Notes: generated from the sequence alone by a model not told the origin. Shown: positions 1-64,000, counted from the stretch's first letter. The stretch is DNA of 64,000 nucleotides from Pseudobdellovibrionaceae bacterium (GCA_016785955.1 JAEUWH010000082.1:124001-188000); one strand, 5' to 3'. Numbers and translations: made by a program.

Positions 1-2
1 CC

Positions 3-74
3 CAAGTGGTGCTGTTGGAGCAAATTTATCGTGGTTTTACGATCTTAAAGAATCTTCCTTATCATAACCCGTAG
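3..74 (+). CDS. possible 3' end of an upstream gene (partial)
   Basis: The first 70 bases are open in two plus-strand frames. The frame from base 3 ends at the TAG at 72-74 and would give a C-terminus of the form LEQIYRGF...LPYHNP. The frame from base 2 ends at the TAA at 65-67. The frame from base 3 reads more like an amphipathic helix of a real protein, but 23 codons cannot settle it. No family is recognised. The sequence left of the window would decide. Confidence 0.3.
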   Translation, partial: QVVLLEQIYRGFTILKNLPYHNP

Positions 75-253
75 AAACCCATAGAAAAAGCACGGAAAAT
101 CCTTATCGTAACGATATAGAAAACCGATAGAAATTTTCTTAGTTCGGGAGAGGCCTTTTCCTGGGTAAGATGTCATTACCAACCTATCTAGGTAAGGGTC
201 TTCTCTGGGTGAGAACTGGAGACGCTCCTGGGTAAGGACACTCTTGGTAAGAT
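73..253. repeat. short degenerate tandem repeats ahead of comF
   Basis: The spacer holds two sets of irregular short repeats. GTAGAAA/ATAGAAA occurs at 73-79, 83-89, 115-121 and 127-133. CTNGGTAAG-type 9-mers occur at 161-169, 188-196, 205-213 (GTGAG variant), 228-236 and 243-251. Spacing is not constant (15-27 bases), so this is neither a CRISPR array nor a simple microsatellite. It may be a regulatory binding array or decayed coding sequence. Function unknown. Confidence 0.4.
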
Positions 254-287
254 CCGACATGGCTTCAAATTAGCTAGGGTTGACGGG

Positions 288-920
288 ATGATGTCGCATT
301 TGATCTCTATTGGATTTAATAATTGTTTACAATGTGGTTCGTTTGCTTTTCGGCAGTCGATGCTGTGCCGGGTGTGTGAGAACAATCTATTCAACAGCGC
401 TTATAAACCGGATTTGTTTGAATCTGAGGTTAACCAAATTCCATGCATGACACTGTTTCGCTGGCAGCAAGACCGTAACAGAATTTTAAATCGGTTGTCT
501 TTGGGGTTGAAAGGAACGGGGCAAAAGGCGGCTTGGTGCTATTATGCAAGCTGTGTTGTGCAGAATTGGCTCGCCCGAGAGACGCCTCCGCAAAACTCGG
601 TTATTGTTCCATGCCCAGCGGTGAGTGATCGTCACGATCATGCCTATCTATTTGCGGAGGCTTTATCGCAGCTAACGGGTATACCGTTAATTATGGCCCT
701 AGAGAAGACGGTGGAAGGACCACAGAAGAATCTGACTCGGCGTGAACGTGTTTTCCGCTCAGGATACCAGTTTCGGTTACGTAACAATGTCTGTGAAAAA
801 TTTTCTCGGGTTTACTTTGTCGATGACATAATAACGACGGGAGCCACAGTTTCGGCGGCTAACACACATTTGCGGGCGCTTGGCCGTGTAAAAGCGATAT
901 CCCTTATAATTAGAAGATGA
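288..920 (+). CDS. comF: ComF-family phosphoribosyltransferase-like protein
   Basis: 210 aa. The N-terminus carries a CxxC...CxxC zinc-ribbon (Cys13, Cys16, Cys27, Cys30). The C-terminal half ends with the PRPP-binding loop VYFVDDIITTGAT, whose acidic pair falls near residues 178-179. This is the type I phosphoribosyltransferase signature and the domain order of the ComF/GntX family. In naturally competent bacteria ComF takes part in DNA uptake, but elsewhere the role is unclear and no other competence gene is nearby. Two ATGs lie together at 288 and 291; either may be used. A LolA-like gene and rimO follow on the same strand, so these may be co-transcribed. Confidence 0.85.
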   Translation: MMSHLISIGFNNCLQCGSFAFRQSMLCRVCENNLFNSAYKPDLFESEVNQIPCMTLFRWQQDRNRILNRLSLGLKGTGQKAAWCYYASCVVQNWLARETPPQNSVIVPCPAVSDRHDHAYLFAEALSQLTGIPLIMALEKTVEGPQKNLTRRERVFRSGYQFRLRNNVCEKFSRVYFVDDIITTGATVSAANTHLRALGRVKAISLIIRR

Positions 921-948
921 AAAGCCTAAGTGTTTGATATATAAAGGA

Positions 949-1593
949 ATGATGAACTTCAATATATCGTCAATTTTTTTGATTTTATTTAGTCATCTGT
1001 CATTCGTTGTTGCGGCCTCATCGCCACTGGATGATGTTGTTTCAAGATATCGAACATCCAAATTAGTCAGCATGGATGTGGTAAGAACCGTAAAATCTAA
1101 AGTGTTAAGCAAAGAAACAAAGTTTGTGGGAAAGATATATTTATCACAATCTAAATTTCGCTGGGATACGGACGCTCCAGAAAAAACTCAAATTATTTTC
1201 GATGGTAAAACAATTTGGAACATTCAGCACCCCAGTCCCGAGCTGCCGGGACCACTTCAGGTTGCAAAGTCTAAAGTCGATAAAAATACAAAAAAACAAA
1301 TTCTGTTGTCTACATTGTTAGGCACTTCGGAAATTAAGGAAAATTTTAAAATTTTAAAAACCGAAAATCAAAAAGAAGAAAAGATATATTTCCTGGAACC
1401 TAAAGGAAATGACATTCAAGTTAAGAATCTCGAAATTCACGTCGCAAATAAAAAAATCAGTTTAATATCTTTCAAAGACGATATCGGCAACCAAACTGAC
1501 ATGGCATTCAAAAATATAGAGTTTAGCAAAAAAGGTAAATCAAAACTTTTTCAGTATAGTCCTCCTAAAGAGGCACAGGTGATTACGTTATGA
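949..1593 (+). CDS. LolA-like outer-membrane lipoprotein carrier
   Basis: About 215 aa. A hydrophobic signal peptide (NISSIFLILFSHLSFVVAAS) is followed by a LolA/LolB-like fold region. It contains the typical features 'GKIYLSQSKFRWD', 'IIFDGKTIWNI' and a lysine-rich second half. LolA family members ferry lipoproteins across the periplasm to the outer membrane. An in-frame TTG lies at 934, but ATG at 949 or 952, just after AAAGGA, is preferred. The ATG of rimO overlaps the stop codon (ATGA), which indicates translational coupling. Family membership is read from overall pattern, so moderately sure. Confidence 0.75.
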   Translation: MMNFNISSIFLILFSHLSFVVAASSPLDDVVSRYRTSKLVSMDVVRTVKSKVLSKETKFVGKIYLSQSKFRWDTDAPEKTQIIFDGKTIWNIQHPSPELPGPLQVAKSKVDKNTKKQILLSTLLGTSEIKENFKILKTENQKEEKIYFLEPKGNDIQVKNLEIHVANKKISLISFKDDIGNQTDMAFKNIEFSKKGKSKLFQYSPPKEAQVITL

Positions 1594-2963
1594 ATCCAGT
1601 AGAAATAAAAAAAGATAAAAAATCAGTCCATTTTATCAGTTTAGGATGTCCCAAAAACCTTGTGGACACCGAAATTATGGTCGGAACCTTGATGAAAGAT
1701 GGTTACGAAGTCGTCGCCGATGAGGACGGGGCCGATACGGTTATTATTAACACGTGCGGATTTATCGAAGACTCTAAGCGGGAATCCATCCAAAGAATTT
1801 TAGAAATGGGTGAATTGAAAAAGCAGGGTAAAATCAAAAAACTAGTCGTGGCCGGTTGTCTGACTCAAAGATATAAATCCGACATCGTGGATGAATTGCC
1901 TGAAGCAGATTTATTCGTAGGCTCGGGCGAGTTTCAAAATATCGATAAGATTTTGGACGAGAATAAAAAGGGAAGTGAAAAAAGAACATTTTTTAATTTA
2001 CCTACGTATTTACAAGATTCTTCAACGCCCCGGGTGAACACGCAACCCAAGCATCGTGCGTATTTGAAAATCTCTGAAGGTTGTCTGAAACGGTGTGCCT
2101 TCTGTGCGATCCCTTTAATACGAGGAAATTTGCAATCACGCTCGATTGAAAATGTCGTGAATGAAGCCAAGCTTTTAGTGGCGGGCGGAGTAAAAGAAAT
2201 CATCATCATTTCCCATGATTTTACAGACTACGGGTGGGACATCACGCGGAAAAATCCCGAGGCTAAAGATTCTCCTTATGAATTGTTAAAGGCGTTGGAT
2301 CAAGTCGAAGGATTAGAATGGATTCGATTGTTATATTTATATCCAGATGGACTAGACAAGCAGACATTGCAATTGATTAAGAATTCAAAAAAAATCGTAA
2401 AATATTTTGATATGCCTTTACAACATATCAATAACGAAGTTTTGAAAAAAATGAATCGTAAAATGACGAAAGAACAAATCTCGGAAGTGATTAGAAATAT
2501 TCGCACTGAGATGCCAGAAGCAGTTATTCGCACTCAGTTTATTGTTGGATTTCCGGGTGAAACCGATGAGCAATTCAATGAACTTGTGGAATTTGTGAAG
2601 GAGCATGAATTTGATCGCGTCGGTTGTTTTTCATATTCTCCCGAAGAAAATACACCGGCAGGAAAAATGGTGGATCAAATTGAAGATGCTGTTAAACAGC
2701 AGCGGCATGATCTTTTGATGAAAACGCAGCAAAAAATTTCAAAAAAACTGCAACGACGTATGATCGGCAAAGTCCTTGACGTGATGGTTGAAGGTTTCAG
2801 TGAAGAAACGGAACTATTGCTTCAGGGCCGTAATTCTCAACAAGCCCCCGATATTGATGGCGTAACGCTTATCAATTCTGGAACGGCAGATGTCGGTCAG
2901 ATCGTTAAAGTCAGGATTACGGACAGCTTAGAGTACGATCTAATTGGTGAGATTGTCGAGTGA
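1590..2963 (+). CDS. rimO: Ribosomal protein S12 methylthiotransferase RimO
   Basis: 457 aa, usual length for RimO. The N-terminal MTTase domain has the three cluster cysteines (LGCPKN Cys20, INTCGF Cys56, AGCLTQ near 90). The radical-SAM CxxxCxxC motif is CLKRCAFC (Cys165, Cys169, Cys172). A C-terminal TRAM-like segment follows. The SGEF and FDMPLQH motifs favour RimO over MiaB. RimO adds a methylthio group to an aspartate of ribosomal protein S12 using two Fe-S clusters. The start overlaps the LolA-like gene by 4 bases and the stop overlaps the next gene by 4 bases, so the block is tightly packed. Confidence 0.95.
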   Translation: MNPVEIKKDKKSVHFISLGCPKNLVDTEIMVGTLMKDGYEVVADEDGADTVIINTCGFIEDSKRESIQRILEMGELKKQGKIKKLVVAGCLTQRYKSDIVDELPEADLFVGSGEFQNIDKILDENKKGSEKRTFFNLPTYLQDSSTPRVNTQPKHRAYLKISEGCLKRCAFCAIPLIRGNLQSRSIENVVNEAKLLVAGGVKEIIIISHDFTDYGWDITRKNPEAKDSPYELLKALDQVEGLEWIRLLYLYPDGLDKQTLQLIKNSKKIVKYFDMPLQHINNEVLKKMNRKMTKEQISEVIRNIRTEMPEAVIRTQFIVGFPGETDEQFNELVEFVKEHEFDRVGCFSYSPEENTPAGKMVDQIEDAVKQQRHDLLMKTQQKISKKLQRRMIGKVLDVMVEGFSEETELLLQGRNSQQAPDIDGVTLINSGTADVGQIVKVRITDSLEYDLIGEIVE

Positions 2964-3490
2964 TGAACCTGTTTGTCTTATGGACCGAAAGTTATGGTGA
3001 GGCTTTAAATGCGGCAAACCAGTTGGCTTTAGAGGGCGGACAAATTTTAGATTGTTCTATTATTGGCAAATGGTCTCAGGTATTGGTGCATTTTCAGACC
3101 ATTCCGCAAGACAGTATCTTCTCGACACTATCATTGACAGCTAGGTATAAAAAAACCTGGCTTCCTAATATTAAAGATCAAATCGTTGACAGCTATCTCA
3201 GCCTAAGTACGACTCCGGTTCAAGACTTCATTCTTACGATTGAAACTTCGTTCATTGGTGATATTTTTGATTTTTTACAAGTCGTGAATCTTGAACGGTT
3301 TCGCATTGTGGATCTTCGATTGCTGCGATTTAACGAGCCCAAATCGCTTTTGTTATTGACCGGCGCTGAGGTCGACGCGGATCAAATTCTGGTTGTGATT
3401 GAAAACTTGAAAGCGCAAGGAAAAATAAACTTTCAATTTGAATTGGTTAAATCCCTTCATAACCAAGTGAAAAAATTATTTTCTTATTAA
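2960..3490 (+). CDS. hypothetical protein coupled to rimO
   Basis: 176 aa, no signal peptide or membrane segment. Predicted to be a soluble alpha/beta protein with a regular hydrophobic pattern. Its ATG overlaps the rimO stop (ATGA), so it is translated from the same message. No motif is recognised. It is convergent with the TPR gene that ends at 3513, leaving only about 20 bases between the stops. The tight coupling suggests a conserved small cytoplasmic partner, but no function can be assigned. Confidence 0.75.
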   Translation: MMNLFVLWTESYGEALNAANQLALEGGQILDCSIIGKWSQVLVHFQTIPQDSIFSTLSLTARYKKTWLPNIKDQIVDSYLSLSTTPVQDFILTIETSFIGDIFDFLQVVNLERFRIVDLRLLRFNEPKSLLLLTGAEVDADQILVVIENLKAQGKINFQFELVKSLHNQVKKLFSY

Positions 3491-3512
3491 GACATTAAAA
3501 CGGTTGTACGTG

Positions 3513-4646
3513 CTAGTTGCCACACAGCTCGGACAGAGAATCAATTTTTTTAGCCCAATCGCCTTGTTTGGCAGAACGGGCGAACGACGCGGCTTTGCGA
3601 CCAATGAACGAATGTTTTTTATTAAACGCGCAGGATTTTTTCAGGCCAACCAAAGTCTCTGCGAACTTTTGTATTTGATAACTAGAAACCGTGTACCCAA
3701 GCCAGCATTTTTCGGCAAAATCATTTATTTTCACGCAGCGACCATAGTATTTGAATGCGTCTATAAAATTTTTCTGCTCTTCTAAAAATTGTGCGTAATT
3801 AAGTTGGTTGATATCAGATTTTGGAAATTTATCGGCGGCCGCCCGCAATTGTTCCTTTGCTTTTGTGTGATCGTTGATGTTTTTGTAAACCAGACCTAGA
3901 TTAGAATAATTTTCTGGAATTGCGGGGTCCAGCTGGATTGCTTTCCGGCAATAGGTTTGTGCCTGATCGGTGATGCCATCTTTGGTGTTGATATCGCACA
4001 GTTTAGTTACAAATTCGCTTTTTTCGCCGACGCGTTTAATAAGATCCTGATAAATCAGTCGAAGCTCATAAAAATTTGAGCCCTTCTCGTATATTTCAAC
4101 TAGGCCGTTGATAGCGGGCATATATGCCGGGTTAACATCTGTTGCCCGGCGGAAGTAGTCTTTGGCCTCTCGGTCTTTTTTCTTACGAAGCTGGCAAAGC
4201 CCCAAATACGTGAGCGCCTCGAAATTATGTTCGTTCTTAGCTAACACCAGATGAGCAGCCTTCATAGATTCAAAGTATTCTTTGTTCAGATAGTGGGCTT
4301 TGGTCAGTAGCACCAAGTCGGATTCGGTCAAGTTTTCAATATGAGTCCACAAAATCGTCGTGGCTTGTGAGTACTTCTTTTCTAGTAAAAATTTAGAAGC
4401 TTTAATAGAATAATCTTCCTTCGCAGGAGTTGTGGACGCCGTCGTCTCAGGTTGAGACAACTTGGGGCCTGCCTTTTTTTCCACGGGTGTATTATTTCGA
4501 GGCGCGATGGATTCAATTTTTGATTCTTCAATCTCGTCTAGAACTAATTCTTCGTCTGAAAATGCCGAAAATACAATAAAGAGACAGAATAGAAGAATTT
4601 TTATACAGATGTTTTCTCTTTGCGAATCGTATTTTAATGTTGGCAT
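3513..4646 (-). CDS. exported TPR-repeat protein
   Basis: 377 aa. A hydrophobic N-terminal segment (ICIKILLFCLFIVFSAFS) acts as signal or anchor. A short Lys/Pro/Thr-rich linker comes next. Several tetratricopeptide repeats follow, e.g. 'YLGLCQLRKKKDREAKDYFR' and 'YSNLGLVYKNINDHTKAKE'. TPR solenoids mediate protein-protein contact; in this context probably an envelope scaffold. Only about 28 bases separate its ATG from that of the divergent pilin-like gene, and that gap holds an 18-base perfect palindrome with back-to-back TATAAT boxes. If the minus-strand TATAAT is the -10 box, the mRNA would be leaderless or nearly so. Confidence 0.85.
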   Translation of the reverse strand: MPTLKYDSQRENICIKILLFCLFIVFSAFSDEELVLDEIEESKIESIAPRNNTPVEKKAGPKLSQPETTASTTPAKEDYSIKASKFLLEKKYSQATTILWTHIENLTESDLVLLTKAHYLNKEYFESMKAAHLVLAKNEHNFEALTYLGLCQLRKKKDREAKDYFRRATDVNPAYMPAINGLVEIYEKGSNFYELRLIYQDLIKRVGEKSEFVTKLCDINTKDGITDQAQTYCRKAIQLDPAIPENYSNLGLVYKNINDHTKAKEQLRAAADKFPKSDINQLNYAQFLEEQKNFIDAFKYYGRCVKINDFAEKCWLGYTVSSYQIQKFAETLVGLKKSCAFNKKHSFIGRKAASFARSAKQGDWAKKIDSLSELCGN

Positions 4647-4663
4647 TGTATAATATTATACAA
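4646..4663. promoter_or_regulatory. 18-bp palindrome with divergent TATAAT boxes
   Basis: TTGTATAATATTATACAA is a perfect inverted repeat lying between two divergent start codons (minus gene ATG at 4646, plus gene ATG at 4675). It contains TATAAT on the plus strand (4649-4654) and on the minus strand (4660-4655). It could be two overlapping -10 elements, an operator, or both. No convincing -35 box is seen at the expected distance on either side. Confidence 0.45.
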
Positions 4664-4674
4664 GAAAGAAGGTC

Positions 4675-5613
4675 ATGGTCGAGTCCAAATTTGCAACTTT
4701 TTTCAGCCTCAATCGCCAGGGTCAAGCGGCTATTGAATACATACTTCTTTTAGTTATCACTCTGAGTATGTTTCTTTTTGCTATCGCCAATTTCTTTAAA
4801 CCTGTTCAATCTTTTTTAAAAGATTATATGGGAACTTACGTGGCTTGTTTGTTGTCATCAGGTGAATTGCCAGCTATCCGAATTGAAAATAATTTAAAGG
4901 ATGCCGAGCCAAAATGCAGTTTTTCGATTGCTAAAGGAAATGTAAAGTTTGGAAGTACCAATGGTAGTAGCTCAGGCAGTGGAGGAAGCGCTTCTGATTC
5001 GAATGATCCCAACGGCAGTGGTAAGAACGGTAAAGATGCCAGTGGCAGCGGTAATGGCTCTGGATCGAAGAATGGCGGTGGGGATGGCAGCAGTACCGAT
5101 GGCAGCGGTAACTCCTCAGGGCGGGGCAGCTATGCGGGGTCACGCAGTCGGTCTTCGGGCTTTGGCAGAAGTGCCTTCCGAAGAAACTCTGATCAAGGCA
5201 GTGGTGCCGGTGAGGGGGACATGGCTGGCGGGGGTGGCAAGCGATATGTCAACAATTTGGATCGCAAAGGAGACGACCGATTTTTTAGAACCCAACGACG
5301 ACAAAACGTAAATCTTAATCGATATGGACGTGGAGTTGCGCTTGGTGGGACGACGGACGAGGAACAAAAAAACGAAAGAAAAATACAAGCAGAACCAAGA
5401 GTTATGTCTAGGGGCAGTGAAGAATTTTCAGTTCCACCAAAAAAAACTGTGCTGAAACCTCCTCCCATAAAGGAAACCAAAGCCGTCGAAGAAAAGACAG
5501 AAGGCTTTACACTGGGAAATTTTTTTAAATATATCTTGATTGCGGTGGTGCTACTGTTGATCCTGATTTTGGGCGGAGGGCAAGCATTCGAGATGTCCAA
5601 GACGATGGATTGA
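4675..5613 (+). CDS. Flp-pilin/TadE-like N-terminus with Gly/Ser-rich stalk and C-terminal TM
   Basis: 312 aa. The N-terminus GQAAIEYILLLVITLSMFLF (residues 16-35) resembles class III (Flp/Tad) prepilin and TadE sequences: a Gly before the hydrophobic helix and a Glu (residue 21) followed by Tyr. A Gly/Ser/Asn/Asp-rich stretch of roughly 110 residues follows, then a basic, glutamine- and arginine-rich part. A second membrane helix lies near residues 283-302. Mature Flp pilins are very short and lack the second helix, so this is not a standard pilin. The gene stands alone, and the Tad-like membrane genes at 24 kb are far away. The function is unknown; it could be a pseudopilin-like envelope protein. 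Confidence 0.65.
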   Translation: MVESKFATFFSLNRQGQAAIEYILLLVITLSMFLFAIANFFKPVQSFLKDYMGTYVACLLSSGELPAIRIENNLKDAEPKCSFSIAKGNVKFGSTNGSSSGSGGSASDSNDPNGSGKNGKDASGSGNGSGSKNGGGDGSSTDGSGNSSGRGSYAGSRSRSSGFGRSAFRRNSDQGSGAGEGDMAGGGGKRYVNNLDRKGDDRFFRTQRRQNVNLNRYGRGVALGGTTDEEQKNERKIQAEPRVMSRGSEEFSVPPKKTVLKPPPIKETKAVEEKTEGFTLGNFFKYILIAVVLLLILILGGGQAFEMSKTMD

Positions 5614-5738
5614 TAAATACGACTGTCAGTTATCCATATTGCAAACAACGCCAAGTGACATCATTAGAAAATCTACAAATTTAAATTTTATCTATTTATT
5701 TTCTTGAAACAAAAAACTTCCTCGGACATAAGCAATTT

Positions 5739-6122
5739 GTGTCTACAATTTTTTCGATTAATAAAAAAAAACTATTTACTTTGGAAGAAGCAAATCAGCT
5801 GCTTCCCTTGGTAATCAAGTTAACTGAAGACTCTAGTCGGAACGTGAAAAAGTTAATCAATCAACTTGAGGCTTTTCCCGATAAAAAAAATGACAAGGCT
5901 CTAGAGCTTGAAGAGCAAGTGAATAAACTGATCGAATTATGGCAAAATAAAGTTGAAAAACTAGGCCTGCGACCCAAAGGGTTATGGCTATGTGATTTTG
6001 ACAATGGCGCCGGCTATTTTTGTTGGAAATATCCAGAAAACAAGATCTCATTTTATCATGGTTATAACGAAGGTTTTTCTGGCCGCAAAAAGCTGGATAC
6101 TGAAGCCCAGCTCTCAATCTAA
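5739..6122 (+). CDS. DUF2203-family protein
   Basis: 127 aa, soluble. It begins with the family pattern 'FTLEEANQLLPLV', continues with a coiled-coil-like helical part, and ends with the conserved 'GYFCWKYPE...FYHG..EGF.GRK' block. That matches my knowledge of DUF2203, whose biochemical role is not established. The start is a GTG at 5739 with no strong ribosome-binding site, so the exact start is uncertain. It is convergent with the exonuclease gene ending at 6132. Confidence 0.75.
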   Translation: MSTIFSINKKKLFTLEEANQLLPLVIKLTEDSSRNVKKLINQLEAFPDKKNDKALELEEQVNKLIELWQNKVEKLGLRPKGLWLCDFDNGAGYFCWKYPENKISFYHGYNEGFSGRKKLDTEAQLSI

Positions 6123-6131
6123 AAAATAATA

Positions 6132-6749
6132 TTACAATTCGGCTAGCCAGTCCAATTGCTTGGGTTGGCGAATAATCTGTGGAAATCGCGCCTCAGGGCG
6201 TCCTGTTAAAGCCACCAAATTTTCCACTCGAGGCATTTGTCCTCCCATCGCAATTCGGTTAAGTAATTCAATAAAGAGCTTTCCACAATATGTAGCATCG
6301 GCCTCGGCGCGGTGGAATTCAGAACTAGGAATTTTCAAATGTTGAACTAATGTGCCTAATTTGTAGTTAGGAAGACCCGGCAAAATTTTTCGTGCAATTG
6401 GTAGAGTATCCAAAATAAGGCCTTTGGGTGCCGATGTTTCAAATTTTTTAATATCGTTTGTCAAAAACTGTGCATCGAACGAAGCATTGTGCGCAACCAT
6501 GGGTAAATCTTCACAAAATTCTGCGAACGAGGGGAGTAGGTCTTCGATAATTGGTTTATTAGCAACCATTTCATCTGAGATACCATTCACTCGTGATGCG
6601 GCTGCAGGAATAGGCTTACGTGGGTTTACAAGAGTCGAATAAATCGCCTCTACCTGGAAATTGTCAAAACGTACAGCTCCGATTTCAACAATAGAATCGG
6701 CTCCGGGTACTGTTCCTGTTGTTTCTAAGTCAAACGCGATAAACTTCAT
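6132..6749 (-). CDS. DnaQ-like 3'-5' exonuclease (DEDDh)
   Basis: 205 aa. The three exonuclease motifs are present: ExoI 'FDLETTG' (DxE), ExoII 'HNASFDAQFL', and ExoIII 'HRAEADATYCG' with the His and Asp of the DEDDh type. The protein consists of the exonuclease domain alone, so it is either a pol III epsilon-like proofreading subunit or a stand-alone DNA/RNA exonuclease. It is the last gene of a minus-strand run; the PHP-like gene lies 12 bases upstream. Confidence 0.9.
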   Translation of the reverse strand: MKFIAFDLETTGTVPGADSIVEIGAVRFDNFQVEAIYSTLVNPRKPIPAAASRVNGISDEMVANKPIIEDLLPSFAEFCEDLPMVAHNASFDAQFLTNDIKKFETSAPKGLILDTLPIARKILPGLPNYKLGTLVQHLKIPSSEFHRAEADATYCGKLFIELLNRIAMGGQMPRVENLVALTGRPEARFPQIIRQPKQLDWLAEL

Positions 6750-6761
6750 AAATCTCCACAG

Positions 6762-7964
6762 TTAATTATGAACAAAAAAAGGATTCGTATAAATCCAAGT
6801 AATCCATTTGGTTGCGTCTGGCAATGGGAAATAGGGGCTTACTCGGACTTGAATTCGATAAACCCCGGGATCGGTGATGGCGACTTCCGCTAAGCTATCG
6901 TTAATGGTTTCAAATCGACTTCCGTTTCGATAAATAACGACTTCGAAAAAATAATTGGGCGTTTGCGGCAAACTGATTTTCAACTTTAAGTTTTTAGAGA
7001 GCTTAACTTTAGAACCAATCAGGTATGACTTCGACTTGTCTTCGATAGTACATTTAAATCCCTTTGGATCTCCTAGCATGTCAAAAGCTAAATAGAAATT
7101 TCCATTTTTCAAAGCTGTCAAAATTTTAAATTTATCGCTTTTTGCGTTGCCAGTAAGTTCTGATTTTAAAAGCACATGGTTCGAGAAAATTTCAAATGTT
7201 TTTTGGTAAGAGGGAAACTTGATCAAATAATCAGTAACCGGAAATGCGCGAGCCGAGGCTTCGGCGCCAGAAAATCCATAAAATTGTCCATACTCTTGAG
7301 AGCTGTCGAAAAGATTTAACTCGTCAGTGGGTTCGTTAAAAAGGCGAGCAAAAGATAAAGCAGAATTGAATGGATAGACGAATAAACTCCATAACGGCGA
7401 AAGCTTAGAGATTTCAAAGGCTCTTTGTGATAAGCTTTTTAGATTTATTAGCTCTATACCGTCCAGCCCCTGAGGAAGTGGGCCTGTCCAGGAAAACCCA
7501 GTTTTAAATGGATGAGATAAAATAATCAAATGATCCTTACTTTTTTCTTGAGATAAAAGATCTGCAAGCTTGATTTGAGCATCGCCTAAGTTTGATCCCA
7601 ATACTTGTTTTTGGAATGGCACTACCATAAATCGCGAATCTAAATAGCTGACCTTACTGCCGCTTAAAATGAGTGTTTCATCAAAATATCCTTCGACCAA
7701 ATTTTTTTTCGAAAATTCGTTCAAATCTGTTAGAATCATGAAGTCAAGTTTTGCATTTTTTGCGGAGCGAATAATTTGTGTGATCGGACTCGATCCAATA
7801 CTTAAATCCGAGTGAACGTTAATAACGCCTTTGTAGTCATAAAAACTGAGATCAGTAATTTTAGTCAAGGTTTGATCTACAATTTTTAGATCGTTTTGAG
7901 AAATATAAAATCCATAAATAAAATAGGACATGATTAGAAAAGTTAAAAACCCGATCGTCTTCAT
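6762..7964 (-). CDS. membrane-anchored PHP-like domain protein
   Basis: 400 aa. An N-terminal membrane segment (IGFLTFLIMSYFIYGFYI) is followed by a PHP-like metal-binding pattern: 'NVHSDLSIG' (HxD), 'AKLDFMILTDLN' (where TDH is usual, so one ligand is altered) and 'LSHPF'. The C-terminal about 100 residues look beta-rich. PHP domains are metal-dependent phosphoesterases. The changed TDH suggests altered or lost catalysis. The start overlaps the stop of the glycosyltransferase gene by 4 bases, so the two are coupled. Confidence 0.65.
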   Translation of the reverse strand: MKTIGFLTFLIMSYFIYGFYISQNDLKIVDQTLTKITDLSFYDYKGVINVHSDLSIGSSPITQIIRSAKNAKLDFMILTDLNEFSKKNLVEGYFDETLILSGSKVSYLDSRFMVVPFQKQVLGSNLGDAQIKLADLLSQEKSKDHLIILSHPFKTGFSWTGPLPQGLDGIELINLKSLSQRAFEISKLSPLWSLFVYPFNSALSFARLFNEPTDELNLFDSSQEYGQFYGFSGAEASARAFPVTDYLIKFPSYQKTFEIFSNHVLLKSELTGNAKSDKFKILTALKNGNFYLAFDMLGDPKGFKCTIEDKSKSYLIGSKVKLSKNLKLKISLPQTPNYFFEVVIYRNGSRFETINDSLAEVAITDPGVYRIQVRVSPYFPLPDATKWITWIYTNPFFVHN

Positions 7965-9274
7965 GGGAACTCCAGCTTTTCAATAACATAGTCTCGATCT
8001 AGTCGTTCAACAATCTGCGACTTCGGCTTTAAAGCGTAAACCCAGTCTGGATATTCATTACGTTCTTCTTTAAAAACATAGATAATTTTTTCCTTGGGAT
8101 CTTTTTCTTTGAGTGTATCAAAAAAATCAAAACGACTCGCGCCGCCTAATTTATAAACAGGAGTTTTGGAAAAATACCATAATGACGAAGAGATCTGATA
8201 GTTAATTCCATAAAGTGGTTTATATTGATCGACTCGATTTTTTTGTTCAGAAAAGAAAAATGGCTCGAAAATTTTTCCATGGGGATAGTAACCAGAAAAC
8301 ATTGAAACGATCAAAGCGAAATTGAAAACAAACAGAACTCCCAAAACCGAGGTTATCATCTTTTTTGAAATATTGAGCGACGCAATAGCAGCAAAAAACA
8401 ACGGGAAAGCCATGAGTGTCCAATTCATTTCCACCGAAGATTTAAAACTAGTTAGAAAGAAAAAACCAAGAACTGTAGCACAGAAGTAGAAAAATGTTTT
8501 CAAGGACTCAATTTTTCGTGCTTTGTGGAAATATAACCCTAACGGTGGCAGCAACATCAAAAACTGTCCGGAAATATACTCCAGAGGCCAAATCCATTTC
8601 CAATTTTCAGATTTCAAGCCGTGACTTAGTTGGAAAGCAAACGATTGAAAGCCATTTTTTATATTCCAAACGATGACGGGAGAGGAAAAAAATAAACCGA
8701 AAACAAATGTAAACACAATGTATTTCCATTGAATAAGCTTCCATTTCTTTTCTAGAGTCAGAAACACGACGGCTCCCAGAAGAAATAAGACAATGTGATA
8801 TTTAGATAAGAACCCTAGTCCAAGAGCGGCTCCTAAACACGCATAGTGGGTCCATTTCGCCTCGTTCAGAATTTTAATAAAGAAGTACAGGCTTAATGGC
8901 CAAAAAAACATCAACGGTAAGTCGGGAGTCATGATGATTGAACCAATACCCAGATAAGGCACCAACATTAAGAAAGCCAAAAATTGATAAAATGCCGTAC
9001 GAGAAATCTTGAGTTCGTCGAAAAGAGCTTTCCAAGTAAACAAAGAAAGATGCAAGAATATCACGGCCGGAAAACGAACGGCATGACCATAAGGTTCAAG
9101 AACATGTCCCAGCCTAAATAACCATGCAATCATTGGTGGATGATCGTAATAGCTAAGTTGCAGGTTATGTGACCAAACCCAGTAGTAAGCTTCATCTGGC
9201 AGGAGTGGCAAATAATAAGAGATCGTCAGTTTTGCTAATAAAGTTAGCCAAAATATACGAAAAAAAAGACTCAC
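7961..9274 (-). CDS. GT39/ArnT-type membrane glycosyltransferase
   Basis: 437 aa with about ten predicted membrane helices. The first periplasmic loop carries the acidic GT39/GT83 motif 'LPDEAYYWVWSHNL' followed by 'SYYDHPPMIAWL', typical of dolichyl- or undecaprenyl-phosphate-sugar-dependent transferases. These enzymes move a sugar from a lipid carrier onto a protein or lipid outside the cytoplasmic membrane. It overlaps the PHP-like gene by 4 bases and shares one base with rodZ upstream. The acceptor is unknown. Confidence 0.85.
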   Translation of the reverse strand: MSLFFRIFWLTLLAKLTISYYLPLLPDEAYYWVWSHNLQLSYYDHPPMIAWLFRLGHVLEPYGHAVRFPAVIFLHLSLFTWKALFDELKISRTAFYQFLAFLMLVPYLGIGSIIMTPDLPLMFFWPLSLYFFIKILNEAKWTHYACLGAALGLGFLSKYHIVLFLLGAVVFLTLEKKWKLIQWKYIVFTFVFGLFFSSPVIVWNIKNGFQSFAFQLSHGLKSENWKWIWPLEYISGQFLMLLPPLGLYFHKARKIESLKTFFYFCATVLGFFFLTSFKSSVEMNWTLMAFPLFFAAIASLNISKKMITSVLGVLFVFNFALIVSMFSGYYPHGKIFEPFFFSEQKNRVDQYKPLYGINYQISSSLWYFSKTPVYKLGGASRFDFFDTLKEKDPKEKIIYVFKEERNEYPDWVYALKPKSQIVERLDRDYVIEKLEFP

Positions 9275-10569
9275 TAAAAGGAAACTCTTTTCGGTTTGCC
9301 TAAATCACCGGGAACACCTAGATTTTTTCCATTTACGATCAGGTTCACGGCGCCACCATTGCTGATGTTCAATTTTACCCCAGAGACCGTCTTGAATGTT
9401 TGAATTTGACTAGGGGACATTCTGATTTTTTCAATTTTACCAGATGACTGAGTCATTTCAATTTCCACAGTTTCAAAGGCTTCGATGACAAGTTCTATAT
9501 TTTTCGGTTTGGCAGGTGCTGCCGTTGTGACCGTATCAACTCCAGGTGCGGGAGGTGTGGCAGTCGTACTTGGGTTGGTTGACGTAGTTGCCGGTTTTTG
9601 ACTTGGGGGTGGTGCTTGTTGCGTGCCTGTCGTATTGGTTAGGGCAGTTGGCGTCGGTGTTACCGCGGGTTTGTTTGTATTTGTTGGAACACCGGCAGTG
9701 ACTGTGGGTTTAGGTAAAACGGTCGTGCCCGGAGGAGCCGCTGGGAGAGAGGGTTTTGTCGCTGGTAAACCAGGATTCAAATTGGTGTTCGGAGTTGTCT
9801 GAACAGTGCTGTCCAGAGGATTCCCTGTGACTGCGTTTGGTGTAGGCAAAGGAGGCGTACTGGTTGGCTTTTGTGTATTACTGGTTATCCCCCCGCCAGG
9901 GCTTCCTAGGGCCGGGGTCGACGGAGTGGTCCCTGCTGTTGGCGCCGGTTTTACATCAGGGGGGGGGAGCATTGTTGGATCGCCTTGTAGTGGTGTTGAT
10001 TTGGTATCTGTAGGAGCTGCCATTGATGCGGGAGTTGGGGCTTGCGGCATTTCCAATTTATTATTTGTTTTCAAATTTTCTTCGGTCTTTGCAACGTCGA
10101 CTTCAGCTTCTTTTTGATATTTCTCGACGATTTTACGAACGGCAATCAAACTAAGAAGAAGAACAAATACAACAATACCAATACCAATATTTTTGAATTC
10201 GAACTTTTCTTTCGTAAATTGTTGGCCAGTATGCCGTTTGATTCCAAGATCATTTTTATTTTCTGAGTCCTCGATGTCGATACTGGTGCCGCGAATTTGG
10301 GGGCCAGAATTCAAACTGATTTGATTTGGCTTGGTGGTACCCATTTCTTCTGAGAATGTTTTAAGAACTTCATTAGGATCTAATTTTAAGAACAAAGCAT
10401 ACGATTGTACAAAACCACGCAAGAAGGTTTTAGCCGGTAGATTGTCTTTATCACCATCTTCAATTTGCTTTAAAATTTTTGGATTTATTTTTAAAGAGAG
10501 TCCGATCTCATGAATGGATAAGCCTTTATCTTCGCGCGCTTTTCTTAAAAATTCTCCAGTTTTTTTCAT
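9274..10569 (-). CDS. rodZ: RodZ-like HTH/membrane cell-shape protein
   Basis: 431 aa. Domain order is as in RodZ. An N-terminal HTH_25 domain (residues about 5-80, 'LRKAREDKGLSIHEIGLSLK', 'LPAKTFLRGFVQSYA') comes first. A single membrane helix lies around residues 127-145. A long Pro/Thr-rich periplasmic linker of about 190 residues follows, then a DUF4115-like C-terminal beta domain. RodZ links MreB to the elongation machinery. The Pro/Thr linker is long but typical in kind. It precedes the GT39 gene and follows a TPR lipoprotein gene by 5 bases. Confidence 0.85.
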   Translation of the reverse strand: MKKTGEFLRKAREDKGLSIHEIGLSLKINPKILKQIEDGDKDNLPAKTFLRGFVQSYALFLKLDPNEVLKTFSEEMGTTKPNQISLNSGPQIRGTSIDIEDSENKNDLGIKRHTGQQFTKEKFEFKNIGIGIVVFVLLLSLIAVRKIVEKYQKEAEVDVAKTEENLKTNNKLEMPQAPTPASMAAPTDTKSTPLQGDPTMLPPPDVKPAPTAGTTPSTPALGSPGGGITSNTQKPTSTPPLPTPNAVTGNPLDSTVQTTPNTNLNPGLPATKPSLPAAPPGTTVLPKPTVTAGVPTNTNKPAVTPTPTALTNTTGTQQAPPPSQKPATTSTNPSTTATPPAPGVDTVTTAAPAKPKNIELVIEAFETVEIEMTQSSGKIEKIRMSPSQIQTFKTVSGVKLNISNGGAVNLIVNGKNLGVPGDLGKPKRVSF

Positions 10570-10574
10570 CGAGA

Positions 10575-11333
10575 TTACCTTTTTATAATATTGAGCATAC
10601 CCTTTGACCGATCGGCAAATTTTCCATGCGGGTATAACTTAATCACTTCTTCAAAACGAGTTATAGATTTTTGCTTTTGGCCCAAGCGATAATACGAAAG
10701 TGCGCTATAGTAGTGAGGCTCATCAATCATTAATTTTTGACAAAATTCGATGGCTTTGTCCAAAGCGTAAATCGATGAGTCATAATTTTGCATTTCAAAA
10801 AAAGAGCGTCCATAGTAGGTATGAGCAAAACAGTTATCTGGTTGGACGTTAATTGCTTTCAAAAAATTGTCTTTCGCGAGATCATATTTTTTTTGATTAA
10901 AAAAATTCAAACCCAAATTGATATAAGCGCGTTCTTGGGCGGGGTAGGTTAAATCATTCGTCACGATTTTCAGCATTTTTTCAGCGTCTTGATAACGACC
11001 AGCTTCGGTGTAAGAGCGTGCTAAGTTATTACGGGCATCGGTGAATTTGGGATCAAGTGCAATCGCTTTTTCAAAATGCTTAATGGCAGTTTGATAACGT
11101 TCCTTCATGAAATAAGTCAGTCCCAGGCTATTTTGAACTGTTGAGTTTTCAGGATCATTACTTTCAGCTAGCAAAAATTCTTTTAAAGCCAACGAATAGT
11201 TTTCATTTTGATAGAGGGCGCTGCCATTGGCAGCATGAAGAATGGCTTTCTCCTGGTTGGCGCGAAATGATGTGCAACCCATCAAGGTTAAAACCAAGAA
11301 AACAACAGCGAATGTACATTTTTTTAGCATCAT
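10575..11333 (-). CDS. PilF/PilW-like TPR lipoprotein
   Basis: 252 aa from the chosen start. The frame is open upstream to 11366, but ATG at 11333 is preferred because it opens a lipoprotein signal (MMLKKCTFAVVFLVLTLMGC, lipobox LMGC). It also removes the overlap with the methyltransferase gene. The rest is five to six TPR units ('NSLGLTYFMKERYQTAIKHF', 'YINLGLNFFNQKKYDLAKD'). This matches PilF/PilW, the outer-membrane lipoprotein that helps assemble the PilQ secretin. No other pilus gene is nearby, so the type IV pilus role is inferred. Confidence 0.8.
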   Translation of the reverse strand: MMLKKCTFAVVFLVLTLMGCTSFRANQEKAILHAANGSALYQNENYSLALKEFLLAESNDPENSTVQNSLGLTYFMKERYQTAIKHFEKAIALDPKFTDARNNLARSYTEAGRYQDAEKMLKIVTNDLTYPAQERAYINLGLNFFNQKKYDLAKDNFLKAINVQPDNCFAHTYYGRSFFEMQNYDSSIYALDKAIEFCQKLMIDEPHYYSALSYYRLGQKQKSITRFEEVIKLYPHGKFADRSKGMLNIIKR

Positions 11334-11340
11334 TTTAAAG

Positions 11341-12507
11341 TTAGTGGGTTGTCGAAGAGCTGTCAATCTTATCGATCGAGAATTCTACCACAGTTTCAAT
11401 ATGTTCGGTCTGGGGGAACATATCTAATGTCTGAACAGATCGCAGTCGAAAAACTAGCCCCCACTTTTGAGCCGTCTCTTTTAAAAGACGAAGGTCGCGA
11501 GCCAAAGTTGTTGGCTCACAACTGACATAAATAACGTTGTTTCTTGGGCTTGAGCCAAGGATCATCATCGCCTTGGCGTCACAACCCGTGCGTGGGGGGT
11601 CGAGTACGATCATATCATGGGAATCAATAGACACAGTTTCCAAATAGTTCTCCACACTCGATATGGTATATCGAGCATTTAGCTTAGATTTGCGGATCTC
11701 TTCTCGGCCGAGCTTAACTAGTCCAGGGTTTAACTCTACACCCCTGCAATCTATGTTTGGTAAGGCCTTGGTCAAGGCGATCAGAAAATTTCCATCGCCA
11801 GAATACAAGTCAAATAATTTAGAATATGATGTGTAAGACACAGCTTTATCCACAACAAGTTTTACCAACACGTCGTTGGCAAACCTGTTTACTTGCGAAA
11901 ATAATGTGGGCTGACCCTTTGAATTCAGATCTCGTGTGTGAAACTGCATGTTTTTATCCAGCAGAAGTTCAATTTTTTCAATACCCGCAGTTATTTTCAA
12001 GCTCGGTAATGCCGAATTAAGAGCCGGCTCGGCGATGAGGCACTGTTTAATTGGAATAATAGAATGTGAATTTCGTTTATGAAAGCCAATTTGATCGTTT
12101 TGAACATGCACTTGAATTCGATTTCTATAATGCCATTCGCTGGGTGAGGCAATGGGATCTAATAGGTTTACATTTTCTGGATTTCCCAAAGCTCTAAGCA
12201 GAGTCTCTTTTACCAGTTGATCTTTTAACTGAACCTGCTGTGGGTAATGAATATGTTGAAAATGACATCCACCACAGTCCGTAAAATAGGGACAAGGTGC
12301 TTGGGTGCGCATACTGCTAGGACGCAGAATTTCGATGATTTCAGCATCGATAAAATTTTTGCTGATCTTGGTCGCTTGGACCTTTAAAACGTCTTGAGGC
12401 GCAGAATAAGGAACGAATACGACTTGTTCGTTAATTCGACCCAGTCCTTTTCCCCGATTTGCCATTTTATCGATGGTAACTTCAAAAATATCGCCGACTT
12501 TATACAT
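11341..12507 (-). CDS. TrmA/RlmD-family RNA m5U methyltransferase
   Basis: 388 aa. An N-terminal TRAM domain (residues 1-60) is followed by the iron-sulfur cysteine set 'CPYFTDCGGC' plus 'KQCLIAEPALN'. The SAM-binding region contains 'LFDLYSGDGNFLIAL', 'IVLDPPRTGC' and the catalytic 'YVSCEPTTLARDL'. This is the architecture of RlmD-type 23S rRNA uracil-5 methyltransferases, but RlmC, RlmD and TrmA cannot be told apart by eye. It is upstream of the TPR lipoprotein gene on the same strand. Confidence 0.9.
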   Translation of the reverse strand: MYKVGDIFEVTIDKMANRGKGLGRINEQVVFVPYSAPQDVLKVQATKISKNFIDAEIIEILRPSSMRTQAPCPYFTDCGGCHFQHIHYPQQVQLKDQLVKETLLRALGNPENVNLLDPIASPSEWHYRNRIQVHVQNDQIGFHKRNSHSIIPIKQCLIAEPALNSALPSLKITAGIEKIELLLDKNMQFHTRDLNSKGQPTLFSQVNRFANDVLVKLVVDKAVSYTSYSKLFDLYSGDGNFLIALTKALPNIDCRGVELNPGLVKLGREEIRKSKLNARYTISSVENYLETVSIDSHDMIVLDPPRTGCDAKAMMILGSSPRNNVIYVSCEPTTLARDLRLLKETAQKWGLVFRLRSVQTLDMFPQTEHIETVVEFSIDKIDSSSTTH

Positions 12508-12586
12508 TTAACACCATAACACCAATTGACCTCGGACTATGGCATACGTTTAGGTCAAGGGCCAGAATATCATTTTAAATAATAAA

Positions 12587-12609
12587 AAAAGAGGCCATTG
12601 GCCTCTTTT
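12587..12609 (-). terminator. intrinsic terminator of ndk
   Basis: A 10-bp stem (AAAAGAGGCC / GGCCTCTTTT) with a 3-base loop is followed on the minus strand by a run of T. It lies about 50 bases beyond the ndk stop and before the methyltransferase start. Confidence 0.85.
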
Positions 12610-12661
12610 CATTTTGAGCTTTTTCACTATCAAGCAATTTTACTTTAGAACCAAACTGAAA

Positions 12662-13087
12662 TTACATATTTGCAAATTCATGCTTATCAAAGAAAATGGC
12701 CAGTTCGCGTTTAGCTGATTCTAAAGAATCAGAACCGTGAACCGCATTCTCACCGATGCTGTCACCATGTTTAGCACGTATGGTGCCTGCATTTGCTTTC
12801 TTAGGATCAGTTGCGCCCATAAGGTCGCGATTTTTTAGAACAGCGCCTTCGCCCGCTAAGCACATCAATACCACCGGACCTGACGTCATAAAGCTAACAA
12901 GTTCACCGAAAAATGGACGTTCTTTATGTTCTGCATAGAACAATTCACATTTTTCTTTAGAAAGAATCGCCAATTTCATGGCAGCAATGCGAAGGCCGTT
13001 ATCTTCAAAATGTTTTACGATATCTCCGATTGCATTTTTTTTAACTGCATTTGGTTTAATGATTGAAAATGTTTTTTCTATTGCCAC
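12662..13087 (-). CDS. ndk: Nucleoside diphosphate kinase
   Basis: 141 aa, standard length. The catalytic histidine is in 'ENAVHGSDS' (His117), and '[10 protein letters not shown]' and '[17 protein letters not shown]' are family hallmarks. The enzyme balances NTP pools by phosphate transfer through the histidine. A clear ribosome-binding site (AAAAGGAGT) precedes the ATG. The gene sits downstream of sucCD, separated by a terminator-like hairpin, so it probably has its own promoter in the 220-base gap. Confidence 0.97.
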
Positions 13088-13227
13088 TGTGGACTCCTTT
13101 TTATTTAGTCTACTTTATGTAAGTTCAATTTATTGTAATGTAATCTATTTTTTTTAGCTCAATTTCTCTATTTATGTTTACTTAAGGCTTAACCATTTAA
13201 GTTTTAACTAAAAGAAAAACGCAAAAA

Positions 13228-13254
13228 TAAACCCATCTTTTAAGGATGGGTTTA
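13228..13254 (-). terminator. terminator downstream of sucCD
   Basis: A 10-bp inverted repeat (TAAACCCATC / GATGGGTTTA) with a 7-base loop is followed on the minus strand by TTTTTGCG. A second small palindrome, GGTGTTAGTAACACC, lies at 13275-13289 between it and the sucD stop. Confidence 0.75.
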
Positions 13255-13309
13255 TCAGCTAGGCATTCCATCAAGGTGTTAGTAACACCCTGTCAGAGAT
13301 TTTCAAGTT

Positions 13310-14179
13310 CTATTTTAACATCGATTTAAGAGTTGTACCCAAATCAGCAGGGCTGCGTGAAATTTTACAACCGGCATCTTGTAAAGCCGCGAATTTAGCT
13401 TCCGCCGTGCCTTTACCGCCACTGATAATGGCTCCAGCATGCCCCATACGTTTGCCCGCAGGAGCCGACGCACCGGCAATGAAAGCCGTCACCGGCTTTT
13501 TAAATTCTTTTTTAATGTAGGCGGCCGCTTCTTCTTCCGCCGATCCACCAATTTCACCGATCATGATCACTGCTTCCGTGTCGGGATCTTGGTTAAACAG
13601 TTTTAAGACGTCGATAAAATTAGTGCCGTTAACAGGATCACCACCGATACCTACACATGTCGATTGGCCCAAACTGACTTGTGATAATTGAAATACCGCT
13701 TCGTATGTCAACGTTCCCGAGCGAGACACAACTCCAATTTTTCCTGGTTTATGAATATGGCCAGGCATAATTCCAATTTTACATTGTCCCGGAGTGATTA
13801 CTCCCGGGCAGTTAGGGCCAATCAATCGTGTCCGTTTGCCCTCCATGAATTTTTTTACACGGACCATATCCAAAACAGGGATGCCTTCAGTGATACAGAT
13901 GACCAAATCTAAATCTGCATCCACGGCTTCCATGATGGAATCGGCAGCGAATGGAGGCGGAACGAAAATCATCGAGCAATTGGCGCCCGTTTGTTTTTTT
14001 GCATCCATTACGGTGTTAAAAACAGGAAGGCCAATATGAGAGGTGCCACCTTTACCAGGGGTTACGCCGCCCACCATTTTTGTTCCGTAGGCCGCGCATT
14101 GTTCCGAGTGAAACGTACCCTGAGCGCCCGTGAATCCCTGACAAATAACTCGTGTATCTTTATTAATTAAAATAGACAT
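13310..14179 (-). CDS. sucD: Succinyl-CoA ligase (ADP/GDP-forming) alpha subunit
   Basis: 289 aa. The CoA-binding Rossmann part starts with '[16 protein letters not shown]'. The phosphohistidine loop '[10 protein letters not shown]' gives His247 as the phospho-acceptor. With SucC it converts succinyl-CoA to succinate and makes ATP or GTP in the TCA cycle. The gene follows sucC by 15 bases, the usual sucC-sucD order, in one operon. Confidence 0.97.
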
Positions 14180-14194
14180 TTTAAATTTCCTTTC

Positions 14195-15358
14195 CTAGTT
14201 TTTCGCCGCTGCCACAACTTTTTTTGCCGCATCTGTCAGATCATCAGCCGGAATAATATTCAAGCCGCTGTCACGTAAAAGTTTTTTACCTAATTCCACA
14301 TTCGTACCTTCTAAACGAACAACAAGAGGGACTTTAAGTCCTACTTCTTTTGATGCCGCGATCACGCCCTCGGCGATCACGTCACACTTCATGATACCAC
14401 CAAAGATGTTTACCAGGATGGCTTTCACGTTAGGATCTTTAAGAATAATTTTGAATGCCGCTGTTACTTTTTCTTTGTTTGCACCGCCACCCACATCGAG
14501 AAAGTTTGCGGGATAGGCCCCATGCAACTGGATGATATCCAAAGTCGACATAGCCAGCCCTGCGCCATTCACCAGGCAGCCAATGCTGCCGTTTAATTTG
14601 ATAAACGCAAGATCATACTTAGAGGCTTCAATTTCGGTAGGCTCCTCTTCTGATAAGTCCCTAAGTTCAGTCACTTCGGGGTGGCGATAAAGTGCATTAG
14701 AGTCAAAATTCATTTTTGCATCTAAAGCTAAAACATCACCTTCCTTAGTCACAACAAGAGGGTTAATTTCCGCAATTGAACAATCTGTTTGAATGAACGC
14801 TTGATAAAGACCAACAAAGAATTTAGTTGCCTTGCTGACCACATCTGCAGACATGCCAATTTCAAAAGCTAGCCAGCGCGCCTGATAAGCCGCCAAGCCA
14901 ACAGCAGGATCAATTGTCACTTTTTTGATTTTTTCAGGATGCTTATCCGCGACCTCTTCGATATCCATGCCTCCTTCAGAAGAAGCCATCATCGTTACGC
15001 GACCGGTGCCGCGATCAACAAGGCAGGCGACATAATATTCTTTAGCAATATTGCAACCTTGTTCGATAAATACCTTTTGAACAAGCTTACCCTCGGGGCC
15101 GGTTTGGTGGGTCACCAAAGTCATACCAATAATTTTCTGTGATAAAGACTTTACTTCATCTAAAGACTTAGCGATTTTAACACCGCCACCTTTGCCGCGA
15201 CCACCGGCATGAATTTGAGCTTTAACCACCCAAAGTTGACCACCGATTTCTTTTGCAGCCATAACCGCTTCATCAGCCGTGTTGGCAACCTTGCCTTTCA
15301 GCGTGGCGACATTAAATTTGCGCAAGATTTCTTTTGCCTGATACTCATGGATATTCAT
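14195..15358 (-). CDS. sucC: Succinyl-CoA ligase (ADP-forming) beta subunit
   Basis: 387 aa, usual length. The N-terminal ATP-grasp domain starts '[15 protein letters not shown]' and includes '[17 protein letters not shown]'. The C-terminal part contains '[17 protein letters not shown]' and '[15 protein letters not shown]', which mark the CoA-ligase domain. It is the nucleotide-binding partner of SucD and first gene of the pair. The ribosome-binding site is AGGAG before the ATG. Confidence 0.97.
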
Positions 15359-15390
15359 TCGTTTTTCACTCCTGTTTGGTCAAACCCGAG

Positions 15391-15436
15391 TTTGACATTT
15401 TTCCTTTGACATTTTTTCTAGTGGAATCGGTAATAT
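15391..15436 (+). promoter_or_regulatory. candidate sigma-70 promoter of the MlaF-like gene, within a direct repeat
   Basis: TTTGACATTTTT occurs twice (15391-15402 and 15405-15416). The second copy gives a consensus -35 TTGACA (15406-15411). TAATAT (15431-15436) lies 19 bases further, or GGTAAT at 17 bases. The repeat of the -35 region may also be an operator or a duplicated promoter half. Confidence 0.4.
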
Positions 15437-15486
15437 ATCTAATCTGAAAATGATAATTCTTACAAGTCAGATTGAGGCGAGTCATA

Positions 15487-16260
15487 GTGAATCCATTGAT
15501 AGAACTCAAGAATCTAAGTGTCCGCTTTGACGATCAGGATGTGTTAACAAATATAGCACTGGCTATTCATCCAGGTGAGAGCTTTGGTTTGGTGGGTCCC
15601 AGCGGACAAGGAAAAACCCTGATTTTAAAGCTGATTGCTGGTCTAGTGGAGCCAACCTCGGGAGAGGTGTTGATCGAAGGCAAAACTTGGGGGCAAAGAA
15701 CAGAAAGTGAAAAATTAGTTTTATTAAAGAAAATGGGTATGCTTTTCCAAAAAAATGCTTTGTTTGATTCTTTGACTTGCCTCGAAAATATCGGATTTGC
15801 TCTTCAAGAGAACACGACTAAAACTGAAAAAGAGATTGTGGAAATCGGGGAGTATTACTTAAACGCCGTGGGTATCAGTCATGCGCGCAATTTGTACCCT
15901 GATGAAATCAGTGGTGGAATGCAAAAACGACTTGGTATTGCCCGCGCACTGGCTTTGGAGCCACAGATTGTTTTGTATGATGATCCTACGGCCGGTCTGG
16001 ATCCGATCACGTCTAAAAAAATTATTGATTTAATTGCGGATTTAAAAAAGAAAAATAACGCCACGATTGTTGTGATTTCAAACGATATGAATCGTACCTA
16101 TCAAATCTCGGATAAGATCGGTATGGTCTATAATGCCGGTTTGATTTTGACGGGTTCAGTAGACGAAACAAAAAAATACCCGCATCCCGCGGTACAACAA
16201 TTTATTAAAGGCGATGTCGAAGGGCCTCTGACGAACCGTCGTCCCGTCGAAGAGTTGTGA
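15487..16260 (+). CDS. orphan MlaF-like ABC transporter ATP-binding protein with altered catalytic residues
   Basis: 257 aa from GTG at 15487, chosen because GAGGCG lies a suitable distance upstream; an in-frame TTG exists at 15472. Walker A is GPSGQGKT (residues 37-44), the Q-loop is Gln88, and the signature is 'ISGGMQKR'. Overall it resembles MlaF of retrograde phospholipid transport. Two catalytic positions differ from the norm: the Walker B glutamate is Asp166 ('LYDDPTAGLDP') and the switch histidine is Asn199 ('VISNDM'). No permease is adjacent; the complete Mla operon lies 3.7 kb away. It may be a weak ATPase or a regulatory paralog. The stop abuts the stop of the convergent large exported protein. 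Confidence 0.85.
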   Translation: MNPLIELKNLSVRFDDQDVLTNIALAIHPGESFGLVGPSGQGKTLILKLIAGLVEPTSGEVLIEGKTWGQRTESEKLVLLKKMGMLFQKNALFDSLTCLENIGFALQENTTKTEKEIVEIGEYYLNAVGISHARNLYPDEISGGMQKRLGIARALALEPQIVLYDDPTAGLDPITSKKIIDLIADLKKKNNATIVVISNDMNRTYQISDKIGMVYNAGLILTGSVDETKKYPHPAVQQFIKGDVEGPLTNRRPVEEL

Positions 16261-19221
16261 CTATTCGCCGCCTTCGTCTGTCTCCCACTCAATTAGCGGG
16301 GCACTCTCTTCACCAGCATCCGTATTGGCCCCTTTTGAAGGTGGTCGTGAGCCTCGAACTGGGGCGGTGCGTTTTTGAGCCGGTTGTCTAGATGTGGTGG
16401 CACTAGACGGAGTCAATTCGTCTTCGTATAGAATTCTGGGTGTGCTTTTAGGGGACGATGCCGTGTTGCCGGTAACGCGATCAATAGCCCGGTCGCGCTC
16501 TGAATTTATCAAATCTAAAATTTTTGTGATTTCCGCTTTTTGTGCCTCATCAGAAGTTGCTCCCGCCGTCGCTTCAAAAGTTTTAACTTTAGCACGAAGT
16601 TCGTCGGCTTTATCGTAGATAGCTTCCTCTGTTTTCAATGTGTCAAATTCTTTAGTTATGGCCACGGGAGATGCCGATAGTTTTTCATAGATTTTTTGAG
16701 ATTCTTTTATGGTTGATTCAGTATACCGCTCGTTATTGTTTTTATCCGAGAACTGCTCTAAGGCTTTGTTTTCCATTGCATTGCTAGCCATGTCGATCGT
16801 AATACCCTTAGCGATGGAACCTGTTAAAGTTGGTTTTTTGGGCTTTGGAATACTGGAAAATGTTGCGGGATTTGCATTTGGCGCCACGACGTATGAGGTT
16901 GAAAATCGAGTGGCTTTACCGACAGATTCCATTTCAGCTGTTACAACCATGCGGTGGAACGCCAAGGCTTCAGTTTCGTTGATCAAGCCATTTTGAAACA
17001 TCTTTTCGATATCACGATGTCGCGCCAAAGACTCGCGTTTGATTCCACGTTCGGCGAGTCTACCATATATCGAATTTCTCACGGTGGATTGTGTGCCGTT
17101 GGTTCCAACGGCACCACTGGCGCGCTGAATGAATGATAACGTGTTGTTAACTGAAGTTTGTAATGCCGCCGACGTCACCGGGGTCGAGGCGATTCGGCCT
17201 AGATCAATTGAACTTAATGGAGGAATTTCGACCGTCATGGGTGATGTTCCCGTGACAGAGTTATTGCCGGGAGCGGTTTTGGCAGTTGAGCCTCCAGCAC
17301 TCGGGGCGGAGGAAGTTCCCGAATCGGCCACGGCACTGGGCGAGGGTCTAACCGACGAAGCCGTTGAACCATCAGCTGCCCGTACAGCAGACGTAGATAC
17401 CGTTGTCATTCCACCACTTAAACCTGTTGAAAAACCATTTGCTCTTTTCCAATCGTTAAGAGCTTTATCAATATTGCTTCGCATTTGCGCGGCACTGGAC
17501 GCCGATATACCTTGAACTCCAGACGTGTTTTCTAGTTGCGTGACTTGCAAGTGACGACGTTTTGCACCTTGTTCCATAAGTGCTAATTTCTCTTCTTTCG
17601 TTTTTGCTCTTTCGAATTTTCTGCGATCCGCAATATGCTTTTCAGGGTTTTTCAGTCGAACATTTCTTTTAGGACTTCTATCGAACGCACGGAGATCTCT
17701 TTTGTAACCAGCAAGTGCAGGTCTACTGCGGGTCGCGATACCGCTTCCTCGTATGCGTGGCGCCGCCGTGGTGGGGGTGGCAACTGGCCGAGGTGCAGCT
17801 GCTGTAGCGGCCGATGTTGGCTTGGGAACAGAGCTCGGCACCGGACTAGGAGCGGTTTCGGCCGCGACGGTTGCGGATCCGTTAGGTGATTGCGGTCTGT
17901 TGGAGGCCGCTGCGCGCGAATTGGGATTGCCAGCCCCTTCTTGCCTCACTCTCCGAGATATATTTTTTCGAATGTCACCCATAGCTTTAAGTCGCTGACC
18001 CATTCTTTGAGAAAAATTTCTCATGGCAGTGGTCACTTTCAAAGACGGACGTACGCCAGCAGCTCCAGCACCGCCGCCACCACCACTGCCTCTTCCCGCA
18101 TTTGCAGCATTTGTCATTTCTGATTGCATTCTTTTTGCTTGACGGCTGTCGGCAATCAATTGCTTTGCCAGGGTACCCATTTTAGCGCCGGACTTGGCGA
18201 TAGCTGCGACCATTTCAAATGCTTTTTTACCCGTGAAGAATTCAAGAACCATACTGGACACAACTTTGCATCCATGGTCGGCTTTGTAGACAGGTGAAAA
18301 ACATTCTGTAAAAGATTCGAAGTGGGCCGTACTTTGCTTAAACACTTCTTTCACAAACTCGACAAGTTTTTCAAGAGTAGTCAGCGGATTCGTAGTCAGT
18401 ATTTTTAAAATTTCCGAGGCGATTCCCATTTCCCACAAGCTTTTAGCCGTACGAGCCAATTTTAGTATGGATTCAAATATCCCACGCCCGATACCGGTCA
18501 AACAATTCAACGCCCCTTCAGCTAGTTTGTCCGAGGAACTACGTTTATCAGGCCGAGTGCGTTTATAACATTCTTTTTGTAAGTCAGCGTCGTTCAAACT
18601 GCCAAATTCATAGGTATAGTAACTGCGCAAAATTCTGAATGCCGGACCTTCTTTGGTATTGCAACACTTGTCCATTTTATTTTCTTCGATAGGTGCGCCC
18701 AAGTTCTCCTTGAGACCCATTAATGCATTCATTGATTCGCAAGATTTTTTTCCGCTGCGTGCGTCCTCAACACACTCTTCAGTGACTCGTTTTACCGAGG
18801 CGACGGAACGTTCAATCAATTTCATACTGCGATGATATTCGTGCCATGTCTTAGCGTCACAGCTTTCAGGTTTAACCCTGGGAACGTCGCCATTTTGATT
18901 CGTGCAGCTTGAGTTTAGAAATCGATTAACCCAATAATCTTCGGCATCAGCATGGGCTTTATAAAATAATTTTGTATAACATTCGAAATGTTCTGGACGT
19001 GGATCCTGTGCTCCCAATAGTTCGTTTTCTATGGCCCCGACTATTTTGTTAAAGTTATAAGTTTTACCCCCGGGCCTTTTGTCATCCAAGCTCCCTGCCA
19101 CAATGAATTTTTCAACTCCAATAACCTTATCACATTGAGCACGGTTATAGTCGTCCTCAGCCGCTAACAGGTGTGACAAAGAGAACACTGTAAGTATAAA
19201 GACAAATAACTTTAGCTTCAC
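16261..19221 (-). CDS. large exported protein, Cys-containing N-terminal domain and low-complexity C-terminal half
   Basis: 986 aa. A signal peptide (LFVFILTVFSLSHLLAAE) is followed by an N-terminal domain of about 330 residues with over 15 cysteines, including a CC pair near residue 186. A helical, moderately hydrophobic region comes next (residues about 240-370). The remaining half is rich in Ala, Ser, Pro, Thr and Arg, with a Gly run near residues 395-405. No enzyme motif is recognised. The stop is adjacent to the stop of the MlaF-like gene, and the start overlaps the upstream small exported gene by 4 bases, so the two are translated together. Probably a periplasmic or surface structural protein, or a secreted factor. 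Confidence 0.75.
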   Translation of the reverse strand: MKLKLFVFILTVFSLSHLLAAEDDYNRAQCDKVIGVEKFIVAGSLDDKRPGGKTYNFNKIVGAIENELLGAQDPRPEHFECYTKLFYKAHADAEDYWVNRFLNSSCTNQNGDVPRVKPESCDAKTWHEYHRSMKLIERSVASVKRVTEECVEDARSGKKSCESMNALMGLKENLGAPIEENKMDKCCNTKEGPAFRILRSYYTYEFGSLNDADLQKECYKRTRPDKRSSSDKLAEGALNCLTGIGRGIFESILKLARTAKSLWEMGIASEILKILTTNPLTTLEKLVEFVKEVFKQSTAHFESFTECFSPVYKADHGCKVVSSMVLEFFTGKKAFEMVAAIAKSGAKMGTLAKQLIADSRQAKRMQSEMTNAANAGRGSGGGGGAGAAGVRPSLKVTTAMRNFSQRMGQRLKAMGDIRKNISRRVRQEGAGNPNSRAAASNRPQSPNGSATVAAETAPSPVPSSVPKPTSAATAAAPRPVATPTTAAPRIRGSGIATRSRPALAGYKRDLRAFDRSPKRNVRLKNPEKHIADRRKFERAKTKEEKLALMEQGAKRRHLQVTQLENTSGVQGISASSAAQMRSNIDKALNDWKRANGFSTGLSGGMTTVSTSAVRAADGSTASSVRPSPSAVADSGTSSAPSAGGSTAKTAPGNNSVTGTSPMTVEIPPLSSIDLGRIASTPVTSAALQTSVNNTLSFIQRASGAVGTNGTQSTVRNSIYGRLAERGIKRESLARHRDIEKMFQNGLINETEALAFHRMVVTAEMESVGKATRFSTSYVVAPNANPATFSSIPKPKKPTLTGSIAKGITIDMASNAMENKALEQFSDKNNNERYTESTIKESQKIYEKLSASPVAITKEFDTLKTEEAIYDKADELRAKVKTFEATAGATSDEAQKAEITKILDLINSERDRAIDRVTGNTASSPKSTPRILYEDELTPSSATTSRQPAQKRTAPVRGSRPPSKGANTDAGEESAPLIEWETDEGGE

Positions 19222-19778
19222 CGAAGCTCCGACTTAAATTCAATTTTTTCAAAATCATCTTGTGCTTTTTCTGCCAACTTGGGGTTCGATTTCTCGGTCC
19301 AATTCAGCGAACTGATGATGACTCCATAAGGCGTAACGTAGTATTTTTCGGTAAAGAAGTTTTTTTCCTTTTTTTCCTCGAAGTGGCCAGTGATCTCAAA
19401 AATAATTTCTTTGCTTGATTTTTTTTCTATGGATTTATTGGCTTGCCAATTTTTATAGCCAGCGATCGAATGTATGATTTTTTTTCCGGACAACAATTCC
19501 GCGTATATTTTTTCGGCATCCATTGATGCAAATTGCTCCCATAAATGGGGGTTGCCCAGCTGCGTGGCCGAAAGACGAATAGGGTGGTCGTCTCCCAGTG
19601 TATAAATCTGCATTTCTTCAACGGCTCCGTCGCCGGTATATTGTTCCCAATCTAGTTGCGAGGGCAGAACGTACGACAAAGTAGCCATGTTTTTTGGTCC
19701 CGAAGAATTGGTCTGAGATAAAACTAAGACCGACAAAAGAGCAACGATTGTAAATACAAAAAACACTTTCATTTTCAT
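19218..19778 (-). CDS. exported hypothetical protein
   Basis: 186 aa with a clear signal peptide (VFFVFTIVALLSVLVLSQ). The mature part is beta-rich and ends in charged residues; no family recognised. It is the first gene of a two-gene unit with the 986-aa exported protein (4-base overlap), so they may form a complex or a chaperone-substrate pair. Divergent from the Mla operon across a 179-base gap. Confidence 0.75.
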   Translation of the reverse strand: MKMKVFFVFTIVALLSVLVLSQTNSSGPKNMATLSYVLPSQLDWEQYTGDGAVEEMQIYTLGDDHPIRLSATQLGNPHLWEQFASMDAEKIYAELLSGKKIIHSIAGYKNWQANKSIEKKSSKEIIFEITGHFEEKKEKNFFTEKYYVTPYGVIISSLNWTEKSNPKLAEKAQDDFEKIEFKSELR

Positions 19779-19957
19779 ACCTGTATCATTTCGGAATAAA
19801 TTAGTTATTGCTGAATAGTCTAGGTTTGATTTAGGACATCAGGCTCGCTCAAACTTTATATTTGGCAAGCGCTCCAGACAAAAGTGCGTATTTTCTGTCA
19901 AAGCTGACAATACTTTGAAGCTGCGAGTTTAATTTTTTAAACTGAAATCAGAACCGC

Positions 19958-20689
19958 ATGATAAAATATAAGAATTTAGTCAAATCATTTGGAACACGCA
20001 CAGTTCTTAAAGGTATCGATCTGCATATCAAAGCGGGAGAGATCGTTTTTATCCTTGGTACTTCGGGAACTGGCAAGTCAGTCTTACTGAAGAATACTGT
20101 TGGTCTGTTGAGGCCAGATTCTGGTGAAATCTGGATTGATGGGGAAAATGTTTCGGGCTACTCGGAAGAACAATTTTTATCCATTCGAAAAAAATGTGGA
20201 ATGGTCTTTCAGCATCCAGCACTTTTTGACTCGCTAACTATTTATGAAAATATCGCTTACGGTCTGCGAAAGCATTTTAGTATGGCAGAAAATGAAATTG
20301 AAAGACGTGTGGAACAAGCGTTAAGTCTAGTCAATTTAGATAACATACTCAGCAAACGTCCAGGGGAAATTTCATATGGAATGCAGAAGCGAGTAAGCTT
20401 GGCACGCACTGTTGTGTTGCAACCTAAAGTTTTGTTATTCGATGAACCTACAACAGGGCTGGATCCGGTGACGACCAACTCTATTAACACATTAATTCAA
20501 AGCTTATCGCGAAAATTAAACACGACATCAATGGTGGTTAGTCACGATATGCAATGCGCATTGAAAATTGCGGATCACATTGTGGTTTTGGATCAGGGGC
20601 AAGTCGTGGATCAAGGAACGCCAAAACAATTGCTAGAATCTGAGGTTCCCTTGGTCCGTGATTTTTTAGAAGAAGCGAGAAACCAATGA
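19958..20689 (+). CDS. mlaF: Mla-type phospholipid transport ATP-binding protein
   Basis: 243 aa. Walker A is GTSGTGKS (residues 34-41), the signature is 'ISYGMQKR' (a slight change from SGGQ), Walker B is 'VLLFDEPTTGLDP' and the switch is 'VVSHDM'. All catalytic residues are intact, unlike the orphan paralog upstream. It is the first of four co-directional genes (ATPase, permease, permease, MCE). It overlaps the first permease by 4 bases. The start has no strong ribosome-binding site. A possible promoter TTGAAG-N17-TAAACT ends at 19943, which would leave a very short leader. Confidence 0.92.
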   Translation: MIKYKNLVKSFGTRTVLKGIDLHIKAGEIVFILGTSGTGKSVLLKNTVGLLRPDSGEIWIDGENVSGYSEEQFLSIRKKCGMVFQHPALFDSLTIYENIAYGLRKHFSMAENEIERRVEQALSLVNLDNILSKRPGEISYGMQKRVSLARTVVLQPKVLLFDEPTTGLDPVTTNSINTLIQSLSRKLNTTSMVVSHDMQCALKIADHIVVLDQGQVVDQGTPKQLLESEVPLVRDFLEEARNQ

Positions 20690-21462
20690 TTGGGGTGGTT
20701 CCTCGTTTTTTTTACCGCCTTGGTCAGATCATGATGTTTTTGGGTGATGTATTGAAAACGCTTTGGCATCGCCCGTGTCGTCTGGAATTAGTCTTAGAAC
20801 AAGTATGGTACGTGACTCTTCAAAGTTTTCCGACAACGGCGATGGCGGGTTTTTTTGTTGGCGGCATCATGACGGTTCAATTTGCCATGCAAGTAAATGA
20901 ATTTGGTGCTGCTGCTTATTTGGGTGGCTTGTCCACAAGCGCTACGTTTCGGGAAGTCGGCCCAATGCTGATTGCATTTATGCTGTCGGGTAAAGTAGGC
21001 GCCTTTACATCAGCAGAACTAGGAACGATGAAAGTGACCGAGCAGATCGATGCGATCCGATGTCTAGGTGCAGACCCCATTCAAGAGGTCATTTTACCCC
21101 GTTTTTTAGGGATTATTATTTCGTCATTCTTCTTGCTCACGGGTGGCTTAATGCTTTCCGTAGTAGGTGGCGCGACTTTAGGGGTGTTGTTTGCGGGTAT
21201 TAATCCGCAAGAATACGTCCGGCATATTCCTACAATTATGGGTTGGCCGTCTATATTAAGTGGAATTGTTAAATGTTTATCGTATGCATTGGTTTTGGCG
21301 ACAATATGTACCTACATGGGATATTTCACGACAGGTGGAGCAAAAGGAGTTGGTCGCGCCGTTGTGAGTACATCGGTGCTGACGATGGTTACAATTGTGG
21401 TATTTGATTGGGGAACAAGTTTTTTGGGACAGCTGATGTTGTCCTGGTTTGCGATAGGGTGA
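20686..21462 (+). CDS. mlaE: MlaE-family ABC permease (first copy)
   Basis: 258 aa, about five to six membrane helices. Shows the MlaE hallmarks 'REVGPMLIAFMLSGKVGA', 'AELGTMKVTEQIDAIRCLG' and 'PRFLG'. MlaE is the membrane subunit that moves phospholipids between the inner membrane and the MCE protein. It overlaps the ATPase gene by 4 bases and is followed after one base by a second MlaE-family gene. Confidence 0.93.
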   Translation: MIGVVPRFFYRLGQIMMFLGDVLKTLWHRPCRLELVLEQVWYVTLQSFPTTAMAGFFVGGIMTVQFAMQVNEFGAAAYLGGLSTSATFREVGPMLIAFMLSGKVGAFTSAELGTMKVTEQIDAIRCLGADPIQEVILPRFLGIIISSFFLLTGGLMLSVVGGATLGVLFAGINPQEYVRHIPTIMGWPSILSGIVKCLSYALVLATICTYMGYFTTGGAKGVGRAVVSTSVLTMVTIVVFDWGTSFLGQLMLSWFAIG

Positions 21463-21463
21463 A

Positions 21464-22264
21464 ATGACAACGAAGCAGTTAATTCAAAATCCATTCGCAT
21501 TTATAGGAGTATTGTTAATTCATACGTGTCGGGATGCGCGCGCGTTTTTGACTCTTGTTGTGCAAACACTTTTTCAGCTGGTGACTCATTTGCCTAGAAA
21601 AAAGGAAACTATTCAACAATTGTATTTCGTGGCCAATGGCAGTCTTTGGACAATTATATTTTGTGTATGTTTTGCAGCTGTCGTGACGATGTTAGAGTCT
21701 TCATTTCATATGAAGCTAGTTATTCAAAATGATTCGATGGTTCCAGGATTTGCGTCCCTCTTGATTTTGCGCGAGCTAGGTGCCATTGTTACGGCGCTTC
21801 TTTTGACTTCGCGAATTGGGGCCGGTATGGCTGCAGAGATTGGATCGATGAAAGTCACCGAGCAAATTGATGCGCTTAAGATGTTGGGTATAAATCCGAT
21901 TCGTTTTTTAATTGTACCGCGGCTGATCGCTTCGACTATAGGCTGTGTTTTATTAAGTATTATTGCTAATCTAGTGTGTATTTTTGCGGCGATGATCGTT
22001 GCGGATCAATTTTTAGGATATTCAAACGGTATGTTTCTCACGGCCATGAGACGTTTTGTGGATTTTCAAGATATCATTTTTGCATCGATCAAGGCATTTT
22101 GTTTTGGATTCGTAATTCCATTGGTGAGTTGTTACTTTGGATTTAATTGTAGAACGGGGGCTGATGGAGTAGGTCGAGCAACCACCCAAAGTGTAGTCTT
22201 TGCTTCGGTTGCTATCATAGTTCTTGATTTTGTACTCTCTTATACGTTTTCATATTTCTATTAG
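21464..22264 (+). CDS. mlaE: MlaE-family ABC permease (second copy)
   Basis: 266 aa, again with 'LRELGAIVTALLLTSRIGAG', 'AEIGSMKVTEQIDALKMLG' and 'PRLIA'. Clearly related to the gene just upstream but strongly diverged. Two tandem MlaE paralogs in one operon suggest a heterodimeric permease, whereas E. coli Mla uses a homodimer; paired permeases are known from actinobacterial mce operons (YrbE A/B). Followed 8 bases later by the MCE gene. Confidence 0.92.
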   Translation: MTTKQLIQNPFAFIGVLLIHTCRDARAFLTLVVQTLFQLVTHLPRKKETIQQLYFVANGSLWTIIFCVCFAAVVTMLESSFHMKLVIQNDSMVPGFASLLILRELGAIVTALLLTSRIGAGMAAEIGSMKVTEQIDALKMLGINPIRFLIVPRLIASTIGCVLLSIIANLVCIFAAMIVADQFLGYSNGMFLTAMRRFVDFQDIIFASIKAFCFGFVIPLVSCYFGFNCRTGADGVGRATTQSVVFASVAIIVLDFVLSYTFSYFY

Positions 22265-22272
22265 GGGACTGA

Positions 22273-23052
22273 ATGAAAGTTGAAACTAAGGTCGGATTGT
22301 TATCTGTCGTTGCGGTAGTTCTTATTTTTGTGTTCGCCTATTTAGTAGGACTAGTTTCACCATTTAGTGACTCCTATGATTTAAATGTCATGTATAACTA
22401 CGCGGGAGGAATCGAGCAGGGCTCGCCTGTGCGAGTGATGGGTATCAAAGTTGGTAAAGTGAAAAGTATCACGTTTGTTCCTGACTTTAAGATGTCTGGA
22501 AATGGTGAGGAAGTAAAATTACAAGTCAAAATCTCTGTAGAAAAGAGAGCGTGGCCATCTATTCGTCAAGATTCGCGATTTTTTATCAATTTGGCGGGTG
22601 TTATCGGAGAGAAGTTTTTAGAAATCTCGCCGGGCAGTCTAGATCAAGCAGAATTTAAGAATGGGGATACGCTTCGAGGAGAAGATCCACCACGAATTGA
22701 TCAATTAATTTCACAAAGTTATGGTCTGGCGGGAAAAATGATCGAGTTAGTAAATAAAAATGAAGGTTCGGTTAGCAGCATGATCAGCCAATTGGATAAG
22801 TTGGTTACGAACTTTAATAAAACCCTCGTCTTATTAGAAAAAACTTCGAAAAACAAAGAAATGGGACGGTTAGTAGATAATTTTATCAAGGTAAGTGATG
22901 ACTTGGTTTATCTAACCGCGGGTCTTCGCTCTAAAAAAGCGGAAGAAAGTTATGATCTGATTCACAAGTTACTTTTTCGCCTAGAGCCTTTGGACGGCCC
23001 CGCCATTCGCAAATTTTTACAGCAAGAGGGTATTAAAGCGAAGATTCTTTAA
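22273..23052 (+). CDS. mlaD: MCE/MlaD-family substrate-binding protein
   Basis: 259 aa. An N-terminal anchor helix ('VGLLSVVAVVLIFVFAYLVG') is followed by a single MCE domain (residues about 36-125; 'GIEQGSPVRVMGIKVGKVK', 'FFINLAGVIGEKFLEISPG'). A helical C-terminus follows. MlaD hexamers form a lipid channel in the periplasm facing the MlaFE complex. It is the last gene of the Mla unit; the MlaB STAS subunit and MlaC are not in the window. Confidence 0.92.
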   Translation: MKVETKVGLLSVVAVVLIFVFAYLVGLVSPFSDSYDLNVMYNYAGGIEQGSPVRVMGIKVGKVKSITFVPDFKMSGNGEEVKLQVKISVEKRAWPSIRQDSRFFINLAGVIGEKFLEISPGSLDQAEFKNGDTLRGEDPPRIDQLISQSYGLAGKMIELVNKNEGSVSSMISQLDKLVTNFNKTLVLLEKTSKNKEMGRLVDNFIKVSDDLVYLTAGLRSKKAEESYDLIHKLLFRLEPLDGPAIRKFLQQEGIKAKIL

Positions 23053-23205
23053 CATCTTCTAAGTCTGCTGGGTATGGGCTAGACATAGTTACTTGGCGGT
23101 CACAGAACTGCCTTTGTAGTTGTTGACTCGGCCTTTCGGACTCGTTACTTCCTAGATTGGGGTAAATTTCGATTTTTTTCAGAAATTTCTGGCCAATGGA
23201 GGCAC

Positions 23206-23841
23206 ATGATGAAGACTTGTTTAGTTTTATTAACAATTATTTTCGCAGTTTCGCTTAAGGCACAAGAAATCTCGACGGTGGAAATTAAACCCAATCGACC
23301 GACAAAAATTCAATCCGAGACGCAGTCATCGACTACAAATGCAAAAAATTACTATCAATCGTCGTATAGTTCGAATTGGGAGTTGCGTGATCACCGAAAA
23401 TTGGGTGCCGGAGTTGGCTTGTCCGGAGTATTTGGACAAATTGGCGGTGTTGCCGACATAAATTTTGACGCACAAAATTCAGCACAAGTTGGTTTTGGTA
23501 ACGGATATGGCTACAACACCTTCTTTATGGCTTGGAAAAACAGTTTTGAGAGTCAGTTTTTGTCTCCCTATGTGACGATCGGATACTCTCGTTGGTACAA
23601 TTCTGACAACGTAGATTTACGTGGTAATTCGTATATATTGGATCAAGTTTTATCGTCGACCGAATTAAGAAATGGAAAAATCGGAGTGGATTTCCTGCTT
23701 ACGAATGTGGGTTTTCAATACAATCAATTGGATTCGGAATGGATAGGTAATTCTTTTTTCTTGGAGTTTAATTTTCTTTATAGCACCAGCCGGGGACATT
23801 TGATACCAGCGGCTTCGGTGGGATCGATCTATTATTTTTAG
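23206..23841 (+). CDS. exported beta-rich protein, probable small outer-membrane barrel
   Basis: 211 aa. A signal peptide (VLLTIIFAVSLKAQ) is followed by alternating polar/aromatic stretches such as 'VGFGNGYGYNTFFMAWKNSF' and 'LSPYVTIGYSRWY', ending with Phe. The C-terminal Phe and amphipathic strands fit an outer-membrane beta-barrel. Good ribosome-binding site (GGAGG) before the ATG. It lies 150 bases after the MCE gene and before a bidirectional terminator. It could be part of lipid transport, but no direct evidence. Confidence 0.7.
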   Translation: MMKTCLVLLTIIFAVSLKAQEISTVEIKPNRPTKIQSETQSSTTNAKNYYQSSYSSNWELRDHRKLGAGVGLSGVFGQIGGVADINFDAQNSAQVGFGNGYGYNTFFMAWKNSFESQFLSPYVTIGYSRWYNSDNVDLRGNSYILDQVLSSTELRNGKIGVDFLLTNVGFQYNQLDSEWIGNSFFLEFNFLYSTSRGHLIPAASVGSIYYF

Positions 23842-23860
23842 TAGCCATTTTTAGGCAAAA

Positions 23861-23888
23861 AAAAACCCTCAGGTAACTGAGGGTTTTT
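23861..23888. terminator. bidirectional intrinsic terminator
   Basis: A perfect 12-bp stem (AAAAACCCTCAG / CTGAGGGTTTTT) with loop GTAA and A/T tracts on both sides. It serves the outer-membrane protein gene (plus strand) and the small Lys/Ala peptide gene (minus strand). Confidence 0.9.
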
Positions 23889-23908
23889 AGATTATTAGCC
23901 GAAGCTAA

Positions 23909-23983
23909 CTATCTTTTTTTAGCAGCTTTCTTTTTAGTAGCTTTTTTCTTAGTAGCTTTTTTAGCAGCTTTCTTTTTTGCCAT
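23909..23983 (-). CDS. 24-aa Lys/Ala-rich histone-tail-like peptide
   Basis: A complete small gene: ATG at 23983, stop TAG at 23911-23909. The peptide uses only Met, Ala, Lys, Thr and one Arg and repeats the unit KKKA(A/T)KKA(A/T), like the tails of bacterial histone H1-like (Hc1) proteins. A perfect AGGAGG ribosome-binding site lies 5 bases before the ATG, and the terminator at 23861-23888 lies just after the stop. These signals argue that it is really expressed. It probably binds DNA or RNA through its charge. Alternative: a remnant of a longer histone-like gene, but the strong start and terminator speak against decay. Confidence 0.75.
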   Translation of the reverse strand: MAKKKAAKKATKKKATKKKAAKKR

Positions 23984-24122
23984 GTGCTCCTCCTGGAGAG
24001 ATTAAAATGATGTAGTGTTAATTCACTACAAACTTATAACTATACTTATAGTGTTCACAAACTGACGAGCTCCGTCAACAAAAAAAAATCACATGCACAG
24101 AATTTGATACAACTTTTTTTTC

Positions 24123-24875
24123 ATGATGCTTGCATTGATCGTTTCTTTTTCAATTTCGACTCTCGGATTTGCAATTCTAAAGCATGAAATTCGCGAATTC
24201 TTTTTTAATTTTGGTCTGAAGATGTCCATTTTCACTCTATGCATGTATTTTTTGGCGACGATACTTTTAGTTCTGACTTTTTTTTCCATCGAACACCCTA
24301 TGTTTTTGTGGATGGGAATTTTTTTCCTCATTGTCTGTGCGCGAACGTTGCCATTTTTTGCGCGCTCGTATTTTGAAAGTGAAATTCAGAAAGAAAGTTT
24401 AGGATTTTTGGATAAAATAATCCTAAATGTTTCAACCGGTGCATCTATGAAATCCGCTATGGACAGGTCTTTAGAAGACATGAGCGGTTGGCGCAGGCGA
24501 CAGTTTCGCGATTTGACTCACATGGTGTTTTTAACCCAAAATGTTTCCAAAATTTCTTCGGGAATATTAAAAAATTTAGCAGACGAATTGATTTATATTC
24601 ATCTTTCACAAGTCAAAACGCTCGAGCAACTTCAAAAAGTGCGCCGGAATTTGAAATTGCGACTTGATTTGAGACATAGGTCGAGAACTGTGGCACTAAA
24701 TATGAATGTACAAGCCGGTTTTTTGATATTCATTTTTGTTGGTGTCAGTTTTTTTTCCTATTCCAACTATGAGACAAAGTTATTTTTGAAATATCTTTTG
24801 CCGGCGATGATCTGGTTCATTTTTGGTTGTCTGGGTTTATTTTATTTGCAGAGGAATCATAAATGGAAGATTTAG
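24123..24875 (+). CDS. TadB-like (T2SSF) membrane protein
   Basis: 250 aa. Membrane helices lie near residues 2-20, 33-54, 60-78, 198-217 and 223-242. A cytoplasmic helical part contains 'LDKIILNVSTGASMKSAMDR', the recognisable T2SSF/TadB pattern (a Leu/Asp helix, then 'aGxSxxxA'). TadB proteins form the inner-membrane platform of Tad/Flp pili together with TadC. No TadA ATPase is adjacent. The next gene overlaps by 13 bases. Match judged by pattern only. Confidence 0.6.
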   Translation: MMLALIVSFSISTLGFAILKHEIREFFFNFGLKMSIFTLCMYFLATILLVLTFFSIEHPMFLWMGIFFLIVCARTLPFFARSYFESEIQKESLGFLDKIILNVSTGASMKSAMDRSLEDMSGWRRRQFRDLTHMVFLTQNVSKISSGILKNLADELIYIHLSQVKTLEQLQKVRRNLKLRLDLRHRSRTVALNMNVQAGFLIFIFVGVSFFSYSNYETKLFLKYLLPAMIWFIFGCLGLFYLQRNHKWKI

Positions 24876-25297
24876 CACCGCCGTTGGAGCTGTTACTGTC
24901 CGTAAAAAGTAGTATTGAAAAGGGAAAATCGATTCAAGAGGGTATAAAACGTTACTTCAATGTCCACTCGTCGCAGTCATTTGCGCGATTTACCCGGCAG
25001 TGGTTCGTGCTCATCGAACGACAAGTCAGCACGCACGAGCTTGTGGCCACGTTGAAATCGCCGTATCGTCGACAGATTCTACAATTATTAGAGAAAGGAA
25101 TCAGAAAGGAGCCGATCTATAATCAAATTCTCATACTTGAACACGAGGTTTATCAAGCGTGCGAGCGGGAGATACAAGAAAAGCTAATTAAACTTCCGTA
25201 TTTAGTAATGATTCCCGTCCTTTTTTTCCAGTTCCCTGCTCTTTTGACGGTAATTTTTGGACCACTACTTCAAAATTTTATTGAAAGTTTAAGATGA
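24863..25297 (+). CDS. short TadC-like (T2SSF C-terminal half) protein
   Basis: 144 aa. The N-terminal part is helical and soluble. The end has 'EKLIKLPYLVMIPVLFFQFP' followed by 'ALLTVIFGPLL', which resembles the last T2SSF helices ('k.P.k.....lf.fPa.f....gP'). Half the length of a usual TadC, so it may be a reduced form or a C-terminal piece. It overlaps the TadB-like gene, so the two are probably made as a pair. Confidence 0.55.
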   Translation: MEDLAPPLELLLSVKSSIEKGKSIQEGIKRYFNVHSSQSFARFTRQWFVLIERQVSTHELVATLKSPYRRQILQLLEKGIRKEPIYNQILILEHEVYQACEREIQEKLIKLPYLVMIPVLFFQFPALLTVIFGPLLQNFIESLR

Positions 25298-25298
25298 A

Positions 25299-25586
25299 GT
25301 GGGTGAAAATAGCATCAGAGGGTCCAAATTGGTGTTTAGCAAAGAAAAAGCAACGCTTAAAAACGCAAATAGTAAATTAAACTCGGCATTTGGACGAGAT
25401 GCCGAGGCAAAATTGGAACTTTACCGTCTTCTTGTCGATGAATTGATAAAAGATAACCCCGATAAAGGTAAGGTTCGTGATTATTGTAAATTTCTGAAAA
25501 TTCCGTATTCTTTGAATTCAGCGACACAATTAGGAACAGTTTTTAATCGGTTGCAGTCCTTAAATCGACACGTTATTAGTGAATAA
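25299..25586 (+). CDS. small hypothetical cytoplasmic protein
   Basis: 95 aa from a GTG at 25299, one base after the previous stop; an in-frame GTG a few codons later is an alternative. Charged and helical, no signal peptide and no known motif. Its last base is the first base of the next start codon, so it is in the same transcript as the Tad-like pair and the cystathionine beta-synthase gene. Confidence 0.6.
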   Translation: MGENSIRGSKLVFSKEKATLKNANSKLNSAFGRDAEAKLELYRLLVDELIKDNPDKGKVRDYCKFLKIPYSLNSATQLGTVFNRLQSLNRHVISE

Positions 25587-26635
25587 TGTCAAAAATATAT
25601 AACTCTATTATTGAAACTATCGGTAACACGCCGATTATTAAATTAAACTCTATCCCTGAAAAATCGATTCACGAATTTTACGTGAAGTTAGAATATTTCA
25701 ATCCCGGCGGAAGCGTAAAAGATCGAATTGCTGTGGCTTTGATTGAAGGCGCAGAAAAGCGTGGTGATTTAAAGCCGGGCGGAACGATCGTTGAGGCAAC
25801 TTCTGGAAATACGGGACTGGGTTTGGCATTTGTGGCAGCAAGCAAAGGTTATAAGTGCATTTTCGTAATGCCAGATAAAATTAGCGAAGAAAAACGTGCT
25901 ATTCTGGCCGCATTTGGTGCCAAGGTTTTAATTACGCCAACCGCGGTTGCGCCGACGGATCCTAGATACTACGTCAATGTCGCTAAAAATATTGCGGATA
26001 ATACTAAAAATTGTTTTTACGCGAACCAATATCACAATATCGACAATCGCGAGCGTCACTATAAAACAACAGGTCCGGAAATCTGGCAACAGATGGACGG
26101 TAAGCTTGATATTTTTGTTGCGGGGGCGGGAACCGGTGGGACTATTTCTGGTGTTGGACGTTTTCTGAAGGAAAAAAATCCAAATATCAAAATTGTGTGT
26201 GCGGATCCTGTTGGAAGTATTTTGTACGATTTATTTTATCATAAGAAAATTGTGGATCCACCTGCGGGCTATAAAGTAGAGGGTGTTGGCGAGGACTTTC
26301 TGCCTGAAAATGTGGAATTGCAATATATGGACGATTTCGTGAAGGTTACGGATAAAGAGTCCTTTTTAATGACCCGAGAGTTAATTCAAAAAGAATCTCT
26401 ATGCGTTGGGCCATCAAGTGCAATGAGTTTAGTGGGTGCTATCAAATATAGTGAAAAAATCAAAGAAAAGAAGAAATTCTTAGTAGTTCTACCAGACAGC
26501 GGTAAAGCATATTTGAGTAAGGTTTATAGTAATAAGTGGATGATTGATAATGGCTTTTTGACTGAAAAAGAAGTTGGCCAGGTATTTAATAAAGTCGATG
26601 ATTATCAAAATTACTACAAAGAAATAGGAATTTAG
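25586..26635 (+). CDS. Cystathionine beta-synthase / cysteine-synthase-family enzyme
   Basis: 349 aa, PLP-dependent fold-type II. Motifs: 'IGNTPIIKLN', the PLP lysine in 'GGSVKDRIAVAL' (Lys45), 'EATSGNTG' and 'GAGTGGTISGVGRFLK'. There is no C-terminal CBS-domain pair. Being directly upstream of a cystathionine gamma-lyase-type gene, it most likely makes cystathionine from homocysteine and serine (or O-acetylserine) in the reverse transsulfuration route. Cysteine synthase activity cannot be excluded from sequence alone. Confidence 0.88.
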   Translation: MSKIYNSIIETIGNTPIIKLNSIPEKSIHEFYVKLEYFNPGGSVKDRIAVALIEGAEKRGDLKPGGTIVEATSGNTGLGLAFVAASKGYKCIFVMPDKISEEKRAILAAFGAKVLITPTAVAPTDPRYYVNVAKNIADNTKNCFYANQYHNIDNRERHYKTTGPEIWQQMDGKLDIFVAGAGTGGTISGVGRFLKEKNPNIKIVCADPVGSILYDLFYHKKIVDPPAGYKVEGVGEDFLPENVELQYMDDFVKVTDKESFLMTRELIQKESLCVGPSSAMSLVGAIKYSEKIKEKKKFLVVLPDSGKAYLSKVYSNKWMIDNGFLTEKEVGQVFNKVDDYQNYYKEIGI

Positions 26636-26687
26636 GCTGTAAACAAATTTTGATAAAATCAAAAATCGTTTCAGAGATGGAGTGCAT

Positions 26688-27848
26688 ATGAAAAATAGTG
26701 GTACAAAAGTAAAATTTGCGACGAAAGCTATACATGCCGGACAGCAACCAGATCCCACGACGGGCGCGATCATGACGCCAGTGTATTTAACTTCGACATA
26801 TGTACAGGAATCGCCGGGGGTTCACAAAGGATGGGAGTACTCGCGAACTCACAATCCTACTCGGCGGGCCTACGAAAACTGTATGGCGGCTTTGGAAAAT
26901 GGTACTAACGGTTTTGCATTTGCATCTGGCTGTGCGGCAACAACGACAATTTTGTCACTACTGAAAAATTCAGATCACGTTATTGCTATGGATGATATGT
27001 ATGGCGGTACATTTCGCTTGTTTGATAAAGTTCTAACTCCTTTGGGTTTGAAATTCTCATACGTTGATCTGACGCAAGTGAAAAACTTTGAAATGGCTAT
27101 TACTCCGGCCACAAAGATGGTTTGGCTGGAAACTCCTACAAATCCAACGCTTAAGTTGGCGGATATTGAAACCATAGCTAAAATTGCTCATCAAAAAGGA
27201 ATTTTAGTTGTTGTTGATAACACGTTCATGAGTCCTTATTTCCAACGACCTTTGGATTTGGGTGCAGATATTGTTGTGCATTCTGCAACTAAATATATCG
27301 GGGGTCACTCGGATATGGTTGGCGGTGTTGCCGTTACTAGTAAGAAAGAAATTGCAGAAAAATTGGCATTTTTAAGCAATTCTATGGGTACAATTCAGGG
27401 TCCTTTTGATTCATTTTTAGCTTTAAGAAGCTTGAAAACATTGCCACTTAGAATGAAAGCACACGAAGAAAACGCAATTAAGGTTGCCAATTTTTTGGCG
27501 GGTCATCCTAAAGTGGAAAAGGTGATTTATCCTGGGTTAAAATCTCACCCTCAGTATGATTTAGCGAAACGACAAATGTTGGGCTTTGGCGGAATGATCA
27601 CTTTTTTTATTAAGGGCGGTCTGCCGGCAGCTAAAAGGTTTCTAGAAAGTGTCGAAATTTTTGCTTTAGCTGAAAGTTTGGGCGGCGTCGAGTCGTTGAT
27701 TGAGCACCCCGCGATCATGACCCACGCCAGTGTTCCAGCTGACAAGCGAAAAGAGTTAGGAATCGATGATTCTTTAATTCGTCTGTCTGTGGGAATTGAA
27801 GATATCGAGGATCTGCTGAGAGACCTAGAAAAAGCTTTTAACTCTTGA
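26688..27848 (+). CDS. Cystathionine gamma-lyase/synthase family enzyme
   Basis: 386 aa from ATG at 26688, which has GGAG 6 bases upstream (an in-frame GTG lies at 26682). Cys/Met-metabolism PLP family: 'YSRTHNPTRRAYENCMAALE', 'FASGCAATTTIL', 'DNTFMSPYFQRPLDLGAD', and 'SATKYIGGHSD' with the PLP lysine at Lys202. Paired with the cystathionine beta-synthase gene 50 bases upstream, it probably cleaves cystathionine to cysteine. tRNA-Phe follows. Confidence 0.9.
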   Translation: MKNSGTKVKFATKAIHAGQQPDPTTGAIMTPVYLTSTYVQESPGVHKGWEYSRTHNPTRRAYENCMAALENGTNGFAFASGCAATTTILSLLKNSDHVIAMDDMYGGTFRLFDKVLTPLGLKFSYVDLTQVKNFEMAITPATKMVWLETPTNPTLKLADIETIAKIAHQKGILVVVDNTFMSPYFQRPLDLGADIVVHSATKYIGGHSDMVGGVAVTSKKEIAEKLAFLSNSMGTIQGPFDSFLALRSLKTLPLRMKAHEENAIKVANFLAGHPKVEKVIYPGLKSHPQYDLAKRQMLGFGGMITFFIKGGLPAAKRFLESVEIFALAESLGGVESLIEHPAIMTHASVPADKRKELGIDDSLIRLSVGIEDIEDLLRDLEKAFNS

Positions 27849-27899
27849 CAAGATATTTACCAGAAGGTTACTTAACTAACTTCAGACAATAAAAACCGA

Positions 27900-27975
<76 letters not shown>

Positions 27976-27988
27976 CCTTTTCCCATAT

Positions 27989-28375
27989 ATGAATATTGTT
28001 ATTATATTTGATCGCAATTTTGGAATTAAACTACTGAACACTCCTTTAGATGGTTCTGTCTGGATTTGTGAATCTCCAGCAAACGCTCGTTCTGTTGAGC
28101 AATTGGCGAAAAACACACAAGGATTGGCCAAAACAGCGATTACAACCTTTGCATTTGAAGATGAGGATGAGGCGACAGATACACTTATGGATATTTTGTA
28201 TGATGTGACACTTCATCATCAATGGATAGAAGTCGATGTATACGGTATAGAATTTGAGCCAAGCCTAAAGGCGGAAATAGATTTCACGTTAAAGATCGTA
28301 TTTGATAAAGAGATTAAAACTGAAATTAAGACTCATTCCAACGGATTTAAAATCAAAAAATCTATGAGTATTTAA
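27989..28375 (+). CDS. small hypothetical protein after tRNA-Phe
   Basis: 128 aa from ATG at 27989. The frame is open further upstream through the tRNA, but that extension cannot be real. Soluble, mixed alpha/beta, rich in Asp/Glu in the middle ('FEDEDEATDTLMDIL'). No family recognised. Starts 13 bases after the tRNA without a clear ribosome-binding site, so it may be read from the same transcript after tRNA processing. Faces ptsI tail to tail. Confidence 0.6.
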   Translation: MNIVIIFDRNFGIKLLNTPLDGSVWICESPANARSVEQLAKNTQGLAKTAITTFAFEDEDEATDTLMDILYDVTLHHQWIEVDVYGIEFEPSLKAEIDFTLKIVFDKEIKTEIKTHSNGFKIKKSMSI

Positions 28376-28486
28376 TGGGTGTACGCTAAAGACAGGGGCG
28401 GTCGAACTTTTGTTAGCCCGCGTTCAGCTTTCAAGGACAGGCATTTTGTAGCGCTGGGATGATAAGTCGCTATTAGGTAAGAAGGC

Positions 28487-30139
28487 CTACGTTGCACTCT
28501 CGGTTATCAGTGAAATAGATTTACGGGCTTCTAGTATGTGTTGAGCCGTCATGCTGAGGTCGTCGACGCCACATTGAATTAAAAATGGCATAATTTGAGG
28601 ATGATGTGCGATTGATCCACAGACTCCAACATGTAGTCCATAGTTTTTGGACTCTTTGATAATAAACTCTAAAAATCTCAAAAATCCGGGGTGGGTAGGC
28701 GATGATATTGAGCCTAAATCTGTATTCATGCGGTCACAGGCATTAGAGTACTGAAATAAATCATTGGTTCCGATGCTGATAAACGAAACTTCTTGGGAAA
28801 TCTCTTTGAGCATAAAGGCAAGCGATGGAACCTCCATCATAACACCCAGAGCGATTTTTGAATTAAAAGAAATACCTTCTTTTGTAAGTTCTGATTTTGT
28901 TTCGCTAAGGAGTTTTTTGCTTTCGATAATTTCTTCAATGGTAGAAACCATTGGGAACATAATTGCGAGGTCGGTGGCAAAAGCAGATGCCCGCAAAATT
29001 GCACGCAGCTGAATTTTGAACAAATCTTTGAACTTCAAGCACAGGCGAATTCCTCGTACGCCTAGGAACGGATTCTCCTCTTTGGGGAGATCTAGGTAGG
29101 AAATCATCTTGTCGCCACCAATATCTAATGTACGTAAAACGATTTTTTTGCCGGGCAGACTTTCAAAAACTTTTTTATAGACGGCAAATTGTTCTTCTTC
29201 CGGCGGCTCTTGAGTGCGGTCTAGAAATAAAAATTCGGTGCGATAAAGACCTACGAGTTCCGCCCCATTTTTAATGACAGAATCAACATCTCTAGGGCCT
29301 GAAATATTAGCACCCAATGGAACCAAACGTCCCGATTTAGTTTTAGTGGGCATTTTTTGAAATGCTTGCAACAATTTCAGATCATGAACGTATTGTGTAC
29401 GCTTGATTTCTAGTTGCGCTTCAGTTTGTGGGTCGGGATCTAAGTAAAGAATGCCCGAAAGCGAGTCTAAAAATCCGATGGTTTCCATTTCAGGATCTTC
29501 AATTTGGGTGCGAATCAAACAAGGAATTTCCAAAGATCGGCATAGAATTGAAGTATGGGACTGCATATTTCCTTGCCTAAGCACAATACCTAAAACTTGA
29601 GACCGATCTAAACTTAGTAACTGAGAGGGGCTTAAATCATCGCAGACTAAAATCGAAGGCTGTGCCAACGAGATATTTTCATAAGTCTGATCGGGATTTA
29701 AAATGTAAAACAGAACACGTTTAGACACATCGTCAAGATCGCGTTCTCGTTGCTTTATGTATTTATCTTCAAGGTGACTAAACAAGGCTTTGAACTCTTG
29801 CACAACATTACCGTAGGCTTCCCATGCGGAAGATCCCGATTCCAGACTATTAAAAACTTGATCTTGAACGTCGGGATTTTCAAGTAGTTGTATGTGTGCG
29901 TCCAGAACCTCTTTGCCGTCGGATTGAGACGCATCTATTTTTTGAATCAAACAATTCAAATCGTTTCGTGTCAGTTCAACAGCTTTGTTATAGATTTCTT
30001 GTTCTTCGGCTAAAGACCCTCGGCGAGACCAGTTTTCTTCTATATTGAGTTCTTTCTTAAAAAACAGTGGACCCTTTGCGATTCCTTTAGAAACGACAAT
30101 ACCTTTATAAAATTTTTTCGCTGTTGTTGAAGAGATCAA
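28487..30139 (-). CDS. ptsI: PTS enzyme I (phosphoenolpyruvate-protein phosphotransferase)
   Basis: 550 aa. The N-terminal domain carries the phosphohistidine in 'NMQSHTSILCRSLEIPC' (His195). The C-terminal PEP-binding TIM barrel has 'LYRTEFLFLDR', 'VLRTLDIGGDK', 'GVRGIRLCL' and the catalytic cysteine 'GVCGSIAHHP'. Enzyme I takes phosphate from PEP and gives it to HPr. No HPr or sugar-specific EII gene is next to it, so it may serve a regulatory PTS. Stand-alone on the minus strand. Confidence 0.93.
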   Translation of the reverse strand: MISSTTAKKFYKGIVVSKGIAKGPLFFKKELNIEENWSRRGSLAEEQEIYNKAVELTRNDLNCLIQKIDASQSDGKEVLDAHIQLLENPDVQDQVFNSLESGSSAWEAYGNVVQEFKALFSHLEDKYIKQRERDLDDVSKRVLFYILNPDQTYENISLAQPSILVCDDLSPSQLLSLDRSQVLGIVLRQGNMQSHTSILCRSLEIPCLIRTQIEDPEMETIGFLDSLSGILYLDPDPQTEAQLEIKRTQYVHDLKLLQAFQKMPTKTKSGRLVPLGANISGPRDVDSVIKNGAELVGLYRTEFLFLDRTQEPPEEEQFAVYKKVFESLPGKKIVLRTLDIGGDKMISYLDLPKEENPFLGVRGIRLCLKFKDLFKIQLRAILRASAFATDLAIMFPMVSTIEEIIESKKLLSETKSELTKEGISFNSKIALGVMMEVPSLAFMLKEISQEVSFISIGTNDLFQYSNACDRMNTDLGSISSPTHPGFLRFLEFIIKESKNYGLHVGVCGSIAHHPQIMPFLIQCGVDDLSMTAQHILEARKSISLITESAT

Positions 30140-30634
30140 ATTTTAAATTCCTTATCAATCAAACCAGATAGTATTTTTAGTGCAACTTAGGGTCAAATCT
30201 GATTTTGCATTAGCCTTTACCAGATTTGAAATCGAATTCGATCAGTTTTCGTCCCGGTTTGGTTGTAATGATGCTGGTGTGACTCCATTTTAAGCAAAAA
30301 ATAAACAGACTTTTGAAATTGCTGGTCAAGTGAGTTTGATTGAGAGGCTTAACATAAATTTGTGAATAGCAGAGCTGGCTAAATAGAGCAGAAAAAATGA
30401 GTGGCTTGAGATGGAATAACGTATCTCCTAAATAGTCGTAAAAGTCCGATTTCGTTAGTCTTTTGAAACAGAAAATTACAAAACAAATTTCACACAAACA
30501 ACACTTTGCATTGAGATGAGAAAAACTTATGGCAAACATAAAAAATCGCATCGCATCATAATTGATAATACTATTGCTAAAACAAGTACTTAAACAATAA
30601 CTTGGGTCCCAAGTTTAAACCAGGGGGGGTTCAA
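30140..30634. other. intergenic region without a supported gene
   Basis: 495 bases between divergent ptsI and the subtilase gene. A minus-strand reading frame of 113 codons exists (30210-30551), but its composition (Cys/Phe-rich, no start signals) looks random. The last part before 30601 is AT-rich and likely carries the subtilase promoter. The protease has a strong GGGGGGG-type ribosome-binding site at 30623-30629. Confidence 0.5.
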
Positions 30635-32017
30635 ATGAAAGTATTGACAGCCTTATTATTAATCATTTCAGCAATGACTGTTGAGGCACAACAAATCAGA
30701 CCACGCGTTGGACAAAACGTAACAGGGGAATTCGTAGTCCGTTTTCAAGGAGCCTATAATCCGCAGTACGCAGTGGCGGCTTTGCAAGCACAAGGTTTAC
30801 AAGTTAAAGAAGTTATTTCTCCAACACTGAATATGTATTTAGTTAAAGGAAAGTCTTCTACTCAAGAAGCGTTGGGTACTGCATACAGAGTCAAAGGTGT
30901 GGCGTATGCTCAACCGAATCATTATGTCTTTCTAAGACAATCCATGAATTTCACACGAGGGTTACCCACAGATCCACACTTTAAAAGACAGTGGGATATG
31001 ATCGAGGGTAGTGGGATTTCAGCGAATCTAGTATGGAATACAACAACAGGCGGTAAGGACAAAGGCGGTAAAGATATCGTTGTGGCCGTCATCGACGGTG
31101 GATTTGATCTAACACATGAAGATCTTCGTGAAAATATTTGGGTTAATAATGCGGAGATTGCAAACAATGGTAAAGACGATGATGGCAACGGATTCGTTGA
31201 CGATAAATTTGGATGGAATGCGGGGAATAACTCTGGAAACATTACATCTGATGATCACGGCACTCATGTAATGGGAACAATCGGTGCGCGCGGAGCTAAT
31301 GGTCGTGGTATCGTTGGTGTAAATTGGAATGTTAAAATAATGCCAGTTCAAGGTGGCCAATCTTTAGGAACGACAGCTACCGTGGCAAAAGCATACGGTT
31401 ATGTTATCGAACAAAAAAAACTTTGGTTCCAATCAAAGGGACAAAAAGGTGCTAACATCGTTGCTACTAACTCTAGCTTTGGGGTTGACGGTGCCGATTG
31501 CAAAACTGGTGAGTTTCCAATTTGGAATGATCTATATGAACAAATGGGGCAGTTAGGAATTTTATCAGCGGCAGCGACAGCAAATTCAAATGTTAACGTT
31601 GATCGTGATGGAGATGTTCCTACTGGTTGTGCAAGTAACTTTATAGTGACGGTTACAAATACAAATAAAGAAAATTCTAAATATCCTCAGGCCGGTTACG
31701 GAGCTAACACAATCGATTTAGGTGCTCCCGGAACAGATATTCTTTCGACTCTTCCTAAAAATCAATACGGAATACTGACGGGTACTTCAATGGCGACTCC
31801 GCACGTGGCGGGATCAATCGCGTTAATACATGCAGCGGCGAATGAAGCGTTTATTCAAAAATACTACACTCAGCCCGCTAAGGCAGCGCTTTTATTAAAA
31901 CAAGCTTTACTTGCGACGGTAGATCCACTTCCCTCTTTGAAAGGTGTGACAGTTTCCGGTGGTCGCTTAAATGTTGGCAAAGCTGTTCAAGCTTTAAATG
32001 CGGCTCGTTTAAGATAG
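30635..32017 (+). CDS. secreted S8 (subtilisin-like) serine protease
   Basis: 460 aa from ATG at 30635, placed 5 bases after a poly-G ribosome-binding site; an upstream in-frame TTG at 30602 is less likely. A signal peptide (VLTALLLIISAMTVEA) is followed by an inhibitor I9-like propeptide of about 80 residues, then the catalytic domain. The triad is Asp154 ('VVAVIDGGFDL'), His208 ('DDHGTHVMG') and Ser385 ('GTSMATPHVAG'). Probably secreted to the periplasm or outside, where it degrades protein; in a predatory lineage prey protein is a natural target (inference). Single gene with its own terminator. Confidence 0.95.
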   Translation: MKVLTALLLIISAMTVEAQQIRPRVGQNVTGEFVVRFQGAYNPQYAVAALQAQGLQVKEVISPTLNMYLVKGKSSTQEALGTAYRVKGVAYAQPNHYVFLRQSMNFTRGLPTDPHFKRQWDMIEGSGISANLVWNTTTGGKDKGGKDIVVAVIDGGFDLTHEDLRENIWVNNAEIANNGKDDDGNGFVDDKFGWNAGNNSGNITSDDHGTHVMGTIGARGANGRGIVGVNWNVKIMPVQGGQSLGTTATVAKAYGYVIEQKKLWFQSKGQKGANIVATNSSFGVDGADCKTGEFPIWNDLYEQMGQLGILSAAATANSNVNVDRDGDVPTGCASNFIVTVTNTNKENSKYPQAGYGANTIDLGAPGTDILSTLPKNQYGILTGTSMATPHVAGSIALIHAAANEAFIQKYYTQPAKAALLLKQALLATVDPLPSLKGVTVSGGRLNVGKAVQALNAARLR

Positions 32018-32043
32018 TCAGTTTAACTTAAAATTTGAATAAG

Positions 32044-32070
32044 AAAGCCTCAACCAAAAGTTGGGGCTTT
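32044..32070. terminator. terminator between subtilase and pgeF
   Basis: An 11-bp stem with one G-T pair (AAAGCCTCAAC / GTTGGGGCTTT) and loop CAAAA, followed by TTTT on the plus strand and by TTTC-TTATT on the minus strand. It can serve both convergent genes but is stronger for the protease. Confidence 0.85.
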
Positions 32071-32088
32071 TTTTATGCTCAAAATTTT

Positions 32089-32763
32089 CTATTTCAATTT
32101 TATATAAGAAATATTTCGACCTGTTTGGGAGGGATCTCTGCGATGGGAATAAAATTCCAAATTTGTTTTGGTGTCGACGTTAGAAGTAATGATATCTATT
32201 TTCGTTTTAGGAAAATCAGATTTAACTTGCAGAGCCACAATTTCGGTGAGGTTGACGTTAAATTTATCCTGTCGAGCTTCAATCGAAATTTGATTCTGAT
32301 CAACTAGCGGAATTGAATTTTGCAGTTGGGTCCATACGTCGTTTCTAATTTCAAAAGACTTTTGCATAATATGTGGACCGATAAAAAGACGAAGATGCTT
32401 TGAAGTTTTAAAATATTTTTCAATAACTTTAGGTACGATTCGTACAGCAACGCCTTTCCAACCAGCATGTATGGCGGCTACGCGTCCGGCGTCAGGTGCA
32501 TGAATCATTACAGGCAGGCAATCTGCCGTTTTGATAGCCAAATATTGTTTTTTGAGTTCTGTACCCAAGGCGTCCCCTTCGGGTTGAGGATGAGTGGCTT
32601 CTTCGCGGTCAACGATATGAAATATGTCACTGTGAATCTGCTTTACAGTATGAACACCCGTAGGTTTTAAACTGGTCAGTTCGCCTAAAGAGAAATTTCT
32701 ATTTCCAAAAAATATGTCAATCGTATCATCTTCGTATAAAAGACCTTTGCTTTTTTGAATCAT
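32089..32763 (-). CDS. pgeF: PgeF/YfiH-family polyphenol-oxidase-like protein
   Basis: 224 aa from ATG at 32763 (an in-frame GTG at 32772 is less likely). Family hallmarks: 'KQIHSD' with histidine, 'AIKTADCLPVMIH' and 'AAIHAGWKG'. PgeF corrects misincorporated L-serine in peptidoglycan precursors (UDP-MurNAc-Ser hydrolysis) in E. coli; older annotations call it a laccase. Its ATG overlaps the rluD stop, the common rluD-pgeF pair. Confidence 0.9.
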   Translation of the reverse strand: MIQKSKGLLYEDDTIDIFFGNRNFSLGELTSLKPTGVHTVKQIHSDIFHIVDREEATHPQPEGDALGTELKKQYLAIKTADCLPVMIHAPDAGRVAAIHAGWKGVAVRIVPKVIEKYFKTSKHLRLFIGPHIMQKSFEIRNDVWTQLQNSIPLVDQNQISIEARQDKFNVNLTEIVALQVKSDFPKTKIDIITSNVDTKTNLEFYSHRRDPSQTGRNISYIKLK

Positions 32764-33749
32764 GAAAACCACTTTGAAATAAATTTCTTTTCTTCCATAG
32801 GCCAGTCAACTTCGAAGTGTAGAGGCTTTTGAGTGACCGGATGAGTAAAACCCAAAACTTTTGCATGTAATAAGAAGCGATTTAACTGTTCCAGTTCTTG
32901 TTTCATCTCCCCAGATATCTTTCGTGCTGAGGATGATGTGGAATACAGTTTATCTCCCAAGAGAGGATGGCCAAGTTCAGACATGTGAACGCGAATTTGG
33001 TGTGTACGACCAGTGTGCAATTTTAGCTCAATCAGTGATGCGGTTGTTTTGCTTTTAAGGACTTTGTAGTCAGTGATAGCGATTTTACCGATCTCGGGAA
33101 CAATGTCGGTGCTTGCTAACGTATGACCCTTGTGGTCTCGGAGCGATGCAAATCGCTTTCGATCTGTAGGGTGACGAGCAATGATTGAAGTGATTTTATT
33201 CTCTTTTATAAGTGGCACACCCGTGCAAATGGCTTGGTACAGGCGCTGAATAGTTCGTTGCTTGAATTGGTCACTTAAATTTTGATGGGTGTGATCATTT
33301 TTGGCTACTACCAATAGTCCGCTGGTTTCTTTATCAATCCTGTGAACAATGCCGGGACGGTCTTCGCCGAACTTCATAGAAAGATTTTTTGTATGTGCTA
33401 ATAGTGCGTTTACCAAAGTATCGTTTGCGTGTCCTGCTGCGGGATGAACCACTAAACCAGCGGGCTTGTTGACGACAAGTAAATCAGAGTCTTCGTACAC
33501 AATATCCAAAGGCAGGTCGAGTGGTAAAAGGCTGGACGATGTTGGCTTGGGCCATTTGACCTCGATAAAATCATTTTCTTTCAGTTTATATGACGCTTTG
33601 ACAGGCTTTCTATTTACAGTCACAAGGCCAGCATCAATTAAATATTCTGCACGAGAACGCGAACATATCGGTGCTTGCTGTGCCAAAAATTTATCTAGAC
33701 GTGAATCTGCATGATCTATAGCGACAGTAAAAACAAGTCGCTCGTTCAT
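32760..33749 (-). CDS. rluD: RluD-type 23S rRNA pseudouridine synthase
   Basis: 329 aa. An N-terminal S4 RNA-binding domain ('DSRLDKFLAQQAP') is followed by the RsuA/RluD catalytic domain with 'HRIDKETSGLLVVAK', where the Asp is the nucleophile, plus 'LHTGRTHQIRVHMSELGHPL'. It makes pseudouridines in helix 69 of 23S rRNA. Coupled to pgeF downstream (4-base overlap) and directly after the J-domain/HTH gene. Confidence 0.93.
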   Translation of the reverse strand: MNERLVFTVAIDHADSRLDKFLAQQAPICSRSRAEYLIDAGLVTVNRKPVKASYKLKENDFIEVKWPKPTSSSLLPLDLPLDIVYEDSDLLVVNKPAGLVVHPAAGHANDTLVNALLAHTKNLSMKFGEDRPGIVHRIDKETSGLLVVAKNDHTHQNLSDQFKQRTIQRLYQAICTGVPLIKENKITSIIARHPTDRKRFASLRDHKGHTLASTDIVPEIGKIAITDYKVLKSKTTASLIELKLHTGRTHQIRVHMSELGHPLLGDKLYSTSSSARKISGEMKQELEQLNRFLLHAKVLGFTHPVTQKPLHFEVDWPMEEKKFISKWFS

Positions 33750-34361
33750 TTAATTTACTTTGCCGAAGCTTTTCATGTAAGAATCTGCAACAGCTTTAGA
33801 ATTTAAACCCAGTTCTTTTGCAATCTGAATTACATAACCACGAACAAAAACCGGCGCTGGGAGGTTATTCGGAGTCACGGCTTCGATGGCCTTAATATAA
33901 AACGCATTGACCTTAATAATCTCGCTAAGTTTTTCAACCGTGATGTTTTTGTATTCTCGTACTTTTTTAAGCATATCACCTGTCCAACTAGCACAGTCCG
34001 AGATTTCCTTTTCAAAACCTTCATTACGAACAAACGAAGTTTTTTTTGTGTCTACTTTTGACTCTTGGAAAATCAGACGACTGGCATTTAAGATAGAATC
34101 ATAAGTCAGATCTTCTGGATTAATTTTTGATTGGCCAAGAAGTCTCTGATCATAAATATTTCTTAAAGTCTTGTTACCTAAAATTGAATACGCTTCTTCA
34201 ATCATCGAAAGCAGTTCGCGTGCTTCTTGATCCGAAAAAATCGTATAAATCGCGGGATTGTCACCGGAGTATGTTGTCTTAGCACGCTCGTATGCAGTTG
34301 TAATCTCGTGTTGAGCGGCATTAGTGTTAAGCTCTAAAATTTCGTAAAAATTTGATTTCAT
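33750..34361 (-). CDS. J-domain-like / RodZ-type HTH fusion protein
   Basis: 203 aa. Residues about 1-75 look like a J domain ('NFYEILELNTNAAQHEITTA', then 'EEAYSILGNKTLRNIYDQRL'). The loop that should hold HPD reads 'YSGDNPAIY', so Hsp70 stimulation is unlikely. Residues about 125-198 match the HTH_25 domain found at the RodZ N-terminus ('LKKVREYKNITVEKLSEIIK', 'NLPAPVFVRGYVIQIAKELG'). No membrane segment. A cytoplasmic adaptor or DNA-binding regulator is possible. It is upstream of rluD with no gap, so likely the first gene of this unit. Confidence 0.75.
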   Translation of the reverse strand: MKSNFYEILELNTNAAQHEITTAYERAKTTYSGDNPAIYTIFSDQEARELLSMIEEAYSILGNKTLRNIYDQRLLGQSKINPEDLTYDSILNASRLIFQESKVDTKKTSFVRNEGFEKEISDCASWTGDMLKKVREYKNITVEKLSEIIKVNAFYIKAIEAVTPNNLPAPVFVRGYVIQIAKELGLNSKAVADSYMKSFGKVN

Positions 34362-34554
34362 AGAAGGTTGCCCTTTAAATCCTTTAAATGAACAAAGTCC
34401 TTACTAAAAGTATATCGATTTAAGTATAGGTAGTTCAAGACTAAATCGAATTAATCGTTTTGAAATAAATTGATCGGTCTAAGGTCTAGGTTTTTTTGCA
34501 AATTTTTTGAAAATTCTCGCCATAATATGAGAACAGGCCGTTATGACGAGAATG

Positions 34555-35496
34555 TTAAATCACAGCACGTAGTACTTCAGGCTCGGTCAGATTTTTACAA
34601 ATATTTAAAAACTGCCCAGCAACAGGTGTGAATGGCTGAGAAATCAATACGGGCTCGCGATTTTTAACTGATTGCCAAACAGAGTTATCGAATTCTAAAA
34701 ATCCAACATACTCTATATGAAGGCCATAGTATTTATTGCAAACGCTTTTGATTGAATAACCCAAATCGGCTACGGACTGACTGCGTATGCCGTTCAAAAT
34801 AAGCTTAATAGGTTCACGATTCAATTTGTTAAAAGGTTCAAGTGTCAAACCTTCATTTTCTTTCAAGTAAGTTTTGAATGAAAATGGTTTGTCTAATGAT
34901 TTATGACGGAAGTCTCTTAACGTTGAAATTAATTTTCCAAATGCTTCGGGCGTGGACTTTGATTTCAAATTTTGACAAATGTAACTTTCAATAAAACGGT
35001 AGTTTTTTTCAATGCTCGTGGGCTCGGGAGAAGAGACTAAAATTTTCTCATCACATTCTAAATATAAATTAAAATATTTTTCAAACGAACCAACACCAAA
35101 ATCGATAAGTATATAGTCGAAATCTAGAGAGCGCAAATCTCTGATAAATTTTTGTTCATCAAATTCATTAAAATTAAATGGAATCCATGAATCCCAAATG
35201 CCTTGAACATAAGAAAGTTTTGGATACGATGTTGGAATAATAATTTGGGAGATATCTTTAGCACCTTCCAAATAGTGACGCAGATTCAAATGCGAGGGGT
35301 TTAACCCTAGTGCGGTATGAATATTAGCACCGCTTAAATCAAGATCGATGACTAAAACACTGTACCGTAACTTTGATAATGTTAAGGCCAAGCTAGATGT
35401 AACAAATGTTTTTCCGACCCCGCCCTTGCCCGACTGAATGGCCCAGATATTTTTTTTATTTGTTTCTGAAGATCCGAGCATATTCACTAACTCCAT
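34555..35496 (-). CDS. ParA/MinD-type P-loop ATPase
   Basis: 313 aa. The deviant Walker A 'QSGKGGVGKT' is near residues 21-30, followed by 'VLVIDLDLSGANIHTALG', 'YILIDFGVG' and a MinD-like C-terminal part. Resembles FlhG/MinD-type ATPases that place flagella, pili or division proteins. No partner (ParB, FlhF, MinE) is adjacent. It is the last gene of the rpsB-to-tsaB run, starting 7 bases after the tsaB stop. Confidence 0.88.
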   Translation of the reverse strand: MELVNMLGSSETNKKNIWAIQSGKGGVGKTFVTSSLALTLSKLRYSVLVIDLDLSGANIHTALGLNPSHLNLRHYLEGAKDISQIIIPTSYPKLSYVQGIWDSWIPFNFNEFDEQKFIRDLRSLDFDYILIDFGVGSFEKYFNLYLECDEKILVSSPEPTSIEKNYRFIESYICQNLKSKSTPEAFGKLISTLRDFRHKSLDKPFSFKTYLKENEGLTLEPFNKLNREPIKLILNGIRSQSVADLGYSIKSVCNKYYGLHIEYVGFLEFDNSVWQSVKNREPVLISQPFTPVAGQFLNICKNLTEPEVLRAVI

Positions 35497-35503
35497 GTGA
35501 ACC

Positions 35504-36232
35504 TCATAGTGGTGTGTACTTAATTCCCTTTTTGTTTTCTTCGGCTTCTGAAGCTCTTAAATAAAGGGGAGAAATGAAATTCCATTCAAAGGTAGAGTTA
35601 GATTTTGTCTGGGTCCAAGTTTGTAATGCCAGACGTCCTGTCATCACAGCTGTTGGGTAATCGACAGATTGTGAATCACGATGCATGAACGTCTTTACCG
35701 GTTCACTAAAATGCTCTTTATACGTCAAGTAGCCATCGCCCACGACTAGGGTTGGCTCGGAAAGAACGGAACCAAGGTCTTGGACACGGACTACTGTGGG
35801 AGCCTTCTCTATAAATAATTTATTATCCTGCCAAGAATATTGGCCCAAATAGACCATATTTTTATACGCATTAATCATACAGGTTATATTTTTTAATGAC
35901 GTATTTGATTTTAGGTTTTCAATATTAAGCTGAGCCAGGTTGCTAAGAGAATCAACGCCGACTAGAGGCTTTTTGAAAACGAAAGAGAACGACTTTGTCG
36001 AGTTAATAGAGACACGAATACCCGTGAAACTTCCGGGCCCGATAGTGGTTGCAAACAAGTCAATTTCAGATATTTTCCATTTCAACTCCGCGAGACCTTG
36101 TTCGATGAACGAATGAACGATCTCACTATGGCTTTTTTGCTCGGGTGAAGACGTCGTATATTTAACGTCTCCATTTTCTAGAAGAGCCACGCTGCCGTAT
36201 GTGGTGGAGGTATCTATCGAAAGTATTTTCAT
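35504..36232 (-). CDS. tsaB: tRNA t6A biosynthesis protein TsaB
   Basis: 242 aa. ASKHA fold: 'ILSIDTSTTYGSVALLENG', 'HSEIVHSFIEQGLAEL', 'DLFATTIGPGSFTGIRVSIN' are the TsaB hallmarks. TsaB is the partner of TsaD in N6-threonylcarbamoyladenosine formation at A37 of ANN-reading tRNAs. It follows rseP by 3 bases in the same operon. Confidence 0.93.
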   Translation of the reverse strand: MKILSIDTSTTYGSVALLENGDVKYTTSSPEQKSHSEIVHSFIEQGLAELKWKISEIDLFATTIGPGSFTGIRVSINSTKSFSFVFKKPLVGVDSLSNLAQLNIENLKSNTSLKNITCMINAYKNMVYLGQYSWQDNKLFIEKAPTVVRVQDLGSVLSEPTLVVGDGYLTYKEHFSEPVKTFMHRDSQSVDYPTAVMTGRLALQTWTQTKSNSTFEWNFISPLYLRASEAEENKKGIKYTPL

Positions 36233-36235
36233 TCT

Positions 36236-37927
36236 TTACATAAAGCCGAGCATTCGCCGGAAGTCATTAAATAAAGCAAATACCATCAAGCTAAATAATA
36301 AAATCATCCCCACTTTATGGGCGAGTTCGATTTTGCTCATACTTAATGGCGAGCCTTTGATGGCTTCTATTGTGTAAAACACAAGGTGTCCACCATCTAA
36401 AATAGGAACAGGTAGTAAATTCAAAATAAATAGATTAATCGAGATGAGCGCCATCATCTGTAAAAATGCGACTAACCCAATTTTAAAAGTTTCATTGGCA
36501 GCTTGAGCAATTGAAAAGATGCCGCCAATATTTTTGGGGGAAAGCTCGTTCTGAATCAATTTTACAAAACTAAGTAGTGTCATGACTGACACTTCCCATG
36601 TTTTATCAGCAGAATGTCTTAGGATTGAACCAATATCCGAATACTTTAATAGAACGGTCTCTGGTGGGGCGTACATTAAAAATGGACTAATGCCTATTGT
36701 AAATCGTTTTTCTTCGGTCCCGTGTGGAGTCATGTGAGTCGTCATGTTAGGCACGACGTCCATTCTGACCAACTCCTCGCCTCGACGGACTAAGACAGAC
36801 AGCTTTCCCTCGCCAGAAAAAGATTTTACATTAGTTAAAATATCTTCCCACACCACCAGTTTTTTATCATTGATGGAAATAATGCGATCGCCTTTTAAAA
36901 TACCAGCCACTTGAGCGGGAGAATCTGGCATAACCCGATCAATAAAAAGCTGTGTTGAATCGATCTTCAGTGACTCAAGCGTGACTCGTTTAGCAGTATC
37001 TATTCCTACAACAACAAGGTCCTTTTCGATTTTATTTTTTGAATCGATTTCGTTGCGCACAATTTTAATTTTCAGTTCGGTCGGCTGAGTTGAGTCTGGG
37101 TTGTTATATAGCTTGTTAAGCGCGGGCTCAACATCGCGAAAATTCACAACATCGATATCGTTTATTTTGACAATACGGTCGCCTGTCAAGAGGCCTGCTT
37201 TTGCGAGTGGCGATGTTGGCATGACTCCTACAATAGCGGCGTATGAAAAAAGATTAATACCTTCAACATCACCAATTGTTTTTTTTGAAGAGACAACATT
37301 TGGATTCTTTTTCGATTTAACGGGAACATCGAGCGTAGCCATTTGCTTCGTGTGTTCACGTTCGACGACTACGTGTACGGTTGAGTCTAAATTTCTATCA
37401 AGTGCATTTTGAAACCCATCCCAGGTGGTAATGTTTTGTGAGTTAACAGAGATGATACGATCGCCAGCTTTAAAGCCAGCCTTTTCTGCAATAGAAGAGG
37501 GCTGGATTTCGCCCATCACAGGCCCTTTAACCAACTCACCAAGAGAGCTGACAATCATAAAGATTAAGAACGCAAAAAACAAGTTCATCAGCGGTCCCGC
37601 CAAGACGACGGCCATACGCTGACTAACTTTTTTATGCGAAAATGAAAACGGCTTCTCAGCGTCTGGAATAGTTTCCCCTGGCTGCTCGCCGAACATTTTT
37701 ACGTAACCACCCAGCGGAATTATTGAAATACAATAATTGGTTCCGTCTTTTGTGTATTGGAAAATTTTTTTTCCAAAACCCAAACTGAATACTTCAACAC
37801 GTACTCCGCACCAGCGAGCAACTAAAAAGTGACCCAGCTCGTGGACGAAAACCAGAACACCTAAAAGAACGATAAAAGAAAAAATTTGAGTAAAACCAGA
37901 ATGTAAGTAATTAAGTATTATATCCAT
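36236..37927 (-). CDS. rseP: RseP-type site-2 zinc metalloprotease with three PDZ domains
   Basis: 563 aa, over 100 residues longer than E. coli RseP. The zinc motif HELGH is at residues 29-33 and the C-terminal motif 'LLPVPILDGGH' supplies the third ligand. Between them are three PDZ-like segments starting near residues 133, 235 and 320 (each with 'SP/SS..AG...GDRI..(V/I)N'); RseP normally has two. It cleaves membrane anti-sigma factors and remnant signal peptides. It sits between cdsA and tsaB in the rpsB operon, its conserved place. Confidence 0.93.
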   Translation of the reverse strand: MDIILNYLHSGFTQIFSFIVLLGVLVFVHELGHFLVARWCGVRVEVFSLGFGKKIFQYTKDGTNYCISIIPLGGYVKMFGEQPGETIPDAEKPFSFSHKKVSQRMAVVLAGPLMNLFFAFLIFMIVSSLGELVKGPVMGEIQPSSIAEKAGFKAGDRIISVNSQNITTWDGFQNALDRNLDSTVHVVVEREHTKQMATLDVPVKSKKNPNVVSSKKTIGDVEGINLFSYAAIVGVMPTSPLAKAGLLTGDRIVKINDIDVVNFRDVEPALNKLYNNPDSTQPTELKIKIVRNEIDSKNKIEKDLVVVGIDTAKRVTLESLKIDSTQLFIDRVMPDSPAQVAGILKGDRIISINDKKLVVWEDILTNVKSFSGEGKLSVLVRRGEELVRMDVVPNMTTHMTPHGTEEKRFTIGISPFLMYAPPETVLLKYSDIGSILRHSADKTWEVSVMTLLSFVKLIQNELSPKNIGGIFSIAQAANETFKIGLVAFLQMMALISINLFILNLLPVPILDGGHLVFYTIEAIKGSPLSMSKIELAHKVGMILLFSLMVFALFNDFRRMLGFM

Positions 37928-38001
37928 TTCCTAATTATATATAAGAAACAGACAATGGGAAATTTGAAATTTGGTAGGGACTTTGGTCGTGCCTTTTAGA
38001 C

Positions 38002-38829
38002 TCATACTGATACGCGTTCAAGAATAAGGGCGCCAAAAAGAATAACGGGTGCAGCGAATAAAACACCATCTATTCGATCTAATACTCCCCCATGGCCAGG
38101 CATTATTTTTCCAGAGTCTTTGACTTCCGCAACACGCTTGATCACAGACTCAAAAAAATCGCCAAACTGAGCTACCACGGATGTTGGAATGGCCAATAAC
38201 ACAAGAGCTAGGGGATTAATATGTTCCAAATAAAACGATAAAACTACAGCCGTGATAATAGAAAAGATAACTCCACCAACAGAGCCTTCAACAGTTTTTT
38301 TTGGTGAGACTAAAGGCATAATTTTATTTTTTCCAAAGTTCATTCCGACTAGATAAGCACCGATATCGCCGGCAAAAACGATACCTAGCAATGCTAAAAA
38401 CCAAATCATTCCATGTGGTAGATCCAGAATTTGCATAATGAAGGAAGGTAAAAGTCCCATATAAAAAAATCCCATAATGGATTTTGATTGAAATGAATGG
38501 AGTTCCTCTAAGGATTCAAATTTATGCAAAATTAAAATGCTAAATAAAAGATAAACAATCGAAACAAAGGCAAAGACCAGGGCCGAGAAACTAGGGTATA
38601 GGCTGCACAGCGAGAAAATAGACACCAACAGAAAATAGAATGCGAACTTATTGGATCGTGAGTCAGAATCTTTAAGAAGCATCTTCATTAATTCAAAGCT
38701 GCCAACAAGTACGCCAAAAACGATAATTATTTTAAAGCCATTAGTGCCTAGAAACTGGAACAAAATAATAAAAATGCCTAGAGCGACGAGAGCCGAAAAA
38801 ACCCTAGTTAAGAGCGATTTCATGTTCAT
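38002..38829 (-). CDS. cdsA: Phosphatidate cytidylyltransferase
   Basis: About 275 aa from an internal ATG at 38829 (alternatives at 38823 and 38874, all inside the end of uppS). Seven to eight membrane helices and the signature 'MPGHGGVLDRIDGVLFAAP' close to the C-terminus, plus 'SPKKTVEGSVGG'. Makes CDP-diacylglycerol from phosphatidate and CTP, the precursor of all phospholipids. Overlaps the end of uppS, so the two are translationally linked. Confidence 0.93.
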   Translation of the reverse strand: MNMKSLLTRVFSALVALGIFIILFQFLGTNGFKIIIVFGVLVGSFELMKMLLKDSDSRSNKFAFYFLLVSIFSLCSLYPSFSALVFAFVSIVYLLFSILILHKFESLEELHSFQSKSIMGFFYMGLLPSFIMQILDLPHGMIWFLALLGIVFAGDIGAYLVGMNFGKNKIMPLVSPKKTVEGSVGGVIFSIITAVVLSFYLEHINPLALVLLAIPTSVVAQFGDFFESVIKRVAEVKDSGKIMPGHGGVLDRIDGVLFAAPVILFGALILERVSV

Positions 38830-39532
38830 GAGCGATTTTTCCAAAGCGACGTTGACGACTGCCATAATTTTCAAAGGAATCTTTTAGATCCGCTTCCGTA
38901 AAATCCGGCCATAGCTGTTCTGTGAAATAGAACTCGGAATAAGCAGCTTGCCACAACAAAAAATTACTTAGCCGTTGTTCACCACTGGTGCGTAGTATCA
39001 GATCGGGTTCGGGCATAGTTGCTGTCGATAGATTCGATTGAATGGTGACTTCATTAATTTCATCAATTGAAATATGGCCAAGAGCAACTTTTTCCGCGAT
39101 GGCTTTAACAGTTTGTGTAAGCTCTTGCCGAGATCCATAGCTGATTGCAAAAACTAGATTTAAACCGGTACAATGCTGAGTAGCCTCCATAGCCGAGCTA
39201 ATAGAAGCGACAACATCAGAAGGCAGACGATCAAGCTCGCCAATAATTGTAAAACGAATATTTTCTTTAATTAGATTTTGCGTTTCCCGCTTTAAGTAAC
39301 GACGCAAAATTTGCATCAGAAAAGCCACTTCGGCTTGAGGCCGTAACCAGTTTTCAGTACTGAACGCGTATAGAGTTAAATATTTTACGCCTAACCGAGA
39401 ACATTCTTGAATAATTTTTTTAGCGACACGAGTACCTTTAACGTGACCATAGACACGAGGGCGATGGTGCTTTTGCGCCCATCGTCCATTACCATCCATT
39501 ATAATTGCCAAATGTTGCGGAATTTTCATCAA
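38804..39532 (-). CDS. uppS: Undecaprenyl diphosphate synthase (isoprenyl transferase)
   Basis: 242 aa. Start motif 'HLAIIMDGNGRWA' with the catalytic Asp, 'LTLYAFSTENW' and 'DLILRTSGEQRLSNFLLWQ'. Makes the C55 lipid carrier for peptidoglycan and O-antigen. Lies between frr and cdsA as in many bacteria. Double ATG at 39532 and 39529. Confidence 0.96.
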   Translation of the reverse strand: MMKIPQHLAIIMDGNGRWAQKHHRPRVYGHVKGTRVAKKIIQECSRLGVKYLTLYAFSTENWLRPQAEVAFLMQILRRYLKRETQNLIKENIRFTIIGELDRLPSDVVASISSAMEATQHCTGLNLVFAISYGSRQELTQTVKAIAEKVALGHISIDEINEVTIQSNLSTATMPEPDLILRTSGEQRLSNFLLWQAAYSEFYFTEQLWPDFTEADLKDSFENYGSRQRRFGKIAHEHEIALN

Positions 39533-39543
39533 GTTATAAATTC

Positions 39544-40101
39544 CTAGACAGTTAACAAAGACTTTTCTTTGTCGGCAGATACTATATCGATTTTTTTGAT
39601 ATAATCATCAGTCATCTTTTGAATATCAGTTTCTGATTTTTTAGATTCATCCTCAGAAATTGTTTTATCTTTAAGTGCTTTTTTCACTTCATCGTTAGCA
39701 TCACGACGTGCCATACGGATGGCTACACGCATGTCTTCTGCGATTTTTTTTACCTGCTTTACTAGCTCTTTACGGCGTTCTTCATTCAGATCAGGAACCT
39801 TTAAGCGAATGACTTTTCCATCATTCATTGGCGCCATGCCTAGATCACTTTTTACGATCGACTGTTCGATTTCTTTTAAAATCGCTGTCTCCCAAGGTGC
39901 GATCATAAATGAACGGGGATCCGGAGTGGAAATTGATGCCACCTGAGATAGCGGAACGAAAGATCCGTAGTAGTTTACGCGAACGTTGTCTAGCATAGAA
40001 ACTTGAGCACGACCGGTTCGGACTTTCTTTAATTCGTCATCAAATGCTTTGATGGCTTTATCCATTTTGTCTTGAGCGCTTTTTTTTGCATTTTGTATCA
40101 C
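39544..40101 (-). CDS. frr: Ribosome recycling factor
   Basis: 185 aa, standard size. 'KVRTGRAQVSMLDNVRVNYY' and 'PWETAILKEIEQSIVKSDLG' are typical. With EF-G it splits post-termination ribosomes. In the conserved pyrH-frr-uppS order, 16 bases after pyrH. Confidence 0.97.
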   Translation of the reverse strand: MIQNAKKSAQDKMDKAIKAFDDELKKVRTGRAQVSMLDNVRVNYYGSFVPLSQVASISTPDPRSFMIAPWETAILKEIEQSIVKSDLGMAPMNDGKVIRLKVPDLNEERRKELVKQVKKIAEDMRVAIRMARRDANDEVKKALKDKTISEDESKKSETDIQKMTDDYIKKIDIVSADKEKSLLTV

Positions 40102-40117
40102 TATAGCCTCCCAAAAG

Positions 40118-40831
40118 TTATTGAACTATTGTGCCAATCTCTTCGCCCATGACGGCTTTCAAGATATTTCCTGGCTTCATTAAATCGAATGTTAAAATTG
40201 GTAACTTGTTATCCATACATAAACTGATAGCAGTTGAGTCCATCACTTGCAGACCTTGATTCAGAACATCGATATAGCTGATACGATCATATTTTTTTGC
40301 ATCAGAATTCTTCATTGGATCTTTATCATAAATACCGTCAACCTTGGTTGCCTTCATGATAATTTGTGCATTGATTTCCATTGCACGCAACGAAGCCGCT
40401 GTATCTGTTGTAAAATAAGGATTTCCCGTTCCTGCGCCAAACAAAACTAAACGACCTTTTTCAAGATGCCGAATAGCACGACGACGTATATATGGTTCAG
40501 CAATCTCTGCCATAGCAATTGCACTTTGCACACGAGTGGGAACACCAGCATGCTCGAGCGCATCTTGCAGCGCTAATGCATTGATCATAGTGGCAAGCAT
40601 TCCCATATAGTCAGAGCTTGCGCGATCCATGCCTTCCGCACTGGCGGCAACACCACGAAAGATATTGCCACCACCAATTACTAAACCAATTTGGACTCCG
40701 GTTTTATAAGCTTGAGAAACATCGTCAGCAATTTGCTTGATCACGGTAGTATTAATACCGGTCCCGGCTTTACCCGCCAGAGCTTCTCCCGAAAGTTTTA
40801 ACAAAATACGCTTATAAACAGGCTCTTTCAA
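40118..40831 (-). CDS. pyrH: UMP kinase
   Basis: 237 aa, amino-acid-kinase fold: '[12 protein letters not shown]', '[10 protein letters not shown]', '[20 protein letters not shown]', '[13 protein letters not shown]'. Makes UDP from UMP. One base separates its start from the tsf stop; ribosome recycling factor follows. Confidence 0.97.
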
Positions 40832-40832
40832 A

Positions 40833-41759
40833 TTAGTGTCCTTTGACCTGAGCAGCTACTTCCGCAGCGAAGTCAGTTGATTTTTTCTCGATACCTTCGC
40901 CAAGTTCGTAACGAGTAAAGCGCTTAACTGTTACATTAGATCCAGCTTTTTTGCTGGTTTCTTTAGCGTAGTCTGCGATTTTCAAGTCAGGATTTTTAAC
41001 GAATTGTTGCTCTAGCAAGCAGTTTTCAGCTAAAAATTTGCGAATTTGACCTTCAACGATTTTTTCAATCATTTCTGGCTTTTTACCTTGCTCAAGATTT
41101 TTAGCTTTCAAAATTTCTTTTTCTTTAGCGACAACTTCTGGAGAAATTTGATCTTGAGACAAAGCCATTGGGTTCATCGCTGCAATGTGAAGGGCAACGT
41201 CCTGTGCGAACGTTTTTACATCAGCATTTTGTGCGTGGGCCGGGTTTTCAGCGGTAACTTCTACTAGTACGCCGATTTTACCTTCACCATGAGTGTATGT
41301 ATGAACATAGCTGTTAGCCGATTCGGTGTACTTAACGCCACGACGAACAACAATGTTTTCACCGATTTTCGCGATAGTTTCTTTTAACAAGTCACCAATC
41401 TTTTGAGATGGGTTTTTGTGGTAAACTTGCTCTAAAATAGCCACTTGCTCGTTAGTGTGAGCGACGTGAGCTGCAATATTTTTTACAAAGTCTTTGAAAC
41501 CATCATTGCGAGCAACGAAATCTGTTTCAGAGTTGATCTCAACAACAACACCTGTTGTTCCTGTTTTTTCCGTGTACACAGAGCCTTCAGCTGCAATTCG
41601 ATCGGCTTTTTTTGATGCCGCGGAAAGGCCTTTAACTCGTAACCATTCGATAGCTGCTTCGAAATTACCTTTAGCTTCTTCTAAAGCTTTTTTGCAATCC
41701 ATCATACCAGCATTTGTTTTTTCACGTAATTCTTTAACCATTGATGCAGAAATAGTCAT
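40833..41759 (-). CDS. tsf: Elongation factor Ts
   Basis: 308 aa. N-terminal UBA-like part '[20 protein letters not shown]' and core '[11 protein letters not shown]...F' are diagnostic. Nucleotide exchange factor for EF-Tu. Follows rpsB across a hairpin with T-tract, which may lower its expression relative to rpsB. Confidence 0.97.
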
Positions 41760-41795
41760 GATGACTCCTGATAATAAAATTTAAAATTTGAAAAA

Positions 41796-41820
41796 AAGGC
41801 GGAGAGTTCGTCTCCGCCTT
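41796..41820 (-). terminator. attenuator-like hairpin between rpsB and tsf
   Basis: A perfect 10-bp stem (AAGGCGGAGA / TCTCCGCCTT) with a 5-base loop. On the minus strand it is followed by TTTTTC. It lies 6 bases after the rpsB stop and 36 bases before the tsf ATG. Because tsf and the essential genes after it have no other obvious promoter, it is likely a partial terminator setting the S2:EF-Ts ratio, or an mRNA-end stabiliser. Confidence 0.8.
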
Positions 41821-41825
41821 GGAAT

Positions 41826-42785
41826 TTACTCTTGGTCTTTGTCGTCTTCAGCAGACGGGGTCTCAAGCTCAGCTTGAATTTCAACTTCGTCTGCCAGTCC
41901 TGCAGCAACCAGTTTTCTTTGCTTTTGGACTTTAACAACTTCTGGTCCAGCAGATTTTTTAGCTGCATCTGCAGAGGCTGGGCTTTTTCTGTCGCCAGTG
42001 CGAGGTTTGCGTGGCGTACGCTCTGCTTTTTCACTGCGTTCCGCTTTTTCTGGAGCGGCAGTATCAGAACCTTTATCAGTCATTGTACGTAGTTTTTGCT
42101 CCCAAACTTTAGCACCTTCGATATAAGCATCGGCGATTAAAGTAGAGAATAATTTGATCGAACGAATCGCATCGTCATTACCTGGAATTGCAAATTCGAT
42201 AGAATCTGGATCAGAATTGGTGTCAGCGATACCAATAACTGGGATTTTCAAAGTTTTTGCTTCGGCAACAGCAATATGTTCTTTAGGTAAATCAACCACG
42301 AACATAGCAGATGGTTTTTCTTTCATGTCTTTGATACCATTTAGGTATTCAGAAAGTTTTAAGTATTCTTTTTCAATTTTAGCGCGTTCTTTTTTAGAGA
42401 AATAGTTGAACTCACCTTTCTCCTTCATTTGATCAATGCGCTTAAGGCGATCAATTGATGACTTGATTGTTTCGAAGTTTGTCATCATGCCACCCAACCA
42501 TCGTTTAGTGACAAAGAACTGTCCAGAGCGGAAAGCCGCCTCTTGGATAGGCTCTACAGCCTGTTTTTTTGTTCCCACAAAAATAATCTTTCCACCATTA
42601 GCAGCGACTTCTCTGACGAATTCGGCAGCTTTATTGGCTTTTACGACTGTTTTTTGAAGGTCGATTATGTGAATACCACCGCGAGCTGTGTATACATAAT
42701 TCTTCATTTTTGGGTTCCAACGCTGAGTTTGGTGACCGAAATGCACCCCTGCGTCAAGCATCTCTTTCATGGTAACTTGAGCCAT
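41826..42785 (-). CDS. rpsB: 30S ribosomal protein S2 with long charged C-terminal extension
   Basis: 319 aa. The first about 230 residues are normal S2 ('LDAGVHFGHQTQRWNPKMKN', 'YIYGARGG-like start, 'TKKQAVEPIQEAAFRSGQFF', 'RWLGGMMTNFETIKSS'). The last about 80 residues are Lys/Arg/Glu/Ala/Pro-rich and end acidic. Similar charged S2 tails occur in several delta-proteobacterial-type lineages; the role of this one is unknown. First gene of a run of nine genes. Good ribosome-binding site (AAGGAGAG). Confidence 0.96.
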   Translation of the reverse strand: MAQVTMKEMLDAGVHFGHQTQRWNPKMKNYVYTARGGIHIIDLQKTVVKANKAAEFVREVAANGGKIIFVGTKKQAVEPIQEAAFRSGQFFVTKRWLGGMMTNFETIKSSIDRLKRIDQMKEKGEFNYFSKKERAKIEKEYLKLSEYLNGIKDMKEKPSAMFVVDLPKEHIAVAEAKTLKIPVIGIADTNSDPDSIEFAIPGNDDAIRSIKLFSTLIADAYIEGAKVWEQKLRTMTDKGSDTAAPEKAERSEKAERTPRKPRTGDRKSPASADAAKKSAGPEVVKVQKQRKLVAAGLADEVEIQAELETPSAEDDKDQE

Positions 42786-42814
42786 GTTCTCTCCTTTTCT
42801 GGTTAATCCGCCTT

Positions 42815-42862
42815 CGAGTCAGAGCCTAGGGGGTAGACCTCTAGGTAAGCACCCCGTTTTTA
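42815..42862 (-). promoter_or_regulatory. structured rpsB leader, candidate autoregulatory element
   Basis: On the minus strand the leader holds GGGGT-n4-ACCTAGAGGT-n2-ACCCC, a nested hairpin (outer GGGGT/ACCCC, inner ACCT/AGGT), followed by the palindrome CCTAGG. rpsB leaders in enterobacteria bind S2 through a structured element. Whether this one is homologous cannot be told by eye. Confidence 0.4.
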
Positions 42863-43025
42863 GTCTTTTAATTAAGTCTTAAAAATTCAGGGACCAGGTT
42901 TTAACTCGAAGTGAGTATTTGGAGAGATAGCTAACACGAAGTTTTTGCGTCAGGCAAGGAGTTTTGCTTAAAATTAAGAAATCAGCCCCTCGTACGTAGT
43001 AGTTATATATGACCAAAGGAGTTCC

Positions 43026-43922
43026 ATGAAAAACTATTTGTTATTCGCAGCTTATTTATTTTTTTCCGCACCAGTTTGGGCCTGTTTCCATTTTTCGAAA
43101 GACTTCAGAGGACAGCTTCGCGAAGGCAAACAAGAATTTTTGGTATTTCACGATGGTGAAAATGCCCATATGGTACTTAAAACCGAGTTGAGTGCCGAGA
43201 AATACCCGAAGGAAATTGCCTGGGTTGTGCCGTTTCCGTCCGTTCCGTCAAAATATCAAGAGGTTGAAGGCCCGCTTTTTCAAGAAATTCAAGAGCTTTT
43301 TTCCCCAGATGAGGATAATTTACTAGCAGAAGCCAGGGATGGTGGTTTTGGAAATGTAAAATCAGCCAAGGGAATCAAAGTTCATGAAGTCGTCACTGCC
43401 GGGGACTACAAAGTTCAACCTATTGAAATTCTCAGTGAGGATGGTGGTGAAGAGCTGAATCAGTGGTTAACCAAAAACAAATTTAATCCTATGCCCAAGG
43501 AGAAACAAATGCGTTACCTGAAAAAGGGCGCTGCATTTTTAGCGATTCGTATGTCAATGAATCGACCTAATGCGTACACTTTGAAATCGCGGCCATTGCA
43601 CGTGACGTATAAATCGACCGATATTTCCGTGCCATTGCTTTTCACCCATGATGGACGCGAGTTTGATGCCAGCATTTATGTCTATACACAAAGGGAAAAT
43701 AAAGAAAAACTAAGTCGCTTCTACCTAGACACACATGACAGTCGTCAGTATGCACGCGAACACAAGCGACCAATACTGGAAAACATGATCGGAGATAAAT
43801 CAGGTTGGATTACTCGCTATTCTGGCACAGGGCTGAACTCTAAAAACAAGAAATTAACTCTTTTAACCGAGGATCCGACATTTAAATCGTGTGATTTGCT
43901 AAATCTTAAAAAGTGCCCATAA
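43026..43922 (+). CDS. exported DUF2330-like protein
   Basis: 298 aa. A signal peptide ending 'FFSAPVWA' is followed by CF and the DUF2330-type pattern 'QEFLVFHDGENAHMVLKTEL...IAWVVPFPSVP'. The family is exported, of unknown function, and found in delta-proteobacterial-type genomes. The stop region overlaps the convergent esterase gene by 17 bases. Good ribosome-binding site (AAAGGAG) before the ATG. Confidence 0.7.
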   Translation: MKNYLLFAAYLFFSAPVWACFHFSKDFRGQLREGKQEFLVFHDGENAHMVLKTELSAEKYPKEIAWVVPFPSVPSKYQEVEGPLFQEIQELFSPDEDNLLAEARDGGFGNVKSAKGIKVHEVVTAGDYKVQPIEILSEDGGEELNQWLTKNKFNPMPKEKQMRYLKKGAAFLAIRMSMNRPNAYTLKSRPLHVTYKSTDISVPLLFTHDGREFDASIYVYTQRENKEKLSRFYLDTHDSRQYAREHKRPILENMIGDKSGWITRYSGTGLNSKNKKLTLLTEDPTFKSCDLLNLKKCP

Positions 43923-44907
43923 GACGATAAACCATTTTTTGAATGGCAATAATCTGTGAGCCATTTCGGTTGGCAAAATCTTTACCTGTAAAGCCAAACC
44001 AATCCCAGCAGGCGTAAGGATTTACTTGCGGAACTTTTTGCGCCTGTGGATATAACACCACGATATTGTTCGCCTCCGCCCAAGAGTTTAAACCCGAATG
44101 TACAGCAAATTGGTCCCGGACATGATCAGGATTCATTTGGCACCCATGAAGAGCGACGTGCAATTTACAAAGTGCTCGTCGTGTACCGCAGTTTGTGGGG
44201 ATGAAAATGTATCCATAGTCAAATAATGCCGAATTCTGGGATTGAAACTCGGTTTGATCGTAGGCATAAATCTGCGAGCGCATATCATTTCTAATGGTAC
44301 GGTTCGCATTCAGGGGGCCATATAGGTGTTTCAAAATATCGCCAGCCATATCGTATTTACAATTGTTCAACCATGGTAGGGCTTGGACATCACACTCATT
44401 TCCATAGTCTTTAGTTACCCAGCTGTGCGCGGCTGCAATTTGGTTTTGGTAGACAATTTGATTTTGTGGAACAAATTGAGAATAAAATTCGTACAAACGA
44501 TCGCTGCTCTCATGCTTGATAACACCATCTTTGGGAGACGCAAAAATATAGATTTTAGAGCGTTTCAAATTTGCTAGCTTTTCAATCGTGCCGGCTTGGG
44601 CTTCGGCCTGTGCTTTTTTAACGTAGGTGTCGACCTTTAAAGCCGATGGATTTTGCATGCATTTTACTTGCGCCGTCAAAGAGTTTCCTTCTGAGCACCA
44701 ATAAACACCTCCCGCAACCGAAGCGGCACCCCTAAACACAGTAGAAAGCGCAACATGCAGCTGCACGGCCATAAACCCACCCGCCGACACTCCGGAAACG
44801 GTCACGTTATTTTTGTCTATATTTAATTTAGGAAGTCTATTCAGGGACTGGGCAGATGATGAGAGGTAGATAAATAAACCAAGAACATAGATGGTAAAAA
44901 ATTTCAC
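43906..44907 (-). CDS. type II (circularly permuted) PHB-depolymerase-family esterase
   Basis: 333 aa. Signal peptide 'YVLGLFIYLSSSAQ'. The lipase box 'SGVSAGGF' (Ser41) comes first, and the oxyanion motif 'HVALHGCQ' (His254) lies far downstream. That order is typical of type II extracellular or periplasmic depolymerases; in type I it is reversed. The C-terminal 'CWDWFG' is also family-like. It likely hydrolyses polyhydroxybutyrate or similar esters outside the cytoplasm. PHB depolymerases are known in Bdellovibrio, which digests prey PHB. Overlaps the end of the convergent DUF2330-like gene. Confidence 0.85.
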   Translation of the reverse strand: MKFFTIYVLGLFIYLSSSAQSLNRLPKLNIDKNNVTVSGVSAGGFMAVQLHVALSTVFRGAASVAGGVYWCSEGNSLTAQVKCMQNPSALKVDTYVKKAQAEAQAGTIEKLANLKRSKIYIFASPKDGVIKHESSDRLYEFYSQFVPQNQIVYQNQIAAAHSWVTKDYGNECDVQALPWLNNCKYDMAGDILKHLYGPLNANRTIRNDMRSQIYAYDQTEFQSQNSALFDYGYIFIPTNCGTRRALCKLHVALHGCQMNPDHVRDQFAVHSGLNSWAEANNIVVLYPQAQKVPQVNPYACWDWFGFTGKDFANRNGSQIIAIQKMVYRLMGTF

Positions 44908-44953
44908 AACTTCTCCTATAATTTGAAAGGTAATTTGAAAGTAATATAAAAGT

Positions 44954-45050
44954 AGCTAACTAGTAATTAACTAACTAACTAAGTACTTAACTAAGTAATC
45001 AATCAATAACTAAGCAAATAAATCATTAATTAAGTACTAAGTAATAGCCA
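44954..45050. repeat. imperfect CTAA tetranucleotide array
   Basis: The spacer between the esterase and oxidoreductase genes contains CTAACTA-, TTAACTAACTAACTAAG, CTTAACTAAG and ATAACTAAG units: a decayed CTAA/TAAC microsatellite. It places stop codons in all frames. It probably arose by slippage; whether copy number affects expression of the esterase (start at 44907, about 50 bases away) is open. Confidence 0.6.
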
Positions 45051-45189
45051 GCACTATATAACCAACAATTAAACAATAGTGTATATAATAGAGTAAGCAA
45101 CAGCATAAGTAGCTATTTAATTTTTAGTTGAGCAAAGATATGAACAAACAAAATTTCAGAGTCAATTTAATTTCCCAAAATCAAACAGA

Positions 45190-46341
45190 TTACAGCGTCG
45201 ACTCGGGATGCGGTAATGGCTCTATTGTGGTTTCCTCAGCGTAGGTCTGTCCATCATTTTGTTTTTCTATTGAAAATCCTAAACTGGAAACAACGAGTTC
45301 AGCTTGCTTGATGGCACCAACCATATTTTTTCCAGGATTAATTGTCGGCGAAGCAATCCATAAATTATCCAGCCCGGCAATTGTTTGATTTTCATTTACC
45401 TTGAGAACGCCGTCACCAGCATAGTTTGAATAAACGAAAATACGCTCCGATATTGGATTGTCTAGCGCTGTTGGGTAGGCCCGTTTTATTTGTCGCTTCA
45501 TCTTTTTCAACGCGTGCGCCGTGACTTCGGAATCGTCCGAAAGCTCGTCATCGACGAATGAAATCCATTGCGAAAATTGCATATTTTCTGTGGGTGGATA
45601 GAGCTTGCCAAAGCAAGGACCAAGCTCGTCCTGAGTCGTTCCATTCAACACATGATAGGCATTTGTGTTTTCAAAAGGTGCCGAGTGAAGAATATCCAAG
45701 CAAATAGACGTCCAGTACGTTGTTTTATTTAATTTATTTTTTGAGCGCGCAGATAAAGATTCCGTCGGTAGCAAAACACTGAGGTCCTTGAATGTGCCGC
45801 AGAAAATAAACTGATCACCATTCAAAGTTTTAGTTCCATTGATGAGCACGCTTTTTACGCGTCCTTCTTCACTTTGAAATCTAGTGACGATGGATCTAGG
45901 CAGGAAATCGCCTTTGAAGTTTTCCATCAAACGTTTTGGCCATTCATGCACAGGAAACTTCAGTGGCAATTCTGATGATGACAAGAAATAGGCAAGTTCG
46001 TCGTAGAAATCCACGTGTACATCGCCAAACCCCAAAAATGGTTTGAACTGACCGCCTTCAAAAAATACCGATTGCGATTCTTTGGGCTCATCATAGATTT
46101 TTAAATTCATCACGGCTTCGGCAAAATTTAAAGCGGAACGTGATGATTCTGTATCTGGAAAAAAACGAAGACCGTTTTCAAAAGAACCCATCGCATTGGT
46201 GATTTTCTTGTGACAGCCGCCGAAGGTGTCTTGTGCCTCTAGAAGCGCAATATTATCTGTGAACCGACTTAAAGATGCGGCTAATAGCAAACCTGGTAAA
46301 CCGCTGCCGACAATAACATAATCATAATGACGTTGACTCAT
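45190..46341 (-). CDS. FAD-dependent amine-oxidase-like oxidoreductase
   Basis: 383 aa. N-terminal dinucleotide-binding motif 'YVIVGSGLPGLLLAASL' (Gly12, Gly14, Gly17) followed by the acidic residue of 'IALLEAQ', then 'TFGGCHKKI'. The C-terminal 'GLDNLWIASPTINPGKNMVG' closes the FAD site. Resembles phytoene-desaturase/UDP-galactopyranose-mutase-like flavoproteins, but no substrate motif is recognised. No signal peptide, so cytoplasmic. Confidence 0.75.
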   Translation of the reverse strand: MSQRHYDYVIVGSGLPGLLLAASLSRFTDNIALLEAQDTFGGCHKKITNAMGSFENGLRFFPDTESSRSALNFAEAVMNLKIYDEPKESQSVFFEGGQFKPFLGFGDVHVDFYDELAYFLSSSELPLKFPVHEWPKRLMENFKGDFLPRSIVTRFQSEEGRVKSVLINGTKTLNGDQFIFCGTFKDLSVLLPTESLSARSKNKLNKTTYWTSICLDILHSAPFENTNAYHVLNGTTQDELGPCFGKLYPPTENMQFSQWISFVDDELSDDSEVTAHALKKMKRQIKRAYPTALDNPISERIFVYSNYAGDGVLKVNENQTIAGLDNLWIASPTINPGKNMVGAIKQAELVVSSLGFSIEKQNDGQTYAEETTIEPLPHPESTL

Positions 46342-46435
46342 ACCTTCAGAAATCCTTTCCTCAGAGACAAATGTAGCTCTTCGCCAAATTTGTACTCCAA
46401 ATTATAAACTAATGAAAAGGCAGAAACACTGTCAC

Positions 46436-47278
46436 TCAATAAATATGTCTAATGCATTTGATCACGTGATTGAGCACAGAAGAACTGCATTTTTTTAGAA
46501 TAGGACGGCGCTCAATCGCATCCGCAATGGGTGGGGAAATTACATAGTAAATACGCGTGAAAAAGCGTCCCAGTGCGTACTTGCATAAGAAATAATCACG
46601 AAATAGGCGTAAGTAGATGACTTCCGGTGCGAACGGATCACCATACGTACTGGTCGCAATAAAGCATTTTGGCCGTTGTTGAGTGGCGTCTTTGATAAAG
46701 GTTTTGATAATGCCTGGATTTTTAGCGGATTTTACAAAGGCCTCCGCTCGTTTGATAATGTCGGGATAAATGGGGGAATATTGAATAAATGAAGCTAATT
46801 GTTTGCCAGCGTTGTGTTGTCGCTCGTTGTATTTGTCGTTTGTGTCGTAGATTCTGAGCAGGTCCCAATACACCGATGCAACCACTGTGATCTCGCTCGT
46901 GCGCGCAGAATCCTTGAATACCTTCGGTGTCAAGGGCTGTCCCTTTTTAAGGGCGAATACGATTTCCAAAACTTTTAGGTATTTTTCGTACGTAACGGCC
47001 GCCGCCGTATAGTTTTTGCCACTCATAAAATCGCGGGCCTTTTTGATCAGCGCGACACGGTTTTTCCACAAATCCAATCGATAGGCTTCCTTTGCGCGTT
47101 CTTGGGCCAGTAAGGTGCCGCCACGACTTTGCGAAAGGACCTTGCGCAAATCAGAAAGGCACGACAAACAAATTGCGCCCGTTACGCTCTCGCCAATCAC
47201 TTGAACTTGAGCTTCGAACTCGGGCCCCATAGCATGAAGTTCAGTGACCTGTAAGTGACAACGAGGACATTTTTCCAT
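46436..47278 (-). CDS. zinc-ribbon protein with C-terminal CFI-box
   Basis: 280 aa. N-terminal CxxC (Cys4, Cys7) and a second CxxC ('AICLSCLSDL') form a zinc ribbon. A helical middle resembles TPR units. The last about 75 residues contain 'KCFIATSTYGDPFAPEVIYL' then 'RLFRDYFL' and 'YYVISPPIADAI', the CFI-box pattern (CFIATA.YG.....v..LR.FRD) found at the C-terminus of many bacterial proteins. The role of this box is unknown. No signal peptide. Confidence 0.75.
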   Translation of the reverse strand: MEKCPRCHLQVTELHAMGPEFEAQVQVIGESVTGAICLSCLSDLRKVLSQSRGGTLLAQERAKEAYRLDLWKNRVALIKKARDFMSGKNYTAAAVTYEKYLKVLEIVFALKKGQPLTPKVFKDSARTSEITVVASVYWDLLRIYDTNDKYNERQHNAGKQLASFIQYSPIYPDIIKRAEAFVKSAKNPGIIKTFIKDATQQRPKCFIATSTYGDPFAPEVIYLRLFRDYFLCKYALGRFFTRIYYVISPPIADAIERRPILKKCSSSVLNHVIKCIRHIY

Positions 47279-47362
47279 TTAATAATTTTGAGGGGATTTA
47301 AAAATAAGATCAAGGATTATTGGGACGTGGTGAGTGGCGAAAGTCAGGATCCAAAAATAAAA

Positions 47363-47393
47363 AAAGGCCGCCCCCAACGAGGGCCGCCTTTTA
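47363..47393 (-). terminator. terminator after the small four-Cys exported gene
   Basis: A 10-bp GC-rich stem with one C-C mismatch (AAGGCCGCCC / GGGCCGCCTT) extended by A/T pairs. A T-rich run follows on the minus strand. Confidence 0.8.
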
Positions 47394-47427
47394 ATGATGA
47401 TTAACTCAATCGAACTATTAATAAAAA

Positions 47428-47805
47428 TTAGTAACGGAATTGGTAAACAACTTGATCGTAGTATGTACCAGAACCAGAACTCATGTAGGTACGGAAAGAG
47501 TCTGAGAACCAGTTAACTTTAGAGTTATCAACATAGAAAGAACCTTGCATTGGGAAAACAGAAGTATTGTAGGTAGGGTGGAAATCATGACCTACATACA
47601 ATTTGATTTCAGAGCAACCATAGCTGTTTCTGAATTCGATGTTGCAAGAGTTAGTGGAACGAGCGTAAGGAACATCGTCACAGATAAGACGAGTTTGACC
47701 ACCGCAGTATGGAAGAGAACGCCATTGTCCATACGGAACATAGACAACAGCAAAAGCGCTAGAGCTTACTACCAACATAGTAAGAGCAATCAATAAATTT
47801 TTCAT
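47428..47805 (-). CDS. small exported four-cysteine protein A
   Basis: 125 aa from ATG at 47805, which has AAGGAG upstream and opens a standard signal peptide (MKNLLIALTMLVVSSSAFA). The frame is open to 47901, and a second ATG at 47862 also has a good GGAAGG site. The mature part has the block 'WRSLPYCGGQTRLIC', then two more cysteines and 'IKLYVGHDFHPT'. The same block occurs in the gene at 50050-50439. No known family. Likely a small disulfide-bonded periplasmic or secreted protein; it has its own terminator. Confidence 0.75.
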   Translation of the reverse strand: MKNLLIALTMLVVSSSAFAVVYVPYGQWRSLPYCGGQTRLICDDVPYARSTNSCNIEFRNSYGCSEIKLYVGHDFHPTYNTSVFPMQGSFYVDNSKVNWFSDSFRTYMSSGSGTYYDQVVYQFRY

Positions 47806-48389
47806 TATAACTCCTTGGTTTGATTTGCGACCGGGGTCGCGGTTAATTTGTTTGTTTGTCATGTCCCTTCCTAGCGAGATGCGTGCCAACGGTTTATACA
47901 CCTGTCTACAAAAAATCGTACTGTCAAATCAAACGTATAGTGTATGACAATTTTGACAGGGACAAAAAATAATCGACACATGTATAAAGTTTCGACAATC
48001 AGCTGCAAATTGTTGCAGTTGGGGCCTAAATGAAGCCACCTTTTTTCCTGTTTGGTTATAGGGTAGCGGTGGTTCATGGATTTTTTGGTAGTGTAAGTTG
48101 GATGGAATGTGGTCATAGGCTAAGTTAAGATAAAATATTTTGTGCTGATTCAAAGCGGATTAAATCATCAATTAAATTTGATTTAAAACAAAACGATGAG
48201 ATGTAGATATTTTAGAGATGATCATTGAAAGAGTCGTGAGCATCCCGCATCCTCTTCCCCTCAAGGAAGGGATGGAAAGCAGTGTCTTTAATAAATAGAA
48301 TCATAGAAGAATCATAGGAAAGAAAAATGGCCATAACGGCCATTTTTTAAGCAATAAAGCGCTTCCTTAAAGTGTCTCGTTGAGGGTGT
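47806..48389. other. intergenic region, promoter and terminator only
   Basis: 584 bases upstream of the small exported gene and downstream of the nucleotidyltransferase-like gene. It contains the AT-rich probable promoter zone of the former (47880-48000, with three TGACA/TGTCA copies) and the terminator at 48323-48347. Short reading frames in it look random. No gene is supported. Confidence 0.5.
48323..48347 (-). terminator. terminator of the exported nucleotidyltransferase-like gene
   Basis: Perfect 10-bp stem AAAAATGGCC / GGCCATTTTT with loop ATAAC, A/T tracts on both sides. Lies about 40 bases past the stop. Confidence 0.85.
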
Positions 48390-49823
48390 TTATTTTGCGG
48401 AAATACCGTAGAAACCTAAACAACTAGCTCCTTTAGCAGAAACTTGTGTTGTTGGTTTTTCGACAGTTTCTTCTTCAGACTCATTTTCAAATTCATCGTG
48501 TTTGAACAACCTGGTTTCAAACGCGGTTTTTACTCTATTAACGATCGCATCCAGCAGTCTGGGGGCGACTTCTATTCCTGAGTCCATAGCCAACGCAAGA
48601 CGTTTACGAATTGGTAAACGAACACCAACCGCGCGAGACAATTTTGATTGCTGAGACAATGTCAAATTAGCTTCATCAAAAATTCGAAGAAGTTGGGCCT
48701 TCGTGGGTTTTAAGTCTCTTAGTACTGCCGTATTATCCAATACCCAATGCTGAGTTGCCGTCGTCATTTCAAAAAAAGTATGGCGATAAATACGAACAGC
48801 ATCCATATACTCCTCAGTAGTTTTGATTTTAGGAGTGATCAATTTAAGGAATTCATAATGAGCGGAACCTGTTCTGTAGCCAACAATTTCCGCGGCTTCG
48901 CGCAGTTGTTTCACTGTAAAGTCATCTATTGATAGACTACGATCCAATATCAAAGATGTTACATTTTTTCCTTCTACCGGAAGACTGATTCCCGCATGAG
49001 CAAGGATTCCCAATAAATTATAGTAAACGAGGTCTTTCAAGGCGTTTACAACATTACCTTTGTGAGTCTTAAGAAATTTTTCAGTAATCATTTCGCCATG
49101 ACCACGACGCGCTAAGTTCCAATCCCAATCAGTCTCGTATTTTGCGATATCGCGAATCGCAGCGATAGCGGCCGGTGACGGTTTAAGATCTGGAATATCG
49201 TAAGTTAAGCGAATAAACCGTAAAGCAGAAATAGTTTTACTGTAGTCACCTTTGATAATGATTTCCATATTCCTGAAAATTTTTTCGTCAATAGATTTAA
49301 AACCCAAAGTTCCATTCATGTAGTCATGCAAACCGTTCCATGGATCTGTAATCATGGCGGGATGGATGGTAATATTACTGATGGTTGCCCCGCCTTTGGC
49401 AATCAATTTTTTGAAAGTCTCGTTATTTACAACATCAATTTCATATTCTTTTGGTAATAGGCTGATTATTTTATCTTTATCCTCGGGAACCGAAACAAAC
49501 TCGATATCATTACCACCGCGAGGTAAAAAATCGACCAGTGGTGGCATCGTTAACTGTTTTACTTCTTCAATAGAATGAGTTTTCAACTGATCTAGATTCC
49601 AACGGATAAACCCACGAGACGAACTGCCTGTCCAGGCAATGTCTGTGCGGCCTTCGCTGTTTAACCAGGCCCACAATCTTTGAAACTCTGGTACGCGAGC
49701 GGCATTGTATCGAAGCAGATCGGAAATTTGCTCCGGAGAGTACTTCTGAGCAAGGGTTTCCGCTATTGTCACTTGAGCAATCAAAACACACGCCACTATC
49801 GTTGAAAATAGACGTAAAATCAT
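48390..49823 (-). CDS. exported poly(A)-polymerase/CCA-adding-like nucleotidyltransferase with CxxFY tail
   Basis: 477 aa. A signal peptide (LRLFSTIVACVLIAQVTIAE) precedes the domain. Four pieces recall class II poly(A) polymerases/CCA-adding enzymes: 'TGSSSRGF' (Gly65-Ser66), an acidic pair in 'GGNDIEFVSV' (Asp105, Glu107), 'ITDPWNGLHDYMNG' (like DPf.G..Dl..g), and 'SALRFIRLTYDI' (like lRa.RFa..l.f.i, near 198-209). The spacing between the first two is longer than usual (about 39 residues). The C-terminus is SCLGFYGISAK, a CxxFY tail shared with neighbours. These enzymes normally act on RNA in the cytoplasm; an exported one is odd. A catalytic role is inferred. Confidence 0.7.
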   Translation of the reverse strand: MILRLFSTIVACVLIAQVTIAETLAQKYSPEQISDLLRYNAARVPEFQRLWAWLNSEGRTDIAWTGSSSRGFIRWNLDQLKTHSIEEVKQLTMPPLVDFLPRGGNDIEFVSVPEDKDKIISLLPKEYEIDVVNNETFKKLIAKGGATISNITIHPAMITDPWNGLHDYMNGTLGFKSIDEKIFRNMEIIIKGDYSKTISALRFIRLTYDIPDLKPSPAAIAAIRDIAKYETDWDWNLARRGHGEMITEKFLKTHKGNVVNALKDLVYYNLLGILAHAGISLPVEGKNVTSLILDRSLSIDDFTVKQLREAAEIVGYRTGSAHYEFLKLITPKIKTTEEYMDAVRIYRHTFFEMTTATQHWVLDNTAVLRDLKPTKAQLLRIFDEANLTLSQQSKLSRAVGVRLPIRKRLALAMDSGIEVAPRLLDAIVNRVKTAFETRLFKHDEFENESEEETVEKPTTQVSAKGASCLGFYGISAK

Positions 49824-50049
49824 AAGTCACCTTTGTTTAAACAATTCTTGCGAATCACTCAAATTAAAGCGAGAATGATGCCAAAACTATGTCAATTTAA
49901 TCACAGGCTGTATAATTTGTTGTCGCCCATTCAATCAAAGTGACATTATTGTAGTGACAATTTTTTGCAACATCACTTTCTTCTGTCGTCGCTCTCCTTT
50001 GATGTTCTTGCCTATTGAGACTAGCTGTCTTCACATAGAAATAAATATC

Positions 50050-50439
50050 TTATTTATACAAATTATATTTAATTTTTGTATACGATCTGTTTCCTTCCGT
50101 AGTTATGAAAACATAGAAGTACTTCTTTTCAAAACCAGAAAAGTGATTTGGCAGAAGTGTATATTTATTATCGCGCATACGGTTGACCTTCTCGGTGACC
50201 GTCCATACGGAAGGGTAGAATGCTGATGATGTATAAAGATTCATGTTGGTGCAGTTTGTTCCAGTGATTTCCAGGCTGCACTTGTTGGGATCTGGTTGGC
50301 CGCCAGCTAGCGTTTCACACGTCACACGTGTCTTGCCATTGCAATAAGGCAAATTTGTCCATCCAGAATTAGCTGTAACTTGAGTTACGGAGGCCTGAAC
50401 ACTGAAACCAAGAAATAATAGAATTGAAAGGATTTTCAT
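50050..50439 (-). CDS. small exported four-cysteine protein B (paralog of A)
   Basis: 129 aa. A short signal peptide (MKILSILLFLGFSVQA) is followed by 'WTNLPYCNGKTRVTC', two more cysteines, and 'MNLYTSSAFYPS'. It aligns with the gene at 47428-47805 over the whole mature part: W-x-x-LPYC-x-G-x-TR-x-x-C, C-x-x-E, C and LY-x4-F-x-P are kept. The two paralogs flank the exported nucleotidyltransferase-like gene. It follows the PhoD-like gene by 15 bases, so probably the same transcript. Function unknown. Confidence 0.75.
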   Translation of the reverse strand: MKILSILLFLGFSVQASVTQVTANSGWTNLPYCNGKTRVTCETLAGGQPDPNKCSLEITGTNCTNMNLYTSSAFYPSVWTVTEKVNRMRDNKYTLLPNHFSGFEKKYFYVFITTEGNRSYTKIKYNLYK

Positions 50440-50454
50440 AAAGTCTCCTGCCGT

Positions 50455-51753
50455 TTACTTAGCCACTGTTCGGCGAGTTGTATGGTAGGTTTGATTTCTA
50501 CCATAAATGTTAATGTTAAGTTCTAGAGCCGACCTGTGTACCTTAGTTTCTACGATCATATAATTATTTTCTTGAGTCACATAAGTTCGTCGAGGGTTAT
50601 CGCTGACATCATCGGCGGGGGTGCTGTGAATCGCGCTGGAAGTCAGCTCGACGGACTCGTAACCTAAGATATTTTTTTCTAGATTGCTGATCTCACTATA
50701 GTGAACATCACCCGCTACAAAAATAACCGGCGCGGCTAGGTTTTTGGCGATCGAAATCATTTGGTTAAGTTCACTAATAGATTCACGCTCTACAGATTCA
50801 TATCGTTGATAGCCGCCGTAGAATTGTGAACCATTGATAAACCATACCGGTTTAAAACACTGATTGTCGAGTTTAGCTTGTACCCAAGCAATCTGTTCAC
50901 TGCCCCAAATCTTACCTTTCATTCGCGAGCCTTTTTCGCGATAATAGCGGGAATCCAAGAAAACAAAACGTTGGTTAAACAAAGACACATAAGACGATAC
51001 ACCGGGACCGTTGGACAAGTATGTGCCATCATTGCTGCCGAAGAAAGCTTTAAAAATACGAAGTGATTCGTCTTTATATGTAAAACGAGTGTCTCCGTCA
51101 TCCATTGCATAGTCGTGATCGTCCCAAATTCCAATGATCGGAGTAAGTAATTCGGTTTGATATACGTCAAGAGCCATACGAGTTTCAACGTGCCGTTCCC
51201 ATATAGTGTCGGGAGTCACTCGAACTTCTTCGTCATCGACGTAAACATTATCACCTAAGAAAAACAAAATATCGGCCTGTTTTTCTGAAACTGATTTCCA
51301 CATTGCCTTGTGATTGTTTACACGATCATCCATGCATGACATAAGACCAATTTTCATCGAGTCGTCACTAATATCCAAAGTTTGGAACATTCGCGTGTCG
51401 ATCGTTTCGTTTTTTGAATTATAAACTGTAAGCGTGAAGATGCTGCTTTTAGGTAATTTCGTCAATGTTAGGCGATCTAAGCGATATCGTGAATTGGGAT
51501 AGCTTGTTGGTTGCACGGAATCGATTGCTAGAGTTTTTCCGCGGTCGTCGGTAACGGCATAATGTAATTTTTCGCCTTCAGCGACTAAAAGAATAACCTG
51601 CGTTGATGTGTCATCCGTATAACCTTGCATCGCAGGGATTCTGCGACCCGAGGGAATCCATGATGTTGTCACCATATTGGCTTTGGCTCGGAAGCCAATC
51701 AGCAGAGAGTACAAGAAAAAATTGACACTTTTAAGAAAAGTTCTGCGGTTCAT
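50455..51753 (-). CDS. Tat-exported PhoD-like metallophosphatase
   Basis: 432 aa. A twin-arginine signal (NRRTFLKSVNFFLYSLLIGF) is followed by a short beta domain and the PhoD-type metallophosphatase core: 'IGLMSCMDD', 'DILFFLGDNVYVDDEE', 'IIGIWDDHDYAMDDGD', 'FLDSRYYREKG' and 'FVAGDVHYSE'. PhoD enzymes are calcium/iron phosphodiesterases that act on phosphodiesters such as teichoic acid, nucleotides or phospholipids. The ATG overlaps the stop of the upstream exported protein (ATGA), so they are coupled. Confidence 0.92.
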   Translation of the reverse strand: MNRRTFLKSVNFFLYSLLIGFRAKANMVTTSWIPSGRRIPAMQGYTDDTSTQVILLVAEGEKLHYAVTDDRGKTLAIDSVQPTSYPNSRYRLDRLTLTKLPKSSIFTLTVYNSKNETIDTRMFQTLDISDDSMKIGLMSCMDDRVNNHKAMWKSVSEKQADILFFLGDNVYVDDEEVRVTPDTIWERHVETRMALDVYQTELLTPIIGIWDDHDYAMDDGDTRFTYKDESLRIFKAFFGSNDGTYLSNGPGVSSYVSLFNQRFVFLDSRYYREKGSRMKGKIWGSEQIAWVQAKLDNQCFKPVWFINGSQFYGGYQRYESVERESISELNQMISIAKNLAAPVIFVAGDVHYSEISNLEKNILGYESVELTSSAIHSTPADDVSDNPRRTYVTQENNYMIVETKVHRSALELNINIYGRNQTYHTTRRTVAK

Positions 51754-52853
51754 AATTGCTCCTGGAAAGGCTTTGCGGCTGTCCGCTCATATTTTTGTAA
51801 AAACTGTTTAAAAGTAGCTTGAAATACCCAAATATTTTTGTTCTCAGTTAAGATCCGTGGGGCGCCCATTCTCATCAAGGCGCGTGCCCACGTCGGAAGG
51901 TCAACCCAAAAAGAAATTGTCTGATCCATATCGACACTTTTCGTGCGCATAAGAGTGAGTCCGACCTGCATCATGGAGGTTAATAAATCACTTTCCTTTC
52001 GCAAAATCAAAAACTTGCCAAACTCAATTTGAACATCACCCAAGTTGTCGATTCCAAACTGAGAAACACTAACTGGATGTTTCGGATCACCACGTACAAT
52101 ACCCATTAGGCCTACAATTTTATTCTGATATTTGGCGACAAGAAAATAAGTTGGCTGGCCAGTCATTTTTTCCTGATCTTTCAGTACATCAACTGTATTG
52201 GTTGCTTGAGCTTTATAGGCTTGGTCTAGTAATTTGAGTCCCGCTAAAACATCCGGGTGAAGGGTGTCAATTTTATTAGGAGTTTGTTCTAAATAAACAA
52301 AAACTTCTGTTTGGTCAGGAAGGATAACTTTTTTCTCAAGCTTTTTCTTTGGCGGAAATAACTCTTCGGCAATACTTTTAGATTTGCTATAAAATTCGGT
52401 ACCCTTCAGAAGAGAAGCAACATCTTTTGAAATTTGCTCGGGCGAAATATTCAAAAAAGTTAAATCGGTATCGTGAATTGGAATTTTAAGGTCAGAAATC
52501 AATTTTTTGATGAGTTCATGCTCTTTAGTATTTCCTGTCTTAACGGCCTTAATTTTTGTGAGTACCAAAGCGGACACATATGGACTAATAGGATTAGATT
52601 GTTTATGAAAATGAGTTCTTTTCCAGCGCCGCAGTTCAAGTTTGCTCATTTTTTCATAAATAGGTTTAATTATTTTTTCAACTTCTTTAGATGATTGGAT
52701 TCGTCTCATCTGAAGATCAGAATAGGGTGACAACTCGCTTAAATAAGCCTCATAACCGTGATGGTTTGTCGCCTTATAGAATTGTACACACGTCGCCGTA
52801 TGTGACAGTGAACAGCTTAATAAAAGCAAGAGAGCATATTTAAGCATGTCCAT
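51750..52853 (-). CDS. exported protein with CxxFY motif and GNAT-like segment
   Basis: 367 aa. Signal peptide 'YALLLLLSCSLSHTA' is followed at once by TCVQFYKATN, the CxxFY motif seen at the C-termini of three neighbours; 'FYKAT' is identical to the tail of the 501-aa protein at 56065-57570. The C-terminal half has a GNAT-like pattern ('FLVAKYQNKIVGLMGIVRG', then 'GDVQIEFGKFLILRKE'), so an acyltransferase fold is possible. First gene of a three-gene unit with the PhoD-like and small Cys-rich genes. Confidence 0.65.
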   Translation of the reverse strand: MDMLKYALLLLLSCSLSHTATCVQFYKATNHHGYEAYLSELSPYSDLQMRRIQSSKEVEKIIKPIYEKMSKLELRRWKRTHFHKQSNPISPYVSALVLTKIKAVKTGNTKEHELIKKLISDLKIPIHDTDLTFLNISPEQISKDVASLLKGTEFYSKSKSIAEELFPPKKKLEKKVILPDQTEVFVYLEQTPNKIDTLHPDVLAGLKLLDQAYKAQATNTVDVLKDQEKMTGQPTYFLVAKYQNKIVGLMGIVRGDPKHPVSVSQFGIDNLGDVQIEFGKFLILRKESDLLTSMMQVGLTLMRTKSVDMDQTISFWVDLPTWARALMRMGAPRILTENKNIWVFQATFKQFLQKYERTAAKPFQEQL

Positions 52854-53257
52854 GTTGTCCTAAGAACAAGAGTAAGCTGTTGCTACTACTATGCGTGGGT
52901 AACCGTAAAGTCGAGGGGATGAAGATTAGAAAAGAAAAAATAAATGGTTCCACTATATAGCCGTCCTTGTTTAGGTATCGCTAGCATCTGATAGCCTGAA
53001 GGCCAGATACAGCGATATATATGCCATTCGAAATTAGCTATATTTGTTTTAACGCTGGCGTGGGCGTCTCAAAATGACAAACTTCGTAGACACCGTCATC
53101 AGGATTGGCAATTTTTTGGTGTATGGGAGTAGGACAGTTACGCTCAGAACTGCGATATTTTACCTATCTATATATAATATCGAGCCACAGGCTGTTTTGG
53201 ATATGATGGCACTGACTCTGCAGCTGTCTTAATAATCCTTAATATTGGAGGAGCGGA
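52854..53257. other. 404-base divergent intergenic region with long nested hairpin
   Basis: Between two divergent exported-protein genes. It has a 42-base inverted repeat at 52976-53017 (TATCGCT..ATCTG / CAGAT..AGCGATA, with inner GCC/GGC). It is not followed by T, so not a terminator. The rest should hold both promoters. No gene is supported. Confidence 0.6.
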
Positions 53258-56089
53258 TTGTATTGGTTGAGGCGGAAAAAGGATAAATTAAAAAAGAGAT
53301 CACCATCAAATTTGTGGTTTCATAGCCTATCGCGATTAGTGTTATTTGCGAGCGTCGTTTTATTCACTCAATTTTCTTGGGGCGAGTATTTTCGAACGGC
53401 TCCCCAAAAAATCCAATATTTGGTTCACTTAAGGCAAAACTATCCAGATATTTATCGTGATTTTATAACTCGTTATAACGCTTTTGAATTTCTAGAGACG
53501 GCGCAAAATGCTATTGAAGCCGTTGGTTTTAAGAATAAAACAATCAATGGATACTCTTGGGATGTTTTTAATTTAGGAGAAGAGTTAGTTGACCGTTCTT
53601 ATGATGTCGAGGCTGTACGATCAAAAATTGTAACAACAATGGGTATGCTTGAAAGCCAAGAAAGTATCCCAGAACTAATCAGACAGACGTCCGCTAAAGC
53701 AGCTAAGTTTGATGCGATCACAGCTGGACTTGCTCAAACAGACCCGGCCCTGGGGTTGCGTGAAGTTTTAAGAATTTCAGATCCCAATCAGCGACTAGCT
53801 GAAATTACAAAACGTGTCGGACATTTACGGGAAATAGAAGGTATTAATCCTAAATTTCTAGGGTTAACTCAAAAAGTTATTTCCGGGCCTGAACTATTGG
53901 CGCTATACAGTGAGGCGATAACTAATAGACATTTTCTAAATAGCCTTGTGTGGTTGTTACAATTAAGCAAGGATCTTCCGGATCATAAAGCAAAAGCAAT
54001 CAGCGAATTAACTCTGCGAGTTCGCAAGTTATTACCCCAAACTATAGCAGAGGCGCTATTGAAGAAAATTGATGTAAATGACTTTCAAGATATGGAGCTT
54101 CCGAAAAATACAATAGCAAAAATCATTAAAGGCGCAGAGGAAGATCTTAAAAAATTGTCATTTGTGAAGGTGGGATCAACACAAAAAACACACATAATGT
54201 CCATCATGCGTTCACATCCATACGACGCATTTCCGCGGGGCTCTGTTGGCGATTGCTCGACAACGAATTGCTTCGCTATGCCGCTAGTTTCTGCAGAAGA
54301 GTATTATTGGATTTTAAGACCAGACGGTAGTGTCAAAGGGTATTTTCAATTTACGCGAATCAAAGTTGATGGAAAAGTTGCGTTGTATTTGAACACAATT
54401 TCTGGTTCAGGTATTTCACGTGCTGATGCACGAGCTGTTTTTCACACAGTGGCCACATCGTTAAAACATTTAGGTGCAGAGAAAATTATTTTACCAATGA
54501 AGGAAAAAATTCCATTCATTATTAACTTCCCTGAAGTGGCCGTTGTTTATGATGAGTTATTAAAAAATGCTAAAAAAGTGAATGTTGCTTATATAGATGG
54601 AAACGATCGTTTAAAACTGCTTCCTTATATTGAGGACTCTTTAGATTTGCCTGAGAAAAATACAGAAGGTATGGAAATTAAACTGCAAGATGTAATTGAT
54701 CCCAAAATCACTTCTGAAATTAAAAACATGAAAATTACACCAGACCATGTTTTTTCTAAAGCAAAAAGTACAGATATTTTGATGGTGGTTTTAGAGCTAA
54801 GAAATCGGGAAGAAAATATCGAAGGTATTAAGGAAGTGCTTCGTCATTACTCGCTTGATCAAGAAAATTTTGAGAAGCTTTGGAAAATTGTTTCAAATGA
54901 AGATAAGAAAACTGTTGCAGAATTTCATCGATTAACTCAGCACTTTTTAGATAAATTAAATATTGGATATAATTGGAAAGAATTAGTGTCATCACCATTA
55001 TTCTTTCAGGGTCATATGCGGGCACCGGACGCCTTAGTTGGCGCTAATGGGAACACAGTGATGGGCTACGTTCAAATTTTGTTAAAGGCATACACTGATA
55101 TACCTGCAGTTTATGAGTTAATAGGTAAAAATAGACCTTCGCTGTTAGTGCGGAATGATTTTGTTGATTTGGTGAAAAGTCTATTTAAGAAAAATATAAA
55201 AGAGTTTGATCGCTTGTTGGACTACTATGAACTTGAGCATAGGTCTGCCTATCGGACCTTAGCTTCTCTTTTTGAAGCCGGTTTAACAAAAGATCATTTC
55301 AAAAGTGAAATTGAAAATCTATCTCATGCTTGGGAGTTAAATGTTTCAGATCCTATGCGTGCGCACGGTGTTTTCTTTAGAAGAATCACATTGCTAGGAA
55401 TCATTCATGAGTACAGCCCATCGTACTTTGTTGCGATGATGTCGCGTTTAGAAAAAATGGTAAAAACAGGTGTTGTGCTTAATGATGATGACATACGTAC
55501 TGTTGCCAGCTATTTGGCCGCGGCGACAAATAAAGATAAACTTGATCGAGGCCAAGTTCAACGTATGGAAAATTTTTTGATGTCTAGTGATATGGGAATG
55601 TCATTCCTGCCACATTTTGGAATTTTCTCGATTGAAAAAATAAATGTCCCTAAATTAACAGATAATTTATTAAGTAAAGGAAAATATGAATGGGCCGCCC
55701 AGCTGATTCATAAAGGCTCTTGGTTGAAACATCCGAAGGCCCCTTTATGGATGCAACAAATTTGGATGCACAAAGATGAACTCAGTGTAGATCTAATTTT
55801 ACTGGGCTTTCAGGTTAATCCTGACCTTCTTAAGGTGCCAGGCATTGAGCGGTTCGTGGATGATTTAATGGTTCGGGTTAAAGGAAATTCACAAAATGAG
55901 ATGGCTTTAGCAAAAATTTTGATTTCTCAAACTGAAAAAATGACTGAACAAAGAATCTCATGGTTAAGGCAGGCAGAAAATCCAGACATTAAAGACATGG
56001 TGAATACGTATTTGAAAGTCAACAAATTGAAATCTTCATCTAACGGCCAGCAAGGGAGAACGGCATGTATCAATTTCTACGGTCAATAG
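53258..56089 (+). CDS. large exported protein with GNAT-like centre and CxxFY tail
   Basis: 943 aa from TTG at 53258, which has a strong GGAGGAG 5 bases upstream; the gene lacks an ATG near there. A basic N-terminus and a membrane/signal helix (LVLFASVVLFTQFSWG) are followed by a helical domain. Residues about 320-430 form a GNAT-like segment ('GDCSTTNCFAMPLVSAEEYY', 'SVKGYFQFTRIKVDG', 'HTVATSLKHLGAEKIILP'). The remaining 500 residues are helical repeats. The last residues are ACINFYGQ (CxxFY tail). The final 25 bases overlap the next gene. Envelope or secreted; activity unproven. Confidence 0.7.
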   Translation: MYWLRRKKDKLKKRSPSNLWFHSLSRLVLFASVVLFTQFSWGEYFRTAPQKIQYLVHLRQNYPDIYRDFITRYNAFEFLETAQNAIEAVGFKNKTINGYSWDVFNLGEELVDRSYDVEAVRSKIVTTMGMLESQESIPELIRQTSAKAAKFDAITAGLAQTDPALGLREVLRISDPNQRLAEITKRVGHLREIEGINPKFLGLTQKVISGPELLALYSEAITNRHFLNSLVWLLQLSKDLPDHKAKAISELTLRVRKLLPQTIAEALLKKIDVNDFQDMELPKNTIAKIIKGAEEDLKKLSFVKVGSTQKTHIMSIMRSHPYDAFPRGSVGDCSTTNCFAMPLVSAEEYYWILRPDGSVKGYFQFTRIKVDGKVALYLNTISGSGISRADARAVFHTVATSLKHLGAEKIILPMKEKIPFIINFPEVAVVYDELLKNAKKVNVAYIDGNDRLKLLPYIEDSLDLPEKNTEGMEIKLQDVIDPKITSEIKNMKITPDHVFSKAKSTDILMVVLELRNREENIEGIKEVLRHYSLDQENFEKLWKIVSNEDKKTVAEFHRLTQHFLDKLNIGYNWKELVSSPLFFQGHMRAPDALVGANGNTVMGYVQILLKAYTDIPAVYELIGKNRPSLLVRNDFVDLVKSLFKKNIKEFDRLLDYYELEHRSAYRTLASLFEAGLTKDHFKSEIENLSHAWELNVSDPMRAHGVFFRRITLLGIIHEYSPSYFVAMMSRLEKMVKTGVVLNDDDIRTVASYLAAATNKDKLDRGQVQRMENFLMSSDMGMSFLPHFGIFSIEKINVPKLTDNLLSKGKYEWAAQLIHKGSWLKHPKAPLWMQQIWMHKDELSVDLILLGFQVNPDLLKVPGIERFVDDLMVRVKGNSQNEMALAKILISQTEKMTEQRISWLRQAENPDIKDMVNTYLKVNKLKSSSNGQQGRTACINFYGQ

Positions 56090-57570
56090 ATACATATATT
56101 AAAGAAATAGTTTGTAATGCATTTTCAATTTGTGTGACAGCCGTAGTATTTAGTTTTTCCTCTTCGTTAGCGGCCTCAACGAATCGTGTATTCGTGATTT
56201 CCAATTCCATTCAGACAATTAATATATTCACGGGTGCGCCCCAGCCAATTGATGGACCAAGCAAGTACGCCGGTTTTGGTGATATTGCGGCTAATTTGGT
56301 GGCTGCCACAGAGATTAAGGCTCGCTACCCGGATCGCAAAGTAAGATTAATCGTAACAACCGCCTACGAGCGAATTGATCCCCTCATTCCAACAACTGAT
56401 GAGATTGTTAAAATTATGGCTCCAGATTTAGATCCAACTAAAAAGGGCGAAGTTCAAATGCATGGTAACGTGGAAGTATTATTTGTTCCTGTGGATTTTC
56501 ATGCGGCTTTAAAAATCAATTCAAAATTTTCATTTTATACAGAGCTTTTAAAGTTATCGATTAGAATTCCAAAACATTTGCCAAACGCCGATTTAAGTTT
56601 AAATTTTTCGGCGTATCCTTCTTCGGCTCCGGTATTAAGAGTAAATTCTAAACTTTCTATGAGTGTGGAAGAGCATTATGGTGACTTTGAAATGATTCAA
56701 GACTTTGCAGGCAAAGGTTGGCAGAAAAGGGGCGCTCATATGGAAGTTGCTTCTGGTCCGTACTCTTCGGGGTTTATGCTGACCCATGCACGCCCTAGTC
56801 GCGAAGCCAGTATTGAAATAATTCGTAGTTGGGGGAAAAAGGAAAAAAATGTTGTTTTACCCAGAGGCGATTTTTTGCCACTAATCGCCTATTCAGCGGG
56901 CTGGCAATCGATCCAGGTATACGTCGATGCATTAGCTCACGTTCAGTTGCCCAATAAGGACATGGTCCTATTTGTGAAGGACTTCCCAGAGGTTAAGTAT
57001 GAAAATGTTCCAAAGTCGATAAAAGTAATTCCCGTAAAAGGCTTACCGCATGAAGTAATGAGCGCCATCATTCAGGAATCACATTTTGCGCCACTTGTTA
57101 CAGGTGATATTTCATATGGGCAGGGTTTAAGTACCGTTCGTAACGGAAAAGCTTTAATCTATGAGAGCCCTGAATGGAAAGTCGATAGCGCGCAAGGTAC
57201 AAAAATTACAATCGCTAAAGATATGGGTGTTGCTGAATCTAAGCTGGATTCTATGTTTTTGCTGTCAGAGGAGCTGGAGAAAATGGATATGGAAAGGTTA
57301 AAGCAGAAATCTAAGCAAGTGGCGGTGTTTATAGGCGATAGCGAATTTCAAACTAAAATCTCTAATGCAATTAAGGCAAGGTATTCTCGTTGGGATATTA
57401 TCGCTAATACACTTAAAGTTGCAGGTCATATAATTGATAAAGTTGGTGTTAGAAATTTGAAATCATACAGTAAAGAATCTAAAAAGCGTGATTTTAAAAT
57501 TCTTTTAGAGTCTGAATTTAACGGCAATATCCCAGGATGCTATCGCTTTTATAAAGCGACGAGTATTTAG
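56065..57570 (+). CDS. exported GT-B glycosyltransferase-like protein with CxxFY tail
   Basis: 501 aa. Membrane/signal segment near residues 18-35 (SICVTAVVFSFSSSLAAS). The mature part looks like a GT-B fold: 'GFGDIAANLVAATEIKARYP' and 'RKVRLIVTTAYERI' at the start, and 'FAPLVTGDISYGQGLSTVRN' followed by 'GKALIYE' near the donor-binding half, reminiscent of EarP-type transferases. It ends GCYRFYKATSI, the CxxFY tail. The start lies within the end of the 943-aa gene, with AGGGAG upstream, so translation is coupled. Glycosyltransferase activity is inferred. Confidence 0.65.
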   Translation: MYQFLRSIDTYIKEIVCNAFSICVTAVVFSFSSSLAASTNRVFVISNSIQTINIFTGAPQPIDGPSKYAGFGDIAANLVAATEIKARYPDRKVRLIVTTAYERIDPLIPTTDEIVKIMAPDLDPTKKGEVQMHGNVEVLFVPVDFHAALKINSKFSFYTELLKLSIRIPKHLPNADLSLNFSAYPSSAPVLRVNSKLSMSVEEHYGDFEMIQDFAGKGWQKRGAHMEVASGPYSSGFMLTHARPSREASIEIIRSWGKKEKNVVLPRGDFLPLIAYSAGWQSIQVYVDALAHVQLPNKDMVLFVKDFPEVKYENVPKSIKVIPVKGLPHEVMSAIIQESHFAPLVTGDISYGQGLSTVRNGKALIYESPEWKVDSAQGTKITIAKDMGVAESKLDSMFLLSEELEKMDMERLKQKSKQVAVFIGDSEFQTKISNAIKARYSRWDIIANTLKVAGHIIDKVGVRNLKSYSKESKKRDFKILLESEFNGNIPGCYRFYKATSI

Positions 57571-57576
57571 CTTTAT

Positions 57577-57960
57577 ATGGAAGTTACATTATATAACGCC
57601 CTTGGCGGCGAAGCAGCGCTTAAGAAGTTAGTCGATGCATTTTACCAAACGATGATCGAGTCACCCCAGGCTCAAGGTATTTTGAAAATGCATCCCGATA
57701 TTCCGCGGGCCAATCAAAAATTGTATGAATTTTTATCTGGCTGGCTAGGGGGGCCAGATTTATTCGTACAGAAATATGGGCATCCGCGATTGCGTGCTCG
57801 TCATCTTCCGTTTGCGATTGGTGAATCCGAGCGTGACCAATGGCTGTTTTGCATGAAGCGTGCGTTGGAAATTTGTAATACGTCGCCTGAATTCAATTCG
57901 GTATTTATGCCTGCGATCTCAAGACTTGCGGATCATATGAGAAATCAAAATCCAGGTTAA
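57577..57960 (+). CDS. truncated haemoglobin, group II (HbO)
   Basis: 127 aa. 'LYNALGGEAALKKLVDAFY' and 'KYGHPRLRARHLPFAIGESE' with proximal His76 and the group II tryptophan in 'RDQWLFCM'. Binds O2/NO with haem; possible roles are NO detoxification or oxygen handling. It lies 6 bases after the CxxFY operon stop, so it may be read through, but the biology looks separate. Faces priA tail to tail (stops overlap by 4 bases). Confidence 0.92.
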   Translation: MEVTLYNALGGEAALKKLVDAFYQTMIESPQAQGILKMHPDIPRANQKLYEFLSGWLGGPDLFVQKYGHPRLRARHLPFAIGESERDQWLFCMKRALEICNTSPEFNSVFMPAISRLADHMRNQNPG

Positions 57961-59984
57961 AGCAGGTTCATGGGGTCCACATCGGCATAAAGCTTTACCA
58001 TGGTGGGAATCCATTTTTCATTTTGTAGCACAATTTTAGCGAATCGATGCAGCACCGAGGCATTGTTTGCCTTGAGTATAATTTGGAAACGAAATTCATT
58101 ACGAATTTTAGCAATTGGTGATTCGGTGGGACCAAGAACTTGAATCTGATCAAACGATTCGGATTTATCTTTCAAGTTAAAGCAACGTTCCGATAACATT
58201 CGCGCCGTTTGTTGGGATTTGTCGAGATCCCGAGACTGAATACGAAAAGAAATCATTTTGCCATAGGGAGGATAGCTGAAAATTTCTCGATTTTTCAGAT
58301 CATATTTGCAGAAAATTTCGTAGTCTGATTGGCTGGCCATTTGGACAATTTCGCTGTCCGGGTTGAACGTTTGCAAAATAACAACACCATTTGGTTCATT
58401 CTCTTTTCTGTGCCGTCCTGCACGTCCACTCATTTGCAAGATCAGTTGCACGGCTCTTTCGCCAGCACGAAAATCGGGCAGGTTGAACCCGACATCCGCC
58501 AAAACCAGTCCTACCAACTTTAGATTTGGGAAATCCAAACCCTTGGCAATCATTTGCGTACCAATCAAGATATCGACTTGGTGTTTTTCCACTTGCTCGA
58601 TTGCATTTTCCAAATCAATGCGATTTTGAATCTCGTCCCGATCTACTCGTAATACTCGCGCTGTCGGAAAAAGTTTTTTAATTTCTGTCTCCACACTTTC
58701 GGTGCCGATGCCTAAAGGCTCGAGCGTACCTTCGTGACAGTCTGAACACTTAGACTTGTAACTTTCATGATAATCACAATAGTGACAAACTAAATGATTG
58801 TGAGCATGCAAAGTCAGCTTGATATCGCAGTTGGGGCATTCTTTGGTATAGCCACACGCTGGGCAAATCACGGATTGACTCATCCCGCGACGGTTCAAAA
58901 ACAATGCGGATTGAAAATTATTTTCCAAATTACTTTGCAGCTCGGTGTGCAACGCTTCGCTCATCCAAAAGGGCAGGCCTAGTTCTTTCGATCGGGTCGC
59001 TGATTTTTTAAGATCTACGATGCGCATTTCAGGAAGCTGAACGTCACCGACACGCTTTACCAGCCGATGCAGTTTGAATTTGCCTTTCTCGGAATTCAGC
59101 CAGGACTCAAAGCTGGGCGTTGCCGATCCAAGCACGATAGGGCAGTTCATTTCTTTGGCCAACATAATGGCGGCATCACGGCCATGATATTTCAATTTTT
59201 CCTCTTGTTTGAAACTGGACTCGTGCTCTTCGTCGACCACGATTAATCCCAAATTAGGCACGGGACAAAATAATGCCGAACGTGCGCCGATCAAGATTTG
59301 CTTTTCGCCTTGGACCATCTCCCACCAAAACTGTGTGCGTTCGCGATCCGTTAATTGCGAATGCAGCAGCGCGATTCGTGATCCAAAACGTCGTGCAAAG
59401 CGATTCACCAGCTGAGGGGTCAATGAAATTTCTGGCAGCAGAAAAAGGCCAGTCTTGCCGGCCGCCAAAACTTTGTCGAACAAGTGCAAATACACTTCGG
59501 TTTTACCCGAACCCGTGACACCGTATAGAAGATGAGTTTGAAATCCCGAGTCCGCAGCGATAGCGTGATAGGCCTCATGCTGCTCGGGATTCAATTGAAA
59601 TGGCGCTTCGGGAGGAAAATCAGGAATGGGCGAGCGCTTACGAGTCGTATTTTTCTGTAGTTTAGACAGCGGAGGCAAAACTGAATCCGCAACCATTCCA
59701 ATGGGGTGAAAATAGTACTCTGCGAGCCATTGAATCCATTTCAGCTTTGGCGCAAAAATCTCGGCCGGGTACTCAGCATCAATACTGTCTAAAGATTTAA
59801 TTTCAAACTCTGTCGCGGGCGGCGTTTCTGTGATCGCAAATACAAAGCCGCGAGATTTTCTTTTGCCCAGAGGTACCGAAACAATGGCCCCTGGTTTTAT
59901 CGTGGAAAGTTCTTGGGGGACGAGATAGGTGAGTAACCCCTTGATCGGAGCTACAACCGCCACCTGGGCGTACAAACTTTTCAT
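57957..59984 (-). CDS. priA: Primosomal protein N' (replication restart helicase PriA)
   Basis: 675 aa. A 3'-DNA-binding N-terminal domain is followed by a DEAH/DEEH helicase core: Walker A 'YGVTGSGKTEVYLHL', Walker B 'VVDEEHESSFK'. A zinc-binding insertion has 'CPACGYTKECPNCDIK' and 'CHYCDYHESYKSKCSDCHEG'. 'LIGTQMIAKGLDFPNLKLV' marks the second helicase half. Restarts collapsed replication forks. Overlaps the downstream haemoglobin stop and the upstream exported-protein gene by 4 bases each. Confidence 0.96.
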   Translation of the reverse strand: MKSLYAQVAVVAPIKGLLTYLVPQELSTIKPGAIVSVPLGKRKSRGFVFAITETPPATEFEIKSLDSIDAEYPAEIFAPKLKWIQWLAEYYFHPIGMVADSVLPPLSKLQKNTTRKRSPIPDFPPEAPFQLNPEQHEAYHAIAADSGFQTHLLYGVTGSGKTEVYLHLFDKVLAAGKTGLFLLPEISLTPQLVNRFARRFGSRIALLHSQLTDRERTQFWWEMVQGEKQILIGARSALFCPVPNLGLIVVDEEHESSFKQEEKLKYHGRDAAIMLAKEMNCPIVLGSATPSFESWLNSEKGKFKLHRLVKRVGDVQLPEMRIVDLKKSATRSKELGLPFWMSEALHTELQSNLENNFQSALFLNRRGMSQSVICPACGYTKECPNCDIKLTLHAHNHLVCHYCDYHESYKSKCSDCHEGTLEPLGIGTESVETEIKKLFPTARVLRVDRDEIQNRIDLENAIEQVEKHQVDILIGTQMIAKGLDFPNLKLVGLVLADVGFNLPDFRAGERAVQLILQMSGRAGRHRKENEPNGVVILQTFNPDSEIVQMASQSDYEIFCKYDLKNREIFSYPPYGKMISFRIQSRDLDKSQQTARMLSERCFNLKDKSESFDQIQVLGPTESPIAKIRNEFRFQIILKANNASVLHRFAKIVLQNEKWIPTMVKLYADVDPMNLL

Positions 59985-60790
59985 CGAAACCGAGTGTAAA
60001 ATTCTTCAAGTAAAGTCTTTAACGGATGTCCATAAAGAATTTCTGATTGATTTTGGATCTCTAAATTTTTCGGATTAAACTGAGCATTTAAATTTCCTGA
60101 TTTAGGGACAACCGACAAAGTATTGATTGAAACTTTGTTTTGATTCCATCGAATCGATTTCTGTTTTGGATAGTACAAGCCTTTTGAATACGATTTATAA
60201 TTATCAAATTCAAGTTCTGCCTGCGAGGGTAGTCGAATTTTACGAATCACGAAAAAATCCTGCTCGATCCAAATTTTTGGAGTTAACGCCGTTTTACTGG
60301 TTTCACCGATGGCGTAATTCACAACGCCTTGCGAACGTGAAAGCCTTAAAAGGGACTCTTCAAACACCGTGCGGGATTGCTTTTCTTTTTTAAATTCTGG
60401 AATCAGGTGCGAAGCAATTAGAAAATTTGAAAGGGCGTCGGCATTACGAATATGATGCCAACGCTCGACAAAGTCTTCCGGAATAGGTTGTGATTCTCGT
60501 TTTTGTGCCTTTAAGGCCCACTTCAAACCATTTTCATAAAGATAGGTCAGCTTAAGGCCTTTAAGTTCTTTTAGTCCCGTGACCGTCAATCGAAGTGTTC
60601 GTTCGTTTTCCACTAACCAGCTCTCTTTGACAGACGATTCGTTAGCGCCGTCCGTTAATAGCACCTCGGTTTCGATCGCATAAACTCCAGCCCCCGCATT
60701 TTCAGAGGTTCTTTCCAAAATCATTCTCAATGGAGGAATATAGGCAAACGCAATTCCCGCCATAAGCATAACCGTCAGAACAATTTTCAT
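59981..60790 (-). CDS. exported hypothetical protein between galU and priA
   Basis: 269 aa. Signal peptide 'VLTVMLMAGIAFAY'. Beta-rich, LolA-like in feel ('YAIETEVLLTDGANES', 'IWIEQDFFVIRKIRLP'), but no firm family. Overlaps galU by 4 bases upstream and priA by 4 bases downstream, so it is the middle of a three-gene unit. Possibly a periplasmic lipoprotein-handling or envelope-stress protein; function unknown. Confidence 0.7.
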   Translation of the reverse strand: MKIVLTVMLMAGIAFAYIPPLRMILERTSENAGAGVYAIETEVLLTDGANESSVKESWLVENERTLRLTVTGLKELKGLKLTYLYENGLKWALKAQKRESQPIPEDFVERWHHIRNADALSNFLIASHLIPEFKKEKQSRTVFEESLLRLSRSQGVVNYAIGETSKTALTPKIWIEQDFFVIRKIRLPSQAELEFDNYKSYSKGLYYPKQKSIRWNQNKVSINTLSVVPKSGNLNAQFNPKNLEIQNQSEILYGHPLKTLLEEFYTRFR

Positions 60791-61719
60791 TTGAAGGATC
60801 CTTTTTCAATTTGCTGAGCCAATGCTTTTAGGTAAGCAGACAGTTCAGAGGTGAGTTCTTTGTTGCGTAATGCAAATTCAATATTGGAAATCAAATAACC
60901 CAATTTATCTCCGGCATCATAGCGTTGCCCTTGTAAAGGGTAAGAATTAACAACGTTATGACGAGTCAGTTCCTGAATGGCATCGGTTAATTGAATTTCA
61001 TTGTTCTTTGTCGGTTTCTGATTTTCTAGAATGTTAAAAATTTTCGGATCAAAAACGTAACGTCCCGTGATCGCCCAGCGAGATGATGTCTCTGTGGGCT
61101 GAGGCTTTTCTAATAGTTTTTTTACGCGAAAAAAATCAACAGAATGATGGCTGCTGAAAGAGAGCGTTTGTTTGTTTGGTTCGTCGACCTCGGCAATTCC
61201 GTATTTAGACACTTGATCCTCGGCGACTTTCATTACCGATAAACTAGATTGTTCCGTTTGTTCAAAAGCACGTACTAAGTCTTCGGTGGCCGAGCTTTGA
61301 TTGTCTAAATTCACGGTGATTTCATCACCCAACAAAACGGCAAATGGTTCATCGCCAATAATTCTGCGACCCGAATAGACCGCATGACCCAAACCTAAGG
61401 CTTGTTTTTGGCGAATGGAAATAATGTTCGCCATATCACGAATACGGGCCAAGCGATTCAGAATATCGATTTTCCCGTCTTTAGATAATTTGTCTTCTAC
61501 CTCATACGAGGTGTCGAAAAAATCTTCGATGGCATGCTTTCCTCGACCTGCGATCAATACAATGTCTTCGATACCAGCTTTAACGGCTTCTTCCACGACG
61601 TAAAAAATAATCGGTGCGTCCACAATCGTGAGCATTTCTTTTGGGACACTTTTCGTGGCGGGCAAAAATCTCGTTCCTAGACCGGCAGCGGGAATAACGG
61701 CTTTTCTGACTTTTTTCAT
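60787..61719 (-). CDS. galU: UTP-glucose-1-phosphate uridylyltransferase
   Basis: 310 aa from ATG at 61719, which puts 'KKVRKAVIPAAGLGTRFLPA' at the N-terminus, as in GalU; a longer frame runs to 61761. Other hallmarks: 'MLTIVDAPIIFYVVEEA', 'GLGHAVYSGRRIIGDEPFAV' and 'TGRYVFDPKIFNIL'. Makes UDP-glucose for polysaccharides and LPS. First gene of the galU / exported / priA unit; divergent from the F-Q-N-C lipoprotein gene. Confidence 0.95.
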   Translation of the reverse strand: MKKVRKAVIPAAGLGTRFLPATKSVPKEMLTIVDAPIIFYVVEEAVKAGIEDIVLIAGRGKHAIEDFFDTSYEVEDKLSKDGKIDILNRLARIRDMANIISIRQKQALGLGHAVYSGRRIIGDEPFAVLLGDEITVNLDNQSSATEDLVRAFEQTEQSSLSVMKVAEDQVSKYGIAEVDEPNKQTLSFSSHHSVDFFRVKKLLEKPQPTETSSRWAITGRYVFDPKIFNILENQKPTKNNEIQLTDAIQELTRHNVVNSYPLQGQRYDAGDKLGYLISNIEFALRNKELTSELSAYLKALAQQIEKGSFK

Positions 61720-61815
61720 GGCCTTCAAAATCTCAAACGTTTTAAAATGAGGCAAGTACAAATCCCATTATAACAGAAAGACAAAATGTGTTATTATAAA
61801 GGTAGGGGAAAATTC

Positions 61816-63393
61816 ATGCCGCTATTCAGTTGGTTTCAACGTATATTTCGTAGCAAAACTACCGTGTCCGCTGTGGTTCTTTCTTCTTTAACTCTCATTT
61901 TAATTATTGGCTTTCAGAATTGTGGAAAAGCAGGCTTTGATAGTGCTGGCGATACTCAATTACAATCTATAAATCCAGCAGATGGTGTTCCATTCGCCTT
62001 TGAAGCTGCTGCAGATATGATCACGTATAATTCATGTAATTCGCCGTCGTCTCAAGGAAAAACGTTTAACTACATGATCGGTGCCTATGATTCTAAAACG
62101 ACGGCCGGCGCCGTCGTTGGCTCAACGTCGTATTCGCCAAAAGGAGGCGTTCGAATTCGCCAGGAGTTCATTAACTATGCTGCGCAAGTTTTAAAACCAG
62201 ACTATCCAAATCCTGAAGTGACGGCCGAGCAAGTCCAACGATTGCTGGCAGAGTCGAGCCTGAACTCGAAAGTACTTCCGCAGGTTTCAGTTCGATCTAT
62301 TTATAAAAGTTTAAGATTAAATAATGTCTTTTCGAAGACCTCGACCCCTTCACTGGGGATTGATGTGCTTCCATTGCTTGGAAATTTAGCTAATTCGACG
62401 TGGTCGAGTTTATTAGTAAGTAAAAGCTTTCCTAAAAAGTCTAAGATTGAGTACACTGATTATTTTCCAGAAGCGAGTAGTACGCAAAGTCGAATTGAGG
62501 GTGCTTTTTACTTTAATACGAACGAGCAAACGGCGGAAGATTACCGAAATGCGTTCAATAGAGTAGGTAATTTAGACGCTCAGATTGTCTTAGGCTTTTC
62601 ATATGAAAATGAAGGTGTTCTGATTTCTCCGGAAACGTCACAGAACGATATTATGACGGCCGCTTATGGTCGAGGGTACCGGTTAAGCTTTGCAAACCCC
62701 AGCGTGGCGGCGATCCCGTCTACCTGGGCGGGCCACCCAAATAATGTTGTCACGAAAGTGGAAGAATATGATCTTGTGGAAAACAAGCAAATCACCGATT
62801 CTGTTTGGGATTGTGGTTTAAGATTTAACATTGTTCGCCAAGAAGATGCTCACTTTGACTGGAACACCGTAGTTTTGGCAGTCGATAAAGCCATCCAAAT
62901 GGATTCAAATATCGCCCCCGAATCAAAAGCTGCGCAAAAAGAAGCAAAAATTTTAAGTATGGCTAATTACTATGGGCGTGTAGATGGACAAAACATTGCG
63001 GGATTTTGTCCGAAGATGAATTATCTCACCTTGATGAGTGTGCCGCCACAAAATGAAATATTTGGTGTCGGAGCGTATGCGGGAAAAACGTATGCTCAAA
63101 TTTTAGAAATGGTTCGCCGTCATCTTCCTGAAAGTGATTGGGAAGTGAACTTGGTAGACCGTTGTGTGGTTCCCAAAAAATTTTCTTGTTACCCGGAAAC
63201 CGAGCCAAGTGGTCAATCTTTGGAGGATTACGAAACGTATTATGGCAAGTATAAGGTTTCCAATCGTATCAATAAGGCATGTTTTCATCAATTTAACAAT
63301 TCTTATACCTCGAAGGCTAATAAACGTGATGATAGTGGAAACTTGCCGACAGAATGGTGTAACGAATTCGTAACTGTGTGTACGAAACGTTAA
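61816..63393 (+). CDS. lipoprotein with F-Q-N-C lipobox
   Basis: 525 aa from ATG at 61816 (GGGGAAAATTC ahead); the frame is open to 61786. The hydrophobic signal (SAVVLSSLTLILIIGFQNC) ends in F-Q-N-C followed by GKAGF. Asn at -1 is not canonical, but this FQNC form is, to my recollection, common in Bdellovibrio-type lipoproteins. The mature part has no family I recognise and about ten cysteines, the last ones near the C-terminus. Likely anchored to an envelope membrane. Downstream lies an outer-membrane protein gene. Confidence 0.75.
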   Translation: MPLFSWFQRIFRSKTTVSAVVLSSLTLILIIGFQNCGKAGFDSAGDTQLQSINPADGVPFAFEAAADMITYNSCNSPSSQGKTFNYMIGAYDSKTTAGAVVGSTSYSPKGGVRIRQEFINYAAQVLKPDYPNPEVTAEQVQRLLAESSLNSKVLPQVSVRSIYKSLRLNNVFSKTSTPSLGIDVLPLLGNLANSTWSSLLVSKSFPKKSKIEYTDYFPEASSTQSRIEGAFYFNTNEQTAEDYRNAFNRVGNLDAQIVLGFSYENEGVLISPETSQNDIMTAAYGRGYRLSFANPSVAAIPSTWAGHPNNVVTKVEEYDLVENKQITDSVWDCGLRFNIVRQEDAHFDWNTVVLAVDKAIQMDSNIAPESKAAQKEAKILSMANYYGRVDGQNIAGFCPKMNYLTLMSVPPQNEIFGVGAYAGKTYAQILEMVRRHLPESDWEVNLVDRCVVPKKFSCYPETEPSGQSLEDYETYYGKYKVSNRINKACFHQFNNSYTSKANKRDDSGNLPTEWCNEFVTVCTKR

Positions 63394-63456
63394 TACCGCA
63401 CCACTTCTTATTTCCTTCTGTAGACATTGCCTAAATTCTAGTGCCATAATTTTTAA

Positions 63457-64000
63457 ATGAAAAAGTTCTTTGTGGTTTTTTTTATCAGTCTATCTTTATG
63501 GGCGTCCTTAGATAATACTACTAAAACTACAGGCAGTGTTTCTTCGGCTCTGGGTGGTGCTGGTCGTGCGGCCGTTGCACCGGGTGACGTAAGCACATTG
63601 AATCCAGCTAATTTAGCCCATTTGCGTGGTTATTATTTGTACTCGCGCTATTTGCCGGGTGAGTCGGCGTATGCGATATCTGATAATACTGCGGAAACGG
63701 TTGTGCCAGCGTCGGTTTATTATTATCAAAATTCCCAAGAGCGTAATTTCAAGCTTTCATTTGCAGAGAAAATCAGGAAAAGAATAGCCGTTGGGATCAG
63801 CGGAAGTTTTTATCAATTTCGAAATACTGAGCAATCAGCGAATCGTATGAATATGGATTTCGGGGTTTCTTATGTTCCTCGAGACAATTTGGGGTTTGGA
63901 TTTGTCGCGTATAACTTGATAGGGGCTGCTTCGAATGAATTGATTCGAGAACGCACGGCTCCCCAAATTGGGATGGGTTCTCACTACATGTATAGGGGTT
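63457..64000 (+). CDS. FadL/OmpP1-like outer-membrane protein (3' end cut by window)
   Basis: 181 complete codons to the window edge. ATG at 63457 opens a signal peptide (KKFFVVFFISLSLWASLD) followed by 'GSVSSALGGAGRAAVAPGDV' and 'STLNPANLAHLRGYY', the usual start of OmpP1/FadL/PorV-type proteins (s.alGgAG.A......NPA.la). Strands of alternating aromatic and polar residues follow. Outer-membrane transport or secretion-linked barrel. The end lies outside the window. Confidence 0.7.
   Translation, partial: MKKFFVVFFISLSLWASLDNTTKTTGSVSSALGGAGRAAVAPGDVSTLNPANLAHLRGYYLYSRYLPGESAYAISDNTAETVVPASVYYYQNSQERNFKLSFAEKIRKRIAVGISGSFYQFRNTEQSANRMNMDFGVSYVPRDNLGFGFVAYNLIGAASNELIRERTAPQIGMGSHYMYRG

What the first reader, a model, noticed from the sequence alone, without database searches (positions are those of the whole stretch)
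48390..57570. Shared Cys-x-x-Phe-Tyr terminal motif in four neighbouring exported proteins
Seen: three exported proteins end in SCLGFYGISAK (48390 gene), ACINFYGQ (53258 gene) and GCYRFYKATSI (56065 gene). The exported protein at 51750 has TCVQFYKATN right after its signal peptide. Their main domains look unrelated, so the motif is not simply inherited with a domain. Inference: a new terminal tag for sorting, disulfide tethering or processing of a set of exported enzymes, possibly effectors of a predatory bacterium.
Basis: partly seen in the sequence, partly recalled or inferred. Interest (0 to 1): 0.72.

Follow-up and report, generated by a model that had tools for sequence, protein, structure and literature searches.

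The report
Cys-aromatic end tag on exported enzymes
A little-studied genus of Bdellovibrio relatives puts the same five-residue tag (Cys-x-x-Phe-Tyr) at either the front or the back end of dozens of unrelated exported enzymes, many of a kind that normally works inside cells, which suggests an unknown address label for proteins sent into other cells.

Summary
All four window proteins carry C..FY at the stated ends. A profile of 18 such ends, scanned blind through six genomes of the genus, recovers dozens more; in the window's genome 19 of 20 new long-frame hits lie at a protein end (8 C-terminal, 11 just after the signal peptide; three of those were read by eye). I catalogued 84 tagged exported proteins in 57 unrelated families. 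The reversed profile finds almost nothing, and other genera are at background.

Homologues keep the tag while the linker before it diverges. Related genomes carry variants on the same proteins: C..[VIL]F in genus g10, C..LW in one further genome. The tag Cys has no in-chain partner (odd mature Cys count in 66/84 versus 26/101 controls). There is no lipobox and no membrane helix.

Tagged proteins include AAA+ ATPases, an exported AAA+/M41 protease, ABC1 kinases, GNATs, a cytidine deaminase, Fic, a CCA-adding-like nucleotidyltransferase and an EarP-like glycosyltransferase. Most of these need ATP, nucleotide sugars, acetyl-CoA or tRNA, which the periplasm lacks.

Best reading: a post-Sec address tag, read by an unknown partner through its free thiol and aromatic pair, for enzymes acting in prey or host cells. 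Tag, distribution and free Cys are shown; destination and reader are inferred.

The parts
48390..49823 (-). Exported nucleotidyltransferase-like protein (477 aa), C-type tag
   Evidence: Signal peptide MILRLFSTIVACVLIAQVTIA; AlphaFold2 model mean pLDDT 79.6 with a disordered tail 438-477; best PDB match CCA-adding enzyme 3h37, prob 0.99, E 3e-3; GSSSRG...NDIE motif
48408..48422 (-). Tag CLGFY, 5 residues before the stop
   Evidence: Cys and Tyr invariant in the 5-member family A6
50455..51753 (-). PhoD-like phosphatase, untagged, overlaps the 51750 stop; start MNRRTFLK is Tat-like
   Evidence: Pfam PF09423 E 1.4e-11; 27% identity, E 9e-47, to a tagged PhoD elsewhere in the genome, L083
51750..52853 (-). 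Exported protein of unknown fold (367 aa), N-type tag
   Evidence: No Pfam match; no homologue in 60 relatives
52776..52790 (-). Tag CVQFY right after the signal peptide
53258..56089 (+). Exported 943-aa protein, C-type tag
   Evidence: Homologue in G002 (50% identity) ends ECLQYYSH
56066..56080 (+). Tag CINFY, 2 residues before the stop
56065..57570 (+). Exported GT-B glycosyltransferase, EarP-like (501 aa), C-type tag
   Evidence: Model pLDDT 70, pTM 0.73, tail 462-501 disordered; best PDB match EarP 6j7m, E 2.4e-11, prob 1.0
57538..57552 (+). Tag CYRFY, 5 residues before the stop
   Evidence: the tag Cys is invariant in an 8-member family at 21-57% identity

Best explanation
C-x-x-F-Y is a short linear address tag on Sec-exported proteins. 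The signal peptide takes the protein to the periplasm and is cleaved (inferred from sequence). This leaves the tag either 2-10 residues from the new N-terminus or 0-13 residues from the C-terminus, on a flexible and often basic tail. An unknown envelope component recognises the free Cys and the aromatic pair (inferred), captures or covalently modifies the Cys, and passes the enzymes outward. They then act in the cytoplasm of a prey or host cell, where ATP, nucleotide sugars, acetyl-CoA and tRNA are present (inferred from their domains). Shown: the tag, its two-ended placement, its spread over 57 unrelated families, its genus restriction, its retention in homologues, its different form in related genomes, the unpaired Cys, the lack of lipobox or membrane helix, and the disordered tail in two models.
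For: Blind genus-wide scan with an 18-sequence profile; 19 of 20 new long-frame hits in the window's genome are terminal (16 by script, 3 N-type hits with a signal peptide missed by the script and judged by eye, 1 interior). The forward 52-sequence profile gives 132 matches at E<=1 in six genomes against 21 for the reversed profile, only one of them in a frame over 200 aa. Background in 138 other genomes of the class; nine long-frame outgroup hits read back are interior. Homologues keep the tag: 48390 family, 56065 family, AKR family. Variants on related proteins: AKR ends CSRVF in G014 and CLAFY, CLSFY, CLKFY in the genus; EarP-like ends CSQVF in G014 and CEDLW in isolate R2F. Odd Cys count 66/84 against 26/101, Fisher p 4e-13. 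Lipobox 1/35, TM-like tail 0/49. Tails disordered in two models. Domains with intact motifs for AAA+ Walker A/B, HEAGH, HAE..PCxxC, ABC1 and APP1.
Against: No reader, anchor or transporter was found. Several tagged enzymes (S41 and S9 peptidases, PhoD, GDPD, alpha/beta hydrolases) could work in the periplasm or outside the cell. In B. bacteriovorus, another genus, a Sec signal peptide alone is enough for extracellular NanoLuc (PMC12622784), so release need not require a tag. All genomes of the genus that could be named are metagenome assemblies and their lifestyle is not demonstrated. Signal peptides were called with my own heuristic. The catalogue was gathered by the motif itself.
Confidence: 0.55

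Rival explanations
1. The tag Cys is lipidated or otherwise covalently anchored, so that the enzymes are displayed on the predator's own surface or outer membrane, as proposed for MYXO-CTERM proteins.
For: Invariant unpaired Cys next to hydrophobic residues. MYXO-CTERM is a precedent for an invariant Cys predicted to be lipidated at the C-terminus (PMC11980579).
Against: No lipobox (1/35) and no transmembrane helix or Arg-rich end (0/49). Surface display does not explain the ATP-, nucleotide-sugar- or acyl-CoA-dependent domains.
Confidence: 0.2
2. Intermolecular disulfide tether: the tag Cys links each enzyme to a common carrier or to a second copy of itself in the periplasm or on the surface.
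For: Unpaired Cys in an oxidising compartment; flexible tail.
Against: A plain disulfide would not need the conserved aromatic pair or its genus-specific form. The one conserved neighbouring small Cys protein is present in only 3 of 6 genomes and so cannot be the general carrier.
Confidence: 0.13
3. The tag is a processing, quality-control or degradation signal read by a periplasmic protease, without any role in destination.
For: Terminal position at either end would suit a degron or processing site.
Against: Proteases that read termini usually read one end only; nothing in the enzymes' functions predicts such a signal; a tagged S41/Tsp protease (L077) is itself a bearer.
Confidence: 0.07
4. 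Chance or compositional artefact, or a motif inherited with one domain.
For: A 5-residue motif is short; the first scan pattern alone gives hundreds of meaningless DNA matches.
Against: Reversed-profile control, class-wide background, 19/20 terminal placement, 57 unrelated families, retention in homologues.
Confidence: 0.02

Closest known systems
MYXO-CTERM / myxosortase MrtX (Myxococcota)
   Same: Dozens of Sec-exported proteins per genome share a short signature with an invariant Cys near the C-terminus; confined to one lineage (PMC11980579)
   Different: MYXO-CTERM is C-terminal only and tripartite (signature, transmembrane helix, Arg-rich tail). Here there is no helix or basic end patch after the motif, and the tag also occurs at the mature N-terminus
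PEXEL (Plasmodium) and RxLR (oomycete) host-targeting motifs
   Same: Signal peptide plus short linear motif shared by a diverse set of effector-like proteins (PMC1464399)
   Different: Eukaryotic, N-terminal only, no Cys; translocation role established there and only inferred here
Bacterial lipoproteins (lipobox, Lgt/Lsp)
   Same: Conserved Cys shortly after a signal peptide
   Different: 34 of 35 N-type tags lack a lipobox and the Cys is not residue +1 of the mature protein
PEP-CTERM, GlyGly-CTERM, LPXTG and archaeosortase signals
   Same: Terminal sorting signals on many unrelated exported proteins
   Different: All have a transmembrane helix and basic end; no NCBIfam sorting model matched 8 tagged proteins
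[YFW]xC motif of powdery mildew and rust effector candidates (from memory)
   Same: Aromatic plus Cys motif just after a signal peptide on effector candidates
   Different: Reverse order, fungal, and there the Cys is thought to pair with a C-terminal Cys of the same chain

Membership tests
MYXO-CTERM | Signature motif with invariant Cys near the C-terminus | tested here: met
   49 C-type proteins with invariant Cys; the signature itself differs from the GCGC-like one
MYXO-CTERM | Transmembrane helix after the signature, then Arg-rich end | tested here: not met
   0/49 C-type tails have a hydrophobic stretch; a median of 3 residues follows FY
MYXO-CTERM | Processing by an MrtX-type CPBP protease | not tested
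   No search for MrtX was run in these genomes
Lipoprotein (Lsp type) | Lipobox [LVI][ASTVI][GAS]C with Cys as mature residue 1 | tested here: not met
   1/35 N-type fits a lenient lipobox; Cys mostly at mature position 3-6
Sortase, exosortase or rhombosortase substrates | LPXTG / PEP / GG signature plus helix plus basic end | tested here: not met
   No helix; no NCBIfam CTERM model at E<=1 in 8 proteins
Type IX secretion C-terminal domain | Match to a T9SS sorting-domain model | tested here: not met
   No NCBIfam match in the 8 tagged proteins scanned; the others were not scanned there
PEXEL/RxLR-like host-targeting motif (as a functional kind) | Signal peptide followed by a short conserved motif on many unrelated effector-like proteins | tested here: met
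   57 families, N-type and C-type; effector-type domains
PEXEL/RxLR-like host-targeting motif (as a functional kind) | Motif required for entry into another cell | not testable with these tools
   Needs mutants and localisation
Intramolecular disulfide motif | Tag Cys has a partner in the same chain | tested here: not met
   Only one Cys in the mature chain in 44/84; odd count in 66/84 versus 26/101 untagged

The most novel reading that the evidence does not exclude
A previously undescribed bacterial protein-delivery system: a position-independent, lineage-specific C-x-x-aromatic tag that routes a repertoire of about 30-40 Sec-exported, cytosol-type enzymes per genome through an unknown reader into the cytoplasm of prey or host cells, with the tag sequence changing together with its reader between lineages.
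Probability: 0.45. Interest if true: 0.92.

Novelty: categorically new. Interest (0 to 1): 0.82.

Why it matters
How Bdellovibrio-type predators get proteins into their prey is largely unexplored: a 2025 paper says secretion in B. bacteriovorus is largely unexplored to its authors' knowledge (PMC12622784). A searchable tag turns this into a testable question. I know of no bacterial sorting signal that works at either end of a soluble protein without a membrane anchor. The list also holds enzymes that look out of place in an envelope, such as an exported double-AAA+/M41 protease, exported ABC1 kinases and an exported EarP-like glycosyltransferase.

Tried and rejected
Chance: rejected by the reversed-profile control and blind terminal placement. 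Motif inherited with a domain: rejected, 57 families. Lipoprotein and CTERM membership: rejected. Intramolecular disulfide: argued against by Cys parity. A phylum-wide tag: rejected, with no elevation in the rest of the class and none in the samples of genera g6 and g3. The small exported Cys protein next to the window cluster (47428-47901, 50050-50439) as reader: rejected, because it is found in only 3 of 6 genomes of the genus. The raw DNA pattern for C..FY near a stop was useless: the backwards control gives more matches than the pattern. The random 395-kb sample alone is too small to show enrichment of C..FY (p 0.085), because the tagged genes are clustered. Literature searches for a described motif of this kind found none.

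Full report
What was checked. The four window proteins were re-read. The 48390 (-), 53258 (+) and 56065 (+) ORFs end in SCLGFYGISAK, ACINFYGQ and GCYRFYKATSI, and the 51750 (-) ORF has TCVQFYKATN directly after its signal peptide. No other exported ORF of the window has C..FY near an end. The gene inside the interval at 50455-51753 is an untagged PhoD-like phosphatase with a Tat-like start.

First sign that it is real: homologues. Relatives of the 48390 protein in three other genomes of the genus end SCLILYLGKL, SCISFYTP, SCQNFYKGAHGF and ICLGFYRD. Relatives of the 56065 protein end QCVKYYD, SCLGFYSN, VCHQFYFR, RCFSFYKTS..., ACQKFYMH and MCLHFYL, and in one other genus SCSQVFKN. In the alignments the tag Cys is invariant at 20-57% overall identity, although the tail before it is unalignable. 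Aldo-keto reductase homologues share 53-63% of core identity and keep the tag after a divergent linker.

Genome-wide test. A profile of 18 ends (A1) was scanned through the six genomes of the genus. In the window's genome, 20 hits in long frames were new, meaning not in the profile. Reading them back, 19 sit at a protein end (8 C-terminal, 11 just after the signal peptide) and one is interior. Three of the 11 N-type cases were judged by eye because my signal-peptide rule missed them. A 52-sequence profile (A2) gives 44, 16, 25, 28, 8 and 11 matches at E<=1 in the six genomes. Those counts include its own training members, which is why the A1 result is the independent test. The same strings reversed give 21 in all six genomes, only one in a frame over 200 aa. 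In the other 138 genomes of the class, matches stay at 0-5 per genome at E<=0.5 and mostly in short frames. Of twelve outgroup regions fetched around longer-frame hits, nine showed the C..FY inside a protein, mostly of cytosolic type, one showed it near the start of a protein without a signal peptide (L179), and two showed none.

The catalogue. From the fetched stretches I assembled 84 distinct tagged exported proteins in the genus and its nearest relatives, 49 C-type and 35 N-type, falling into 57 families by BLASTP; members of a family always carry the tag at the same end. Consensus: Cys (all), position +1 mostly Leu/Ile/Val, position +3 Phe (43 of the 55 C-type rows and all N-type rows of the unfiltered list), position +4 Tyr (52 of 55 and all), preceded by Ser or Asn-Ser. 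The N-type Cys lies mostly at mature position 3-6. The C-type tag is followed by a median of 3 residues and preceded by a basic linker (mean net charge +2.6 in 25 residues against +0.4 in controls, p 6e-7). Tagged genes are clustered, for example about ten on the 36-kb contig C115.

The Cys is unpaired. Mature tagged proteins have 1 or 3 Cys as a rule: 66 of 84 have an odd number, against 26 of 101 untagged soluble exported proteins (Fisher p 4e-13). The remaining Cys thus come in pairs, as expected in an oxidising compartment, and the tag Cys is left over. Only 1 of 35 N-type tags fits even a lenient lipobox and 0 of 49 C-type tails contain a membrane-like stretch. Two AlphaFold2 models place the tag on a disordered tail (48390: residues 438-477; 56065: residues 462-501).

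What the tagged proteins are. Pfam matches include AAA+ ATPase, AAA+ with peptidase M41, ABC1 kinase (twice, one protein of 2081 aa), circularly permuted ATP-grasp, radical SAM, FAD oxidoreductase, aldo-keto reductase, GNAT acetyltransferase (twice), cytidine deaminase, diacylglycerol glucosyltransferase fused to acyltransferase, APP1 phosphatidate phosphatase, GDPD, PLD (sub-threshold), peptidyl-arginine deiminase, Gln deamidase (sub-threshold), Fic, S41, S9 and C92 peptidases and an alpha/beta hydrolase. Catalytic motifs are intact where a simple pattern could be tested (AAA+ Walker A/B, HEAGH, HAE..PCxxC, HADLHQGN/DFG, DVDDT, PhoD), but not found by simple patterns for Fic and radical SAM. 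In the window, the 48390 protein best matches a CCA-adding enzyme (prob 0.99, E 3e-3) and the 56065 protein best matches EarP, the arginine rhamnosyltransferase of EF-P (E 2.4e-11). Many of these activities need ATP, nucleotide sugars, acetyl-CoA, NAD(P)H or tRNA, which by general knowledge are not available in a periplasm. This is the main argument that the destination is another cell's cytoplasm.

Variant forms. In genus g10 (genomes G014 and G030) exported soluble proteins show C..[VIL]F at their ends: 5 terminal against 2 interior cases, odds ratio 23, p 1.7e-4 (the pattern was chosen after seeing the first examples). A small profile of these found two more in G014, including ELSCKQVFKK* and an aldo-keto reductase ending MCSRVFTGR. 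Its relatives in the window's genus end SCLAFYN, QCLSFYRL and KCLKFY. A homologue of the EarP-like protein in Pseudobdellovibrionaceae isolate R2F ends RCEDLWSSSGHH (one case). The Cys and an aromatic at +4 stay while the dipeptide changes with lineage, as expected if a reader co-evolves.

Organisms. Named records matching the family are Bdellovibrionaceae MAGs UBA2351, UBA2316, MAG_57 and 'Bdellovibrio sp. 28-41-41', so the genus is known only from environmental assemblies as far as I could see; predation by them is assumed from kinship.

Comparison with known systems. MYXO-CTERM shares an invariant Cys on dozens of exported proteins but needs a transmembrane helix and Arg-rich tail (PMC11980579). 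PEXEL and RxLR share the logic of signal peptide plus short motif on diverse effectors (PMC1464399). In B. bacteriovorus, type I and II systems and Sec exist, a Sec signal alone releases NanoLuc, and Bd0468-mCherry reaches the bdelloplast (PMC12622784); the Bdellovibrio-like genera sampled here (g6, g3) show no such tag, so the tag does something beyond simple release or does it in a lineage-specific way.

Limits.

Noticed in passing
window 50455-51753 (-): PhoD-like phosphatase with a twin-arginine-like start (MNRRTFLK) and no tag, next to the N-tagged 51750 gene, while a Sec-exported PhoD paralogue elsewhere in the genome (L083:6785-8218) carries QCHRFYKAE at its end: a natural tagged/untagged pair.
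   Followed up: partly
window 47428-47901 (-) and 50050-50439 (-); L169:6811-7191: Small exported proteins with four conserved Cys, neighbours of the tagged cluster in the window's genome and in G002, found in 3 of 6 genomes of the genus only; function unknown.
   Followed up: partly
L190:1140-4490 (G003): 1116-aa exported protein with two Walker A motifs, HEAGH (M41-type protease) and C-tag CLHFY: an FtsH-like machine with a signal peptide.
   Followed up: partly
L123:343-9254 and L081:14226-15749 (G000 contig C115): Family of five related N-tagged exported proteins (491-595 aa) with no Pfam match, four of them in a row with one unrelated tagged protein among them.
   Followed up: no
L168:3923-4531: Short (202-aa) EarP-like ORF in Bdellovibrio sp. 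28-41-41 that lacks most of the middle of the protein but keeps the tag SCEKFYSN.
   Followed up: no
window 56065-56089: The codons of the 53258 protein's tag overlap the start of the 56065 gene, suggesting translational coupling of two tagged genes.
   Followed up: no
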